Below are positions 1 through 50,340 of a stretch of DNA of 50,340 bases, one piece after another. Numbering within the stretch: position 1 is the stretch's first letter; each line of letters opens with the position of its first letter. The DNA lies in contig JACQDB010000028.1 of assembly GCA_016201275.1 (NCBI GenBank), positions 1-50,340 of the forward strand, written 5' to 3'. The stretch is from Acidobacteriota bacterium (GTDB lineage Bacteria > Acidobacteriota > Blastocatellia > UBA7656). The translations under genes and the position numbers were made by a program. The notes below the pieces were generated by a model. The model saw only the letters and a list, made by a program, of their open reading frames with translations. It was not told the DNA's origin and ran no database searches.

Positions 1-442
1 AATCCCCCCGATGGCAATCGGGGGATGGTTAAAGTCCAACCTTGCCCGAGGCTCAAGGCTGGACTTTAACCATCCCCCAACTGCCGTTGGGGGGATTGAA
101 GAAACCTTTGCTTGCTGGGTGTGTAGGCTGGACTTTAAGCATCCCCCAACTGCCGTTGGGGGGATTCCGATGAATTGCCTCACTGCTTTGGCTTTCCGTT
201 GGTGGAATTCAGACGAATGGCCCCAACGCCTCGGCTCCCGTTGGGGAATTCAGACGAATGGCCTCACGGCCTCGGCTCTCCATTGGTAGATTTTTTAGTG
301 GCGAAGCAGCCTGATTTCATAGGCTTTTTCAACCCCTGGAATTATTGAACCTCAACAAGCTGAGGTTCAATAATTCCAAGCGCGAACCGCAACGTCAGCG
401 CTTGATTGGTGTGGTTCAATTTGAAATTGTACAAAGTCGAGC
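1..442. repeat. Left arm of long inverted repeat
   Basis: The reverse complement of this stretch is found at 49781-50229, with the blocks in the same order and only scattered mismatches or short indels. It is built from several small palindromes with the core CCCCCAACTGCCGTTGGGGG, linked by TTAAAGTCCA spacers. These are followed by three degenerate tandem units (about 165-290) and a hairpin with arms GGAATTATTGAAC and GTTCAATAATTCC (about 340-380). The left end is cut by the window edge. No convincing ORF lies inside; the reading frame through it only translates the repeat. Confidence 0.9.
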
Positions 443-808
443 TAACGACCCCGCCATATTTGCCCCGCAGGGGTGATGAAAATTACTTTGAGCGCCGCAG
501 ACGAGGCGGAAATTTTTGCCGAAGTTCGAGACTTGCTCAATCGGTTGAAATGATTTTCGACGCGCCGCAAAACGTCAAAGGTGTGCCTGATGACGGGCGC
601 TGCGTTGTCGGAAAGCGGCTGCCGCATCCGGTTCATTTCGGCACCAACGGCGAAGCAATGCCTCAACTTCATTGCCTCAAGCGGTTCATTGCCTCAACCG
701 GTGGGCGAAATTTTCTGCGCTGCGTAACCCCGCGAAGCGTTCGGGCGTTTATCTGACTGGGAGTGGAAAATTGTGGCAGCCCAGAGCAATTGGTGTTGAC
801 CTTTTTGA
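443..808. other. Non-coding stretch before the sigma factor gene
   Basis: No frame gives a convincing protein. An ATG at 476 opens a 23-codon acid- and leucine-rich reading (KITLSAADEAEIFAEV) that stops at a TGA. The same frame continues with protein-like composition past the stop, so this could be a decayed gene, but I cannot name it. The last bases before 809 contain an in-frame TGA (806-808), which fixes the earliest possible start of the next gene. Confidence 0.4.
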
Positions 809-1441
809 ATGCAAGAAAGCAAACGCGAGCCTAATCTGACGACTAGCGAATTATCCCCCCGCGCAACCGACAAAGCTCTTGACGACGCGCTGGTACGCCG
901 GGCGTGCGCCGGGGATGATGTGGCGTTTGCCGAACTCTTCGAGCGCCATAAAAAACGGCTGGCGCAAGTGGCGGGACATTATTTCAACCGCCGCGAAAAG
1001 ATTGAAGACGTGGTGCAGGAAGCCTTCACCAAAATCTTTCTGGCGTTACCCGCTTATGCGCCGCAGCCGGGCGCATCGTTTGTCGCCTGGATTTCGCGCA
1101 TCGCCATCAATTGTTGCTACGATGAACTGCGCCGCGTTGTCCGTCGTCCCGAAGATACCTTGAGCAACATCAATCCTGAAGAAGCCGAATGGTTGAACGC
1201 GCAGGGGTTCGTTGACCAGAGCCGAAGCGATGTGGAAGCGTCGGTGATTTCGCGTGACTTGGCCAACAAACTGCTGGCGCGGCTCAAGCCCGAAGACCGT
1301 TTGATTTTGACCTTGATGGAAGTATATGAACTGACGATGGTGGAAATCGCGGACCTCACCCAATGGTCGGTGGCGAAAGTAAAAGTGCGCGCCCATCGCG
1401 CCCGTCGCGCCTTGCGTCGCGTGCTGGGCGAATTTATATAA
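809..1441 (+). CDS. ECF-type RNA polymerase sigma factor
   Basis: A sigma-70 family factor of 210 residues, expected to direct RNA polymerase to a small stress regulon. Region 2 is visible at about residues 25-95: FAELFERHKKRLAQVA, then VVQEAFTKIFLALP and the WISRIAINCCYDELRR segment. Region 4 is at about 145-205: LKPEDRLILTLMEVY followed by the helix-turn-helix MVEIADLTQWSVAKVKV and an Arg-rich end. The start is the first ATG after an in-frame stop, and no good Shine-Dalgarno precedes it. Two genes follow at 12 and 2 nt spacing, a single-TM protein and a periplasmic LTxxQ protein. This is the arrangement expected for an anti-sigma/sensor pair. Length and motifs fit the ECF family well; the inducing signal is inferred only from context. 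Confidence 0.93.
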   Translation: MQESKREPNLTTSELSPRATDKALDDALVRRACAGDDVAFAELFERHKKRLAQVAGHYFNRREKIEDVVQEAFTKIFLALPAYAPQPGASFVAWISRIAINCCYDELRRVVRRPEDTLSNINPEEAEWLNAQGFVDQSRSDVEASVISRDLANKLLARLKPEDRLILTLMEVYELTMVEIADLTQWSVAKVKVRAHRARRALRRVLGEFI

Positions 1442-1453
1442 CGGAGTAGATGC

Positions 1454-1903
1454 ATGACAAAACCCACTAGGGAAAATCGCAATCATCAGTTAGATCAGGC
1501 AGGCCGCCAACTACTGCGCGCCGCCCGTGCCAGTGATGCGGAGGTTGATGCAGCCCTCGCCTCGCCGTTTCTGTACGCCAGAATTCGCGCTCGTCTGGGC
1601 GAGGCGAACCGCAATCCGGCGCAGCCGTTTTCGCCAGGCGCGCTGCTGGCCTTGGTATTCCGCAGAGCCATTCCGCTGCTGATGCTCGTCGCCCTGCTTG
1701 CTGTCGGCGCGTATCAATTCATCGGCAAGGCGCGGTCGCCACAGTCGCTACAACCTTCCCTCGCTGACCAGAATATTTTGTTGCCGATAAGCGAACCGAA
1801 AGCCCCCGTAACCGCTTGCAGCATCACCAGTCGAAGCGAGTGCGTCGTCTCCACCGATGATGTCGTAGCGTTACTGGTCAACGCTAAAGAGAGGCAGAAA
1901 TAG
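1454..1903 (+). CDS. Single-pass membrane protein, putative anti-sigma factor
   Basis: A protein of 149 residues that I do not recognise by sequence. Residues 1-70 are charged and cytoplasmic-like. Residues about 71-92 (AIPLLMLVALLAVGAYQ) form one transmembrane helix, and the remainder is predicted periplasmic with two cysteines (TACSITSRSECV). The classical HxxxCxxC zinc anti-sigma motif is absent. Position between an ECF sigma gene and a CnrX/ZraP-like sensor gene, plus the N-in single-TM topology, suggests the role of CnrY: a membrane anti-sigma factor that holds the sigma factor until the periplasmic partner senses a signal. GGAG at 1443-1446 precedes the ATG. The function is inference from neighbourhood. 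Confidence 0.75.
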   Translation: MTKPTRENRNHQLDQAGRQLLRAARASDAEVDAALASPFLYARIRARLGEANRNPAQPFSPGALLALVFRRAIPLLMLVALLAVGAYQFIGKARSPQSLQPSLADQNILLPISEPKAPVTACSITSRSECVVSTDDVVALLVNAKERQK

Positions 1904-1905
1904 CG

Positions 1906-2301
1906 ATGAATGCACAACGAAAAATGCTGATCAAAATCTGGAGCGGCGTGGCGGCGGTCTTCCTGCTCGGCTGCATCACTGGCGCGGCAGTCAACGGCCT
2001 ATACTTATCCGGCGCGGACCACGACACGACAACGCTTGCGCCGCATGACGCCAATGAATATTTCCAGACCCTGAAACGCGAAGTCAATTTGACGCCGCAA
2101 CAGCAAGAGAGCATGAGCGCCATCCTTGACGAGATGCGAACCGAATACAAGTCGGTGTGTGCAGAGGTGCGACCGCGTTATTACAACGTCCGCGAAAGCG
2201 CCCGCCTCAAGATGCGGAAATTGCTGACGCCCGAACAACAAAAGCGCTTCGATGCCATCGTCACCAAAGATGATTGCAGTTGCCCCGAAACGCCCAAGTA
2301 A
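1906..2301 (+). CDS. Periplasmic LTxxQ (Spy/CnrX/ZraP-like) sensor protein
   Basis: A protein of 131 residues with an N-terminal membrane anchor or signal (IWSGVAAVFLLGCITGAA, about residues 11-28) and an all-helical, charged periplasmic part. Two LTxxQ-type motifs are present, NLTPQQQ (about 62-68) and LLTPEQQKRF (about 101-110). They are typical of the Spy/CpxP/ZraP/CnrX family of periplasmic stress and metal sensors or chaperones. The C-terminus carries a CxC pair (DDCSCP) and there is another Cys at about residue 86, possible metal ligands. It begins 2 nt after the stop of the membrane protein and so is almost certainly co-transcribed with it and the ECF sigma factor. A metal or envelope-stress signal is inference. 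Confidence 0.85.
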   Translation: MNAQRKMLIKIWSGVAAVFLLGCITGAAVNGLYLSGADHDTTTLAPHDANEYFQTLKREVNLTPQQQESMSAILDEMRTEYKSVCAEVRPRYYNVRESARLKMRKLLTPEQQKRFDAIVTKDDCSCPETPK

Positions 2302-2397
2302 ATTCGGCGCGCCCAAACCTTGGCGCTTGAGGCGTTGCGAAACCTTCACTCCGCCGATCTGCTTGAGCCGCAGAGTCGTGCAGTTCTCGTTTAAGTA

Positions 2398-2509
2398 AGG
2401 ACTGTGGATGAAATAACCTGCAAGACTTGAGAGATTTTCCCATGCCCTGTACGGGCGACCACCGCAGGGTCGCCCGTACAGGGGTGCAGATTATTTCATC
2501 CACAATCCT
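2398..2509. repeat. Hairpin element with 25 bp arms
   Basis: Arms ACTGTGGATGAAATAA (2401-2416) and TTATTTCATCCACAAT are near-perfect inverted copies. Nested inside is a second stem, CCTGTACGGGCGACC with GGTCGCCCGTACAGG. No coding potential is seen. The element sits downstream of the sigma/sensor operon and could act as its transcript end, although no long T run follows. Confidence 0.8.
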
Positions 2510-2520
2510 AAGAGAGGAAG

Positions 2521-2606
2521 GCAACCACAGATGACCCCCGATAAAGGCACAAGGGGGATTTTCGGTGGTTTTTTATCAGGGTTTATCGGGGGTCATCGGT
2601 GGTTGC
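2521..2606. repeat. Second hairpin element adjacent to the first
   Basis: Inverted arms GCAACCACAGATGACCCCCG (2521-2540) and CGGGGGTCATCGGTGGTTGC (2587-2606), with one mismatch, and inner arms ATAAA/TTTAT. It is about 12 bp from the preceding hairpin, so the gap between the sensor gene and the thioredoxin gene is mostly palindromic DNA. The rest of the gap (2607-2743) shows only a weak promoter-like TTGGCT/TATAAA pair at 2634-2663. Confidence 0.8.
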
Positions 2607-2743
2607 TTCTCGGTCTGCGACAACTGCATGACTTTGGCTTGCGTCATTCCCGGTCTGTATAAAAAAACCGGACGCGCTTTTGCAAAGGCGCTTTTGTGGG
2701 TAATAATTTTACCCTCAGCAAAACTATACGAGGAAGAATTTCG

Positions 2744-4219
2744 ATGAATAAATCTATCATTGCCGTATTCGGCATACTGCTCTGCTCACTTCTGGCCAAC
2801 GCGCAAAACGCCAAACCGACCACGCTGGAATGGCACGACTCGGTGCGTGATGTGTTGATTGATGGCGACCTAGACCGCAACGCTCAGGTCATCACCAGCG
2901 ATGCGCCCACGCGCTTGGTACTGTTGTCGCCGAAATTCAGCAAAGCTCTCGTCCTCAACATCGAAGATAAAAGCGTCAACGTGATGACCAAAGAGGCGTT
3001 CAAATTTTCTGCCGATCAAACCTCTGCAACTTCTGACGCCAGCCAGGGGATGCAGGCGACGGGAAAATTCATTCGTGTTGACGGTGCCAATTCATCTTTC
3101 GTTTACACCTTTACTGCCGAAGGCAAAATGATTGTTATACGTTCGCATCCGGGATTGACCGGCGAAATGACGGAAGAGAAATTGTGGCAGACGGTTCCGG
3201 TGTGGCACGCCAAGATGGAGATTTTTAATCCCAATCCGCAAGCCGTCGCCGCCATCAAAGCGATGGACAAAGAAACCCACATCACCTTGATTTTCGGGAC
3301 CTGGTGCGGCGACAGCAAAAATTATATTCCGCGTCTGTTGAAGACGCTGCATCTGGCCAACAATGCCAAACTCAAACTCAAACTCATAGGCATAGACAAT
3401 CAATTCAATCAACCTGTGGACGTGGTGCAACCGCGCAAACTCATCAATGTGCCGACCGTGATTGTCGAACGCGACGGGCGCGAAATCGGGCGCATTATTG
3501 AAACCCCTGCGACCGCCAATATCGAAGAAGACCTGGCGGCTATCCTCAATGAAAAGCCGCTGCGGCACGAAGGTCGCTGGGAGCGCGGCGCGAAACTCGG
3601 ACGCGGCGTCTATTCTTACCGTGACGCCAGCGGCAAAGAGATAGGCCAAGAACATTGGGAATTGTTTGCCGGAACCGATGGCGGCTATCTGGTTCACAGC
3701 CGCATCACCACAGGCGATTTGACGACCGAAGTTTTTCACGAAGTGGATGCGAAGAAAAATCCCACGTTCATTGAAGTGACCAAAACTTCCGGCGGCAACA
3801 TCACGCGGACGCGCTACAACATTGAGGCGCATACGTTGTCGGCGACCATGCGGGGCAGCACTTCCGGCGTCGTCAAACAAACGCTCGAAGTACCCAGTCA
3901 ACTAGCGGTTTCATCGCCCAGCGTGGCCGCCGAAGGCTTGTTTTCAGCGCAGGTAAAACAAGGCGAGATCGTTGGGTACGTAGTGCCGCGTGATTTTGTC
4001 AACACCACGGGAACGCTTCTTCAAACATCGAACGAAACGCAAAACGACGAGACCGTGAAAACTCCTGCGGGAGAATTTCGCACGCAACATCTGCTTCGCA
4101 AGAGCGCACAGGAAACCTCCGAATGGTGGCTGCATTCGCAATTAGGCATTCCGGTGCGCGGCAGGATGAATGGCAAAGAGTTCGTTTTAACAGCGCTTGA
4201 AATTGCGCCGAAGAATTGA
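2744..4219 (+). CDS. Exported thioredoxin-fold protein with CxxS site
   Basis: The start is the ATG at 2744, chosen over an upstream in-frame start because AGGAAGAA (2731-2738) is well placed and the new N-terminus is a signal peptide (IIAVFGILLCSLLANAQN). The mature protein (491 residues in all) has a beta-rich N-terminal part, then a thioredoxin-like domain at about 160-265 with ITLIFGTWCGDSKNY: the active site is C188-G-D-S191, so only the first cysteine is present. About residues 280-491 form another beta-rich domain that I cannot assign to a family. A periplasmic or outer-surface redox, thiol-binding or scaffold role is possible. The missing second cysteine argues against classical disulfide exchange. 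It stands alone between repeat-rich gaps. Confidence 0.8.
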   Translation: MNKSIIAVFGILLCSLLANAQNAKPTTLEWHDSVRDVLIDGDLDRNAQVITSDAPTRLVLLSPKFSKALVLNIEDKSVNVMTKEAFKFSADQTSATSDASQGMQATGKFIRVDGANSSFVYTFTAEGKMIVIRSHPGLTGEMTEEKLWQTVPVWHAKMEIFNPNPQAVAAIKAMDKETHITLIFGTWCGDSKNYIPRLLKTLHLANNAKLKLKLIGIDNQFNQPVDVVQPRKLINVPTVIVERDGREIGRIIETPATANIEEDLAAILNEKPLRHEGRWERGAKLGRGVYSYRDASGKEIGQEHWELFAGTDGGYLVHSRITTGDLTTEVFHEVDAKKNPTFIEVTKTSGGNITRTRYNIEAHTLSATMRGSTSGVVKQTLEVPSQLAVSSPSVAAEGLFSAQVKQGEIVGYVVPRDFVNTTGTLLQTSNETQNDETVKTPAGEFRTQHLLRKSAQETSEWWLHSQLGIPVRGRMNGKEFVLTALEIAPKN

Positions 4220-4223
4220 GGCT

Positions 4224-4258
4224 TGGTTACTGGTTACTGGTTATTGGTTATTAGTTCT
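4224..4258. repeat. Seven-base-period tandem array (TGGTTAC type)
   Basis: Five consecutive 7-mers: TGGTTAC, TGGTTAC, TGGTTAT, TGGTTAT, TAGTTCT. The array starts 5 nt after the stop codon of the thioredoxin-fold gene. It is one of several intergenic arrays with a strict seven-base period but different words in this window. Confidence 0.85.
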
Positions 4259-4288
4259 TGGCGATGAATCGCTATTGATACAAACGAA

Positions 4289-4384
4289 AGAGCGTGTCGT
4301 GGAATTCCAGCCTCCATATGTTGTAGCTGGTTAAATCATCACCTACAATATCTGGGCAGAGAATCCATTTCTGCGACACGCTCT
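4289..4384. repeat. Hairpin repeat family A, copy 1
   Basis: Terminal arms AGAGCGTGTCG (4289-4299) and CGACACGCTCT (4374-4384) are perfect inverted copies. A second inverted pair lies inside (GTTGTAG.. and ..CTACAA). Homologous copies occur at 7479-7577, 39280-39379 and, in opposite orientation, 49681-49774. No ORF is carried, so this would be a non-autonomous, MITE- or REP-like element. Confidence 0.88.
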
Positions 4385-4700
4385 AGTTACGAAAAAGGGC
4401 AAGCAAAAACCGTGCATCAATAAACTCAAAATCGTCTTTCTCCTAAACGCTATCAACCTCGCTGACAATTCCTTTCGACAAACTTTATCGTTGGTTTTCG
4501 TACCTTACCATAAAGCGTTGTGGAATGAAGCCGTCCAATTGTCACGACATAGAATTGCTCCCGCTCATTTATCACCACATCAACGATTCTAATTTCTGTC
4601 GGCTTGAAGTCGGTTGCGCTGACAAGGTATTCTAGCTGTTTGTTTTTTATCGCCAAAAAACACTACACATTTTCTATAGACTCAGAACGGGAGAAGATTG
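4385..4700. other. Intergenic region upstream of ppdK, one weak minus-strand ORF
   Basis: The only reading of interest is a minus-strand frame, 4453-4656, of 67 codons starting at TTG. Its product would be a basic, valine-rich small protein. It has no Shine-Dalgarno, no ATG and no recognisable family, so I do not call it a gene, though the composition is protein-like. GGAG at 4689-4692 belongs to the ppdK start. Confidence 0.35.
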
Positions 4701-7475
4701 ATGGCAACTAAGTACGTTTACCTTTTTGCGAATGGCAAGGCCGACGGGCAGGGCAACATGAAAGACCTGCTCGGCGGCAAAGGCGCGGGACTGGCGGAAA
4801 TGACCAATGCCGGTCTGCCGGTGCCGCCGGGCTTCACGATTACCACGCAAGCCTGCAATGCTTATTATGAAGTCGGCGCGAAGTTCCCCGAAGATATGTG
4901 GGAACAGACGCTCAAGGCTTTACGCAATGTCGAAAAAGCGACCGGCAAAAAATTCGGCGATGCGGCGAATCCGCTGCTCGTCTCTGTGCGTTCGGGGGCG
5001 AAATTTTCTATGCCCGGAATGATGGACACGGTGTTGAATCTGGGCTTGAACGAAGACACCCTCAAAGGGCTGGCGCAGCTTACCGGCAACGAGCGCTTCG
5101 CCTATGACGCTTATCGGCGCTTCATACAGATGTTCGGCAAAATCGTTTTAGGCATAGACGCCGAATTATTTGAACACGCGTTGGAGGCGGCCAAGAAAAA
5201 AGCCAAAACCAAACTTGATACCGATTTGACGGCGGCGGATTTGAAAGAGGTCGCCAAAGAATTCAAGAAGATCGTCAAACAAGAGACCGGCAAAAACTTT
5301 CCTACAGACCCTTATGTGCAACTCGAAGAAGCCGTCAAAGCGGTCTTTCGCTCTTGGAACGGCGACCGCGCTATTGCCTATCGTAAATATGAAAAGATAC
5401 CGGATAATTTAGGCACTGCGGTCAATGTTCAAACCATGGTCTTTGGCAATATGGGCAATGATTCCGGTACTGGCGTCGCGTTTACGCGCAATCCCGCCAC
5501 CGGCGAAAAACTTTTATTCGGCGATTACCTGACCAACGCGCAGGGCGAAGACGTGGTTGCTGGCATACGCAATCCGAAGCATATAGACGAACTTAAAAAT
5601 GATATGCCGGAAATTTATGATGAGTTCGTCGCCGTCGCCGATAAACTGGAGAAGCATTACAAGGATATGCAGGACCTGGAATTCACCATCGAGCGCGGCA
5701 AGCTCTGGATGCTGCAAACCCGCAACGGCAAACGCACAGGCCCTGCCGCCGTGCGCGTCGCCGTAGAGATGGCTCGTGAAGGCATCATCAGCGAAAAAGA
5801 GGCCATACTCCGCGTACCCGCAGGCGACATAGATCAACTGTTGCATAAAATGATTGACCCGAAAGCCAAGCTTGAGGTGTTGACCAAAGGCGTCAACGCC
5901 AGCCCTGGCGCAGCCATCGGTAAAGTCGTTTTCACGCCGCAGGAAGCCGAAGCCTGGGCCGCCAAAGGCGAACAGGTGATTTTGGTGCGCCGCGAAACTT
6001 CTCCTGAAGATGTGAGCGGAATGAAAAGCTCACAAGCCATTCTCACGTCAACCGGTGGCCCAAGTTCTCACGCTGCTGTGGTGGCGCGTGGCTGGGGCAA
6101 ACCCTGCATTGTCGGCGCAGGCGAAGTCAACATTCACAACACCAAAAAAGAGTTCACCGCCAACGGTCAGCGCATCAAGCAAGGCGATTGGATTACCGTT
6201 GATGGCACCAGCGGCTTTGTCATACGCGGACAAGCGCCGTTGATTGACCCCGAACTGGGCGACGATTTCGCGCAGTTGATGGCGTGGGCGGATACCTATC
6301 GCCGCTTGAAAGTTCGCACCAACGCCGACACGCCGGGCGATGCCAAAGTAGCGCGCAATTTCGGCGCTGAAGGCATAGGGCTGTGCCGCACCGAGCATAT
6401 GTTTTTTGAAGGCGACCGCATAGATTATGTGCGCCAGATGATTCTTGGTTCGCTTGATTTCAAACGCTTGGAAGGCGAAATTAAAAATCTGGAAAGCGAA
6501 GTGGCGAAAACCTCTTCGCCGAAAAAGAAACAGGAGTTGGGCAAACTTCTCAAGCACCGCAAACGCGAGATCGCCGAGCCGAAAAAATTATACAAAGGCG
6601 GCCTGTCGCAATTGCTCAAACTGCAACGCAAGGATTTCGAGGGCATCTTCAAAGCGATGGACGGCTTTCCGGTAACCATCAGAACGCTAGACCCGCCGCT
6701 GCATGAATTTTTACCGCACGATGAAGATGGCACCAAAAAACTGGCGAAGAAATTAAAAGTCAAAGCTTCGCACCTGTGGAAAAATGTGCAGACCTTGCAC
6801 GAAGCCAATCCCATGCTTGGGCATCGCGGTTGTCGTCTGGGCGTAGTCTTCCCGGAGATCACCGAGATGCAGGCGCGGGCGATATTCGAAGCCGCCGTCA
6901 AGGTGCAGAAGAAAGGCGGCAAGGTGTTGCCGGAAATCATGATTCCCTTGGTTGGTCACGTCAACGAATTGAAGTTGCAGGCCGATGTGGTGCGCCGCGT
7001 TGCCGCTGAAGTGATGGCCGCGACCGGCGTACAGATTGACTATCTGGTTGGCACGATGATCGAGTTGCCGCGTGCGGCGCTCACTGCTGATAAGATTGCC
7101 GAAGTCGCCGAGTTCTTTTCGTTCGGCACCAATGATTTGACGCAAACGACGTTCGGCATTTCGCGGGATGATTCGGGCAAATTCCTGCCATTTTACGTGG
7201 AAAATCGCATATTGAAAGACGACCCGTTCCAGGTTTTGGACCAAGAAGGCGTCGGTCAACTGGTGCAGATGGGGACGGAAAGAGGCCGCTCGACGCGCCC
7301 CGATTTGAAGGTCGGGATTTGCGGCGAACACGGCGGCGAACCGTCTTCGGTTGAGTTCTGCCACCACGTCGGTTTGAGCTACGTTTCGTGTTCGCCGTAT
7401 CGCGTACCGATTGCCCGCCTCGCCGCCGCCCAAGCCGCCCTCGGCAGCGAACAAGGCATCTCGCGCACCGCGTAA
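4701..7475 (+). CDS. ppdK: Pyruvate, phosphate dikinase
   Basis: Interconverts pyruvate + ATP + Pi and phosphoenolpyruvate + AMP + PPi in the cytoplasm, serving gluconeogenesis or PPi-dependent glycolysis. The N-terminal nucleotide-binding domain starts with LLGGKGAGLAEM; the swivelling domain has the phospho-histidine motif TGGPSSHAAVVARG with His at residue 457; the C-terminal PEP-binding barrel has GTNDLTQTTFG and GICGEHGGEP with the catalytic Cys near 874. The ATG at 4701 is preferred over the TTG at 4698 because GGAG lies 8 nt upstream. At 924 residues it is longer than the roughly 875 usual for bacterial PPDK. The extra length is a Lys/Glu-rich insertion at about 590-635 (ESEVAKTSSPKKKQEL and following) before the LLKLQRKDF segment. 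No neighbouring regulatory kinase/phosphatase gene is visible. Confidence 0.97.
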   Translation: MATKYVYLFANGKADGQGNMKDLLGGKGAGLAEMTNAGLPVPPGFTITTQACNAYYEVGAKFPEDMWEQTLKALRNVEKATGKKFGDAANPLLVSVRSGAKFSMPGMMDTVLNLGLNEDTLKGLAQLTGNERFAYDAYRRFIQMFGKIVLGIDAELFEHALEAAKKKAKTKLDTDLTAADLKEVAKEFKKIVKQETGKNFPTDPYVQLEEAVKAVFRSWNGDRAIAYRKYEKIPDNLGTAVNVQTMVFGNMGNDSGTGVAFTRNPATGEKLLFGDYLTNAQGEDVVAGIRNPKHIDELKNDMPEIYDEFVAVADKLEKHYKDMQDLEFTIERGKLWMLQTRNGKRTGPAAVRVAVEMAREGIISEKEAILRVPAGDIDQLLHKMIDPKAKLEVLTKGVNASPGAAIGKVVFTPQEAEAWAAKGEQVILVRRETSPEDVSGMKSSQAILTSTGGPSSHAAVVARGWGKPCIVGAGEVNIHNTKKEFTANGQRIKQGDWITVDGTSGFVIRGQAPLIDPELGDDFAQLMAWADTYRRLKVRTNADTPGDAKVARNFGAEGIGLCRTEHMFFEGDRIDYVRQMILGSLDFKRLEGEIKNLESEVAKTSSPKKKQELGKLLKHRKREIAEPKKLYKGGLSQLLKLQRKDFEGIFKAMDGFPVTIRTLDPPLHEFLPHDEDGTKKLAKKLKVKASHLWKNVQTLHEANPMLGHRGCRLGVVFPEITEMQARAIFEAAVKVQKKGGKVLPEIMIPLVGHVNELKLQADVVRRVAAEVMAATGVQIDYLVGTMIELPRAALTADKIAEVAEFFSFGTNDLTQTTFGISRDDSGKFLPFYVENRILKDDPFQVLDQEGVGQLVQMGTERGRSTRPDLKVGICGEHGGEPSSVEFCHHVGLSYVSCSPYRVPIARLAAAQAALGSEQGISRTA

Positions 7476-7478
7476 TTA

Positions 7479-7577
7479 GAGGGTGTCGCAGAATTCCAGC
7501 AATAACCCATATGTTGTAGATGGTCAGACCATCACCTACAATATCTGGACAGAAAATCCATTTCTGCGACCCCCTCT
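7479..7577. repeat. Hairpin repeat family A, copy 2
   Basis: Starts 4 nt after the ppdK stop codon. Arms AGAGGGTGTCGCAG and CTGCGACCCCCTCT are near-perfect inverted copies, and the interior is shared with the copies at 4289, 39280 and 49681. Given its position it may double as the ppdK transcript end. Confidence 0.9.
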
Positions 7578-7982
7578 AGTTCCAAGTAAACCGCCTCTCG
7601 CAAGCAGCGGGGTGGTGCAAAGCTACTTAATAATTTCTGGGTTTCATCCTGGCGATGGCATTGAGTCTGTCGCCAGGATTGCGCGTTCATCCCCACCGCA
7701 AAGCCGTAGAGCATTCTGAGCGGCGGCGTAAAAACGACTCGCCTGCAAGCCGCTTTAGATGACGGCGATCTCCGTCACCTTCTCCGCACTGAGCCTACTT
7801 TTACACGGTTGCTCTGACTACCAAATGCCTGCGCTTCTTTTGCCGGTGAATCGGTTTCACTTGAATGAAGGAGTGTGATAGAACTATTCGGGCAACTACA
7901 CTGAAGCGAGAAGTCAGCATAGTGAGCGGCACCGCAACTGCCGCTAGGTAGAAAATCAAAAAAAAAAGGGAGGAAATTAAGT
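7578..7982. other. Upstream region of the first Oar-like receptor gene
   Basis: No gene is seen. A perfect hairpin with arms ATCCTGGCGA (7646-7655) and TCGCCAGGAT (7670-7679) is present but has no T run. GGAGGAAATT at 7970-7979 is the ribosome binding site for the gene at 7983. The remaining 300 bases presumably hold its promoter; I could not single one out. Confidence 0.4.
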
Positions 7983-10922
7983 ATGTTTATGAGGAGAATA
8001 TTCATAGCTGTAATTTCACTTGTTCTCGTTCTATCGCTTGCCGCCAATACGTTGGCGCAACTGGGAACGGCCTCCATTAGTGGACAAGTGCTTGACCCGC
8101 AGGGCGCAGCCGTTGCTAAAGCCCGCGTGACGCTCAAGAACAAATCCACTGGTCAGAGCCGCGAAGTTCAAACCGATGACGAGGGCAATTACCGTATGCA
8201 AAATCTGCTGCCTGCGGCGTATGAAGTTCGCGTCGAGGCACAAGGATTTGCCGCTGCAGTCGTCGAAAGCGTGACGCTTGCCGTCGGCCAAGTGCCGACT
8301 GTCAATGTGTCGCTCAAACCCGCAGGCACTTCCGAAGTCGTGCAAGTAACCTCGAACGAAGCGGAGGGCGTAGATACCACCTCCTCGCAGGTGTCTGGCT
8401 CGATCTCGGACCGCACTCTACAGAGTCTGCCGCTCAACGGGCGCAACTTTCTTGATCTGGCATTTCTGATTCCGGGCAATGCACCGGCTCCCAACTATGA
8501 CCCGACCAAGACGACGACTATCGAAATCTCTTCGGCGGGGCAGCTTGGTCGCGGCGGCAACATTGCCGTAGATGGCGCAGACAACAACGATGATGTGGTT
8601 GGCGGGACGTTGCAAAACTTTCCCCAGGATGGCATCAAGGAATTTCAAATCGTCACCAACCGCTTCTCCGCCGAAATCGGGCGCTCGGCTTCTTCCGCCA
8701 TCAACATCGTTACCAAGACCGGCGGTAACCAACTGCACGGCTCCGGCGCGTTCTTCTTTCGCAACGATGCACTGTCGGCGCTTCCCGCCACGCTGGACCG
8801 AACGGTGGTGCAGACTTTAGGCAGGCCGCCCTTTGACCGCGAACAATATGCCGGATCGCTTGGCGGCCCCATCAAAAAAGATAAAGCTTGGTGGTTCGTC
8901 GCTGCGGAGTATCGCAATCAAGACGGCGTGGTGTTGACCGGCGTCCGCGATTTTACTGCACGCAGAGTGCTGACCAGTTTTTCCGGTGCGCCGTTAAACG
9001 ATTTTTTGTTGACCGGACGCGCCGATTGGGCCAACACCGCCAACGACAACATGGCGTTTCGCTTCAGCCTGCAAAACGAAGATGATATTGATCGCGGCAG
9101 TTTGCGTCGTCCCATAGGCACTGCCGACAATCGCCAGCATTCGTTCAACAAGTATTACTCGTTCCTCTACAACTGGGTGCATACTTTCTCGCCCAAGGTG
9201 CTGAACGATTTTATTTTTCACGAAAACAAATTCAAGAACGCCATTCCAGCGTTCGTCAGTGGGCGCAACGAACTGCGCTTTCCTTCGGTTCAAGACGGCG
9301 GCAATTTCCGCATACCGCAACGCACCAGACAGAATCGCATACAATTGCGTGACAACTTGAGTTGGTCGGCGGGTACGCATTCGCTGAAGCTTGGCGGCGA
9401 GTATCAGCGCCTGGACACCGATGCCATATTCGATCTGTTCGGCTCCGGCACGCTCTTTCTGACGCAGGATTTCGCCACTACGGACACCAATGGCGATGGG
9501 AAAATAGATGACGCCGATATACCGGTGGCGGTGGCGATTCGCTCGATTGCGCCCAATCGTCCGCCGACAGTGCCGAATGTGGATAACAACTTTTTCGCCG
9601 CTTATATTCAGGACGATTGGAAGGTGTCGCCCCGTTTGACGCTCAATCTGGGCGTGCGCTACGAGTTGGATACCAACACCAAAAACCGCAGCCATTTCGG
9701 CGATATATTTTCCATCGTCCGTCCCTTCCTCGCTAGCGGCAGCCGCAAAAAAGACGCCAACAACTTCGCTCCGCGCATCGGTTTCAACTGGGACCCTTGG
9801 GGCGACAGCAAGACTTCTGTGCGCGGCGGCTATGGCATTTATTATGATCGCATCGTGCTGGAAGTGGCGTTGCTTGAACGTCTGCTTGATGGTCGCGCTC
9901 TGCCGCTTGAAGTGCGCGATGGCTCGAACCGCGCCAGCATAGCGCGTCCTTTCGTCGGCAACATCATTCCCGGTGCTGGCGCGATAGGCATAAACATCAT
10001 TGATAACAACCTCGACACGCCTTACGTTCAGCAGTTCAGCTTAGGGGTGCAGCGCGAGATTTTTCATGACTTGGTGGTTTCGGTTGACGGCATTCACGCC
10101 TTCGGTTCGAGCTTCATCATTGGTCGTTCAATCGGGACGGTGTTCAATCCGGTCATCAACGGAACGGACTCGGTGGTGAATATCGAATCGTCGGTCAAGA
10201 CCTGGTATGACGGGCTGCTGGTCAACGTCCAGAAACGGGTCTCGAACCGTTTCAATTTTAATGCTTCTTACACCTTGGCAAAGTCGCTCAACTACTCGAA
10301 CGACGATCAGATTCCGTTCCAGGTCGGGCCTCTTGATCCCAATAATCTGCGCCTCGAAAAGGGCCCGTCGCCCAATGATGAGCGCCATCGCTTCAGCTTT
10401 GCGGGCGTCATCAACGCCGGACGCGGGATACAGGTTTCGCCGATCTACACGTTGGCTTCGGGGGTGCCGTTCGACATTATTTTGCCCAACGGGACGACGC
10501 GAATTCCTTCGATTCAGCGCAACGCTGCCGGTCGCCTGTTTCACACCGGCGCGGAGTTGAACAGTTATATACGACAGGTCAACGCCGGTGGCGGTGTCGG
10601 CGGAACGCTGCTGCCTCTGGTCAACGACAAGCTGAGATTTGGCGATAGCTTCACCTCGTTCGATCTGCGCGTGTCGAAGACCTGGAAGCTGACCGAGCAT
10701 CTGCATCTTCAAGGTATGGCGGAAGCGTTCAACCTCTTCAACGTGACCAACATTCGCGGCAGCAACAACGTGAATTTCTCCGGTTTCCAGAATACCTTGA
10801 TACCGGATAGCAATGATCCTACGCGGTCGTCGTCTTTCGGGACGCCGTTGCAGACCGCCGGTGGCGTCTTCGGAACCGGTGGGCCGAGAGCCTTCCAGTT
10901 CGCGGCGAAAGTCACCTTCTAA
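7983..10922 (+). CDS. Oar-like TonB-dependent outer membrane receptor
   Basis: An exported outer-membrane barrel of 979 residues. Residues 1-26 are a signal peptide (IAVISLVLVLSLAANTLAQ). About 30-112 form a carboxypeptidase-regulatory-like beta-sandwich (ASISGQVLDPQGAAV, DDEGNYRMQNLLPAAYEV). The plug follows with LPLNGRNFLDLAFL and NIAVDGADNNDD, then a large barrel ending in the aromatic residue of FAAKVTF. This architecture is typical of the expanded Acidobacteriota/Myxococcus Oar family. The substrate is unknown; polymers or peptides are often assumed. The start is fixed by GGAGGAAATT at 7970-7979. An acidic DTNGDGKIDDADI segment near residue 502 looks like a calcium-binding loop inside an extracellular part. 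No partner lipoprotein (SusD-like) is adjacent. Confidence 0.93.
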   Translation: MFMRRIFIAVISLVLVLSLAANTLAQLGTASISGQVLDPQGAAVAKARVTLKNKSTGQSREVQTDDEGNYRMQNLLPAAYEVRVEAQGFAAAVVESVTLAVGQVPTVNVSLKPAGTSEVVQVTSNEAEGVDTTSSQVSGSISDRTLQSLPLNGRNFLDLAFLIPGNAPAPNYDPTKTTTIEISSAGQLGRGGNIAVDGADNNDDVVGGTLQNFPQDGIKEFQIVTNRFSAEIGRSASSAINIVTKTGGNQLHGSGAFFFRNDALSALPATLDRTVVQTLGRPPFDREQYAGSLGGPIKKDKAWWFVAAEYRNQDGVVLTGVRDFTARRVLTSFSGAPLNDFLLTGRADWANTANDNMAFRFSLQNEDDIDRGSLRRPIGTADNRQHSFNKYYSFLYNWVHTFSPKVLNDFIFHENKFKNAIPAFVSGRNELRFPSVQDGGNFRIPQRTRQNRIQLRDNLSWSAGTHSLKLGGEYQRLDTDAIFDLFGSGTLFLTQDFATTDTNGDGKIDDADIPVAVAIRSIAPNRPPTVPNVDNNFFAAYIQDDWKVSPRLTLNLGVRYELDTNTKNRSHFGDIFSIVRPFLASGSRKKDANNFAPRIGFNWDPWGDSKTSVRGGYGIYYDRIVLEVALLERLLDGRALPLEVRDGSNRASIARPFVGNIIPGAGAIGINIIDNNLDTPYVQQFSLGVQREIFHDLVVSVDGIHAFGSSFIIGRSIGTVFNPVINGTDSVVNIESSVKTWYDGLLVNVQKRVSNRFNFNASYTLAKSLNYSNDDQIPFQVGPLDPNNLRLEKGPSPNDERHRFSFAGVINAGRGIQVSPIYTLASGVPFDIILPNGTTRIPSIQRNAAGRLFHTGAELNSYIRQVNAGGGVGGTLLPLVNDKLRFGDSFTSFDLRVSKTWKLTEHLHLQGMAEAFNLFNVTNIRGSNNVNFSGFQNTLIPDSNDPTRSSSFGTPLQTAGGVFGTGGPRAFQFAAKVTF

Positions 10923-10956
10923 CCAACGGCGGATGAAATAAGCCGCTGTTGCTGCG

Positions 10957-11023
10957 GTTCAAAGTTACGCCTTGAGGCGTGCAGCGTCTGCCTCAGCTCA
11001 GGCCGCAAGGCGTAACTTTGAAC
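10957..11023. terminator. Hairpin downstream of the first Oar-like gene
   Basis: Arms GTTCAAAGTTACGCCTTG (10957-10974) and CAAGGCGTAACTTTGAAC (11006-11023) are perfect inverted copies around a GC-rich loop. It lies 34 nt after the stop of the receptor gene. No T run follows, so it may be a processing hairpin or repeat element rather than an intrinsic terminator. Confidence 0.5.
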
Positions 11024-11079
11024 TTGCACCTTCTTTCCTTCACGAGCCTGCGCCTTGCACCAACGGCCTGGGAGTTTCG

Positions 11080-11649
11080 ATGATAAAGTTTTTGAAGAGA
11101 GTGCTGGCTGCGCCTTTCGTGGTGGTCGCGGCGTTCTTCATCTTGCTGGAAGATTGGTTGTGGGATGATCTGGCGCGTTGGGCTGCGGCTATAGGGCGCT
11201 TGCCGATTTTTCACCAACTCGAAACCTTGATCCTCAAATTGCCGCCCTATGGCGCGCTGGTATTGTTTGCCGCGCCCTCCCTGTTGCTGGTGCCGATCAA
11301 ACTTGCGGCGTTGTATTTCATCTCGCGTGGACAAGCGGCATTGGGCATGATGACCATCCTTGCCGCCAAAGTTTTCGGCACTGCGTTAGTAGCACGCATC
11401 TTCACTTTGACCAAACCGACGTTGATGCGTTTGCCATGGTTTGTCTGGGTTTATACGCGCTTTACAAAGTTCAAGGCGCGCATCTATGACACCATCAAAG
11501 CCACGGCGGTGTATCGGTTGGCGCATCGGCAACGCCTGCGCCTCAGTCGCCGCTGGCAGGAATGGAAAGCGCAACGGCGTGGCTTTCTGCGCCGCCGTTG
11601 GGACGCCGCTGTGCGATTCTGGCGCAAACGAAAACAACCACAGGAATAA
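11080..11649 (+). CDS. Small integral membrane protein, unknown function
   Basis: A protein of 189 residues. The ATG at 11080 is chosen because GGGAG precedes it and the upstream in-frame extension is unlike a protein. Three hydrophobic segments are visible: about 9-24 (APFVVVAAFFILLEDW), about 58-80 (GALVLFAAPSLLLVPIKLAA) and about 90-110 (MTILAAKVFGTALVARIF). A strongly basic C-terminal tail follows (LRLSRRWQEWKAQRR, RRRWDAAVRFWRKRK). The overall pattern recalls a conserved hypothetical inner-membrane family seen in Proteobacteria, with a DxxWD segment after the first helix and a PPYGAL motif, but I know no assigned function. It sits alone after the Oar-like gene. Confidence 0.75.
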   Translation: MIKFLKRVLAAPFVVVAAFFILLEDWLWDDLARWAAAIGRLPIFHQLETLILKLPPYGALVLFAAPSLLLVPIKLAALYFISRGQAALGMMTILAAKVFGTALVARIFTLTKPTLMRLPWFVWVYTRFTKFKARIYDTIKATAVYRLAHRQRLRLSRRWQEWKAQRRGFLRRRWDAAVRFWRKRKQPQE

Positions 11650-11767
11650 ATCAGAAAGGCAAAAGTAAAAAAGCGAAAGTAAAAAAGCGAAAGTAAAACC
11701 CTGCACCTGACCGTGCCGCAAAAAAATTTTCGACTCTCTCGTTTCTTCCGTTCCGCGCAAGGTATCA

Positions 11768-11866
11768 ATATAGCGAATTTCATTTGTCCGCGACCACGAC
11801 ACCTTGTTGAGAGGCGGTCTGTGACCGCCTCTTAATAAATCGCACACATCTGCAAGCCGCTATATA
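11768..11866. repeat. Hairpin repeat family C, copy 1
   Basis: Bounded by ATATAGCG and CGCTATAT, with a central stem GAGGCGGTC/GACCGCCTC. The copy at 39388-39485 is the same sequence in the opposite orientation with few mismatches, including the shared block TTGTCCGCGACCACGACAC (TTGCCCGCGACCACGACAC there). Just upstream (about 11655-11698) the unit AAAAAAGCGAAAGT is tandemly repeated. Confidence 0.88.
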
Positions 11867-12136
11867 TTGTGCTGTACATCGCCATGACATACAACATTTA
11901 GGGAGTCTTTCCGCCAAATACCGGAGCGTCAATTTTTCTGATACGCTACCTTGGCGATGCGTTCACGCCTGGCTTCTGGCCTCAAGGTTGACCATTTTAA
12001 TCGCTCGCTTTCACCCTTCGTTCTTTATTCCTCTTCGCACTTTTCCACTTCGCCTCGTGCGTTCATGACGATGCCGACGGCTTGATGACGCCCTCTCCAC
12101 ATAACGATTGGTTATCGTTTCCATAAAAACAATTCG

Positions 12137-12166
12137 TTGTACAAGCGTGGCGCGAAGCCTTATAAC
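12137..12166 (+). promoter_or_regulatory. Candidate sigma-70 promoter
   Basis: TTGTAC (12137-12142) and TATAAC (12161-12166) are separated by 18 bp. The predicted start is near 12173, about 150 nt upstream of a very strong intrinsic terminator and about 280 nt upstream of the amino-sugar kinase ATG. This is motif matching only. The preceding 11867-12136 stretch shows no gene. Confidence 0.4.
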
Positions 12167-12199
12167 AGAATCGTAGCTTTACTTGAGTAAGGATTGATA

Positions 12200-12466
12200 A
12201 TGAGTGTAGCAGCAGCAAGCGGCAATGCGACTTGCATAGAGTTTTATCAGCAGGCCAACTCCTGTAGTGAAACCATTACTCTGGCGCAATCAGTACGGCA
12301 TTTGATTGCGCCATTTTTTTTGCCAAGCCACTTGCCAAGCGTTTTCACGCTACCGGCTACAGGGCGAATCAATGCTTGCGCCAGGCCCCTGAAGAGAGTC
12401 GCAAGGGAGACCCTGCGCGACTCAGGTTTGTATAGCAGTAAAGGAAGTATCTTATGTCAACCGTAG
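12200..12466 (+). other. Leader ORF or leader RNA before the amino-sugar kinase gene
   Basis: An ATG at 12200 has an ideally spaced AAGGA (12189-12193) and opens 88 codons that run through a perfect terminator hairpin and overlap the kinase start by 13 nt. The peptide (SVAAASGNATCIEFYQQANS at its start) matches no family I know, and its second half is compositionally poor. I therefore read the region as a transcribed leader, perhaps with a translated leader peptide controlling termination, rather than a normal gene. A stand-alone small RNA of about 150 nt (about 12173-12321) is the alternative. Confidence 0.35.
12282..12321 (+). terminator. Intrinsic terminator within the kinase leader
   Basis: A perfect 11 bp stem, TGGCGCAATCA (12282-12292) with TGATTGCGCCA (12303-12313), a 10 nt loop, then eight T residues (12314-12321). 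It lies upstream of the kinase gene rather than after a recognised gene, which suggests attenuation or a small RNA end. Confidence 0.85.
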
Positions 12467-13470
12467 CTAATCCTCACGCGCACACGAGGACAACGACAGG
12501 TTCATTGAAACGCTTGCGCGAAAATCGAAACGCGCAGGAAATCTATTTTCTAGGCATTGATGGCGGCGGCACTAAAACCCAGGCCATTATCACCGATGCC
12601 CACTTGAACATTTTAGGAGAAGGCCACAGCGGTGCTGCCAATCCGCATCGCGTAGGCTTCAAAGAAGCCGTTGCCAATATCAAAGCGGCAACCTGTGAAG
12701 CGCTGCAACAGGCCGGTTTGCAATTCGAGGACATCGCCGCTGCTGTCGCCGGTATCGCCGGTATCAGCCATCCGATTCACTATCACACTATGGAAGAGGC
12801 GCTTGACCGCACACTAGGTTTAGACAAACTCGAACTCGTCACCGATGCGCGTGCCGCGCTCACCGGCGCGCTTGACGGCAAACCCGGCGTCATCGTCATT
12901 GCCGGTACAGGCTCGATTGCGCTTGGTTTGAACGACGCGGGGAACGAAGCGCGTTCGGGCGGCTGGGGGCCTACCTTCAGCGACGAAGGCTCCGGTTACG
13001 ACATTGCGCGGCAAGCCTTGAAGGCCGTCGCCGCCTCGTTTGACGGGCGCTCGCCGGAGACCTTGTTGACACGCCTGATTTGCCGCGAGTTGAAGATTGA
13101 TAAGCCTTCGGATTTGCCCAGCGTCATCTACCAAGATGACGCTGGGCCCGCCCACATTGCTTCGCTTGCCAAAGTGGTGGCGGACGCCGCCGCCCAAGGC
13201 GATGACGTGGCGCAGGAAATTCTGGAGCGCGCCGGTCAAGAGTTGGGGCAATTGGTGGTCGCCGTCATTGAACGACTGGCCTTGCAGCACCAGCAATTTC
13301 GCGTTGCCTGCATTGGCAGCGTTTTCAAAGCGGGCGATTTTGTTTTGGCATCATTTCGCCGGACGGTGTTAGCGGTTGCGCCCCATGCGGAAATCGGTGA
13401 GCCGCTGTTTCCGCCCACCATCGGCGCGGTCAAATTGGCAGAGGCATCCATACAGGCAGACGCCGAATGA
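12454..13470 (+). CDS. BadF/BadG-type amino-sugar kinase (GlcNAc or MurNAc kinase)
   Basis: An ASKHA-fold sugar kinase of 338 residues, expected to phosphorylate N-acetylglucosamine and/or N-acetylmuramic acid with ATP in the cytoplasm. The phosphate-binding loop YFLGIDGGGTKTQAI is at about 31-45, after an unusual polar N-terminal extension of nearly 30 residues. VIVIAGTGSIALGLN (about 148-162) and GGWGPTFSDEGSGYDI (about 170-185) are the family's adenosine and sugar motifs. AAGGAAG (12441-12447) precedes the ATG. Downstream are a sodium:solute symporter and a NamZ-domain hydrolase, so MurNAc/GlcNAc salvage is the likely pathway. Which sugar is preferred cannot be told from sequence. A MurNAc-6-P etherase gene (murQ) is not in the window. 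Confidence 0.87.
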   Translation: MSTVANPHAHTRTTTGSLKRLRENRNAQEIYFLGIDGGGTKTQAIITDAHLNILGEGHSGAANPHRVGFKEAVANIKAATCEALQQAGLQFEDIAAAVAGIAGISHPIHYHTMEEALDRTLGLDKLELVTDARAALTGALDGKPGVIVIAGTGSIALGLNDAGNEARSGGWGPTFSDEGSGYDIARQALKAVAASFDGRSPETLLTRLICRELKIDKPSDLPSVIYQDDAGPAHIASLAKVVADAAAQGDDVAQEILERAGQELGQLVVAVIERLALQHQQFRVACIGSVFKAGDFVLASFRRTVLAVAPHAEIGEPLFPPTIGAVKLAEASIQADAE

Positions 13471-13719
13471 TAAGCGAGCTTCTTTGGCAAACCGCCATAC
13501 GCACTACAGTGGAACAACACGAATAACTGACTTCTCTGCATACGGGTTGAGGGTTGCCGGGCAGGCGAATTTTATGGTGAAGAGGCGTTGGAAAGCTGTA
13601 GAGATTTTCACCCGCCACGCCGTCATCGTTGGCGAATTTCACGGACAGGCAATATGATTTAGCCGCTCAAATCGTCTTCTGACATCTGGCACATACATTC
13701 TTTTGAAAGGCTCTCGGTC

Positions 13720-15225
13720 ATGGGATTTTCTGCGATTGATTACGTGGTGCTGTTCTTGTACCTTGTCGGCATCACGATATTCGGAACCCGCTTTCGAAAA
13801 TCACAACGCACGGTCAAAGACTATTTCATCGGCGCGAAAAATACTAACTGGGTGGTCATCAGTCTTTCTATAGTCGCCACCGAAACCAGCACCTTGACGC
13901 TGGTGGGCGTTCCGGCGCTGGCTTATCAAATCACCGTGCGCCCCGAACAAGGCGGCAGTTTGACTTATCTGCAAGTCGTCTTCGGTTACATCATCGCCCG
14001 CATCATCATCAGCCTGTTGTTCATCCCTGCCTATTTTCAAGGCGAATTGCTGACCGCTTACGAACTGCTCAAAAATCGCTTTGGAGTGCAGACCAAAAAT
14101 TTCGCGGCCTCGTTGTTTTTAGTGATGCGTGCGTTGGCCGAAGGTGTCAGAGTCTTTGCCGCCTCGCTGGTATTGAGCGCGGTACTGAGTGCCAGTCTGC
14201 CGCATCTGCCGCATTTGTGGTTATGGTCAATCATCATCGTAGGGATGTTGACGTTGGTGTACACCTTTGAAGGCGGCATCGCGGCGGTGATTTGGACGGA
14301 CTTGATTCAGTTGGTGATTTACATAGGCGGTTCGCTGCTTGCCGCTTATGAATTGCTGCATCTGATTCCCGGCGGCTGGAACACCATAGCTGCCGACGCG
14401 CAAGCGGTAAACAAATTGCAAGTGCTGTCGTTTTCATGGGACTTCAGCGTGCCGTTTACCTTTTGGGCGGGAGTATTGGGCGGCACGTTTTTGACGATGG
14501 CTTCGCACGGCACAGACCAATTGCTGGTGCAAAGACTGTTGACCTGCAAAGACCAACGCGACAGTCAAAAGGCGCTAATTTTCAGCGGTTTTGTGGTGTT
14601 GTTTCAGTTCTCGCTGTTTTTGATGATTGGCATCATGCTTTATTCTTATTACCAGGCTTATCCGATGACCACGCCGCTGGCCAATAACGATCAGGTGTTT
14701 CCGACCTTCATCGTTGAACGCCTGCCGCACGGGGTTTCGGGGTTGGTGATTGCGGCTATCTTCGCTGCGGCGATGTCGAATTTGAGCGGTTCGCTTAATT
14801 CACTTTCATCAACTACGGTGCTGGATTTTTACAAGCCGCTCATCAATCCCAACGGCAGCGATGAAAGCTTGCTGAAACTATCGCGTTGGTTCACCGCCAT
14901 CTGGGGAGTCATTTTAATTTTCATCGCCATCGTCGCACGCGGCTGGGGCTCGGTCTTCACGGTTGGCTTAACCATCGCTTCGCTGGTTTATGGCCCCATG
15001 CTGGGCGCGTTTTTGTTGGGCGTGTTGACCAAACGCGCTCATCAAGGCGGCGTGATTGTGGGTATGGCGTTGTCGCTGACCTTTATGCTGTGGGTTAAAT
15101 TTCAAACTCCCATCGCTTGGACTTGGTATGTGTTGATCGGTACAGTCGTCTGTTTCGTTAGCGGCCTTGCGGTGAGTTTGGTATTCGAGAAAAAATCGGT
15201 GGCTTCAGAAAACGCCGCAGATTGA
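13720..15225 (+). CDS. Sodium:solute symporter (SSS family)
   Basis: An inner-membrane transporter of 501 residues with about 13 hydrophobic helices, beginning IDYVVLFLYLVGITIFG. SSS-family signatures include VKDYFIGAKNTNWVVI (about residues 30-45), the ETSTLTLVGVPA segment where TM1-TM2 contribute the sodium site, and ASHGTDQLLVQRLLTCKD near 265-282. Members import sugars, amino sugars, sialic acid or other solutes with sodium. The location between an amino-sugar kinase and a signal-peptide-bearing serine hydrolase/NamZ protein suggests uptake of MurNAc or GlcNAc released outside the inner membrane. GAAAGG (13705-13710) precedes the start. The 249 nt gap to the kinase gene holds no gene. Confidence 0.9.
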   Translation: MGFSAIDYVVLFLYLVGITIFGTRFRKSQRTVKDYFIGAKNTNWVVISLSIVATETSTLTLVGVPALAYQITVRPEQGGSLTYLQVVFGYIIARIIISLLFIPAYFQGELLTAYELLKNRFGVQTKNFAASLFLVMRALAEGVRVFAASLVLSAVLSASLPHLPHLWLWSIIIVGMLTLVYTFEGGIAAVIWTDLIQLVIYIGGSLLAAYELLHLIPGGWNTIAADAQAVNKLQVLSFSWDFSVPFTFWAGVLGGTFLTMASHGTDQLLVQRLLTCKDQRDSQKALIFSGFVVLFQFSLFLMIGIMLYSYYQAYPMTTPLANNDQVFPTFIVERLPHGVSGLVIAAIFAAAMSNLSGSLNSLSSTTVLDFYKPLINPNGSDESLLKLSRWFTAIWGVILIFIAIVARGWGSVFTVGLTIASLVYGPMLGAFLLGVLTKRAHQGGVIVGMALSLTFMLWVKFQTPIAWTWYVLIGTVVCFVSGLAVSLVFEKKSVASENAAD

Positions 15226-15244
15226 TAAATATTTTTCAAAGATC

Positions 15245-17863
<2,619 letters not shown>

Positions 17864-17867
17864 AGGC

Positions 17868-17935
17868 TTCGTTGTACCGCCTTCAGGCGGAAGCGTGCAA
17901 CGGAGAAAGCTTTCGTCTGAAGGCGGTACAACGAA
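17868..17935. terminator. Hairpin after the NamZ fusion gene
   Basis: Perfect arms TTCGTTGTACCGCCTTCAG (17868-17886) and CTGAAGGCGGTACAACGAA (17917-17935) start 4 nt after the stop codon. No T run follows. The same CGCCTTCAG/CTGAAGGCG words recur in the element at 36064-36354, so this may be a repeat that serves as a transcript end. Confidence 0.6.
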
Positions 17936-18121
17936 ACGGGCTTCACGATTTTTGACAAAAACATTTTCTTAAAGGTTATCGCTAGTGCAATCGCTTAGGA
18001 ATTTTCCGGTGAGTAGCGACTCACCAACTTGTGTGCTAATCTTGCAGACCGCTGGAAGAATGCAAGTTCTTCTGCTAATGCAATCAACCATTCCACTACT
18101 TGAAATATGGAGGAGCCGAAA

Positions 18122-21100
18122 ATGAAACGTGCGATAAAGCAAGTGGCTTTACTGGTGCTGCTCCTTTCGTGCTGGAGTCTGAGCGCGGCGGCGCAGGAAA
18201 TTACCGCAACCGTCAACGGTCAGATTACTGACTCGTCGGGGGCGGCGGTGGCCAATGCCGAAATTACGCTTACGAGTCTGGCAACGAAAGAGACGCGCAT
18301 CGTCAAATCAAACGACGAGGGCTATTACACCCTGCCGCTTATCAAACCGGGCATCTACGATCTGAGTGTCAAGCTGCAAGGATTCAAAGAATACATCAAC
18401 AAAGGGCTGGAATTATTGGTCAATGACCGCAAGACCTTAAACATTGCGCTGGAACCCGGACAGGTCAGCGAGAGCGTCACGGTTACCGCTGAAACGCCTA
18501 TCGTGCAATCGTCGCCGACGGTTGGTGACGTGATTGACAGCAAAAAGGTTTTAGAGATTCCGCTCAACAACCGCAACTTTCTGCAACTCATCACCCTGGT
18601 GCCAGGGGTTTCGGCAGATGACACCACCGAAGCCGGAATCGGCTTGACCAGCACCACTAACATTGTCATCGGCGGCAATCGCCGCAACTCGACCAACTAC
18701 CTGGTGGACGGTGTATCCAACGTGGATGTAGGCTCGAACATCACTCTGCTGTCGACCCCAACGGTGGATTCGATTCAAGAGTTCCGCGTCATTACGTCGT
18801 TGCCGAGCGCCGAATTCGGGCGCGCTTCGGGCGGCGTTGTCAACGTCATCACACGCGGCGGTGGACACGATTTTCACGGCAGTATGTATGAATTTTTCCG
18901 CAACGATAGATTGAACGCCAACAGTTTTTTGAGCAATGCGACGGGAAGATTTGGTGACCGCAACGAATTGCCAGCGAGCGATCCGCGCATCGGCAAAGAG
19001 CGTGCGCCGCGTCCCACCTTGCGCTATAACAATTTCGGTTACACGGCCAGCGGCCCGGTGTGGATTCCCGGTGTCTATGGCAGCAAACGCGACAAGACGT
19101 TTTTCTTCTTCTCGGAAGAATGGCGACGCATCATTCGTCAGCCGACCGAGAATTTTCAAACCGTGCCGTCGGCTTTGGAACGCGCGGGCGATTTTTCCGA
19201 GACCTCGACGCAGGTGATTGATCCGCTTACCGGCACGCAATTCCCCGGCAATCGCATTCCGGCGAATCGCTTAGACCCCATCGCGCTACAGATTTTGAAA
19301 CTCTACCCGGACCCGACCATCGCTTCAACAACCGCTGGTCGCGCTCCCAATCGCATACTCGCGGTCGCTCCGGCCATCAACAACACGCGGCAAGAGACCT
19401 TGCGTATAGACCACACCATCACCGCCAATCATCGCTTGACGGGGCGCTACACGCACGACCTCAGCCAGACCCGCGAACAGGGCGGCCTCTTCTTCGGCGT
19501 GGCCATTCCCAATATTGCCACCACCGATACCAATGTTCCCGGACAGGTGCTGGCGGTTTCGCTGACCAGCACTTTCAGCGCCAATATCGTCAATGAAATT
19601 ACCTTCAGTTGGTCGGGTAACGACATCACGACAAATTTGATTGGTCGCTGGAACCGGCAAAACGTCAACATTCCCAACAACGAACTCTTTCCGCAAAATA
19701 ATTCGGCGCTGCCGCCGACCATTGCCATCACCGGCTTTCCGGTTCTGGGAGCCTCGCAGCTTTTTGATATTCACTATCGCAACGTCAATCCGAAATGGAA
19801 CCTGGCGGTGTTAAACGGCGCGCATACGTACAAATTCGGCGCGGATCTAAGCTGGGAGAAAAAGGACGAGAACGCCGCCAATGAGGCGCAAGGGCGTTTC
19901 AGTTTCACCGGGCTACAGACTCGCAAAACCGGTGTCACCAGCGGCGTTGGCCTTGCCGACTTTTTGCTGGGGCGCGCCAGTGCCTACAGCGAAACCGAAT
20001 TTGACGTGACCAATCACCTGCGCTTCGGACGCACGGAGTTTTACGCGCAGGATACTTGGAAGGCGAAACCCAATCTGCAACTCGACTACGGTGTGCGCTA
20101 TCAACTGTTCCGCCTGCCGAAGGATACCAAAGATGTTTTCGATGTGTTCCTGCCAGAGTTGTACAACCGCGCCTCTGCGCCAAGCTTTGCCAACGCAACT
20201 GGCACCGCGCTCGTCAAAGGCAGCGGCGATTTGCTCAACGGCATTGCCATTGCCGGTAAAAATTCGCCCTTTGGTCGGCGCATTCAACAACTCGACAAAA
20301 ATAACATTGCACCACGATTCGGTTTTGCGTGGAGTCCCAATGCTCACGGCGGCTTTGGCGAAAAACTTTTTGGCGGACCGCAACGCACCGTCATTCGCGG
20401 CGGCTATGGCATCTATTACGATCAAGTGTTGATCGGCATACTTGAACAAAACACCTTTGTGAATCCGCCGTTTGCCAACACCGTTTCGCTTTCCGGCACG
20501 GTTAGCGCGCCGATTACTTACGCCAACCCGGCGGCGGGAAGCGCTCCGGGAACGCAAGCCCTGCGTGCTTTGATTACCACCACGAATCCGTTTATCACGC
20601 CGATTACGCAGCAATGGAATCTCACCATTCAACGACAGGTCGGCAATAACATGGGATTTGAAATTGGTTATCTAGGCTCTGCCGGCAATCATCAAACCCG
20701 CCCGGTTGACATCAACGCGCCGACGCCGCAAGAGATTATCGCCGCCGGAAAAGGCATAGCGACTTGCGACACCGCATTAGTGGCGACCAACAATCCCAAT
20801 AACTGCATCAATCTGGCGCGTCCGTTCCGTGGCTACACTTCAATTACCGACCGTCAAACCACGGCAACCTTCCGCTATCACGCGCTGATCAGTTCATTGA
20901 AAGTTCAAAACGTGCATGGCTTGTCGGCGCAATTGTCTTACACCTGGTCAAAGAATATCACTGACGCGACCAATGACCGTGATGCGATAGATTTGCCGCA
21001 ACTTCGCACGAACTTCGCGTTGGAAAGAGCCGTGGCGCGCTTTGATCGCACGCACGTCTTCAAGGCCAGCTATGTTTATGAACTGCCCTATCCCAAGAGC

Positions 21101-21631
21101 GGTTTCCTGGCCAATCCGTTTTTGAGTCAGGTCTTCGGCGGCTGGCAAATCGCCGGCATTACTACCGTGCAGACCGGTTTGCCGCTCAATCGTGTGGTGC
21201 AGGGCAGCGTCTCCGGGCCACGCGGTACGCGCCCCGATATTGTCAGCGACCCGTTTGCCAATGTGCCTACGGGAGTGAGTACGAGTCCGTACTACATCAA
21301 CCCGTTGGCTTTCCGTCCGTCGGCTATCGGCACGGTCGGCACTTCGCCGCGTTCGCCGTTCCGCTTCCCGACTTTCCGTGGCACAGACTTGAATCTGGCG
21401 AAGAACTGGCGTTGGGCTGAACGCTATCGCATACAGTTCCGCGCCGAATTCTACAACGTCTTCAACAACACCACGGTCAGCGACATCTTCCAAACGGTGC
21501 CGGATCGTCTGCCCACCGATGCGGCGTTTTCGAGCCTTACGGCCTTCCAGGCAACCGGCTCACAGTTCGGACAAGTGTTTGCCACACGAGTGCCGCGACT
21601 GATTCAATTCGGCTTGAAGTTCGGCTTCTAG
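18122..21631 (+). CDS. Oar-like TonB-dependent outer membrane receptor
   Basis: A protein of 1169 residues. The ATG at 18122 is chosen over 18107 because GGAGG (18109-18113) is then correctly placed and a signal peptide follows (VALLVLLLSCWSLSAAAQ). About residues 27-110 form a carboxypeptidase-regulatory-like domain (TVNGQITDSSGAAVANAEI, NDEGYYTLPLIKPGIYDL). The plug contains IPLNNRNFLQLITLVPG and STNYLVDGVSNVDVG, and the long barrel ends with QFGLKFGF. Same family as the receptor at 7983, but about 190 residues longer and with the plug motif LNNRNF instead of LNGRNF, so they are paralogues rather than a recent duplication. The substrate is unknown. A strong terminator lies 26 nt downstream. 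Confidence 0.93.
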   Translation: MKRAIKQVALLVLLLSCWSLSAAAQEITATVNGQITDSSGAAVANAEITLTSLATKETRIVKSNDEGYYTLPLIKPGIYDLSVKLQGFKEYINKGLELLVNDRKTLNIALEPGQVSESVTVTAETPIVQSSPTVGDVIDSKKVLEIPLNNRNFLQLITLVPGVSADDTTEAGIGLTSTTNIVIGGNRRNSTNYLVDGVSNVDVGSNITLLSTPTVDSIQEFRVITSLPSAEFGRASGGVVNVITRGGGHDFHGSMYEFFRNDRLNANSFLSNATGRFGDRNELPASDPRIGKERAPRPTLRYNNFGYTASGPVWIPGVYGSKRDKTFFFFSEEWRRIIRQPTENFQTVPSALERAGDFSETSTQVIDPLTGTQFPGNRIPANRLDPIALQILKLYPDPTIASTTAGRAPNRILAVAPAINNTRQETLRIDHTITANHRLTGRYTHDLSQTREQGGLFFGVAIPNIATTDTNVPGQVLAVSLTSTFSANIVNEITFSWSGNDITTNLIGRWNRQNVNIPNNELFPQNNSALPPTIAITGFPVLGASQLFDIHYRNVNPKWNLAVLNGAHTYKFGADLSWEKKDENAANEAQGRFSFTGLQTRKTGVTSGVGLADFLLGRASAYSETEFDVTNHLRFGRTEFYAQDTWKAKPNLQLDYGVRYQLFRLPKDTKDVFDVFLPELYNRASAPSFANATGTALVKGSGDLLNGIAIAGKNSPFGRRIQQLDKNNIAPRFGFAWSPNAHGGFGEKLFGGPQRTVIRGGYGIYYDQVLIGILEQNTFVNPPFANTVSLSGTVSAPITYANPAAGSAPGTQALRALITTTNPFITPITQQWNLTIQRQVGNNMGFEIGYLGSAGNHQTRPVDINAPTPQEIIAAGKGIATCDTALVATNNPNNCINLARPFRGYTSITDRQTTATFRYHALISSLKVQNVHGLSAQLSYTWSKNITDATNDRDAIDLPQLRTNFALERAVARFDRTHVFKASYVYELPYPKSGFLANPFLSQVFGGWQIAGITTVQTGLPLNRVVQGSVSGPRGTRPDIVSDPFANVPTGVSTSPYYINPLAFRPSAIGTVGTSPRSPFRFPTFRGTDLNLAKNWRWAERYRIQFRAEFYNVFNNTTVSDIFQTVPDRLPTDAAFSSLTAFQATGSQFGQVFATRVPRLIQFGLKFGF

Positions 21632-21656
21632 TTGGAATTGGTTTGACCAAAAACCA

Positions 21657-21695
21657 AGCCGCCGCGATTTCGATTGCGGCGGCTTTTTCTTTTTG
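21657..21695 (+). terminator. Intrinsic terminator of the second Oar-like gene
   Basis: Perfect 9 bp stem AGCCGCCGC (21657-21665) with GCGGCGGCT (21676-21684), then a T-rich run TTTTCTTTTTG. It follows the receptor stop codon by 25 nt. Confidence 0.9.
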
Positions 21696-21772
21696 TGTCG
21701 CGCTAAAAAAGTAATACTGAAAGCAACTGCCGCGTAGCGGCAAGATGAGTTTAGCCAGGTGTTTCAACGCCT

Positions 21773-21879
21773 AGAGCGGTTTGGGTTTGAGATTACGGAA
21801 ACCTCAAACCCGTTGAGCGGCGGTCGAAGACCGCTGCTCAACGATGGCGCGTTCCGTACACCCATATGAAAACCGCTCT
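21773..21879. repeat. Hairpin repeat family B, copy 1
   Basis: Terminal arms AGAGCGGTTT and AAACCGCTCT; inner stems GAGATTACGGAAAC..GTTCCGTACA and GAGCGGCGGTC..GACCGCTGCTC. It lies between the convergent receptor and TPR genes. Related copies are at 25774-25899 and 26440-26582. Confidence 0.88.
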
Positions 21880-21915
21880 ATAAATTATTGGCCTCTACAA
21901 TTCGCGCTGCAAACA

Positions 21916-23088
21916 TCAGCGCGGCTTTGGGGTTTTCGGCTGTTGTTTGCTGAGGCCGCTTTCGAGTTTCTCTCTGGCCTCTGCCGCCAGTTTTTGCGCC
22001 GCCGCAAATTCGCGCTTGGCTGCTTCTCGCTTACCGATGGCATTGTAGGCGCGGCCTAAAAAGTAGCGCGTGTCCGCCCAATTCGGATCAAGCGCCACGG
22101 CGTGTTCCAGCATCACTACGGCGCGCTCCGCATCGCCTTTTTTAAGCAATGCCTGACCCAATGATTCAAAGGCCGGACGAAAATCTTTCGCTTGTTCCGC
22201 GACCTTCTCCAACATCTTCACGGCATCGTCCAGGCGATTTTGCTCAAGATAAATTTTCCCCAGATGATAACGCGCCAAGGAATAATTGGGATTGATTGCC
22301 AGCTCGCGCTCAAACTCAAGCGCCGCCAATGCGCTTTCACCGCGTTGCAGATGCGCGTAACCGAGGGCGTAATGCGCTTCGAGTAAATTGGCGTCCAACT
22401 CTACGGCGCGGCGAAATTCCTCTAACGCACGGTCGTGGTCATAAGCATTATCGAGCGCCTCGCCATAGAGCAGATGGGCTTTGGCCGATTGCGGCGCAAG
22501 TTTGATTAACGCCGCCAAGCGCTCGGCGGCTTGGTCAAAACGCTTTAAGCGCAAATACGCCTGCCCCAAAGCCAGCAATACGGCGGCCTCTTGCGGATTG
22601 GCGAGGCGCAGCGTTTCCAGTTGTTCTACGGCTTCACGAAATTGTTCAAGGGCGATGAAGGACAGCGCCAGCAGTTGTCTGGCTTGCGCGTTGGCCGCAT
22701 CAATTTTGATGGCCTGATGCAGCGGCGGCACAGCTTCCGCATAATGTGCGGCGCGAAAATGCGTGATGCCGAGATTGACCCAGGCGGCCAGCATTCGCGG
22801 CTTGATTTGCGCGGCGCGAGTGAACGCCTTGATCGCTTCATCGGGACGGTGTTGCCGATTGAAAACGACACCGAGATTGATGAAGGCTTCCGCCCATTGC
22901 GGATAGATGGTGACGGCCTGTTGATATTCGCTCGCTGCGGTTGCCCAATCCTGACGCGCTTCGGCGTGGCGCGCTTCGGCGAAGTGTTGCGCTGCTTCTG
23001 CCGATTGCGCCGACGCTGTAGAAAAGGCAAACGGCAACAGGCAACAGGCAACAAAGAAGTTTCGTAATGTCGGTTTCGCGGTTTTCAT
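21916..23088 (-). CDS. Exported TPR-repeat protein
   Basis: A protein of 390 residues with a signal peptide (NFFVACCLLPFAFSTASA) and then about ten tetratricopeptide repeats filling residues 30-370. Repeat hallmarks recur at 34-residue spacing, for example WAEAFINLGVVFNRQ, HRPDEAIKAFTRAAQIKP and SLARYHLGKIYLEQ. TPR arrays are protein-protein interaction scaffolds; in the periplasm they often serve in envelope assembly or secretion. No enzymatic domain is present. The start is only 30 bp from the divergent lipoprotein gene, so the two may share a control region. A seven-base-period array (GGCAACA x3) lies inside the signal-peptide codons. The exact partner is unknown. Confidence 0.88.
   Translation of the reverse strand: MKTAKPTLRNFFVACCLLPFAFSTASAQSAEAAQHFAEARHAEARQDWATAASEYQQAVTIYPQWAEAFINLGVVFNRQHRPDEAIKAFTRAAQIKPRMLAAWVNLGITHFRAAHYAEAVPPLHQAIKIDAANAQARQLLALSFIALEQFREAVEQLETLRLANPQEAAVLLALGQAYLRLKRFDQAAERLAALIKLAPQSAKAHLLYGEALDNAYDHDRALEEFRRAVELDANLLEAHYALGYAHLQRGESALAALEFERELAINPNYSLARYHLGKIYLEQNRLDDAVKMLEKVAEQAKDFRPAFESLGQALLKKGDAERAVVMLEHAVALDPNWADTRYFLGRAYNAIGKREAAKREFAAAQKLAAEAREKLESGLSKQQPKTPKPR
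23026..23053. repeat. Seven-base-period array within TPR signal-peptide codons
   Basis: GGCAAAC followed by three GGCAACA units. It is in the coding region, where a 7 bp unit changes frame each repeat and gives the ACCLLPFA part of the signal peptide on the minus strand. A gain or loss of one unit would shift the frame of the TPR gene. Confidence 0.75.
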
Positions 23089-23118
23089 TTTGGCGTTACT
23101 TGATGCTTAAATCATACT

Positions 23119-23874
23119 ATGACACGAGGTCGCAAGCTAAGACTCGCGCTGTTTTTGAATGCCCTCGGCGCGGCAATGCTATTTGCCGTTGCCTGTCACG
23201 CGCCCACGAAAGCACCGGTTGAAGAAACCCTGGACGCGCCCACCAATGAACCGGAAACCTATGCGGCAACCATCGTCTGTTCCATAGAAGACGGCGAACA
23301 TAGCGAAGTCACAGAGACTCGGGTGATGCGCGCCGGTGATCTGCGGCGCGCAGAATGGACGGAAGGCGGCCAACGTCTGGCGCTCATCACGCGCTACGAT
23401 ACCGGCAAAACCTATCTGCTCAATCTCGACAAACAAATTTATAGCGAAACCGATAGCGCTGTGCCGGAACGTACATCGGCCAAAAGCGGGCCAGCCGCAA
23501 CGCCCAAGGAATCAGCGAACGCCGAAGCCAATCGCCAAGCCTCGGCTATGGATTTTGTCGAAGACGATTTTTCCGAAGCGCCTTTGAAGGTAGAGAATCG
23601 CACCCTGCCGGATGAATATGTCGCCAATCAACTTTGCCAAGTCTTTGAACGCCACAGCGCGTTTGCTGATGGTCGCATCGAAATGACGAAGACCTTTCGT
23701 GCGGTAAATTTATCGGGGCTGGCGGTGAAAACCGAGAGCGAAAGCCTGTCGTCGCATCAGCATTTGAAAATCACCACCGAATGGCGCGACCTCAAACTTG
23801 CAGTCGCCAGCGAAGCGTTCAACGTGCCGACAAATTTCAAACTGGTCGCCGATTGGCATCGCCCGACAAAATGA
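23119..23874 (+). CDS. Putative lipoprotein, unknown function
   Basis: A protein of 251 residues with a lipoprotein signal: LALFLNALGAAMLFAVAC with the lipid-acceptor Cys at 26. The mature part (VCSIEDGEHSEVTETRVM, LITRYDTGKTYLLNLDKQIY, LKITTEWRDLKLAVASEAFNVP) reads as a beta-rich, LolA-like or DUF4412-like fold, a pattern seen in proteins that report on a modified or ion-bound state. I cannot assign a family with certainty. It is divergent from the TPR gene with 30 bp between the starts and no evident Shine-Dalgarno. A hairpin with arms GGAGAAGGAGAAGC and GCTTCTTCTTCTCC directly follows the stop codon (23876-23913). Confidence 0.8.
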   Translation: MTRGRKLRLALFLNALGAAMLFAVACHAPTKAPVEETLDAPTNEPETYAATIVCSIEDGEHSEVTETRVMRAGDLRRAEWTEGGQRLALITRYDTGKTYLLNLDKQIYSETDSAVPERTSAKSGPAATPKESANAEANRQASAMDFVEDDFSEAPLKVENRTLPDEYVANQLCQVFERHSAFADGRIEMTKTFRAVNLSGLAVKTESESLSSHQHLKITTEWRDLKLAVASEAFNVPTNFKLVADWHRPTK

Positions 23875-23963
23875 AGGAGAAGGAGAAGCACGGACTTGCG
23901 CTTCTTCTTCTCCGGGTTTGCCGATTCATTTTGGCTCTCTGATCGGGCGCGTGAAGACCCCCA

Positions 23964-24005
23964 AGATGTTGTATGCGCTTGCCGTAGCAACCTCTATATG
24001 TTGAG
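23964..24005. repeat. Short dispersed repeat (GATGTTGTATG type), copy 1
   Basis: Starts GATGTTGTATGC and ends with ATATGTTGAG. The same start and end, with a diverged middle, occur at 26964-27005, and a similar inverted core is at about 11875-11905. Non-coding, between the convergent lipoprotein and porin genes. Confidence 0.55.
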
Positions 24006-24078
24006 TGCCTTCACGCCAGCCACCAGAGAACCTTAATTTTTTCGTAGTCCCCAAGGCGCTTGCCTTGCTCGAACGCCA

Positions 24079-25719
24079 TCAGAACGAATAGAAGAAGGCC
24101 AGATTCGCCCAGTTCAATTTCTGATTCGCTGCCGCCTGTTTGAACCAGTCGGTTTGCACCTGCCGGTATTCGAGGGCGATTAAAAAATTAGGCGACAATT
24201 TATATTGCCCGTTGAGCATATAGGTTTGATTGCGTTTTCTCAGACCGACGAGCAAATCGGCATCGCGATTATTTTCGAGGCCATAGCCGAAATTGGCGCT
24301 GAGTTTTTTCCACGCGCCCTGATAATTCAACGGCGCTTCGGCGTGCAACTCAAACCAGCCGCCCGACGAAGTGATGCCGCGAGCGCGCCCATCGAGGACT
24401 ACGGCGCTCTGCATAATGTTGCCGGATAAAATGCCCAGAGCGCGCCCGTGAAAGGCTTCGCCGCTGATGCGAACGCCCGACGACAACCACACATTCACAT
24501 CGACGCCGAGGCCGTAAGAATGAATAGGGCTGCGAACCGTAGTGCCGGTGGGATTGCCGATAGCGCCGAGCAGACGGGAATAATGCAGGCTTGCGCCGCC
24601 TGATGATTCTCTGCCATGTGCAGGCGTGGTAAAGCCTATGCGGGATTCCACGGCGGGAAGCGCGCCGCGTTCGCCCAGGCCGATGGAGCGCGCCACGGCA
24701 TTGCCAGTGTTGTCGCCGGCGTTGGGATCAAGCAGCGCCGCTGTGAAGATGAATTTTGATTTTTCGCCTTCGCGGTGTTCATAACGAATTTGCGGCACAC
24801 GATTCCACAAATTGCCGGAGGTCGAAAAACCGGTGATCGCATACGACGCCAGAGTGGTCGGATTGAGCGGCGCAAAGACGGTCCAATCCTGTCCGGCTTC
24901 CAAAGAATTTTTCTGCCAGTCAATGCGCCCATAAGCCAGTCGCAGGCGAAACAACTCGAAATTTTCGCCGTTGGCAATCGCTGGTTTGCCGCCGAACAAA
25001 TCGAATTCAAAGACGCCTGTCAGTTTAGCGGTCGCGAAAATTTTGCCTTCGTAACGCAAGCCCAGCCGCGTTTGTCTAGCAGTCATGGTGAAATTCTGGT
25101 GATTCTGATCGGCGGCAGTGCCACGCTTTTGTGCGAACAAAGGAATGTCGTTGTTGTTTGCGCCGCGATCCACAAAAGTTGAATTGAAGAGAATGCCGCC
25201 ATAAATTTTCACGGGGATTTTCGAGGCTGTGGTAGCGCCTACGTCGCTGCGTTTATCCAACGCCTCCACTTTTTTCGCTGTTGCTTGGTCGCTGGCGCGC
25301 ACGGTGTTTACTTCGGTCGCCAACTGTTCAGCGACTTGTTTGCCTGCTGCTACCTCTTGCGTGGTGCGCGTGTTGGCTTGCTCGAAGCGCGCCAGAGCTT
25401 GCTGCATTTGAGTTAAAGCTGCCGCTGCTTGTTGGGCTTGTGTCTGTGCGGCGTGGGCAGCGCTGGCGGCTTTTGCGGCGGCGGCTTCGGCTTGTTGAGC
25501 GCGTTGTTCAGCGGCGAGGGCGCGTTGTTCAGCGGCCTGCAAACGGTCTTCAAATTGTTTGAAGTCGTGCGGCGTCTGCCTAGGCGCAGTTCTGGCTTTG
25601 CGCTTCGCGGCTTTCTGTGTGGTGGCAGATCGGTCAGCCGCCATCACCAGAGAGGAAGCATCGAATGCCGGGACGAGTAACAAAACGAGTAAAAATTCGA
25701 TACGCATCAACTTGCTCAT
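24079..25719 (-). CDS. Outer membrane porin with coiled-coil N-terminus
   Basis: A protein of 546 residues. The ATG at 25719 has GAGGAG about 10 nt upstream, and a signal peptide follows (IEFLLVLLLVPAFDASSLVMA). About 55-155 is an Ala/Gln/Glu-rich coiled coil (LQAAEQRALAAEQRAQQAEA and the segment that follows). From about 165 a beta-barrel is predicted (VKIYGGILFNSTFVDRG, ARQTRLGLRYEG, LFRLRLAYGRIDWQKN, GQDWTVFAPLNP), ending in NLAFFYSF with a terminal Phe. This resembles DcaP-like trimeric porins, which also have an N-terminal coiled coil and take up small anions or dicarboxylates; the substrate here is unknown. Family-level confidence is moderate to good. Confidence 0.85.
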   Translation of the reverse strand: MSKLMRIEFLLVLLLVPAFDASSLVMAADRSATTQKAAKRKARTAPRQTPHDFKQFEDRLQAAEQRALAAEQRAQQAEAAAAKAASAAHAAQTQAQQAAAALTQMQQALARFEQANTRTTQEVAAGKQVAEQLATEVNTVRASDQATAKKVEALDKRSDVGATTASKIPVKIYGGILFNSTFVDRGANNNDIPLFAQKRGTAADQNHQNFTMTARQTRLGLRYEGKIFATAKLTGVFEFDLFGGKPAIANGENFELFRLRLAYGRIDWQKNSLEAGQDWTVFAPLNPTTLASYAITGFSTSGNLWNRVPQIRYEHREGEKSKFIFTAALLDPNAGDNTGNAVARSIGLGERGALPAVESRIGFTTPAHGRESSGGASLHYSRLLGAIGNPTGTTVRSPIHSYGLGVDVNVWLSSGVRISGEAFHGRALGILSGNIMQSAVVLDGRARGITSSGGWFELHAEAPLNYQGAWKKLSANFGYGLENNRDADLLVGLRKRNQTYMLNGQYKLSPNFLIALEYRQVQTDWFKQAAANQKLNWANLAFFYSF

Positions 25720-25773
25720 GTAGAAACAATCTCCTCAAAAAATGTAGAGCAAACCAGGCGTTTGCTCTGCGCT

Positions 25774-25899
25774 TGGAGCGGTTTTTGTTTGAAATTACGG
25801 AAACCTCAAACCCGTTGAGCGACGGTCTCTGACCGTCGCTCAGTCACAGACCGCTGCTCAACGATAGGGGGTTCCGTACACACCTATGAAAACCGCTCT
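25774..25899. repeat. Hairpin repeat family B, copy 2
   Basis: Shares TTACGGAAACCTCAAACCCG and the end ATGAAAACCGCTCT with the copies at 21773 and 26440. The central hairpin differs: it is expanded with an extra GACGGTCTCTGACCGTC palindrome. It lies in the repeat-only stretch 25720-27045, which has no gene I would accept. Confidence 0.88.
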
Positions 25900-26218
25900 A
25901 GCGTGGCAGAATCGGAACAAGCGACAGACTTGTTCTACGGTCTCTCCGCAATCTTGATGCCGATAAAAAGGCAGCAGCGTTGGGTGGAATTGCCACGAAA
26001 ACAAGGTGGGCGATGCACTAAGCCGCGAGCTTTTCCCCATCGCAGTGGGGAACTATTCACACCTTCACAAAAAATCGTACTCATCCGCAAGTCATCAACA
26101 AGCGCTGTGGAAAAGGCGAAGGGAGTTTTGAATCACCCAAGGGAAACGGCAAAGCAAGTATGTAGCAGCACCGCTTGCTCAGAGTTCAGTAGTGTCTTAA
26201 TCGTATGGCGCGGTTGGA

Positions 26219-26373
26219 TAGCCCACGAAGTGGGCGCAAGCATAAAGCCACGGGGTTAGCCCACGAAGTGGGCGCAAGCATAAAGCCACGGGGGTTAGCC
26301 CACGAAGTGGGCGCAAGCATAAAGCCACGGGGGTTAGCCCACGAAGTGGGCGCAAGCATAAAGCCACGGGTGT
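26219..26373. repeat. Four tandem copies of a 38-39 bp unit
   Basis: Units begin at 26219, 26257, 26296 and 26335, each reading TAGCCCACGAAGTGGGCGCA at its start with an internal CCCACGAAGTGGG palindrome, and they are nearly identical. A TAGCCCGTGGCT half follows at 26374. Because 39 is a multiple of 3, several frames stay open with a 13-residue peptide repeat, which explains spurious ORFs here. There are no variable spacers, so it is not a CRISPR. Confidence 0.93.
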
Positions 26374-26439
26374 TAGCCCGTGGCTGCCAGCCCACCACAC
26401 TAATCTAGCCCGACACCCAGCGCTGAGGCATTGGGCTTT

Positions 26440-26582
26440 AGCGCGGTTTATGTTTGAGATTACGGAAACCTCAAACCCGTTGAGCGGCGGTCGAAGACCT
26501 TCGCACGGTCGAAGACCTTCGCACGGTCGAAGACCGCTGCTCAACGATAGCGCGTTCCGTACCCCCATATGAAAACCGCTCT
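26440..26582. repeat. Hairpin repeat family B, copy 3 with expanded core
   Basis: Same family as 21773 and 25774. The loop contains three copies of CGGTCGAAGACC, the first two followed by TTCGCA, where copy 1 has one. The copies therefore differ mainly by slippage-like expansion in the central hairpin. Confidence 0.88.
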
Positions 26583-26869
26583 AGGCGCTCACCCGCGAAG
26601 CGGATTATGACCTGCCACAACTTCAGGACATCAACCAGAGTTCACGAACGCTGGTTGTTCAGCGCCGGTGGATTCGAGAAACGAAGGGCGAAGCGAGGAG
26701 CGCCGTTTTGCTGCCGAAAAGCGCAGCTTGCGAAGTGACAGGAGAACTCCTTACGAGGAGCGCGGACAGCGGTTCGCGCTCGCCGTCTGAACTTCATATC
26801 ATTGGCCTGCAGGTGGGACGAGGAAATCTTGACGCTCTGGTATTTGGCGTGAAGGCTCCCTATAGAGGA

Positions 26870-26955
26870 GGCACACCAAGATTCGGAAAAAGAAACTCAA
26901 CGAGCCGCATAATTATTCAGCTCGTTGCACTGGTCGCGCCGAATCTTGGTGTGCC
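26870..26955. repeat. Hairpin with 17 bp perfect arms
   Basis: GGCACACCAAGATTCGG (26870-26886) and CCGAATCTTGGTGTGCC (26939-26955), with an inner CAACGAGC/GCTCGTTG stem. No T run and no ORF. The flanking 26583-26869 sequence shows nothing I can assign. Confidence 0.75.
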
Positions 26956-26963
26956 GCGCATAT

Positions 26964-27005
26964 AGATGTTGTATGCCATTGCGGTGCACAACGCAATATG
27001 TTGAG
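26964..27005. repeat. Short dispersed repeat (GATGTTGTATG type), copy 2
   Basis: Same start and end words as 23964-24005 at identical spacing, with a diverged centre. Confidence 0.55.
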
Positions 27006-27045
27006 GCTCTACACGGAAGATACGGGAGCGCCGAAATCTTTTCTT

Positions 27046-28149
27046 TCAAAAGAGGCTGACTTTCACGCTCAAATATTTTTTAGGATTCTGGCGGAAATCA
27101 TAGAGCATCTTCACCATTTCGGCAGACAATTCGTTGACGTTGTTGTAGAGCTTGTCGTCTTTCAACAATTTTCCGGCGGTGCCTTCGCCACGGTCTAGCC
27201 GGTCGGTGACGTTTCGCATGGAGACGACTGCCGATTGGATTTCGTTATGCAGGGTATCGTCTTTTAATAATTTTCCAACCGTGCCTTTACCGGCTTGCAG
27301 ATCTGAAACCACGCTGTCCAGTTTTTCAACTGTCTTGTTGGCTTTGGCCAGAGTGTCGTTGAGTTGTTGATACACCTGATCGTCTTTCAAGAGTTTTCCG
27401 ACCGTGCCTTTGCCGGACTGCAAATCGTTAGCGACAGCCTGCAATTGATTGACGGTGGCGCGCAAATCGTTATACAGCGCCGGGTCATTAATCAATTTGC
27501 CCATCGTGCCATCGCCTTCCTGCACTCGTTTGATGAGCGCCTGACTGTCCAGCACGGTGCGATTGAGGTTCACATAAATGGTGTCGTCGTGCAGCAGTTT
27601 GCCGACCGTGCCTTCGCCTTTGTTGATGCTGTCCATGACTTCTTGCAGTTGTTTGCCGACGGTGTTGAATTGGGTGAGGATGTCGTTAGCACCTTGAAAG
27701 ACTGCCGCCAATCCCGCCTGATCGGCGCTGGGAATTTCTGCGCCATCGCCGAGCGCCGGATAGGTCGCGGTGCCGGGAACAATATCAATGACGCGGTCGC
27801 CTAAAAATCCCTGTTGCGCCAACACCGCTTTGGAGTCGCCGCGTATGCGGTCGCCGACCTCCGCCGCGTCCATCTTCATGGTCACCAGAATGGTCTTGTC
27901 ATTTTGAGTTGCCGGAACGCCTGCGAAGCCGACGGCATCCACTTTGCCGACGAGTTTACCGGCGAGCCGCACTTCATCGCCTTTCTTCAAGCCTTCAGCG
28001 GCGCTCAATCGCGTCGTCATCTTGACGGTCTTTTTGAACAAGCCGATGTCGCCGGTCACCGACAAGATGAAGATGATTAAAATGGCGATGGTGGCCAGCG
28101 CCAGCAAACCAACGCGAAGCTGGGATACGCTTGTTTTCGCTCTTGGCAT
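27046..28149 (-). CDS. mlaD: MCE-domain lipid transport protein (MlaD-like)
   Basis: A protein of 367 residues. The N-terminal membrane anchor (VGLLALATIAILIIFILSV, about 13-31) is followed by one MCE domain (about 40-125: TTRLSAAEGLKKGDEVRLAG, GFLGDRVIDIVPG), which forms the periplasmic hexameric ring of Mla-type phospholipid transporters. The C-terminal half has five repeats of GxGTxGKLxxDxxxY at residues 178, 212, 247, 288 and 321, separated by 33-41 residues and likely helical linkers, so it could form an extended tube or filament. GGAGGAG directly precedes the ATG. The gene is downstream of mlaE and mlaF in the same direction and presumably forms the inner-membrane complex with them. The repeat motif is known in other MCE proteins, but its function is unclear to me. 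Confidence 0.92.
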   Translation of the reverse strand: MPRAKTSVSQLRVGLLALATIAILIIFILSVTGDIGLFKKTVKMTTRLSAAEGLKKGDEVRLAGKLVGKVDAVGFAGVPATQNDKTILVTMKMDAAEVGDRIRGDSKAVLAQQGFLGDRVIDIVPGTATYPALGDGAEIPSADQAGLAAVFQGANDILTQFNTVGKQLQEVMDSINKGEGTVGKLLHDDTIYVNLNRTVLDSQALIKRVQEGDGTMGKLINDPALYNDLRATVNQLQAVANDLQSGKGTVGKLLKDDQVYQQLNDTLAKANKTVEKLDSVVSDLQAGKGTVGKLLKDDTLHNEIQSAVVSMRNVTDRLDRGEGTAGKLLKDDKLYNNVNELSAEMVKMLYDFRQNPKKYLSVKVSLF

Positions 28150-28168
28150 AACTCCTCCGTATATCGCC

Positions 28169-28237
28169 CCCTAGTCCTCCGTTCTTAGTTTTGATTCGTG
28201 CTGTTCGCAAATCCAAGCTAAGGACTAGGGACTGATC
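28169..28237. repeat. Inverted pair of seven-base-period arrays between mlaF and mlaD
   Basis: CCCTAGT, CCTCCGT, TCTTAGT (28169-28189) face GCTAAGG, ACTAGGG, ACTGATC (28217-28237). The two can pair through CCCTAGTCC and GGACTAGGG. The second array runs into the 3' end of mlaF. Confidence 0.7.
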
Positions 28238-29051
28238 ATGATTCACGCAAAAATTCCTGTATGTAGGGGTCGGGCGCTGTCCACAATTGTTCATCGGTGC
28301 CGCTGAAAATAATTTTGCCCTCTCGAAGCATAATAAATTTTGTGTTGATGAGATTCAATTGCCCGGCTTCCTGTTTGAATTCGACTTCGCCTTTTTCGTT
28401 GATCGTCGCATAATTCGACGACAGCATTTTGATGTCGTCTATGCGATGCGTGATGAAGATGGAACTGACGCCTTCCAGATCGCGCAGCTTGACGCCCAGT
28501 TCAAGAATCGCGCGCGCCGTAATCGGATCAAGTCCGGCGGTCGGTTCATCAAACAGAATCAACTTGGGGCTGCCCACCAGCGCTCGCGCAATGCCGACGC
28601 GACGGCGCATCCCGCCGGAAAGTTCCGCTGGCATCATCTCTATGGCTTGTTCAAGATTGACAAAGCGCAACATACGCCGCACGTTGTCTTCGATTTCCGA
28701 TTCCGGCAGGCCTTGCTCGAACAGACGATAGCCGACGTTTTCATAAACTGAGAGCGAATCAAAGAGCGCCCCTTCTTGAAACACCATGCCGATTTTTTTG
28801 CGGACTTCGGTAATCTGGCGTTCGGAATATTCGGTCACGTCTTCGCCGTCCACCAGCACGCGCCCTTTGACCGGTTTAATCAAACCCAGCACCAGTTTCA
28901 AAATCGTGGATTTGCCCGTGCCAGAACCGCCCATGACGATTTTGGTTTCGCCGGGGTTCACATAAAAACTCACGTCGTCGAGAATCACCCGGTCATCATA
29001 GGCCATGGTGACGTTTTGAAATTCGATGGCGCTGTGAATTTCTTTCATCAT
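28236..29051 (-). CDS. mlaF: ABC transporter ATPase (MlaF-like)
   Basis: A protein of 271 residues from the ATG at 29051 (a second ATG is at 29048). The longer in-frame extension overlaps mlaE and is not protein-like. Walker [10 protein letters not shown] is at 41-49, Q-loop Q92 in [11 protein letters not shown], signature LSGGM at 144-148, Walker B LILFDEP at 164-170, then the D-loop and an H-loop in IFITHRIDD. The [15 protein letters not shown] segment is characteristic of MlaF/Ttg2A rather than general importers. It powers movement of phospholipids between the inner membrane and the periplasmic MCE protein. It starts 5 nt after the mlaE stop, so translation is probably coupled. Confidence 0.95.
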
Positions 29052-29056
29052 CTCTG

Positions 29057-29815
29057 TCAACTGCTGAATGCGAGTATGAGTTTGCCGAGGAAAAAATCGG
29101 AAGCCAGAATCAAAATATCCGACAGCACCACGGCCTGTGTGGTCGAACGCCCGACGCCGACCGTGCCGCCGCTGGTGCGAAGTCCGGCGCGACAACTGAC
29201 CACAGCGATGATGAAGCCGAAGACCAGTGGCTTCATGATGCCGCCGACGATGTCGCTATAGGTCAAAGCATTTTTTGCCGAGCTGATGTAAACCGAACTG
29301 GAGACATTCATCAAGCCGGTGGCGACCAGCCAGCCGCCGATAGCGCCGACGATGTCGGCAAGCAAGGTAAGCGCTGGCGTCATCACCAACAGCGCGATCA
29401 AACGCGGCCACACCAGTTTTTTAATCGGGTCCGTGCCAAGCGCACGCATGGCGTCCACCTGCTCGGAGACCACCATCGAACCTAATTCGGCGGCGATGGA
29501 CGAACCGACGCGCCCGGTGAGCATCAAGGACGCCAGCACCGGCCCCATCTCGCGCACCAGCGAAGTCATCACCAATTGCCCGACCACGCCGGTCGCGCCA
29601 AAGGTCTTTAAGGTGTTGGAGGTTTGCAGCGCCAGAATCGAACCCGTGAAAGCACCGGTCAAGACGATAATCATCAGCGAGCCGACGCCTATGGTGTCCA
29701 TTTGTTGAATGGTTTCGCGCAGGTAATGCGGCTTGGTGAAGGCGCTGCGAAAGGCGCGGCCTGCCATTAGAGTTGCTTCTTGAACTTCGTTGATGGCCTG
29801 TAGAATTGTGTTCAT
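29057..29815 (-). CDS. mlaE: MlaE-family lipid ABC permease
   Basis: A protein of 252 residues, ATG at 29815 (a GTG at 29818 is also possible). It has five or so hydrophobic helices: [40 protein letters not shown], the conserved [39 protein letters not shown] and [17 protein letters not shown]. These are classical MlaE signatures. It forms the inner-membrane core of the Mla complex with the adjacent ATPase and MCE protein. No MlaB (STAS), MlaC or MlaA gene is in this window; many non-enterobacterial loci lack them locally. Confidence 0.96.
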
Positions 29816-30181
29816 CACTCAGTCGGTTCTCGATTCGCTAGAGGTAAAAGATGTCAACTCCTCGTGATGTTTTCTCAGGCCGAACGCGCATTTGGCTGAG
29901 CGCATTTATGATGAAGGTTTCAAGACGCTCAGTCAAGCTACTTGATTGGGGATGGCAGATGGCGGCTGGTTGATTTGTCGGTGAGGTTTTTCATACCGCT
30001 CTTCAACGCTTGATTTTTCCTGCCAGGCTTGAGGGGTTCATCAATTCCAGCAAACTCAGGATTGTCTGCCGAAGGGATCGCCCGATAGGCGCTGCCAATT
30101 GGCCAATGACGCCTATCACTGCCGCTACCTTCACGGCGCGCTTTCCGCTTCAATCCGCACTCTGCGATTCGCCATCCGCCA
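29816..30181. other. Intergenic region between the HNH gene and mlaE
   Basis: No gene is seen. Two seven-base-period arrays are present: GATGGCA, GATGGCG, GCTGGTT, GATTTGT at 29951-29978, and ATCCGCA, CTCTGCG, ATTCGCC, ATCCGCC, ATCAATA at 30153-30187, the latter running into the HNH gene stop codon. The mlaE promoter should lie in 29816-29950; I could not identify it. Confidence 0.5.
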
Positions 30182-30694
30182 TCAATAAAACAGGTACTTG
30201 CGCCAGGCTTCGTCGGAGCGCCCGATGTAGCGAATGATCTGGCGGTTGACGTGCAGGTTATAAGCTTGCGGACGTTTCAACAAACGCATACCGACGGCTT
30301 CGGGCGAGCGGTCGCCTTTGCGATTGTTGCACGAGCGGCAGCAGGCTACGAGATTATCCCAACTCGAATCGCCGTTGCGGGAGCGCGGGATCACGTGGTC
30401 GAGCGTCAATTCCTGCGGCGGAAAAACGTGACCGCAATACTGGCAGGTGTAGTTATCGCGCAGCAGAATATTTTTGCGCGACAGGCTTTTGCGCTCGAAG
30501 GGGATGTGTATGTATTCGATGAGGCGTATGACCGATGGCAGCGGCATCGAGTAGCGTGACGAGTGAATCCAGCGCGATGAACTTTCTTCAACGTGCGCCA
30601 CCCCTTTGAGAATGAGAATGACGGCGCGTCGAGCCGTGCAGACATTGATCGGCTCGAAGGACGCATTCAGAACTAAAACCCTTGAGTTCATCAT
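30182..30694 (-). CDS. HNH endonuclease family protein
   Basis: A protein of 170 residues from the ATG at 30694 (30691 equally possible). The longer in-frame start is unlikely. N-terminal [20 protein letters not shown] and a beta-rich segment are followed by an HNH nuclease domain with zinc ligands C84-Q-Y-C87 and C119-R-S-C122-NN and the catalytic [14 protein letters not shown] around H100. This compact family is widespread in Bacteroidota, Acidobacteriota and Cyanobacteria as a stand-alone chromosomal gene; its physiological target is not known to me. No restriction partner or phage gene is adjacent, so a housekeeping or defence role is equally open. Weak ribosome binding site. Confidence 0.9.
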
Positions 30695-30734
30695 TCTGAA
30701 ATTGGAATATAGCCTGCCGAATTTGGTTCTGTCT

Positions 30735-30755
30735 AGTCGGCAGTCGGCAGTCGGC
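30735..30755. repeat. Seven-base-period array AGTCGGC x3
   Basis: Three perfect AGTCGGC units, then a fourth degenerate one (AATCACC). It lies upstream of the HNH gene. Confidence 0.85.
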
Positions 30756-30792
30756 AATCACCAGCCGGTAAAATAATTGCTAAATCCGATTT

Positions 30793-31128
30793 TCAAATCC
30801 TCCGGCTGTTTCCTTCCGCTTTAGCTTCATCTTTCCCATCTGTTTCTGTCGCTTTCGAGGTAATCCCTAAAGGATTCATTGCCTCTTCCCAGTTGGCAGC
30901 GTGATAATCACCTTCACTGGGAAGCGCAAACATCTTTTCGCAAATCGCCAGAGCCGCAGCAATCCCCGCAATACAACCTGCGAAGGTGATGCGGGAAATG
31001 TATGTCCCTTTCAGCGAGTAACTGACAAGTGCTCCGAATAACAGGCCGATGATAAAACCGGGAAACCCTGCCAGTATTCTTTTGCGCCTGATTTCTTCAG
31101 AACTTCTTCGCCTATAACCTCCGCTCAA
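30793..31128 (-). CDS. Small two-helix membrane protein, unknown
   Basis: A protein of 111 residues opening with TTG, 9 nt after the stop of the M20 amidohydrolase gene, which suggests co-transcription. An Arg-rich N-terminus (YRRRSSEEIRRKR) is followed by two hydrophobic segments, GFPGFIIGLLFGALVSYSL and ITFAGCIAGIAAALAICEKM, and a polar acidic tail. No family is recognised. The uncommon start codon, lack of a clear Shine-Dalgarno and small size keep confidence moderate; the helix pattern with basic cytoplasmic flank is what supports it as a real protein. Confidence 0.6.
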   Translation of the reverse strand: MSGGYRRRSSEEIRRKRILAGFPGFIIGLLFGALVSYSLKGTYISRITFAGCIAGIAAALAICEKMFALPSEGDYHAANWEEAMNPLGITSKATETDGKDEAKAEGNSRRI

Positions 31129-31137
31129 ACTTTTGTG

Positions 31138-32580
31138 CTACGGCTTGGGCAAGGGCGGCGGGCCGTCCGGTATGTAGCCTTTATACGCGTGGCCTTTGGT
31201 CTTCTCTTTGAATTCAGCTTGAATCGCCTGGCGCGTCGCGGCGTCTTCAAATAAATCTACCATCGTAGTGGCGAGCGCTTTGGCCGCCAAGGTCAGCCCT
31301 TTGTGGCCTATGGACATACCGCCGCACGCCACCACCGGCCAGGCGTGCCAAGGCGCTTTGTAAGGCGCAGTCGTCACCGTCAAATTAATCATCGGCACAA
31401 TCCAACTGACATCGGCAACATCCGTAGAGCCACCTTCGGGGTCGGCCTTCGGTTCCGTAAAGGGTTTGATGTCGCCCTTGAGGCCGACGGGTTCGACACC
31501 GGTAGCGCGTTGAATTTGGCGAGCGAATTCCTGTTCTTCGGCGGTGTATTGAATTGCTCCCAGCCATTCGAGATTCGCCTGCATCACTTTTTCACCGGCC
31601 ATATTGACCAGCATTTCATAGTCGCCGGTTTGAATCGTCAACTTTGCTTCAACGTCGGCCATCAAGGCGGAGCCGTCGGCGATTTTGTAAACCCGCTTCA
31701 TCACCTCTTCCACACCTGCACGGCGCGAGTCGCGCACCCAGCACCACAACTTGGCATACTCCGGCACGACGTTTGGCACATCGCCGCCTTTCAAAATCGC
31801 GTAGTGCATACGCACGGTTGGCTTGACGTGTTCGCGCAGCATATTGATGCCGTGGGTAAACAGTTCCAAGCCGTCAACAGCGCTGCGTCCGTTCCAAGGG
31901 TCGGCGGCGGCGTGCGCGGCTTTGCCTTTGAACTCAACGATGAAATCAACCATCGCCTGGGAACTATCGGTGTCGGCTTCGGTTTCATCGCCCGGATGCC
32001 ACGCCAGGCACACAGCCAAATCGTTGAATAATCCGGCACGCGCCATATAGAGTTTGCCGCCGACGCTCTCTTCGGCAGGCGTGCCGAAAAATTTGATCGT
32101 GCCTTTGAGCTTGCCTGCCGCCAGCAATTCTTTGATTGCCGTAGCCGCGCCGAGGCTCGCCGCGCCAAACAGATTATGTCCGCAACCGTGTCCCGCTGCG
32201 CCCACTTCGAGCGCTTCTTTGGTGGTCGCAGCTTTTTGCGAGATGCCCGGCAAGGCGTCGTATTCGCCCAGTATGCCAATGACGGGCGCGCCCGAACCAT
32301 AGGTCGCGGTGAACGCCGTAGGCATTCCGGCAACGCCGCGCTCAACTTTGAAGCCCTGTTTTTCGGCATAATCGGCGAGCGTTTTCGACGACCGCGTTTC
32401 GCGCAAAGCGGTTTCGGCAAACGCCCAAATTTGCTGGCTCAGATTGATCAATTCATCTTTATGTTGGTCAACCGAAGCCACCGCTTCTTCTTTTTTCTTG
32501 AGGTCGGAAGCCAGCGCCAACGAGGGCAGGAACAACGCTACTGCAAGCACCACAGTGATGAGAGAAAACCAACGCTTCAT
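31138..32580 (-). CDS. Exported M20-family amidohydrolase (AbgB-like)
   Basis: A protein of 480 residues with a signal peptide (FSLITVVLAVALFLPSLALA). Metal-ligand motifs of the M20 peptidase/amidohydrolase family are visible: GEYDALPG (105-112), GHGCGHN (130-136), PAEES (168-172), and a late GHKGLTLAAKAL. The best resemblance is to the B subunit of p-aminobenzoyl-glutamate hydrolase and related amidohydrolases that cleave N-acyl amino acids or dipeptides. Unlike E. coli AbgB it carries an export signal, so it would act in the periplasm or outside. No abgA or abgT gene is adjacent, so the substrate is uncertain. A small membrane protein gene follows at 9 nt. Confidence 0.9.
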   Translation of the reverse strand: MKRWFSLITVVLAVALFLPSLALASDLKKKEEAVASVDQHKDELINLSQQIWAFAETALRETRSSKTLADYAEKQGFKVERGVAGMPTAFTATYGSGAPVIGILGEYDALPGISQKAATTKEALEVGAAGHGCGHNLFGAASLGAATAIKELLAAGKLKGTIKFFGTPAEESVGGKLYMARAGLFNDLAVCLAWHPGDETEADTDSSQAMVDFIVEFKGKAAHAAADPWNGRSAVDGLELFTHGINMLREHVKPTVRMHYAILKGGDVPNVVPEYAKLWCWVRDSRRAGVEEVMKRVYKIADGSALMADVEAKLTIQTGDYEMLVNMAGEKVMQANLEWLGAIQYTAEEQEFARQIQRATGVEPVGLKGDIKPFTEPKADPEGGSTDVADVSWIVPMINLTVTTAPYKAPWHAWPVVACGGMSIGHKGLTLAAKALATTMVDLFEDAATRQAIQAEFKEKTKGHAYKGYIPDGPPPLPKP

Positions 32581-32661
32581 AAAAATCTGCCTCCTTTAGG
32601 TTGTGCGGCAGTGCCGCGATGATGAGTTGCCTTGCCGCTTGCTGGAATCGTTGCGGATGAA

Positions 32662-32991
32662 TTATTCCGCGCCCTTGTCCGGGTCGCCTTGCAGCGATTT
32701 GTCGAGCGCACGCAAGCGCTCCCACGTATAAATGCCGTCATCGTGTTTATCGCTGAAGGTGAACTTGATGCCGTAGCGACCAACGTGTTCGGCATTCATG
32801 ATAGTTAAATCTTCGGCAATGGTGCGCGGGTCAAGGATTCGCATACCGGTAATTTCATTGACACAGCGAGCGCACATACATTCGGCGCGCAGATAGTGAA
32901 TGGCATAGACGCTGAGGTGTCCGTCGTCCCAGCGAATGGTAATTTCGCGGGGGCTGCTCTTGGTGATTTCAATCGGTACAGGGTTCGGCAT
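32662..32991 (-). CDS. DUF971 domain protein
   Basis: A protein of 109 residues consisting of one DUF971 (gamma-butyrobetaine hydroxylase N-terminal-like) domain: ITIRWDDGHLSVYAIHYLRA, then CMCARCVNE with closely spaced cysteines, and VGRYGIKFTFSDKHDDGIYT. In other bacteria DUF971 is found alone or fused to Mrp/ApbC-type Fe-S carrier proteins, which hints at an Fe-S related role, but no function is established. The Cys cluster could bind zinc or iron. It is transcribed in the same direction as the amidohydrolase, 81 bp upstream of it. Confidence 0.9.
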   Translation of the reverse strand: MPNPVPIEITKSSPREITIRWDDGHLSVYAIHYLRAECMCARCVNEITGMRILDPRTIAEDLTIMNAEHVGRYGIKFTFSDKHDDGIYTWERLRALDKSLQGDPDKGAE

Positions 32992-33003
32992 AATTTTTAC
33001 GCT

Positions 33004-33038
33004 AATAGGTTTCAGGCGTCAGGCGCTGAGTGTTAGCT
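33004..33038. repeat. Seven-base-period array (GTCAGGC type)
   Basis: AATAGGT, TTCAGGC, GTCAGGC, GCTGAGT, GTTAGCT in register, upstream of the DUF971 gene. Confidence 0.7.
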
Positions 33039-33058
33039 GCAAGATCAAATACAAATTT

Positions 33059-33147
33059 CTAGTAGACATTATCGGGGATAAGATTTCTGCCATTACCTTT
33101 CAGGCATTTACAGACGCAATTTGCCAATTCCCGATAATGTCTAGTAA
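33059..33147. repeat. Hairpin with TAGTAGACATTATCGGG arms
   Basis: Outer arms TAGACATTATCGGG (33064-33077) and CCCGATAATGTCTA (33130-33143) are perfect inverted copies. Non-coding. It abuts a second, larger hairpin. Confidence 0.8.
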
Positions 33148-33383
33148 CTACCCAGCCAGTGATTGCGGCTGTGCCGCTTTGATGTGCGGAAAGGCTGCGC
33201 CTTTCCGTAAGCTATGCTCCCCACTCTCGCGGCTCTGCCGCCAAGCTTTTCTGAGGCGCAGCCTCCTGAGCGGCGCAGCCGCGAACAAGGAGAAATTGCC
33301 TAGCGGAGAGTCCGAGACTCTCCGCACATCAAAGCGGCACAGCCGCACAGAGTTCAACTCTCACAACTAGGCTGGGTAGTTAC
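33146..33383. repeat. Large hairpin element, about 240 bp
   Basis: Outer arms GTAACTACCCAGCC (33146-33159) and GGCTGGGTAGTTAC (33370-33383). A second inverted pair lies inside: GCGGCTGTGCCGCTTTGATG (33165-33184) with CATCAAAGCGGCACAGCCGC near 33326-33345. Several smaller GC-rich stems fill the centre. The flanks ACAAATTTCTA (33051-33061) and ACAATTTCTAA are similar direct repeats. No transposase ORF. Confidence 0.85.
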
Positions 33384-33423
33384 AATTTCTAAGGGTTCTG
33401 CTGGTATAAATATTTGCCATTTG

Positions 33424-33444
33424 TCACCTAACACCTAAAACCTA
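33424..33444. repeat. Seven-base-period array (CACCTAA type)
   Basis: TCACCTA, ACACCTA, AAACCTA. The last three bases are the stop codon (TAG) of the minus-strand enoyl-CoA hydratase gene. Confidence 0.75.
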
Positions 33445-34221
33445 TTTGTGTTTCCAATTCGGCGGACGTTTGGCGATGAAGGCTTCAATGCCTTCTGCCG
33501 GGTCTTTGTACGACATCAATTCGTTGAGATAAATGGTTTCCGCGTGTTTGAGCGCCTCATCAAACGGCAAGTCTCGGGTTTCATTGATGGCGCGCTGTGC
33601 GGTGGTCAAAGCTGGGATACTCAATTGCCGCAGATGATTGAGTATCTGCTCGGCCTTATTCTCCAATTCGTTTTCGGCCACCACATGACTGACCAAGCCC
33701 AGCGCACGCGCCGTCTCGGCGGAAAATAATTCGCCGGTAAGAATTAATTCCCGCGCCCGCTTTTCGCCAATTACGCGGGGCAACATCACGCAGGCGGCGG
33801 GCGGAAACAAGCCCAATTTAATTTCCGGTTGCCCGAAACGCGCTGTCGGCGTGGCAATCACGATGTCGGCGTAAGCGACCAGTTCGCAGCCGCCGCCCAA
33901 CGCTCCGCCAACCACCAGAGCCAATACCGGCTTGGCGATTAATTGCAGAGCGCGAAAGATGCCGTGAAACGATTCCAACATCTGGTAAGCGGTTTCCGCA
34001 CGATGCTCTTCGATAGAGACGCCCGCCGAAAAAGCTTTTGAACCCGGCGTTGCTGCAAAGACGATGGCGCACACCTCGTTCATCTTGCTGATCTGGTTGA
34101 CCGCATCCAACACCTCTTTCATCATCGCTATGGTGAAGACGTTGAGCGGTGGGCGCGCAAAAATAATTCGCGCTACGCGATTGCCAACTACCAGTTGAAT
34201 ATCTCGGTAATGACTCGCCAT
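33442..34221 (-). CDS. Enoyl-CoA hydratase/isomerase family protein
   Basis: A crotonase-fold protein of 259 residues. RIIFARPPLNVFTIAMM opens the fold, KAFSAGVSIEEH (about residues 60-71) is the first oxyanion-hole segment, and VVGGALGGGCELVAYADI (about 102-119) the second. FGQPEIKLGLFPPAACV follows, with PPA in place of the commoner glycine-rich turn. The glutamates usual for hydratase activity are not clearly conserved, so isomerase, hydratase or hydrolase activity stays open. The SIEEH..MLESFHGIFRAL stretch recalls cyclohexadienoyl-CoA hydratase-like members. The neighbouring FTCD gene does not point to a pathway. The family is secure, the reaction is not. Confidence 0.9.
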   Translation of the reverse strand: MASHYRDIQLVVGNRVARIIFARPPLNVFTIAMMKEVLDAVNQISKMNEVCAIVFAATPGSKAFSAGVSIEEHRAETAYQMLESFHGIFRALQLIAKPVLALVVGGALGGGCELVAYADIVIATPTARFGQPEIKLGLFPPAACVMLPRVIGEKRARELILTGELFSAETARALGLVSHVVAENELENKAEQILNHLRQLSIPALTTAQRAINETRDLPFDEALKHAETIYLNELMSYKDPAEGIEAFIAKRPPNWKHK

Positions 34222-34227
34222 ACCTGT

Positions 34228-34262
34228 GTCAGGAGTTAGGGGGCAGGCATCAGGGTTGATGA
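34228..34262. repeat. Seven-base-period array (GTCAGGA type)
   Basis: GTCAGGA, GTTAGGG, GGCAGGC, ATCAGGG, TTGATGA in register, 6 bp upstream of the enoyl-CoA hydratase start codon. Confidence 0.7.
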
Positions 34263-34310
34263 GGACCGTATAAAAATATGCGCCCGTCGGTTACGGTTGA
34301 ATCGCATCCT

Positions 34311-34359
34311 CAATCCCAAATCCAAATCCTAAATCCAAATCCCCACTCCCCACTCCTAG
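34311..34359. repeat. Seven-base-period array of seven units
   Basis: CAATCCC, AAATCCA, AATCCTA, AATCCAA, ATCCCCA, CTCCCCA, CTCCTAG. The last unit contains the stop codon of the ftcD gene (34356-34358). Confidence 0.8.
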
Positions 34360-35957
34360 TTTACCATTCGCGCTTCGATCTGTTCGGCGGTGTTGCAGGC
34401 TTCGTCAACCAATCTGTCTATCTGGTTGCGGAAGTCTTCCGCTTCTTCTTTATCGTCCAGCGACGATAGATTAATCAAGACATTATAAAATGCGCCCTTC
34501 ACCGCCGTAAGCGCCAGTTGTCCGCCGACCGCCGCATCTGAAAGCGCGTTTTGATTGCCGATTTCGGCAAGCTCCGCAAGCCGCAGCAAAACCTCCAGCG
34601 CCGTTCGCGCTGTTGCCATCGGCACGAGAATCGCGCCGCGTGTAGCTTCGTTCATCTCTTGGGTGCGTGCCGCTTTTTCTGCATCGGTCGCTTTCGACAA
34701 CTTCATCGCCTGCATCACGGCGGCAAAACTCTGCGCGTCTTCGCTAATCAATTGGCGCAGGCGAGCGCCTAGTTCGGCGAGTTCCGATTGTAGCGCTTTT
34801 ATCCGCGCTTCGACATCGGCGTATTTCTTTTTGCCAATGGTGAGGTGGCAAACCATCTGTCCTAAAGAGGCCGCGAGCATTCCGCTGTGCGCCGCTACGC
34901 TGCCGCCGCCCGGAACCGGCGTATGGGCGGCAACCATCTCCGCGAAATTGCCAAGCGTGAAATCTTTGGCCTCGGTGTCGCCGCTGGTTGCCGTGACACC
35001 GTGTTCTCCTGTTGCCGTGACACCGTGTTCTCGTGTTGCCGTGTCGCTATCTTCGAGCGCAGCTACTAAACGATGTTCCAGGATTTGCTCTTGGCTGAAA
35101 TTTTCGAGTTGCAGATAAAAGTCCGACGCTTCGTTCAACGCTTTTTGCGGCACGAGGCCGACGATTTCTGAACCGACGATAGCGACGCCGTAGCGCTCGG
35201 CTTCGCGCTTGACCATCTCGAAAGCGCGATGCAGCGGCGTGCCTTCAAAGTTGACCATATTCATGGAAACCTGCACGATGCCGCGATCTGACAATTCAAA
35301 ACCAAGCGCCTTCACATAACGCAAGCCGCCCGACAGATAACGCACGGCGCGTGCGATTTTATTGGCGATTTCGAGATCACCAGTTCCCAAATTGATGTTG
35401 TACGCGATCAGCGGTGGACGTGCGCCGACCGCCGTGATGCCTGCCGTTGGGTGAACCGCTGCCGCGCCGAAATCCGGTTGGCGCGATTCTTTCACGGCGA
35501 TTTCGTCGCGTATGCCTTCAAACTGGCCTTTGCGAAGCGCCGCTAAGTTTTCGCGTTCGGGTCGCGTCGCGGCTTTTTCGTAGAGATAAACTGGAATGCC
35601 CAACTCTTGAAACATTCTTGCGCCGCAGGCTTTTGCAAGCGTCACGCAATCGTCCATGGTCACGCCGGCAATCGGCACGAAAGGGATCACATCGGTTGCG
35701 CCCATGCGCGGGTGTTCGCCTTTGTGAGTCGTGAGGTCAATCAATTCGGCGGCTTTTTTTGCCGCAGCGATGGCCGCATCAACAACAACTTCGGGCGGCG
35801 CAACAAACGTCACCACCGAGCGATGGTGATTGGCGTCGGATTCGCGGTCTAACAACACCGCGCCGTTGACGGCTTGAATTGCCGCGACAATTTCATCAAC
35901 GACTGCACGGCTGCGGCCTTCGCTGAAATTCGGTATGCACTCGACAATTTTTCTCAT
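34356..35957 (-). CDS. ftcD: Bifunctional glutamate formimidoyltransferase / formimidoyl-THF cyclodeaminase
   Basis: Histidine degradation and one-carbon metabolism: transfers the formimino group of formiminoglutamate to tetrahydrofolate, then releases ammonia to give methenyl-THF. ATG at 35957 (a TTG at 35966 is an alternative). The N-terminal transferase (about 1-300) starts RKIVECIPNFSEGR and has HKGEHPRMGATDVIPF with the catalytic His. The C-terminal cyclodeaminase (about 335-533) has TPVPGGGSVAAHSGMLAAS and the helical MNEATRGAILVPMATAR segment. The layout matches mammalian FTCD. The inter-domain linker contains a tandem HGVTATxE-type repeat encoded by 24 bp units. No other hut genes are in the window. 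Confidence 0.95.
   Translation of the reverse strand: MRKIVECIPNFSEGRSRAVVDEIVAAIQAVNGAVLLDRESDANHHRSVVTFVAPPEVVVDAAIAAAKKAAELIDLTTHKGEHPRMGATDVIPFVPIAGVTMDDCVTLAKACGARMFQELGIPVYLYEKAATRPERENLAALRKGQFEGIRDEIAVKESRQPDFGAAAVHPTAGITAVGARPPLIAYNINLGTGDLEIANKIARAVRYLSGGLRYVKALGFELSDRGIVQVSMNMVNFEGTPLHRAFEMVKREAERYGVAIVGSEIVGLVPQKALNEASDFYLQLENFSQEQILEHRLVAALEDSDTATREHGVTATGEHGVTATSGDTEAKDFTLGNFAEMVAAHTPVPGGGSVAAHSGMLAASLGQMVCHLTIGKKKYADVEARIKALQSELAELGARLRQLISEDAQSFAAVMQAMKLSKATDAEKAARTQEMNEATRGAILVPMATARTALEVLLRLAELAEIGNQNALSDAAVGGQLALTAVKGAFYNVLINLSSLDDKEEAEDFRNQIDRLVDEACNTAEQIEARMVN
34987..35034. repeat. 24 bp in-frame tandem repeat in the ftcD linker
   Basis: Two units, 34987-35010 and 35011-35034, identical except near the last base pair, each GTTGCCGTGACACCGTGTTC at the start. 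A partial third (GTTGCCGTG) follows at 35035. It encodes an eight-residue repeat between the two FTCD domains. Confidence 0.9.
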
Positions 35958-36063
35958 AGCGTTCAAGGTTCACCTTGCTGCAAAAAGAAAAAGCATCCTA
36001 CCCGATTCGCGCAAGGCTTGCAAAGAACCGTATCAACCGAGGCTGAATCCGGTTAAAAAATCC

Positions 36064-36354
36064 GGTAGTGGGTCAAGGAGGAGAGAAAAGAAAAGTTTGG
36101 AGTTCCGCCTTCTGGCGGTTGTTTCAGCCGCTAACAAGACCGCCTTCAGACCAATGGCGTTAAGTTGTACCGCAGACGGTCTAGTCTGCGGCGGACAGCA
36201 GCAAGCTAAGACTGGGATTTCGTGCGCTTCTACAACCAAGTCCGCCGCAGGCTAGACCGCCGGCGCTACATCTATGCCGCTATGCCGCTTCACTTCATGC
36301 CATTAGCCTGAAGGCGGAACTCCAAACTCTATCTCTCTCGATTGAGCCACTACC
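36064..36354. repeat. 290 bp element with terminal inverted repeats
   Basis: Outer ends GGTAGTGGGTCA (36064) and TGAGCCACTACC (ending 36354); inner arms GTTTGGAGTTCCGCC (about 36095) and GGCGGAACTCCAAAC (about 36313). Between them are further palindromes (CAGACGGTCTAGTCTG). It contains no ORF with coding character. With 35958-36063, which also shows no gene, it fills the gap upstream of ftcD. Confidence 0.8.
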
Positions 36355-36580
36355 AAAAATCCCTAGTTGCGAGATCAAGATGACCAATCAAAGTTGGCCG
36401 ATGAACGATGATTACAATCAAAGACAGGCACAAAGCACATCAGGCGTGAAAGCGGCAGAGAAGCGAAGCGCAAGGGTAGTGGTAACCGTCACCTTACGCC
36501 CCCGGCTTCCTGCCCTTGAATTATATAGGGAGTTTGACCCGGTTAACGAGAACGCGGAGAAGCCTGATGCACCAGGCGGT

Positions 36581-36922
36581 TTAGTAAAAGGTGTTCTCAG
36601 CCGTTATCGCTTTATGGTGACTGCTGATGGTTGGATGAAATTCGATTTTTTCATCATGGTCTTGCGTTGAACGAAATACAATCACAAATACTTCCTGCTC
36701 CTCGGTGCGATTCTGAGAAGCCAGTTCTTTTGACCATGCATTAAATTTACTGTCGCCTGCCAACTCGACCTGTATCATCGCGTTATTGGGTATATTTTCA
36801 AAAGCCCATTCCGGATTCTGAGAAATATAACCACTGAGGAAAGCAAGCAACATCGTGTGAATTTGCCGGAAATCTTCATGGGTGCGTTTGTGGCGTTTTT
36901 TTAATTCCTTACTCCAACTCAT
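36581..36922 (-). CDS. Hypothetical protein, second gene of a two-gene unit
   Basis: A protein of 113 residues. Its ATG overlaps the stop codon of the preceding gene by 4 nt (ATGA), so the two are translationally coupled. The N-terminus is Lys/His-rich (SWSKELKKRHKRTHEDFRQ), the middle amphipathic (MIQVELAGDSKFNAWSKELA) and the C-terminus beta-rich (QEVFVIVFRSTQDHDE). I recognise no DNA-binding helix-turn-helix and no family. Given the toxin-like resemblance of its partner, an antitoxin or accessory role is possible but not shown. Confidence 0.6.
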   Translation of the reverse strand: MSWSKELKKRHKRTHEDFRQIHTMLLAFLSGYISQNPEWAFENIPNNAMIQVELAGDSKFNAWSKELASQNRTEEQEVFVIVFRSTQDHDEKIEFHPTISSHHKAITAENTFY

Positions 36923-37234
36923 CTCTTGCCCTCCCTGTACCTCCTAACATATTGCCCGAAATTAGAAAGAATCTCTTTTTGCGCGATAGCTTGACCTTGC
37001 GCCTCAGAAACCTTCATGGGAAGGTGATTCACTTCTTCTCCGTCGGGTTTACGATAATGAGAATGTGGCGGTCTATGATAGTTATCGTAGCGCCGTATCC
37101 AGCATATAACTTCCATTTTTTTCCACCTCAAGCGAATAGCTGTAGAGCATGGTTGCATCATCTCGTCGAGAGAATTTCACATTGGCGCGAACTCCAAAAT
37201 CCAAGGGCAGACTGAAAGAGGTTTCATTCGCCAT
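36919..37234 (-). pseudogene. Frameshifted TumE-like (DUF6516-like) gene
   Basis: Two minus-strand frames join at a run of seven A (T run at 37116-37122). The upstream frame starts with ATG at 37234 and reads to LYSYSLEVEK. One base fewer in the run would continue into MEVICWIRRYDNYHRPPHSH and end at 36919, giving about 104 residues. The RYDNxHxxPHxH pattern resembles TumE-type toxins (DUF6516). A 4 nt overlap joins it to a second small gene. The shift may be a sequencing error, a real mutation or a slippage site. Read without joining, the downstream frame alone has a poor N-terminus (ATG at 37161). Confidence 0.55.
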
Positions 37235-37459
37235 GCCGCCGAATTATACATACTTCTTAGCTGCGTTCAATCCGACTCCTGGTTTGAGGACCTTGCTGCT
37301 GTCTGTGTTGTCTGCTAGGTGAGAGCAACCTTTTAAGAAAGGCCATGACTTGCCAGCGAAAGCCGATAACTTTTGCAACGAAGGCTTGCCGCTGGCGTTT
37401 TTTTAATGCTCAATGATATTTGAGAATCCTGCACGCCCGTGGACACAAAGGAGAAACTA

Positions 37460-39226
37460 ATGAAACGAGTGATTACGCTTGTCGCCCTGGCCTCTTGGTT
37501 GATGACGAGTTTGGTATCCGCGCAATCGCCTGCCCCTTTAAGCGCGCTGGCTAAAATGCCGGTCAAAGAAGTCACGATTTTCAAAGATGGTCATGCCTTC
37601 GTGCTGCACGAAGGAAAGATGCCTACGGATGGTGCGGGCAATGTCTTGATGGATTATCTGCCGACGCCGGTGCTAGGAACTTTCTGGCCGTACTCTGCTG
37701 ATAAAAATATCAAGCTCACCTCGGTTGTTGCCAGTGAACGCAAAGTGCTGATTGAGCGCACGGCATTGCGACTCATCGAAATGCTTGATGCCAATCGTGG
37801 CGCAGAAGTTATCCTCACCGAAAAACCTGCCTACATGGAAAAACCTGTGCCGTATGTGGCAACCCTGGTCGGCATACCGCGTCGCTCTTCGCAGGAACTC
37901 GAAGCCACCTCGCCACCTAACGCTGGCGAAAAGCTGCCGCAGAAAGGCGATGTCATTATTTTGAAAACCAGCGATGGCACCAAGGTCTTACCGCTTGAGC
38001 GCATACAGGACGTGACCTTCAAAAACGAGCCGAAGCCGACGGTCGGCGAAGAAGAGTTTCGCAACCTCCTGACCTTGAAACTGGATTGGTTGGGACGTAA
38101 TGCGGCGAAGACCGCCGAGGTTGGGTTGGTCTATTTGCAGCGAGGCTTGCGCTGGATTCCGAGTTATAAAATCACCCTCGATAATCAAGGCAACGCCAAC
38201 GTCAAATTGCAGGCGACGCTCATCAACGAGTTGGCCGATCTGGAAGATGTGACCGCAAACCTTGTGATCGGTGTGCCGACCTTTGCGTTCAAAGAAACCC
38301 TTGATCCGATTTCATTGCAGAAAGAGGCGACGCCATTATCCGGGTATTTTCAACAAAGCGACCGCTCGCAGTTGATGACGCAAAACGCCATCATGACGCA
38401 GACAGCGCGCATGGGCGAACGACGCGCCAACTCAATCAGCGACCAACCGACGGGCGACTTAGGCCCAGAAGTCACAGACGCAACGCAAAACGAAGATTTG
38501 TATTTGTTCACCGTCACCCACATCACCTTGAAAAAAGGCCAGCGCATGGCGTTGCCGGTGGCCGACTACACTGTGAAGTACAAAGATATCTACACGGTTG
38601 ACTTGCCGTTTTCGCCGCCTACGGATGTGCGTATGAATTTGAACAGCGAGCAGCAGGCCGAAATTGCGCGGCTGTTGAACGCGCCGAAAGCGACGCACAA
38701 GATTCGTTTGACCAATTCGAGCAACGCGCCGTTGACGACGGCTCCGGCGTTGATCGTCAAAGACGACCGCGTGTTGGCGCAAGGCATGATGACTTACACT
38801 TCGGTCGGTGGCAACGTGGATTTGGAAATCACCAGAGCGGTGGATATTCAGGTCGCCAAAAGCGAAAGCGAAACCGCACGCACACCGAACGCCACACGGC
38901 TGAACGGCGACACCTACACGCGGGTGGATTTGAATGGCTCGGTGAAACTGACCAACTATCGCAAAGAGACCGCCGACATCGAAGTGACGCGCTATGTGTT
39001 GGGCAACGTCACCAGCGCCACGCACAACGGCGAGGTGCGAAAAATCAACGTGATGGAAAGCGACCGCTACACGCCTATAGGCAACTATCCATCGTGGTGG
39101 GGCTGGTACAGTTGGCCTGCCTGGTGGTCGCAACTCAACGGCATAGGTCGCGTCAGTTGGAAAGTCAATCTCGAAGCGGGCAAGAGTGTGGATTTGAATT
39201 ACAACTGGAATTACTTCTGGCGTTGA
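37460..39226 (+). CDS. Exported DUF4139-like protein
   Basis: A protein of 588 residues. The ATG at 37460 is preferred to the GTG at 37439 because AAGGAG (37447-37452) is well placed and a signal peptide starts at once (VITLVALASWLMTSLVSA). The body resembles DUF4139-type proteins: VKEVTIFKDGHAFVLHEG at the N-terminus, RGLRWIPSYKITLDNQG in the middle, VTANLVIGVPTFAFK, and the late VKYKDIYTVDLPF with beta-sandwich repeats. These are predicted secreted beta-rich proteins with no known activity, sometimes called mucoidy inhibitor-like. It ends in a Trp-rich tail (SWWGWYSWPAWW). Alone in its transcription unit; two hairpin repeats follow. Confidence 0.82.
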   Translation: MKRVITLVALASWLMTSLVSAQSPAPLSALAKMPVKEVTIFKDGHAFVLHEGKMPTDGAGNVLMDYLPTPVLGTFWPYSADKNIKLTSVVASERKVLIERTALRLIEMLDANRGAEVILTEKPAYMEKPVPYVATLVGIPRRSSQELEATSPPNAGEKLPQKGDVIILKTSDGTKVLPLERIQDVTFKNEPKPTVGEEEFRNLLTLKLDWLGRNAAKTAEVGLVYLQRGLRWIPSYKITLDNQGNANVKLQATLINELADLEDVTANLVIGVPTFAFKETLDPISLQKEATPLSGYFQQSDRSQLMTQNAIMTQTARMGERRANSISDQPTGDLGPEVTDATQNEDLYLFTVTHITLKKGQRMALPVADYTVKYKDIYTVDLPFSPPTDVRMNLNSEQQAEIARLLNAPKATHKIRLTNSSNAPLTTAPALIVKDDRVLAQGMMTYTSVGGNVDLEITRAVDIQVAKSESETARTPNATRLNGDTYTRVDLNGSVKLTNYRKETADIEVTRYVLGNVTSATHNGEVRKINVMESDRYTPIGNYPSWWGWYSWPAWWSQLNGIGRVSWKVNLEAGKSVDLNYNWNYFWR

Positions 39227-39279
39227 GGTTGTATTTGTCCACGCCACAGACGAAAAATCCTGTAAAAAATACGGTAACT

Positions 39280-39379
39280 AGAGGGTGTCGCAGAATTCCA
39301 GAGACCGCCCATATGTTGTAGATAGTTAAACCATCACACACTATATCTGGGCAGAACATTCGTTTCTGCGCCACGCTCT
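39280..39379. repeat. Hairpin repeat family A, copy 3
   Basis: AGAGGGTGTCGCAGAATTCC at the left end; right arm CTGCGCCACGCTCT. The interior matches the copies at 4289 and 7479. It lies between convergent genes, 8 bp from a family C element. Confidence 0.9.
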
Positions 39380-39387
39380 AGCTACGA

Positions 39388-39485
39388 ATATAGCGGCTTG
39401 CAGAGGGGTGCGATTGGTTGAGAGGCGGTCACCGACCGCCTCTCAACCAAGTGTCGTGGTCGCGGGCAAATGAAATTCGCTATAT
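39388..39485. repeat. Hairpin repeat family C, copy 2 (inverted relative to copy 1)
   Basis: Ends ATATAGCG and CGCTATAT; central GAGAGGCGGTC/GACCGCCTCTC stem. Its reverse complement aligns with 11768-11866 over the full length with few mismatches. Confidence 0.9.
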
Positions 39486-39550
39486 AAGGCTAAAATGGCG
39501 TTGCCTTCTTTCGTCTGTGGCGCGGACAACGGATTGTCAAAGCGCTTCAC

Positions 39551-40693
39551 TCAATCAAGCGTTTTAGTTTTCAGCGTCAGCAATTTTTCTACGATGTCAA
39601 AAGCGGCGCGAGGGCGTGCCATCTGCACAGCGTTCTGTTGCATCGTGAGAAAGCGCGATTTATCATCGAGCAACTTATCAATCTTGTAAGCCAAGACTGG
39701 AAGATTGTTGCAGCGAATCGCTGCGCCTTGCTCCAACAGATGATCCGAGTTGCGCTCTTCTTGTCCGGGAATCGGGTTGACAATCACAAACACCAAGCCC
39801 ATCGCTAAGGCTTCCGAGGTGGTCAGGCCGCCGGGCTTGCCTAACAAAATATCCGCCGCCGCCATGTACTCGTCCATCTCTGTCGTATAACCCAAAGCTT
39901 TCACCGCGACGTGATGATTTTTCGGAATGCTGCTGGAAATCTTTTCCACTTCGTTGTGCAATTCTTGGTTGCGGCCACAGACCGCGATGACTTGCGCGGG
40001 GTGTTGCAAATGCAGGAGCGCCTGCAAAATGTAATTGACGGGACCAACGCCGAAGCCTCCGGCAGATACCAATATCGTCGTACAATCTTGTTTGAGTTTA
40101 TGTTTGTCGCGCATTTCGCGTTGGTCTTGGCGACGCGAAAACAGCGGGTCAATCGGAATGCCGGTGGTGGTGATTTTGTTGGCGGCGATGCCGAGTTTTT
40201 CCAAGTAAACACGAGTCTCATCCAGCGCCACAAAATAGTGTTCGTAGTGATGACATAGCCACATGGCGTGGGCGTCCATATCGGTAACGACGATAGCTTG
40301 CGGACTGTTGAGCCGACCTTTGGCTTTCAACCACGACATAATTTCCGCTGGCAGAAAATGCGTGCAGATGGTGATGTCTGGCTGGTACTGCTCGATCATT
40401 TTGATGAACGGTCGGGCGTTGAGTTTATCGAAGGCCAAGCGGCGGCGTTCGTTCTTCCAAGGCTTATCGAATTGATCGTAGAGCCAGCCCAAAGCATCGG
40501 GAGCGCGGTTGACCAAATCAATATAGGCTTTTGAGTAGAGGGTGCGAAAAATTTTGTTGGTGTATTGCAGCGCGTCAACGTGGCGCACTTCTTCAGCCGC
40601 GTTCATCTCTGCGATGGCGCGCTCGATGGCTTGCGCGGCGCGTATGTGACCAGCCCCAGCGGAAGCCGATAAAATCAAAACTTTTTTGAACAT
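39551..40693 (-). CDS. MGDG synthase-like glycosyltransferase
   Basis: A GT-B fold glycosyltransferase of 380 residues, of the GT28 monogalactosyldiacylglycerol synthase/UgtP/MurG type. The N-terminal VLILSASAGAGHIRAAQAI is the acceptor-side signature of this group, followed by ITICTHFLPAEIMSWLKAKG and VVTDMDAHAMWLC. The donor-binding C-terminal half has ILVSAGGFGVGPV and ADILLGKPGGLTTSEALAMG. It most likely adds a sugar to diacylglycerol or a related lipid at the cytoplasmic face of the membrane. ATG at 40693, divergent from ada with 96 bp between the starts. The sugar donor cannot be told from sequence. Confidence 0.9.
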   Translation of the reverse strand: MFKKVLILSASAGAGHIRAAQAIERAIAEMNAAEEVRHVDALQYTNKIFRTLYSKAYIDLVNRAPDALGWLYDQFDKPWKNERRRLAFDKLNARPFIKMIEQYQPDITICTHFLPAEIMSWLKAKGRLNSPQAIVVTDMDAHAMWLCHHYEHYFVALDETRVYLEKLGIAANKITTTGIPIDPLFSRRQDQREMRDKHKLKQDCTTILVSAGGFGVGPVNYILQALLHLQHPAQVIAVCGRNQELHNEVEKISSSIPKNHHVAVKALGYTTEMDEYMAAADILLGKPGGLTTSEALAMGLVFVIVNPIPGQEERNSDHLLEQGAAIRCNNLPVLAYKIDKLLDDKSRFLTMQQNAVQMARPRAAFDIVEKLLTLKTKTLD

Positions 40694-40789
40694 GGCTGTG
40701 CATACTAAAGCACCGCTGAATTAGCGCGCAAGATTCGGATAGAAGCCGCGTGTCGCCTTGTGTGAAGATACCCAGCGGAGGTGAAAGCG

Positions 40790-41935
40790 ATGTCAAAAAT
40801 ATCAAACGTCACAACCCAGACGCCTGCCTTGCCGGGGATTTCAGAAGATACTCTTTGGCAAGCAGTGCGGACACGCGATGCAAGCTTTGACGGCGTGTTT
40901 TATTACGGTGTCCGCACCACAGGCGTCTATTGCCGTCCGGGATGCGCTTCGCGGCAACCACAACGCGCCAACGTCTCGTTTTTCGCGCTGCCGGAAGCGG
41001 CTCAAAGCGCAGGGCTACGCGCTTGTAAACGCTGCCGCCCCGAAGTCGTTGCTCTGCGCGACCCGCAAGCCGAATTGATTCAAAGCGTCTGCCGCTTGAT
41101 TGATCTCAATTTGGAAGAACCGCCAAGCTTGGCGCGGCTCGGTCAACAGACACAGATTAGCCAATTCCATTTGCAAAGACTCTTCAAAAAATTGATGGGC
41201 ATCACGCCGCGTGAGTATTCGGAAGCGCGGCGCAACGAAAAATTCAAAGCCGAAATTCAGTCCGGGCGTTCCGTGACCGGCGCGATGTACGAAGCAGGCT
41301 ACGGATCAAGCAGCAGGCTGTATGAAAAAGCTGCCGTGCAAATGGGCATGACCCCTGCGACCTATCGCAAGGGCGGCGCGGGAATGCTTATCAGCTTTAC
41401 GATTGCGCCTAGCCCGTTGGGGCAATTGCTAGTCGCCGCGACAGAGAAAGGTCTCTGTGCCGTAAGGCTCGGCGATGATGCAGAAGCCTTGGTCGCCGGT
41501 CTGCGCGCGGAATTTCATCAGGCAGAAATACAACAAGACACCACAGCGCACTTGAGTGCGCCGCTTCAAACTTTGCTCGCTTACCTTGCAGGGCAATTGC
41601 CGCATCCCGCATTGCCGCTCGACGTGCAGGGGACAGCCTTTCAGAAGCGTGTGTGGGAGGAGTTGCGCCGCATTCCTGTGGGGGAAACCGCTTCTTACAG
41701 CGAAGTCGCAGAGCGCATCGGTCAGCCCACAGCGACACGCGCCGTAGCCCGTGCTTGTGCAACCAACCCTGTGGCGTTAGTGATTCCCTGTCACAGAGTC
41801 TTGCGCGCCGATGGCAACTTGAGCGGCTATCGTTGGGGTCGCGAACGCAAACAAAAGCTCTTGCGACAAGAGAGCAATTTTTTAAGCGCGAGCGGTGAAA
41901 ACATTTTCGATAATTTACCACAAGGAGAAAAATAA
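40790..41935 (+). CDS. ada: Bifunctional Ada: methylphosphotriester sensor/activator and O6-methylguanine-DNA methyltransferase
   Basis: Adaptive response to alkylation. The ATG at 40790 follows GGAGGTGAA, better than the GTG at 40781; 381 residues. The N-terminal Ada zinc domain has four cysteines (C48 and C52 in VYCRPGC, C79 and C82 in ACKRCRP), of which C48 would accept methyl from phosphotriesters. An AraC-type helix-turn-helix follows (about 95-190: LARLGQQTQISQFHLQRLFK, YGSSSRLYEKA). The C-terminal methyltransferase has VIPCHRVLRADG with acceptor C334. Domain order and length match E. coli Ada. It directly overlaps the alpha/beta hydrolase gene. Ada normally activates its own operon after methylation, so the hydrolase is probably induced with it. 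Confidence 0.97.
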   Translation: MSKISNVTTQTPALPGISEDTLWQAVRTRDASFDGVFYYGVRTTGVYCRPGCASRQPQRANVSFFALPEAAQSAGLRACKRCRPEVVALRDPQAELIQSVCRLIDLNLEEPPSLARLGQQTQISQFHLQRLFKKLMGITPREYSEARRNEKFKAEIQSGRSVTGAMYEAGYGSSSRLYEKAAVQMGMTPATYRKGGAGMLISFTIAPSPLGQLLVAATEKGLCAVRLGDDAEALVAGLRAEFHQAEIQQDTTAHLSAPLQTLLAYLAGQLPHPALPLDVQGTAFQKRVWEELRRIPVGETASYSEVAERIGQPTATRAVARACATNPVALVIPCHRVLRADGNLSGYRWGRERKQKLLRQESNFLSASGENIFDNLPQGEK

Positions 41936-42648
41936 TGAGTACGTTTATACTGCTTCACGGTTCCTGGCACGGCGCTTGGAACTGGCACAAGGTCACCCCC
42001 TTACTTGAACGAGCCGGGCATAAAGCAATGGCGTTGGACTTGCCAGGACACGGACGCGATTGGACACCTGCCTCTGAGGTCACGCTCGCAAGCTGTGTGG
42101 ACAAGCTCTGTGCCGTGTTGGATGCGCTCGCTGAACCAGCGGTTCTCGTCGCCCATAGCCGGAATGGCATAGTCATTTCACAAGCCGCCGAATACCTGCC
42201 AGACAAGATTAAAACGCTGGTCTATCTGGCGGCTTATCTCGTCCCCAACGGACAATCTATGATTGATCTGGCGCGCACCGATAGTGAATCCCTTGTTCTT
42301 CCTAACTTGACGTTCAATCGGGAGCAACATTCACACGAATTGCGCGAAGAAGTTTTCAGAGAAGCTTTGTATGCCGATTGCTCTGATGAAATCGTCGCGC
42401 TGGCACGGACGCTATTGACGCCGGAACCCGATGCCCCAGGCGCTACACGCTTGCAATTGAGCGAAGAAAATTTTGGCAAGGTTGCGCGTGTGTACATAGA
42501 ATGTTTGCAAGATCGCGCCGTCACGCCGTCTTTGCAAAAACGTATGTACTCCGCCTTGCCATGCAAGCAAGTGATTTCGATGAACACCAGTCATTCGCCA
42601 TTCTTTTCGGTGCCGGATGAATTAACCGCGCATCTGATGGCGCTGTGA
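41935..42648 (+). CDS. Alpha/beta hydrolase co-expressed with Ada
   Basis: A protein of 237 residues, EstC/hydroxynitrile-lyase-like alpha/beta hydrolase. It starts FILLHGSWHGAWNWHKV with the HGxW oxyanion motif; the nucleophile is S75 in AHSRNG (usual consensus GHSxGG, so both flanking glycine positions differ), the likely Asp is in LQDRAVTP, and the His in TSHSPFF near the end. It shares one base with the ada stop codon (TAATG), so translation is coupled. No signal peptide. Proteins of this group are esterases, C-C lyases or act on small plant- or polymer-derived esters. Why one is in an alkylation-response operon is unknown. Confidence 0.9.
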   Translation: MSTFILLHGSWHGAWNWHKVTPLLERAGHKAMALDLPGHGRDWTPASEVTLASCVDKLCAVLDALAEPAVLVAHSRNGIVISQAAEYLPDKIKTLVYLAAYLVPNGQSMIDLARTDSESLVLPNLTFNREQHSHELREEVFREALYADCSDEIVALARTLLTPEPDAPGATRLQLSEENFGKVARVYIECLQDRAVTPSLQKRMYSALPCKQVISMNTSHSPFFSVPDELTAHLMAL

Positions 42649-42670
42649 GGATGGAGAAGAGGGAGGTTAT

Positions 42671-42746
42671 CGCGTGACAAGATCGGGGTTGGCTATCGGT
42701 CAAACCGATGGACGCACCAGCGACTTTGTCACGCGCTCAATTTTTT
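42671..42746 (+). terminator. Intrinsic terminator of the ada operon
   Basis: Arms CGCGTGACAA (42671-42680) and TTGTCACGCG (42726-42735) are perfect, followed by CTCAATTTTTT. The large loop contains a second small stem (ATCGGT/ACCGAT). It lies 22 nt after the hydrolase stop. Confidence 0.8.
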
Positions 42747-42833
42747 GACCATCTCTATTTACGTTTTTTCATTAGCCGTGATAGTCTTAGTGCCAGCTTC
42801 AATCCCAAGTTTCTTGTTCTGGCATAATCGCTC

Positions 42834-45800
42834 ATGGATCAGATACCGGAAGCACCTTCATCTCAAGCAGGTTGGATAGCTCGGCATAAACGCCTGGTGA
42901 TCACCGGGTTGGTGGCTCTCCTGCTCATCGTTGTGGTCTTCTTCATAGCGACGTTCTACGTTCGCTCCGGGCGCTTGAATCGCTATATCATCGGCGAAGT
43001 GCAGACCGCGCTTACGGGATATGGCTTGCGCGCCGAAGTTGGCGACCTCGAATTGGTATGGGGCATTCGCACCGCCAAAGTTCACGATGTCAAAATCTAT
43101 AATCAGGAAACCGGCCAATTGGTGGCGACGCTTGACAGCGCCGAAGTGGTGGTAGAAATTCCCAACCCGTTTGCGTTGCGCTTGCAGCGCGAAATTATTT
43201 TCAAGCGCCTCGACCTAAAAAATCTGCAAGCTTATGTTGCGTTCGACGAGCAAGGCGTATCCAATTTCATCGGCTTGCACACGCCGCCGCCTGCCGCGCC
43301 CAGCCGCATCACCTTTGACTTTTCTAACCTCGTAGCGTCTATTGATGGCGGCACGTTGCACCTCGATGACCGCGCTCGCCGCATTACTGCCGATCTGGGA
43401 AAATTGAAAGCCAACGCGCAACCGATTGCCGGACAAGCCGTCATCAATCTGCAATTCAACGCCGACGAAGGCCAGCTTCGTTATGAAGGCCGCGACACCA
43501 CTTTGGAAAGCCTCGGCCTCACCGCTCAAGTGGGCGATGCAGGAGCCGCAATCGAGCAGTTGGTGTTTCGTTCGCCGCTCGGTGAAATCGCTGCCAAAGG
43601 GCGCGTGGATAACTGGCAAACGCCGCGCTACAACTTCGACATCCAGGCGCAAGTGAATCTCGATGAAACCGAGCGCGTCTTTGTGCCAGACATCGGCTTG
43701 CAGGGCAAGGCCACCTTCAACGGCACGGTCAATGGCGAAGCGGCGCATTACCGCATCAATGGTCGAGCGACTTCTGATGAACTCGTCGCTTCTGATGCGA
43801 CCGTGCGCGGTGCCAGCGTAGAAGAAATTTATGTCGAAAGCGATGAGGGACGCCTCACCTTTTCCAGCGGCGCGGCGCAGGCCGATGCGATTGACGCGCT
43901 GGGCAATCACTTATTGGATGTTCGGGTCAGCGGCTTGAGCGGCGATTATACCAAAGGCGTCACGCAGGCCAATGTGCCGCAACTCAATGTAGCGCGCGTG
44001 GCTTTGTCGCAAGGGCATATCGCTGGCCTTGCCTTGCGTAATCTTACGGCGCGCCTGGAAAACGGCAGAACGCAGGCGCGTGTGCAACAAGTGACCGCCA
44101 GAAGCCTGGCGCTGGCACAAGGGGAACTCTCGGATATTGTTCTGCAACACCTCGTCACCAATACCCAGAACGGACGCACGCAGGCGCAGGCGCAACAAGT
44201 GAAAGCGGCGCGCTTGAATTTGAAACAGGGAGAAATTTCCGGCATCAATGTCAATCAAGTTACGGCGACTCTGCAAGGCCAGCGTTATCAAGTCACCGGC
44301 GGACTCACCATCAATGGCGGCCAAGTATCAGGCGCGCAACTCGGACAGGCCAACGGCAAACTGGTCGCCGATAACACCACCGTCACTTTGAATCAATTCA
44401 CCGCTGCGGTTTTAGGCGGCACGGCGAGCGGCGATGTTAGCGTGCAAATCAGCGGCAACGGCGCGTCACGTCTGGCGGCAAAATTAACCGAGGTGAAGAC
44501 CGCCGCTCTGTTCAGCCTGATGGCGGTGACTCACAATCCGCTCACCGGCACGGTCAACGGCGAGGTCAATGTCAACTGGCCTGGCACCAACTTTGAAGCC
44601 ATCAGCGGCGATCTCAACGCTCATCTGACCGGTGCCACCACGCAGACCGAAAGCGCCATTCCGGTCAACGGCGAGGTTGCTATCAAAGCTCAAAGCGGCA
44701 CCTTCCAGGTTGAGCAATTGACGCTGGCAACGCCTGCTTCACAAGTGGTCGCTACCGGAACCCTCTCGTCCAAAGGCGACTCCGATTTGCAATTCACTTT
44801 GACCTCGACCAACGCCGCAGAATTACAGACCATCGCCTATTCCGTGAACGCTGTAAAAGAGGCGCTCGCCGATTTTCAGCCGCACCTGGCGGACCCCTTC
44901 AACTTTCAAGGCCGCGTCACCGGCAAGCTTTCCGACCCGACCATTGAAGGCGATGTGCAGGCCGCCAGCTTGGGCTTGCGCGAAGAGACGCTTGGCAGCT
45001 TGACCGGCCACGTCCTCGTGTCGCCCACGCAAGTGGCTTTTGAAAACGGCGTGCTGGCGATGCGTGATGGCGGCACGGCGAAAGTGAATTATTCCGCGCC
45101 GCGTGCGACGTTGGCTACGGAGGGTCGTCTGGATGCGACGCTGGATCGCGTCAATGTCGAAGCTCTGACGGCGGCAATGGGATTGTCCAATCAGCAATTC
45201 ATCTCCGGTCGGCTTTCCGGTGAAGCGCATTTGACCGGCTTGCCCAACGCACCAAACGGAACCGCAACGGTCAATCTTCTCGAAGGAACAGTGGCCGGAC
45301 AACCGGCGCAAGTGGCAACGGCAAATCTGCTTTTCGATGGTCGCACGGCGCGACTGGAACACAGCGAAATACGCCTTGCACAAGGGCAGTTGATGGCCAA
45401 CGGTACTTACGATCTCAAGAGCAAGGCGTTTCAATTGCAAGGCAATGCCGACAAGGTTGACCTCGGTCAACTCGTCGCTTCGCTCAAGGTTACAACGACT
45501 GTGAACGGCACCGCGAACGCGACCTTTCAAGCCAACGGCAACACCAACGATATAGGCGACCTCAACCTAGAATTAAAAGCGCAAGGACAAAACGTCACCA
45601 TCAACGGACGCGATGCCGGACAATTGAGCCTTACGGCGCACACCAATCCCGGCGGGCGCTTGGATATTGATCTTCTCACAGGCATAACCGGTAAGCCGCA
45701 ACCCTTGCGCGCCAGCGTCGAATTGCGGCGTCCCGGCAAGCCGCTTACGGTTGATGCGAACCTCGCTGATTTTGACCTCGCGCCGCTGGTTGCCGCCTTC

Positions 45801-48800
45801 GCTCCCGACCTGGCTTCTGCGATTGCCGGAGCGGTCAACGGCAGACTGCATATCGCTGGCCCTCTGGTGAATGACAAAGATGAATTGACGCCGGATGGTT
45901 TGCGCGGCGACCTGACCTTGAACAACATCGCGCTGCAAGTTCGCGGACGCGCCATCGCCATTCAAACGCCGTTCACCGTCGCTTTGAATGGCGCACAGTT
46001 GACCTTGTCGCAAACCCGCATCAGCGGACAAGGCATAGACCTGCGACTCGGCGGCACACTGGGATTGAAGGAAGGCGCGGGATTGAACTTCGCGTTGAAT
46101 GGCACGGCTACTCTTGACAGCCTTGGGCAATTCAATCCAGACCTGTTTCTTGGCGGCACCTTGGCGATTGATGCGCGGCTGACCGGCACCTTCAACAAGC
46201 CCGAATTGGGCGGCGAGATTCAAGCTAAGAATCTCTCCTTCACAGGCATTGATTTGCCGGTTTCCATAGAAGAAGGCAACGGGCGCTTGGTGTTTGCCGG
46301 CGATAAAGTCACGCTCGAAAATTTCACCGCACGCGCCAACGAAGGAAACTTCACGGCAAGCGGTTCTGCGACGCTCGCGCAACTGCAACCTCAAGAGTGG
46401 CAGTTCGTCGCCAACGCCAACAATGTTGATATTTTGTATCAGGGAATGCAGGCGGTAGTGAACGGCGACTTTACCCTTCGCGGCACTCCTGACCGGCAAG
46501 TGCTGGGCGGCACTCTCAACATTCCCGAAGGCGAATACACCACCAACCTAGACCTCTCCGGTTTGACGGCGGGTGGCGGCGCTGGCGCTGGCACCTTGAG
46601 TTTCGGCGGCGGCGGCGGCGCGCCCGGCAGCGCTGGCGGCTTTTTGAATTTGCCGCCCTTGAGCCTTGATCTGCACATCGAAGCGCCCGGCACGCTGTTG
46701 GTTCGCAATCAACAAATCAATACGGTTGCTTCCGCTGCTCTTGCGGTTGGCGGCACCTTCAACGATCCGTCTGTAACCGGACGAGTCAGCGTCGAAGGCG
46801 GCACCATCAAACTGCGCTCGCAACGCTATGACATCACCACAGGCACTTTGGATTTTCCTATAGGCGGCGATACGCCTCTCATCAATATTGCGACCGAAGG
46901 CGAGGTGAGCGGCTATCACGTTTATCTGGGATTAGAGGGGCCGATTGATGCTATGGAAGTGAACTTGCGCTCGGACCCGGATTTGCCGCGCTCCGAAATT
47001 CTGTCGCTCGTGGCGACCGGCAAAACCGATTCCAGCACGCTCGGCAGTCAAGACATACTGGCTTCCGGCCTTGGCACGGCGGCGTCGTTGTTATCGGAAG
47101 AATTTATTTCGCAACCGGCGCAGTCGTTGCTTGGCCTCAACCGCTTTCAAATTGATCCGGTCTTGCAACCCAACGCCAACCCGGCGGCGCGCTTGACGAT
47201 TGGCAAACAACTGACCCGCGACCTCGCCTTCACCTATTCGACCAACGTCGGCTCGGAGCAGGATCAAAGCGTCATTCTGGAATACACCTTGACCAATCGC
47301 TTCTCCGGCATTGCCTCTTACACGCAGGGCGGCACGGTGATCAACGGGGCGCGCACCAATAGCGATTTCACCATAGAGATGCGCGGTCGCCGCCGCTTTT
47401 CATTGGGCTATGTGCAGGTCACTGCCAACGCCGTAGGCACAACCAACGCCGGCGCTGGCAGCGTGCCGCCGCGTCGTGAGCGCACCCCCAAACCCGCCGC
47501 CGAGGTTGCCCTAAACAAACCCGATGAGTTGAAGTTGAGCGAGAAAAAATTGCGCGAGTTGCTGCCCGTCGAAGTCGCTGGCTTCAGCCGTCCGCTGGCG
47601 CGTTTGGGCGAACGCAATTTGACCAACTACCTACAGGAACGCGGTTACTTTTTTGCTGCGGTGCGCTCTCGATGCGAGCCTGCCGATTGCCGCGGGACGA
47701 ATATCAAAGTGTTTTATGATGTGTCGCCCGGCCCGCGCTACGACCTTGACGACATCCGCATAGAAGGCACCGATTTGCTTGATGTGGCCGATGTCGCGCC
47801 AAAACTGCAATCCAAAAAAGCGTCGTTTTTTGGCGGCGTGCCTATTGTCAAAAATCTGCCCTTGGTTGGCGGCCTGGCGCGTGGCATCACCAGCGACGAC
47901 CGCATACGCCGCGACCGCGAGACCATTCGCAGCTACATGGCGGATTTGGGTTTTCGCTCGGCGCGAGTGTCTCATCGCATAGAAACCAAGCCGCAGCGCG
48001 AAGACCTCGTGCTGGTCTTTACCGTAGAGCCGGGGGCGCGCTCGACCGTGGCACAAGTGTTTTTCAAGGGCAACAGCGTGGTGTCGTCCGACGAGTTGCG
48101 TCGCGCCATACCGATTCAAGTGAATAAACCGTTTTCGCCCACCGAGGTGCGCGATGGCAATCGTCTCATCAAACGGCTCTATGCAGATAAAGGGTATCTG
48201 GAAGCCACTACACAATATCGTGTGGTGGATATGGACACCGACCGCGTTGGCTTGGTCTATGAAATCAACGAAGGCAGCCGCGCTTTGGTTGCCGACATCA
48301 ACATCGAAGGCGAAACCAAAACCCGCGAAGCCGCCATCCGCCGCTTCTTCGCTTTCAAACCGGGCGACCTCCTGACCCCTGCCAAGATTCGCCGCACCCA
48401 ACGCGATCTGTTTGCCACCGGCGCTTTCAGCGAAGTCAATATACAGGCTCAAGCGGTTAATCCGCAGGAACCGGAGGCGCGCCAGGTGACGGTTCACCTC
48501 ACCGAGGCCAAGCCGCTGTTGATGATTTACGGCATCGGGTATTCCAGCGACGAAGGACCACGCGGATTGCTGCAATTTACCAACACCAATCTGTTCGGCC
48601 AAGTCAATTCGCTGTCGCTCAGAATGCGCGCCAGTTTCCGTGAGCAGTTGGTGCAGTTGCAATACATTGATCCGCGCATCTTCGGCAGTCAGTGGGGAGC
48701 TACGGTGTCGGCCTTTTATGATCGCAACTCGAACCTGCAAACTTTTTTGCAGCGGCGATTGGTGACCGGCGGCAGAACGGCCAATAGTGGGCCGGGCTTT

Positions 48801-49661
48801 GGCATCAATCGCTTCGTTGCTTTCCTGCAGGCCGAGCGAAAATTTTCCGACATCACTTCGATGCGCTTGCGTTACAGCATCGAACACACCCGCCTGTTCA
48901 ATGTGCAGAACATTCCTGTCGAAGAGATTGCTCGCAACGCCCAGGCCGTGCGCCTCGGACAATTTTCGGCAGGCTTCACCCACGACACGCGAGACTCGGC
49001 GCTCAATCCGACCAAAGGGCAACTCATCAGCTTCGATCATTCGCTGGCGGCGCGACCCTTTGGCGGCAACGAAGCCTTCAATAAGTTTTACCTCAACTAT
49101 CAACACTATACGCAATTGGCGCGTCAGACGCCGGTGCTGCGCGATTCGGTCTTGGCGTTTGCCGGACGTTTGGGTTTGGCCGCGCCTTACGCGATACGCG
49201 GCAGCGGCGCAGGCGGGGCGATCACCGCTTCCGATAGATTGTTGCCGCTCAGTGCGCGCTTCTTTTCCGGCGGCGCGACGACCTTGCGCGGTTTCCAGTT
49301 TGAACAGGCCGGACCGCAAGCCATACTCGAACCGCGCAATGCTAAAGAATTGCCAACGCTAGTGCCGTTGGGCGGCGATGGACTGGTGGTGCTGAATTTT
49401 GAATTGCGTTACCCGCTCACCACTCAATTGCGACTGGTGCCGTTTTACGATCTCGGCAATGTCTTTCGCAAAGTGAGCGACATCCAGTTCAACAATATGA
49501 CGCACAGCATCGGCCTGGGCTTGCGCTTGAACACGCCCATCGGCCCTATAGGCATAGATTACGGTTACCTGCTCAATCCGCCGTCGTTTACCAGCGCCAC
49601 CGGATTGATCATTCGCCAGCCGCAGGGCGTCATACACATTCGCTTCGGTCAGACGTTTTGA
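42834..49661 (+). CDS. TamB-Omp85 (TamA/BamA) fusion, envelope-spanning translocation/assembly protein
   Basis: One uninterrupted frame of 2275 residues. Residues about 20-43 are a single inner-membrane helix (LVITGLVALLLIVVVFFIA). From about 50 to 1240 come repeated beta-strand segments like the TamB beta-taco groove (GTVNGEAAHYRINGRATS, NGTANATFQANGNTNDIGD). A Gly-rich linker lies at about 1245-1275. At about 1276-1520 is a TamB C-terminal (DUF490-like) domain with LDLHIEAPGTLLVRN, VGGTFNDPSVTGRV and LRSDPDLPRSEILSLVATG. From about 1567 to 1892 are four POTRA-like repeats (IRIEGTDLLDVADV, VFFKGNSVVSSDELRRAIPI, INIEGETKTREAAIRRFF). From about 1893 to the end is an Omp85 barrel with the L6 motif LRGF (2151-2154) and terminal aromatic HIRFGQTF. 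In Proteobacteria TamA and TamB are two proteins. The start codon has no clear Shine-Dalgarno. Confidence 0.93.
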   Translation: MDQIPEAPSSQAGWIARHKRLVITGLVALLLIVVVFFIATFYVRSGRLNRYIIGEVQTALTGYGLRAEVGDLELVWGIRTAKVHDVKIYNQETGQLVATLDSAEVVVEIPNPFALRLQREIIFKRLDLKNLQAYVAFDEQGVSNFIGLHTPPPAAPSRITFDFSNLVASIDGGTLHLDDRARRITADLGKLKANAQPIAGQAVINLQFNADEGQLRYEGRDTTLESLGLTAQVGDAGAAIEQLVFRSPLGEIAAKGRVDNWQTPRYNFDIQAQVNLDETERVFVPDIGLQGKATFNGTVNGEAAHYRINGRATSDELVASDATVRGASVEEIYVESDEGRLTFSSGAAQADAIDALGNHLLDVRVSGLSGDYTKGVTQANVPQLNVARVALSQGHIAGLALRNLTARLENGRTQARVQQVTARSLALAQGELSDIVLQHLVTNTQNGRTQAQAQQVKAARLNLKQGEISGINVNQVTATLQGQRYQVTGGLTINGGQVSGAQLGQANGKLVADNTTVTLNQFTAAVLGGTASGDVSVQISGNGASRLAAKLTEVKTAALFSLMAVTHNPLTGTVNGEVNVNWPGTNFEAISGDLNAHLTGATTQTESAIPVNGEVAIKAQSGTFQVEQLTLATPASQVVATGTLSSKGDSDLQFTLTSTNAAELQTIAYSVNAVKEALADFQPHLADPFNFQGRVTGKLSDPTIEGDVQAASLGLREETLGSLTGHVLVSPTQVAFENGVLAMRDGGTAKVNYSAPRATLATEGRLDATLDRVNVEALTAAMGLSNQQFISGRLSGEAHLTGLPNAPNGTATVNLLEGTVAGQPAQVATANLLFDGRTARLEHSEIRLAQGQLMANGTYDLKSKAFQLQGNADKVDLGQLVASLKVTTTVNGTANATFQANGNTNDIGDLNLELKAQGQNVTINGRDAGQLSLTAHTNPGGRLDIDLLTGITGKPQPLRASVELRRPGKPLTVDANLADFDLAPLVAAFAPDLASAIAGAVNGRLHIAGPLVNDKDELTPDGLRGDLTLNNIALQVRGRAIAIQTPFTVALNGAQLTLSQTRISGQGIDLRLGGTLGLKEGAGLNFALNGTATLDSLGQFNPDLFLGGTLAIDARLTGTFNKPELGGEIQAKNLSFTGIDLPVSIEEGNGRLVFAGDKVTLENFTARANEGNFTASGSATLAQLQPQEWQFVANANNVDILYQGMQAVVNGDFTLRGTPDRQVLGGTLNIPEGEYTTNLDLSGLTAGGGAGAGTLSFGGGGGAPGSAGGFLNLPPLSLDLHIEAPGTLLVRNQQINTVASAALAVGGTFNDPSVTGRVSVEGGTIKLRSQRYDITTGTLDFPIGGDTPLINIATEGEVSGYHVYLGLEGPIDAMEVNLRSDPDLPRSEILSLVATGKTDSSTLGSQDILASGLGTAASLLSEEFISQPAQSLLGLNRFQIDPVLQPNANPAARLTIGKQLTRDLAFTYSTNVGSEQDQSVILEYTLTNRFSGIASYTQGGTVINGARTNSDFTIEMRGRRRFSLGYVQVTANAVGTTNAGAGSVPPRRERTPKPAAEVALNKPDELKLSEKKLRELLPVEVAGFSRPLARLGERNLTNYLQERGYFFAAVRSRCEPADCRGTNIKVFYDVSPGPRYDLDDIRIEGTDLLDVADVAPKLQSKKASFFGGVPIVKNLPLVGGLARGITSDDRIRRDRETIRSYMADLGFRSARVSHRIETKPQREDLVLVFTVEPGARSTVAQVFFKGNSVVSSDELRRAIPIQVNKPFSPTEVRDGNRLIKRLYADKGYLEATTQYRVVDMDTDRVGLVYEINEGSRALVADINIEGETKTREAAIRRFFAFKPGDLLTPAKIRRTQRDLFATGAFSEVNIQAQAVNPQEPEARQVTVHLTEAKPLLMIYGIGYSSDEGPRGLLQFTNTNLFGQVNSLSLRMRASFREQLVQLQYIDPRIFGSQWGATVSAFYDRNSNLQTFLQRRLVTGGRTANSGPGFGINRFVAFLQAERKFSDITSMRLRYSIEHTRLFNVQNIPVEEIARNAQAVRLGQFSAGFTHDTRDSALNPTKGQLISFDHSLAARPFGGNEAFNKFYLNYQHYTQLARQTPVLRDSVLAFAGRLGLAAPYAIRGSGAGGAITASDRLLPLSARFFSGGATTLRGFQFEQAGPQAILEPRNAKELPTLVPLGGDGLVVLNFELRYPLTTQLRLVPFYDLGNVFRKVSDIQFNNMTHSIGLGLRLNTPIGPIGIDYGYLLNPPSFTSATGLIIRQPQGVIHIRFGQTF

Positions 49662-49680
49662 TTAACTCGATATAACTAAG

Positions 49681-49774
49681 GCGTGTCGCAGCAATGGATG
49701 TTTTGTCCAGATATTGTGTATGATGATTTGACTATCCACCACATATAGGCTGTTGCTGGAGTTTTGCGACACGC
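49681..49774. repeat. Hairpin repeat family A, copy 4 (inverted)
   Basis: GCGTGTCGCA (49681-49690) and TGCGACACGC (49765-49774) are perfect inverted ends. Its reverse complement follows the same interior order as the copies at 4289, 7479 and 39280. It begins 19 nt after the stop of the TamB-Omp85 gene. Confidence 0.85.
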
Positions 49775-49780
49775 TCGAAC

Positions 49781-50229
49781 CTCGACTTTGTACAATTTCA
49801 GATTAAACAACACCAATCACGCACTGACCTTGCGGTGCGCGCTTGGAATTATTGAATCTCAGCTTGTTGAGGTGAGGCTCAATAATTCCAAGGGGTGAAA
49901 AAGCCGATGAAATCAGGCTGCTTCGCCTCTAAAAAATCTAGCAACGGAGAGCCGAGGCAGTGAGGCCATTCACCTGAATCCCCCCAACGGAAAGTCGAGG
50001 CCGTGAGGCCATTCACCTGAATCCCCCCAACGGAAAGTCGAAGCGGTTTGGCCATTCACCTGAATCCCCCCAACGGCAGTTGGGGGATGCTTAAAGTCCA
50101 ACCTACACCGCAGGCAAGCAAAGTTTTTTTTGCAATCCCCCCAACGGCAGTTGGGGGATGATTAAAGTCCAGCCTTGAGCCTCGGGCAAGGTTGGACTTT
50201 AAGCATCCCCCGATTTCCATCGGGGGGAT
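49781..50229. repeat. Right arm of long inverted repeat
   Basis: The reverse complement of 1-442 with about one mismatch in ten by eye and several small indels. It contains the hairpin TTGGAATTATTGAATC near 49850, three tandem units of about 43 bp with the core GTGAGGCCATTCACCTGAAT (about 49950-50060), and CCCCCAACGGCAGTTGGGGG palindromes at about 50065 and 50138. No gene. Confidence 0.9.
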
Positions 50230-50340
50230 TCGTTTCTCGTTGGCAGCGTTTCGTAGGTTGGGCTTTAACCATCCCCCGACTGCCGTCGGGGGGATTGGCA
50301 AGCTCGGTTCGCCTCTGAAAAATGTACAAAGTCGAGCTAA
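50230..50340. repeat. Continuation of the palindromic repeat field
   Basis: Another CCCCCGACTGCCGTCGGGGG palindrome with a flanking CAACC..GGGCTTTAACC spacer, and at the very end TGTACAAAGTCGAGCTAA, which is identical in direct orientation to about 428-445 near the left end. The segment suggests that further copies of the repeat lie beyond the window. Confidence 0.75.

Follow-up and report, generated by a model that had tools for sequence, protein, structure and literature searches.

The stretch of DNA analysed here (the window, 50,340 nucleotides) comes from a genome of the Blastocatellia, a class of Acidobacteriota, and contains a single open frame of 2275 codons, free of internal stops, in which a TamB half is followed by an Omp85 half. 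Such a combination had been proposed in a sequence-only reading of the window, and the profile searches bore it out. The Pfam TamB model PF04357 matched residues 1163–1499 (E 3.3e-39, 135.7 bits vs. a cut-off of 22.4) and the Omp85 model PF01103 matched residues 1919–2275 (E 7.1e-47, 160.9 bits vs. a cut-off of 24), both well above threshold. The borders given in that reading (TamB domain at 1276–1520, barrel after 1893) fit the PF04357 match and a first barrel strand modelled at ca. 1895. The four POTRA-like repeats, the LRGF motif and the C-terminal aromatic residue that it listed correspond to four stretches of PF07244 (E 2.7e-40), to LRGF at residues 2151–2154 and to a final Phe. The chain is ordered as an N-terminal hydrophobic helix, the TamB body, the TamB C-terminal domain, a linker, four POTRAs and the Omp85 barrel:

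42834..49661, plus strand: fused tamB-omp85 gene, 2275 aa (frame and profile matches)
42894..42962, plus strand: N-terminal helix, residues ~21–43 (hydropathy; putatively in the inner membrane)
42963..46988, plus strand: TamB periplasmic beta-rich body, residues 44–1385 (frame, Pfam; AlphaFold2 from residue 1080 on)
46320..47330, plus strand: PF04357 TamB domain, residues 1163–1499 (Pfam)
46989..47399, plus strand: TamB C-terminal domain, residues 1386–1522 (AlphaFold2 secondary structure, mostly low pLDDT)
47361..47399, plus strand: retained final TamB strand SDFTIEMRGRRRF, residues 1510–1522 (alignment; model strand 1510–1518)
47400..47504, plus strand: linker, 35 aa (alignment; unstructured in the model)
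47499..48506, plus strand: four POTRAs, residues ~1556–1631, 1637–1732, 1738–1812 and 1818–1891 (Pfam, AlphaFold2)
47670..47690, plus strand: RCEPADC with two POTRA1 cysteines (invariant in 10/10 rows of the window-type alignment)
48516..49658, plus strand: Omp85 barrel, residues 1895–2275, ending in Phe (Pfam, model, TamA fold match)
49284–49295, plus strand: LRGF motif, residues 2151–2154, inside the Omp85 barrel

The gene is flanked in the window by an Ada-type regulator and a hydrolase, and in three relatives by SelB, a histidine kinase and a NACHT protein, so that no neighbour common to these few scanned loci was seen. Further upstream there is a glycosyltransferase resembling MGDG/diglucosyl-diacylglycerol synthases (39551–40693, minus strand). 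This would put a lipid enzyme close to a protein presumed to transport lipid, although any link between the two is putative. A 595-residue frame (37439–39226, plus strand) matched neither Pfam nor NCBIfam models at the thresholds applied.

Identity of the two halves and their junction

PF04357 is as a rule a C-terminal domain, unlike the situation here, where the chain runs more than 750 residues beyond it. Hydropathy over 19-residue stretches was strongest at the N-terminus (peak 3.24, stretches spanning residues 18–48); past residue 60 the maximum was 1.57, at residue 983, and no signal-peptide-like stretch was found at the TamB/Omp85 junction. The two contact partners are thus covalently joined in one chain, as had been claimed. 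The same reading took the Omp85 half for a TamA, and here it fails: the half scored 106.1 bits against the TamA model NF047950 (cut-off 625) and narrowly passed the BamA model TIGR03303 (303.4 bits vs. 297.15). It nevertheless lacks the BamA hallmarks of an own signal peptide and five POTRAs, having no signal stretch at the junction and four POTRAs. Judged by its sequence against the curated models, it is a BamA-like, TamB-linked paralogue and not a TamA. The TamB half fell short of the E. coli-type TamB equivalog NF047952 (90.1 bits, cut-off 825), as did a split TamB of the same genome (56.9 bits).

AlphaFold2 models were built for residues 1080–2275 (10 sequences) and 1380–2275 (9 sequences) and were of moderate quality (mean pLDDT 65.8 and 64.5, pTM 0.43 and 0.50, respectively). 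The TamB C-terminal domain appeared as two helices with six strands in the second model and five in the first, the linker was unstructured in both, and four beta-alpha-alpha-beta-beta POTRAs led into a barrel of 16 main strands by our count. The best solved fold match of the second model, over its POTRA2-barrel part, was P. aeruginosa TamA (Z 22.3, 512 residues, rmsd 5.3 Å). Three BamA-barrel fold matches of the first model began at a TamB strand, as if it were inserted at the barrel seam, but this was not repeated in the second model and we have discarded it. No TamB chain was found among the best 50 fold matches of either model, lists that test mainly the POTRA-barrel part.

Similar fused frames fall into three types (see below), which we call the window type, the large clade and, after its family group, the f26 pair. 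The split TamBs, encoded by separate genes, end in an aromatic residue in 33 of 39 cases (KRF in 20/39). At the same position all 12 window-type fused proteins retain a strand whose last two residues are RF or YF, and the aromatic residue is kept in both f26 proteins and in 18 of the 29 large-clade proteins. That the strand is kept in every fused protein was ruled out by a recount, as the aromatic end is absent in the other 11. In the window, SDFTIEMRGRRRF lies where split TamBs have their C-terminal strand and is followed by the 35-residue linker. The profile of TamB C-terminal domains aligns to E. coli TamB just up to residue 1175, so the equivalence with its last strand (strand 6) is drawn from the position of the strand and the composition of the domain.

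The linker measures 29–35 aa in the nine of ten window-type alignment rows that include it (the window and eight relatives), about 14–34 and mostly 15–22 residues in the large clade, and about 45 and 56 in the two f26 proteins (the last two types judged by eye). From the TamB end to the barrel there are 374–391 residues in the window type (n = 12), 417–456 in the large clade (n = 29) and 617–618 in f26 (n = 2), which fit four, five and seven POTRAs, respectively. Pfam detected four POTRA stretches in the window protein and seven in one f26 protein; two large-clade proteins gave three and five. The two cysteines of RCEPADC, in the first POTRA past the linker, are a possible disulfide pair.

In four ortholog pairs dN/dS was 0.06–0.23 across the TamB, POTRA and barrel segments (most dS near or above 1); for the linker it was 0.19 and 0.30 in the two computable pairs (30 codons, dS above 1). 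On these substitution ratios the fused frame is kept under purifying selection.

Distribution and origin of the fused genes

In the host assembly (162 contigs, 98.7% complete) TamB was matched twice, by the fused frame and by a split TamB on contig 30. Omp85 was matched three times, by the fused frame, by a barrel protein encoded immediately after that split TamB (324.2 bits against TIGR03303) and by a protein on contig 8, the BamA (410.4 bits). The split pair has the order tamB-omp85 with 39 bases between and both genes in the same reading frame (L036, 5237–12472). The search for separate tamA, tamB and bamA genes suggested by the sequence-only reading thus found a split tamB-omp85 pair and a BamA, while the Omp85 half that it called TamA is not one by the curated model. 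In this genome the fusion is an extra translocation and assembly module (TAM) beside a split TAM-like pair and BamA, and with the split pair also kept, the job of the fused copy may be narrower. Two genomes of another family (G213 and G216 of f70; loci L125 and L126) also have split tamB and omp85 in a shared frame, with a single stop between them; such same-frame pairs are one or two steps away from a fused frame.

We sampled three phyla, that of the window and those of a Cryomorphaceae and a Chlamydiae record from a scan of named genomes, a sample that lies outside the Proteobacteria. In the window's phylum, 171 of 199 genomes had a TamB match and, among the matches listed, 34 TamB frames in 33 genomes reached 2000 residues or more. 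Both halves were present in 33 of these 34, that is, in at least 32 of the 199 genomes and in 18 family groups. Single proteins with both profiles are therefore no lone oddity in the phylum, with at least 33 such frames. One of the 33 (L070) is cut inside the barrel by a contig end. The remaining long frame (L058, genome G064) covers TamB and POTRAs and has its barrel match in another frame, indicating that the reading frame shifts, or the sequence is in error, close to the barrel. Among the matches listed, the fused frame was the sole TamB match in 17 of the 32 fused genomes. Two genomes (G119 and G033, 98–99% complete) had just two Omp85 matches each, one fused and the other unfused, taken as BamA. 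Two others carry two fused copies each (G334 with L107 and L136, G196 with L042 and L052).

Searching the class with the whole protein recovered an intact fused frame in 11 of 162 genomes, the window's included (12 copies), distributed as 2/7 genomes in family f1, 2/4 in f69 and 7/11 in f72. In two more class genomes, G329 and G330 of f72, both halves run off contig ends. Carriers in f1 and f69 have fused and split TamB together. In f72 the fused gene is the sole TamB match in six genomes (G328, G331 and G335–G338), G334 has only its two fused copies, and G332 and G333 have only a split TamB. Fused and split TamB thus appear to exclude each other in f72, all 11 genomes of which (G328–G338, several incomplete) carry one or the other and none both. 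The named-genome scan gave 14 loci: nine of the window type (eight whole frames), two Acidobacteria without a fused frame, and three distant ones from Chlamydiae and Cryomorphaceae. Given their probable overlap with the sampled genomes, these loci were left out of the fused counts. In the phylum of the Cryomorphaceae record (198 genomes) no TamB frame among the matches listed exceeded 1862 aa. In that of the Chlamydiae record (79 genomes) 39 had a TamB match, and 38 of these frames were of 1351 aa or less. The other (G616:C13) is given as 48949 residues, perhaps a quirk of the record.

Trees were computed from joined TamB C-terminal and barrel alignments by quick searches, without bootstrap or an outgroup root. 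A tree of 58 loci (33 fused, 25 split) required three changes between fused and split states, all forced by well-supported branches, and the window and its nearest relative fell among split pairs of their own class. Placing all 33 fused loci in one clade against the 25 split rows was rejected by the AU test (p 1.7e-6), which rules out a single fused clade for the phylum. A single clade for the window-type and large-clade loci was also rejected (p 1.3e-5; f26 pair excluded on both sides, grouping post hoc). The enlarged set of 78 loci (43 fused, 35 split) required four changes, three of them forced. In its tree the 12 window-type loci grouped together (support 100), with the split pairs of family f2 as their sister group (99). 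The TamB C-terminal domain or the barrel alone gave the same f2 sister (96 and 99), but just two forced changes. By our count, tamB comes first in 29 of the 35 split loci and the order is reversed in six; within the window's class it comes first in 19 of 19, the same order as in the fusion. From residue ~1550 on, the window protein matches split Omp85s from their residue ~250–380 on in all nine compared, and the N-terminal part of these, signal peptide included, has no counterpart in it. With Pfam, the split partner in the window's genome shows four POTRA stretches, as many as the fused protein, and each of three further split Omp85s from the class shows five; such counts do not settle the number lost, which by length is about three.

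From these trees, tamB and omp85 appear to have been fused separately at least three times within Acidobacteriota. They are best read as showing that the window type arose inside the Blastocatellia by in-frame fusion of an adjacent tamB-omp85 pair, in which the Omp85 half probably lost its signal peptide and some N-terminal POTRAs, about three by length. We prefer fusions to splits because the opposite direction needs many splits and because of these lost parts. A single ancient fusion followed by many splits is a scenario to which we give little credence. The trees have no outgroup root, and counts of changes alone cannot separate gain from loss. Neither does the rejection of a single fused clade (p 1.7e-6), which speaks against the scenario, thereby exclude splits. 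However, up to about ten splits would be needed on the 78-locus tree, each regaining a signal peptide, those in the window clade would also have to regain N-terminal POTRAs, and the TamB-to-barrel spans lie in three separate ranges. Still less room is left for an artefact, i.e., a missed stop, a frameshift or an assembly join of two neighbouring genes. Split tamB-omp85 pairs do adjoin, and in the two f70 genomes one in-frame stop is all that separates them. Nevertheless, ten other genomes of the class have the fused frame with an alignable junction, the frame is under purifying selection, and the window has no signal-peptide-like stretch at the junction. The possibility of a missed stop or join, which the sequence-only reading had asked to be checked, is refuted by this conservation and selection, and we regard its probability as negligible.

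A probable translocation and assembly module in one polypeptide

With a probability of roughly 0.64, we consider that the fused frame encodes a complete TAM in one polypeptide. This reading gains support because both families lie well above their cut-offs in one frame, because that frame is intact in 11 of 162 class genomes and under purifying selection, and because it is the only TamB match in six f72 genomes and in 17 of the 32 listed genomes of the phylum. It is further supported because G119 and G033 manage with one fused and one unfused Omp85, because the last TamB strand is kept in 12/12 window-type and 2/2 f26 proteins (and its aromatic in 18/29 of the large clade), because the two helices and six strands of the second model match E. 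coli TamB (PMC12800296), and because the POTRA2-barrel part best matches the fold of P. aeruginosa TamA. In such a module the N-terminal helix would sit in the inner membrane, the TamB groove would carry phospholipid across the periplasm, as the role reported for TamB suggests (PMC12800296; PMC10665443), and the BamA-like barrel would receive TamB at the outer membrane. Less surely, the last strand of TamB, now internal, might pair with the first strand of its own barrel, the linker of 29–35 residues allowing the chain to run back from the barrel to POTRA1. If it lies as the last strand of closed barrels does, the TamB strand would be expected to end on the periplasmic side, and by simple arithmetic ~30 stretched residues could span roughly 100 Å. 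As the final strand is still there in the window type, its pairing in cis, with the barrel of its own chain, is plausible. The linkers of the large clade may be too short for this if the POTRA arm is extended; these short linkers and the 11 of 29 proteins without the aromatic residue make cis pairing less sure in that clade. A fuller proposal can be put forward only tentatively, at less than even odds: that at least three fusions each produced a self-engaging machine in which the terminal strand of TamB has become an internal signal strand in the lateral gate of its own barrel, one protein bridging the inner and outer membranes entirely by itself and serving as the sole TAM in many species.

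Two other arrangements have to be weighed against this. TamB and barrel might be disengaged, or engaged in trans, the fusion serving mainly to hold the parts near 1:1 with the strand outside its own barrel; we think this possible, though doubtful. It would suit the short linkers seen by eye in the large clade and the 11 of its 29 proteins without an aromatic strand end. The fold matches of the second model give no sign of strand insertion, and in E. coli TamAB the non-hybrid state is about as common as the hybrid one (PMC12800296). What argues against it is the retention of the strand in every window-type and f26 protein although it is no longer a terminus. Alternatively, the product could be a polyprotein, exported whole and then cut in the linker to yield an ordinary two-piece TAM. 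A variable linker that is unstructured in the model would agree with this, but the junction has no hydrophobic stretch for signal peptidase, no conserved site was seen in nine linkers and their length is narrow, making a cut unlikely.

The one-chain TAM has several relatives among known systems. In E. coli, separate TamA and TamB form a 1:1 complex by cryo-EM, in one of its two states the last TamB strand pairs with TamA beta1, TamB strands 3–6 fold inside the TamA barrel, and the TamB C-terminal domain consists of two helices and six strands (PMC12800296). The sequence-only reading's fixed 1:1 bridge holds insofar as the halves are joined in one chain, but the 1:1 ratio is already found with separate proteins. 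The fused protein shares with E. coli TamAB a TamB with an N-terminal helix, a beta-rich body and (in the second model) the same C-terminal domain, an Omp85 partner with POTRAs and, in the window type, the final TamB strand; it differs in being one chain with a BamA-like Omp85 half, four POTRAs instead of three and a TamB C-terminus that is not free (PMC12800296). In Acidobacteria, a second BamA linked with TamB in an operon and a few very long TamBs have been reported (Heinz et al., 2015; PMC4494059). The families and the phylum are the same and the host still carries such a tamB-omp85 pair, but in the protein described here the halves are fused, with no signal peptide on the Omp85 half and, by length, about three N-terminal POTRAs fewer. 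In the available text of that paper we found no mention of a fusion, the two occurrences of “fus” being Fusobacteria.

The hybrid BAM-TAM of Borrelia burgdorferi also partners TamB with BamA, and modelling suggests that TamB strands complete the BamA barrel, but there the two are separate proteins (PMC13382580). Transenvelope MlaD of Veillonella parvula, a proposed phospholipid bridge, resembles the fused protein in combining an inner-membrane helix and an outer-membrane barrel in one chain, but it belongs to the MCE family and is a modelled hexamer with a small barrel and no TamB, POTRA or Omp85 (PMC10665443). An Omp85 with a WD40-like domain is likewise reminiscent of a fusion with a partner, BamB, but contains no TamB and is confined to the outer membrane (Heinz and Lithgow, 2014; PMC4104836). 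Neither “fusion” nor “fused” appears as a word in PMC12800296, PMC11014939, PMC12045153 or PMC13382580, and in the open PMC literature, as far as its text was available (subscription papers and preprints lying outside this scope), we found no description of a TamB-Omp85 fusion. The families and their pairing were already known, and the repeated origin is the main new point.

The joined chain limits models of how TamB hands over lipid or barrel substrates to the outer membrane: any step in which TamB leaves its Omp85 partner must fit within the reach of the linker. Repeated fusions with differing POTRA numbers and linker lengths are natural variants with which to ask whether contact of the TamB strand with the lateral gate is required. 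Where a genome has no TamB match other than the fused protein, separate TamB and Omp85 parts would seem dispensable. The apparently repeated joining of two proteins that usually occupy different membranes and meet between them amounts to a natural test of how the pair works.
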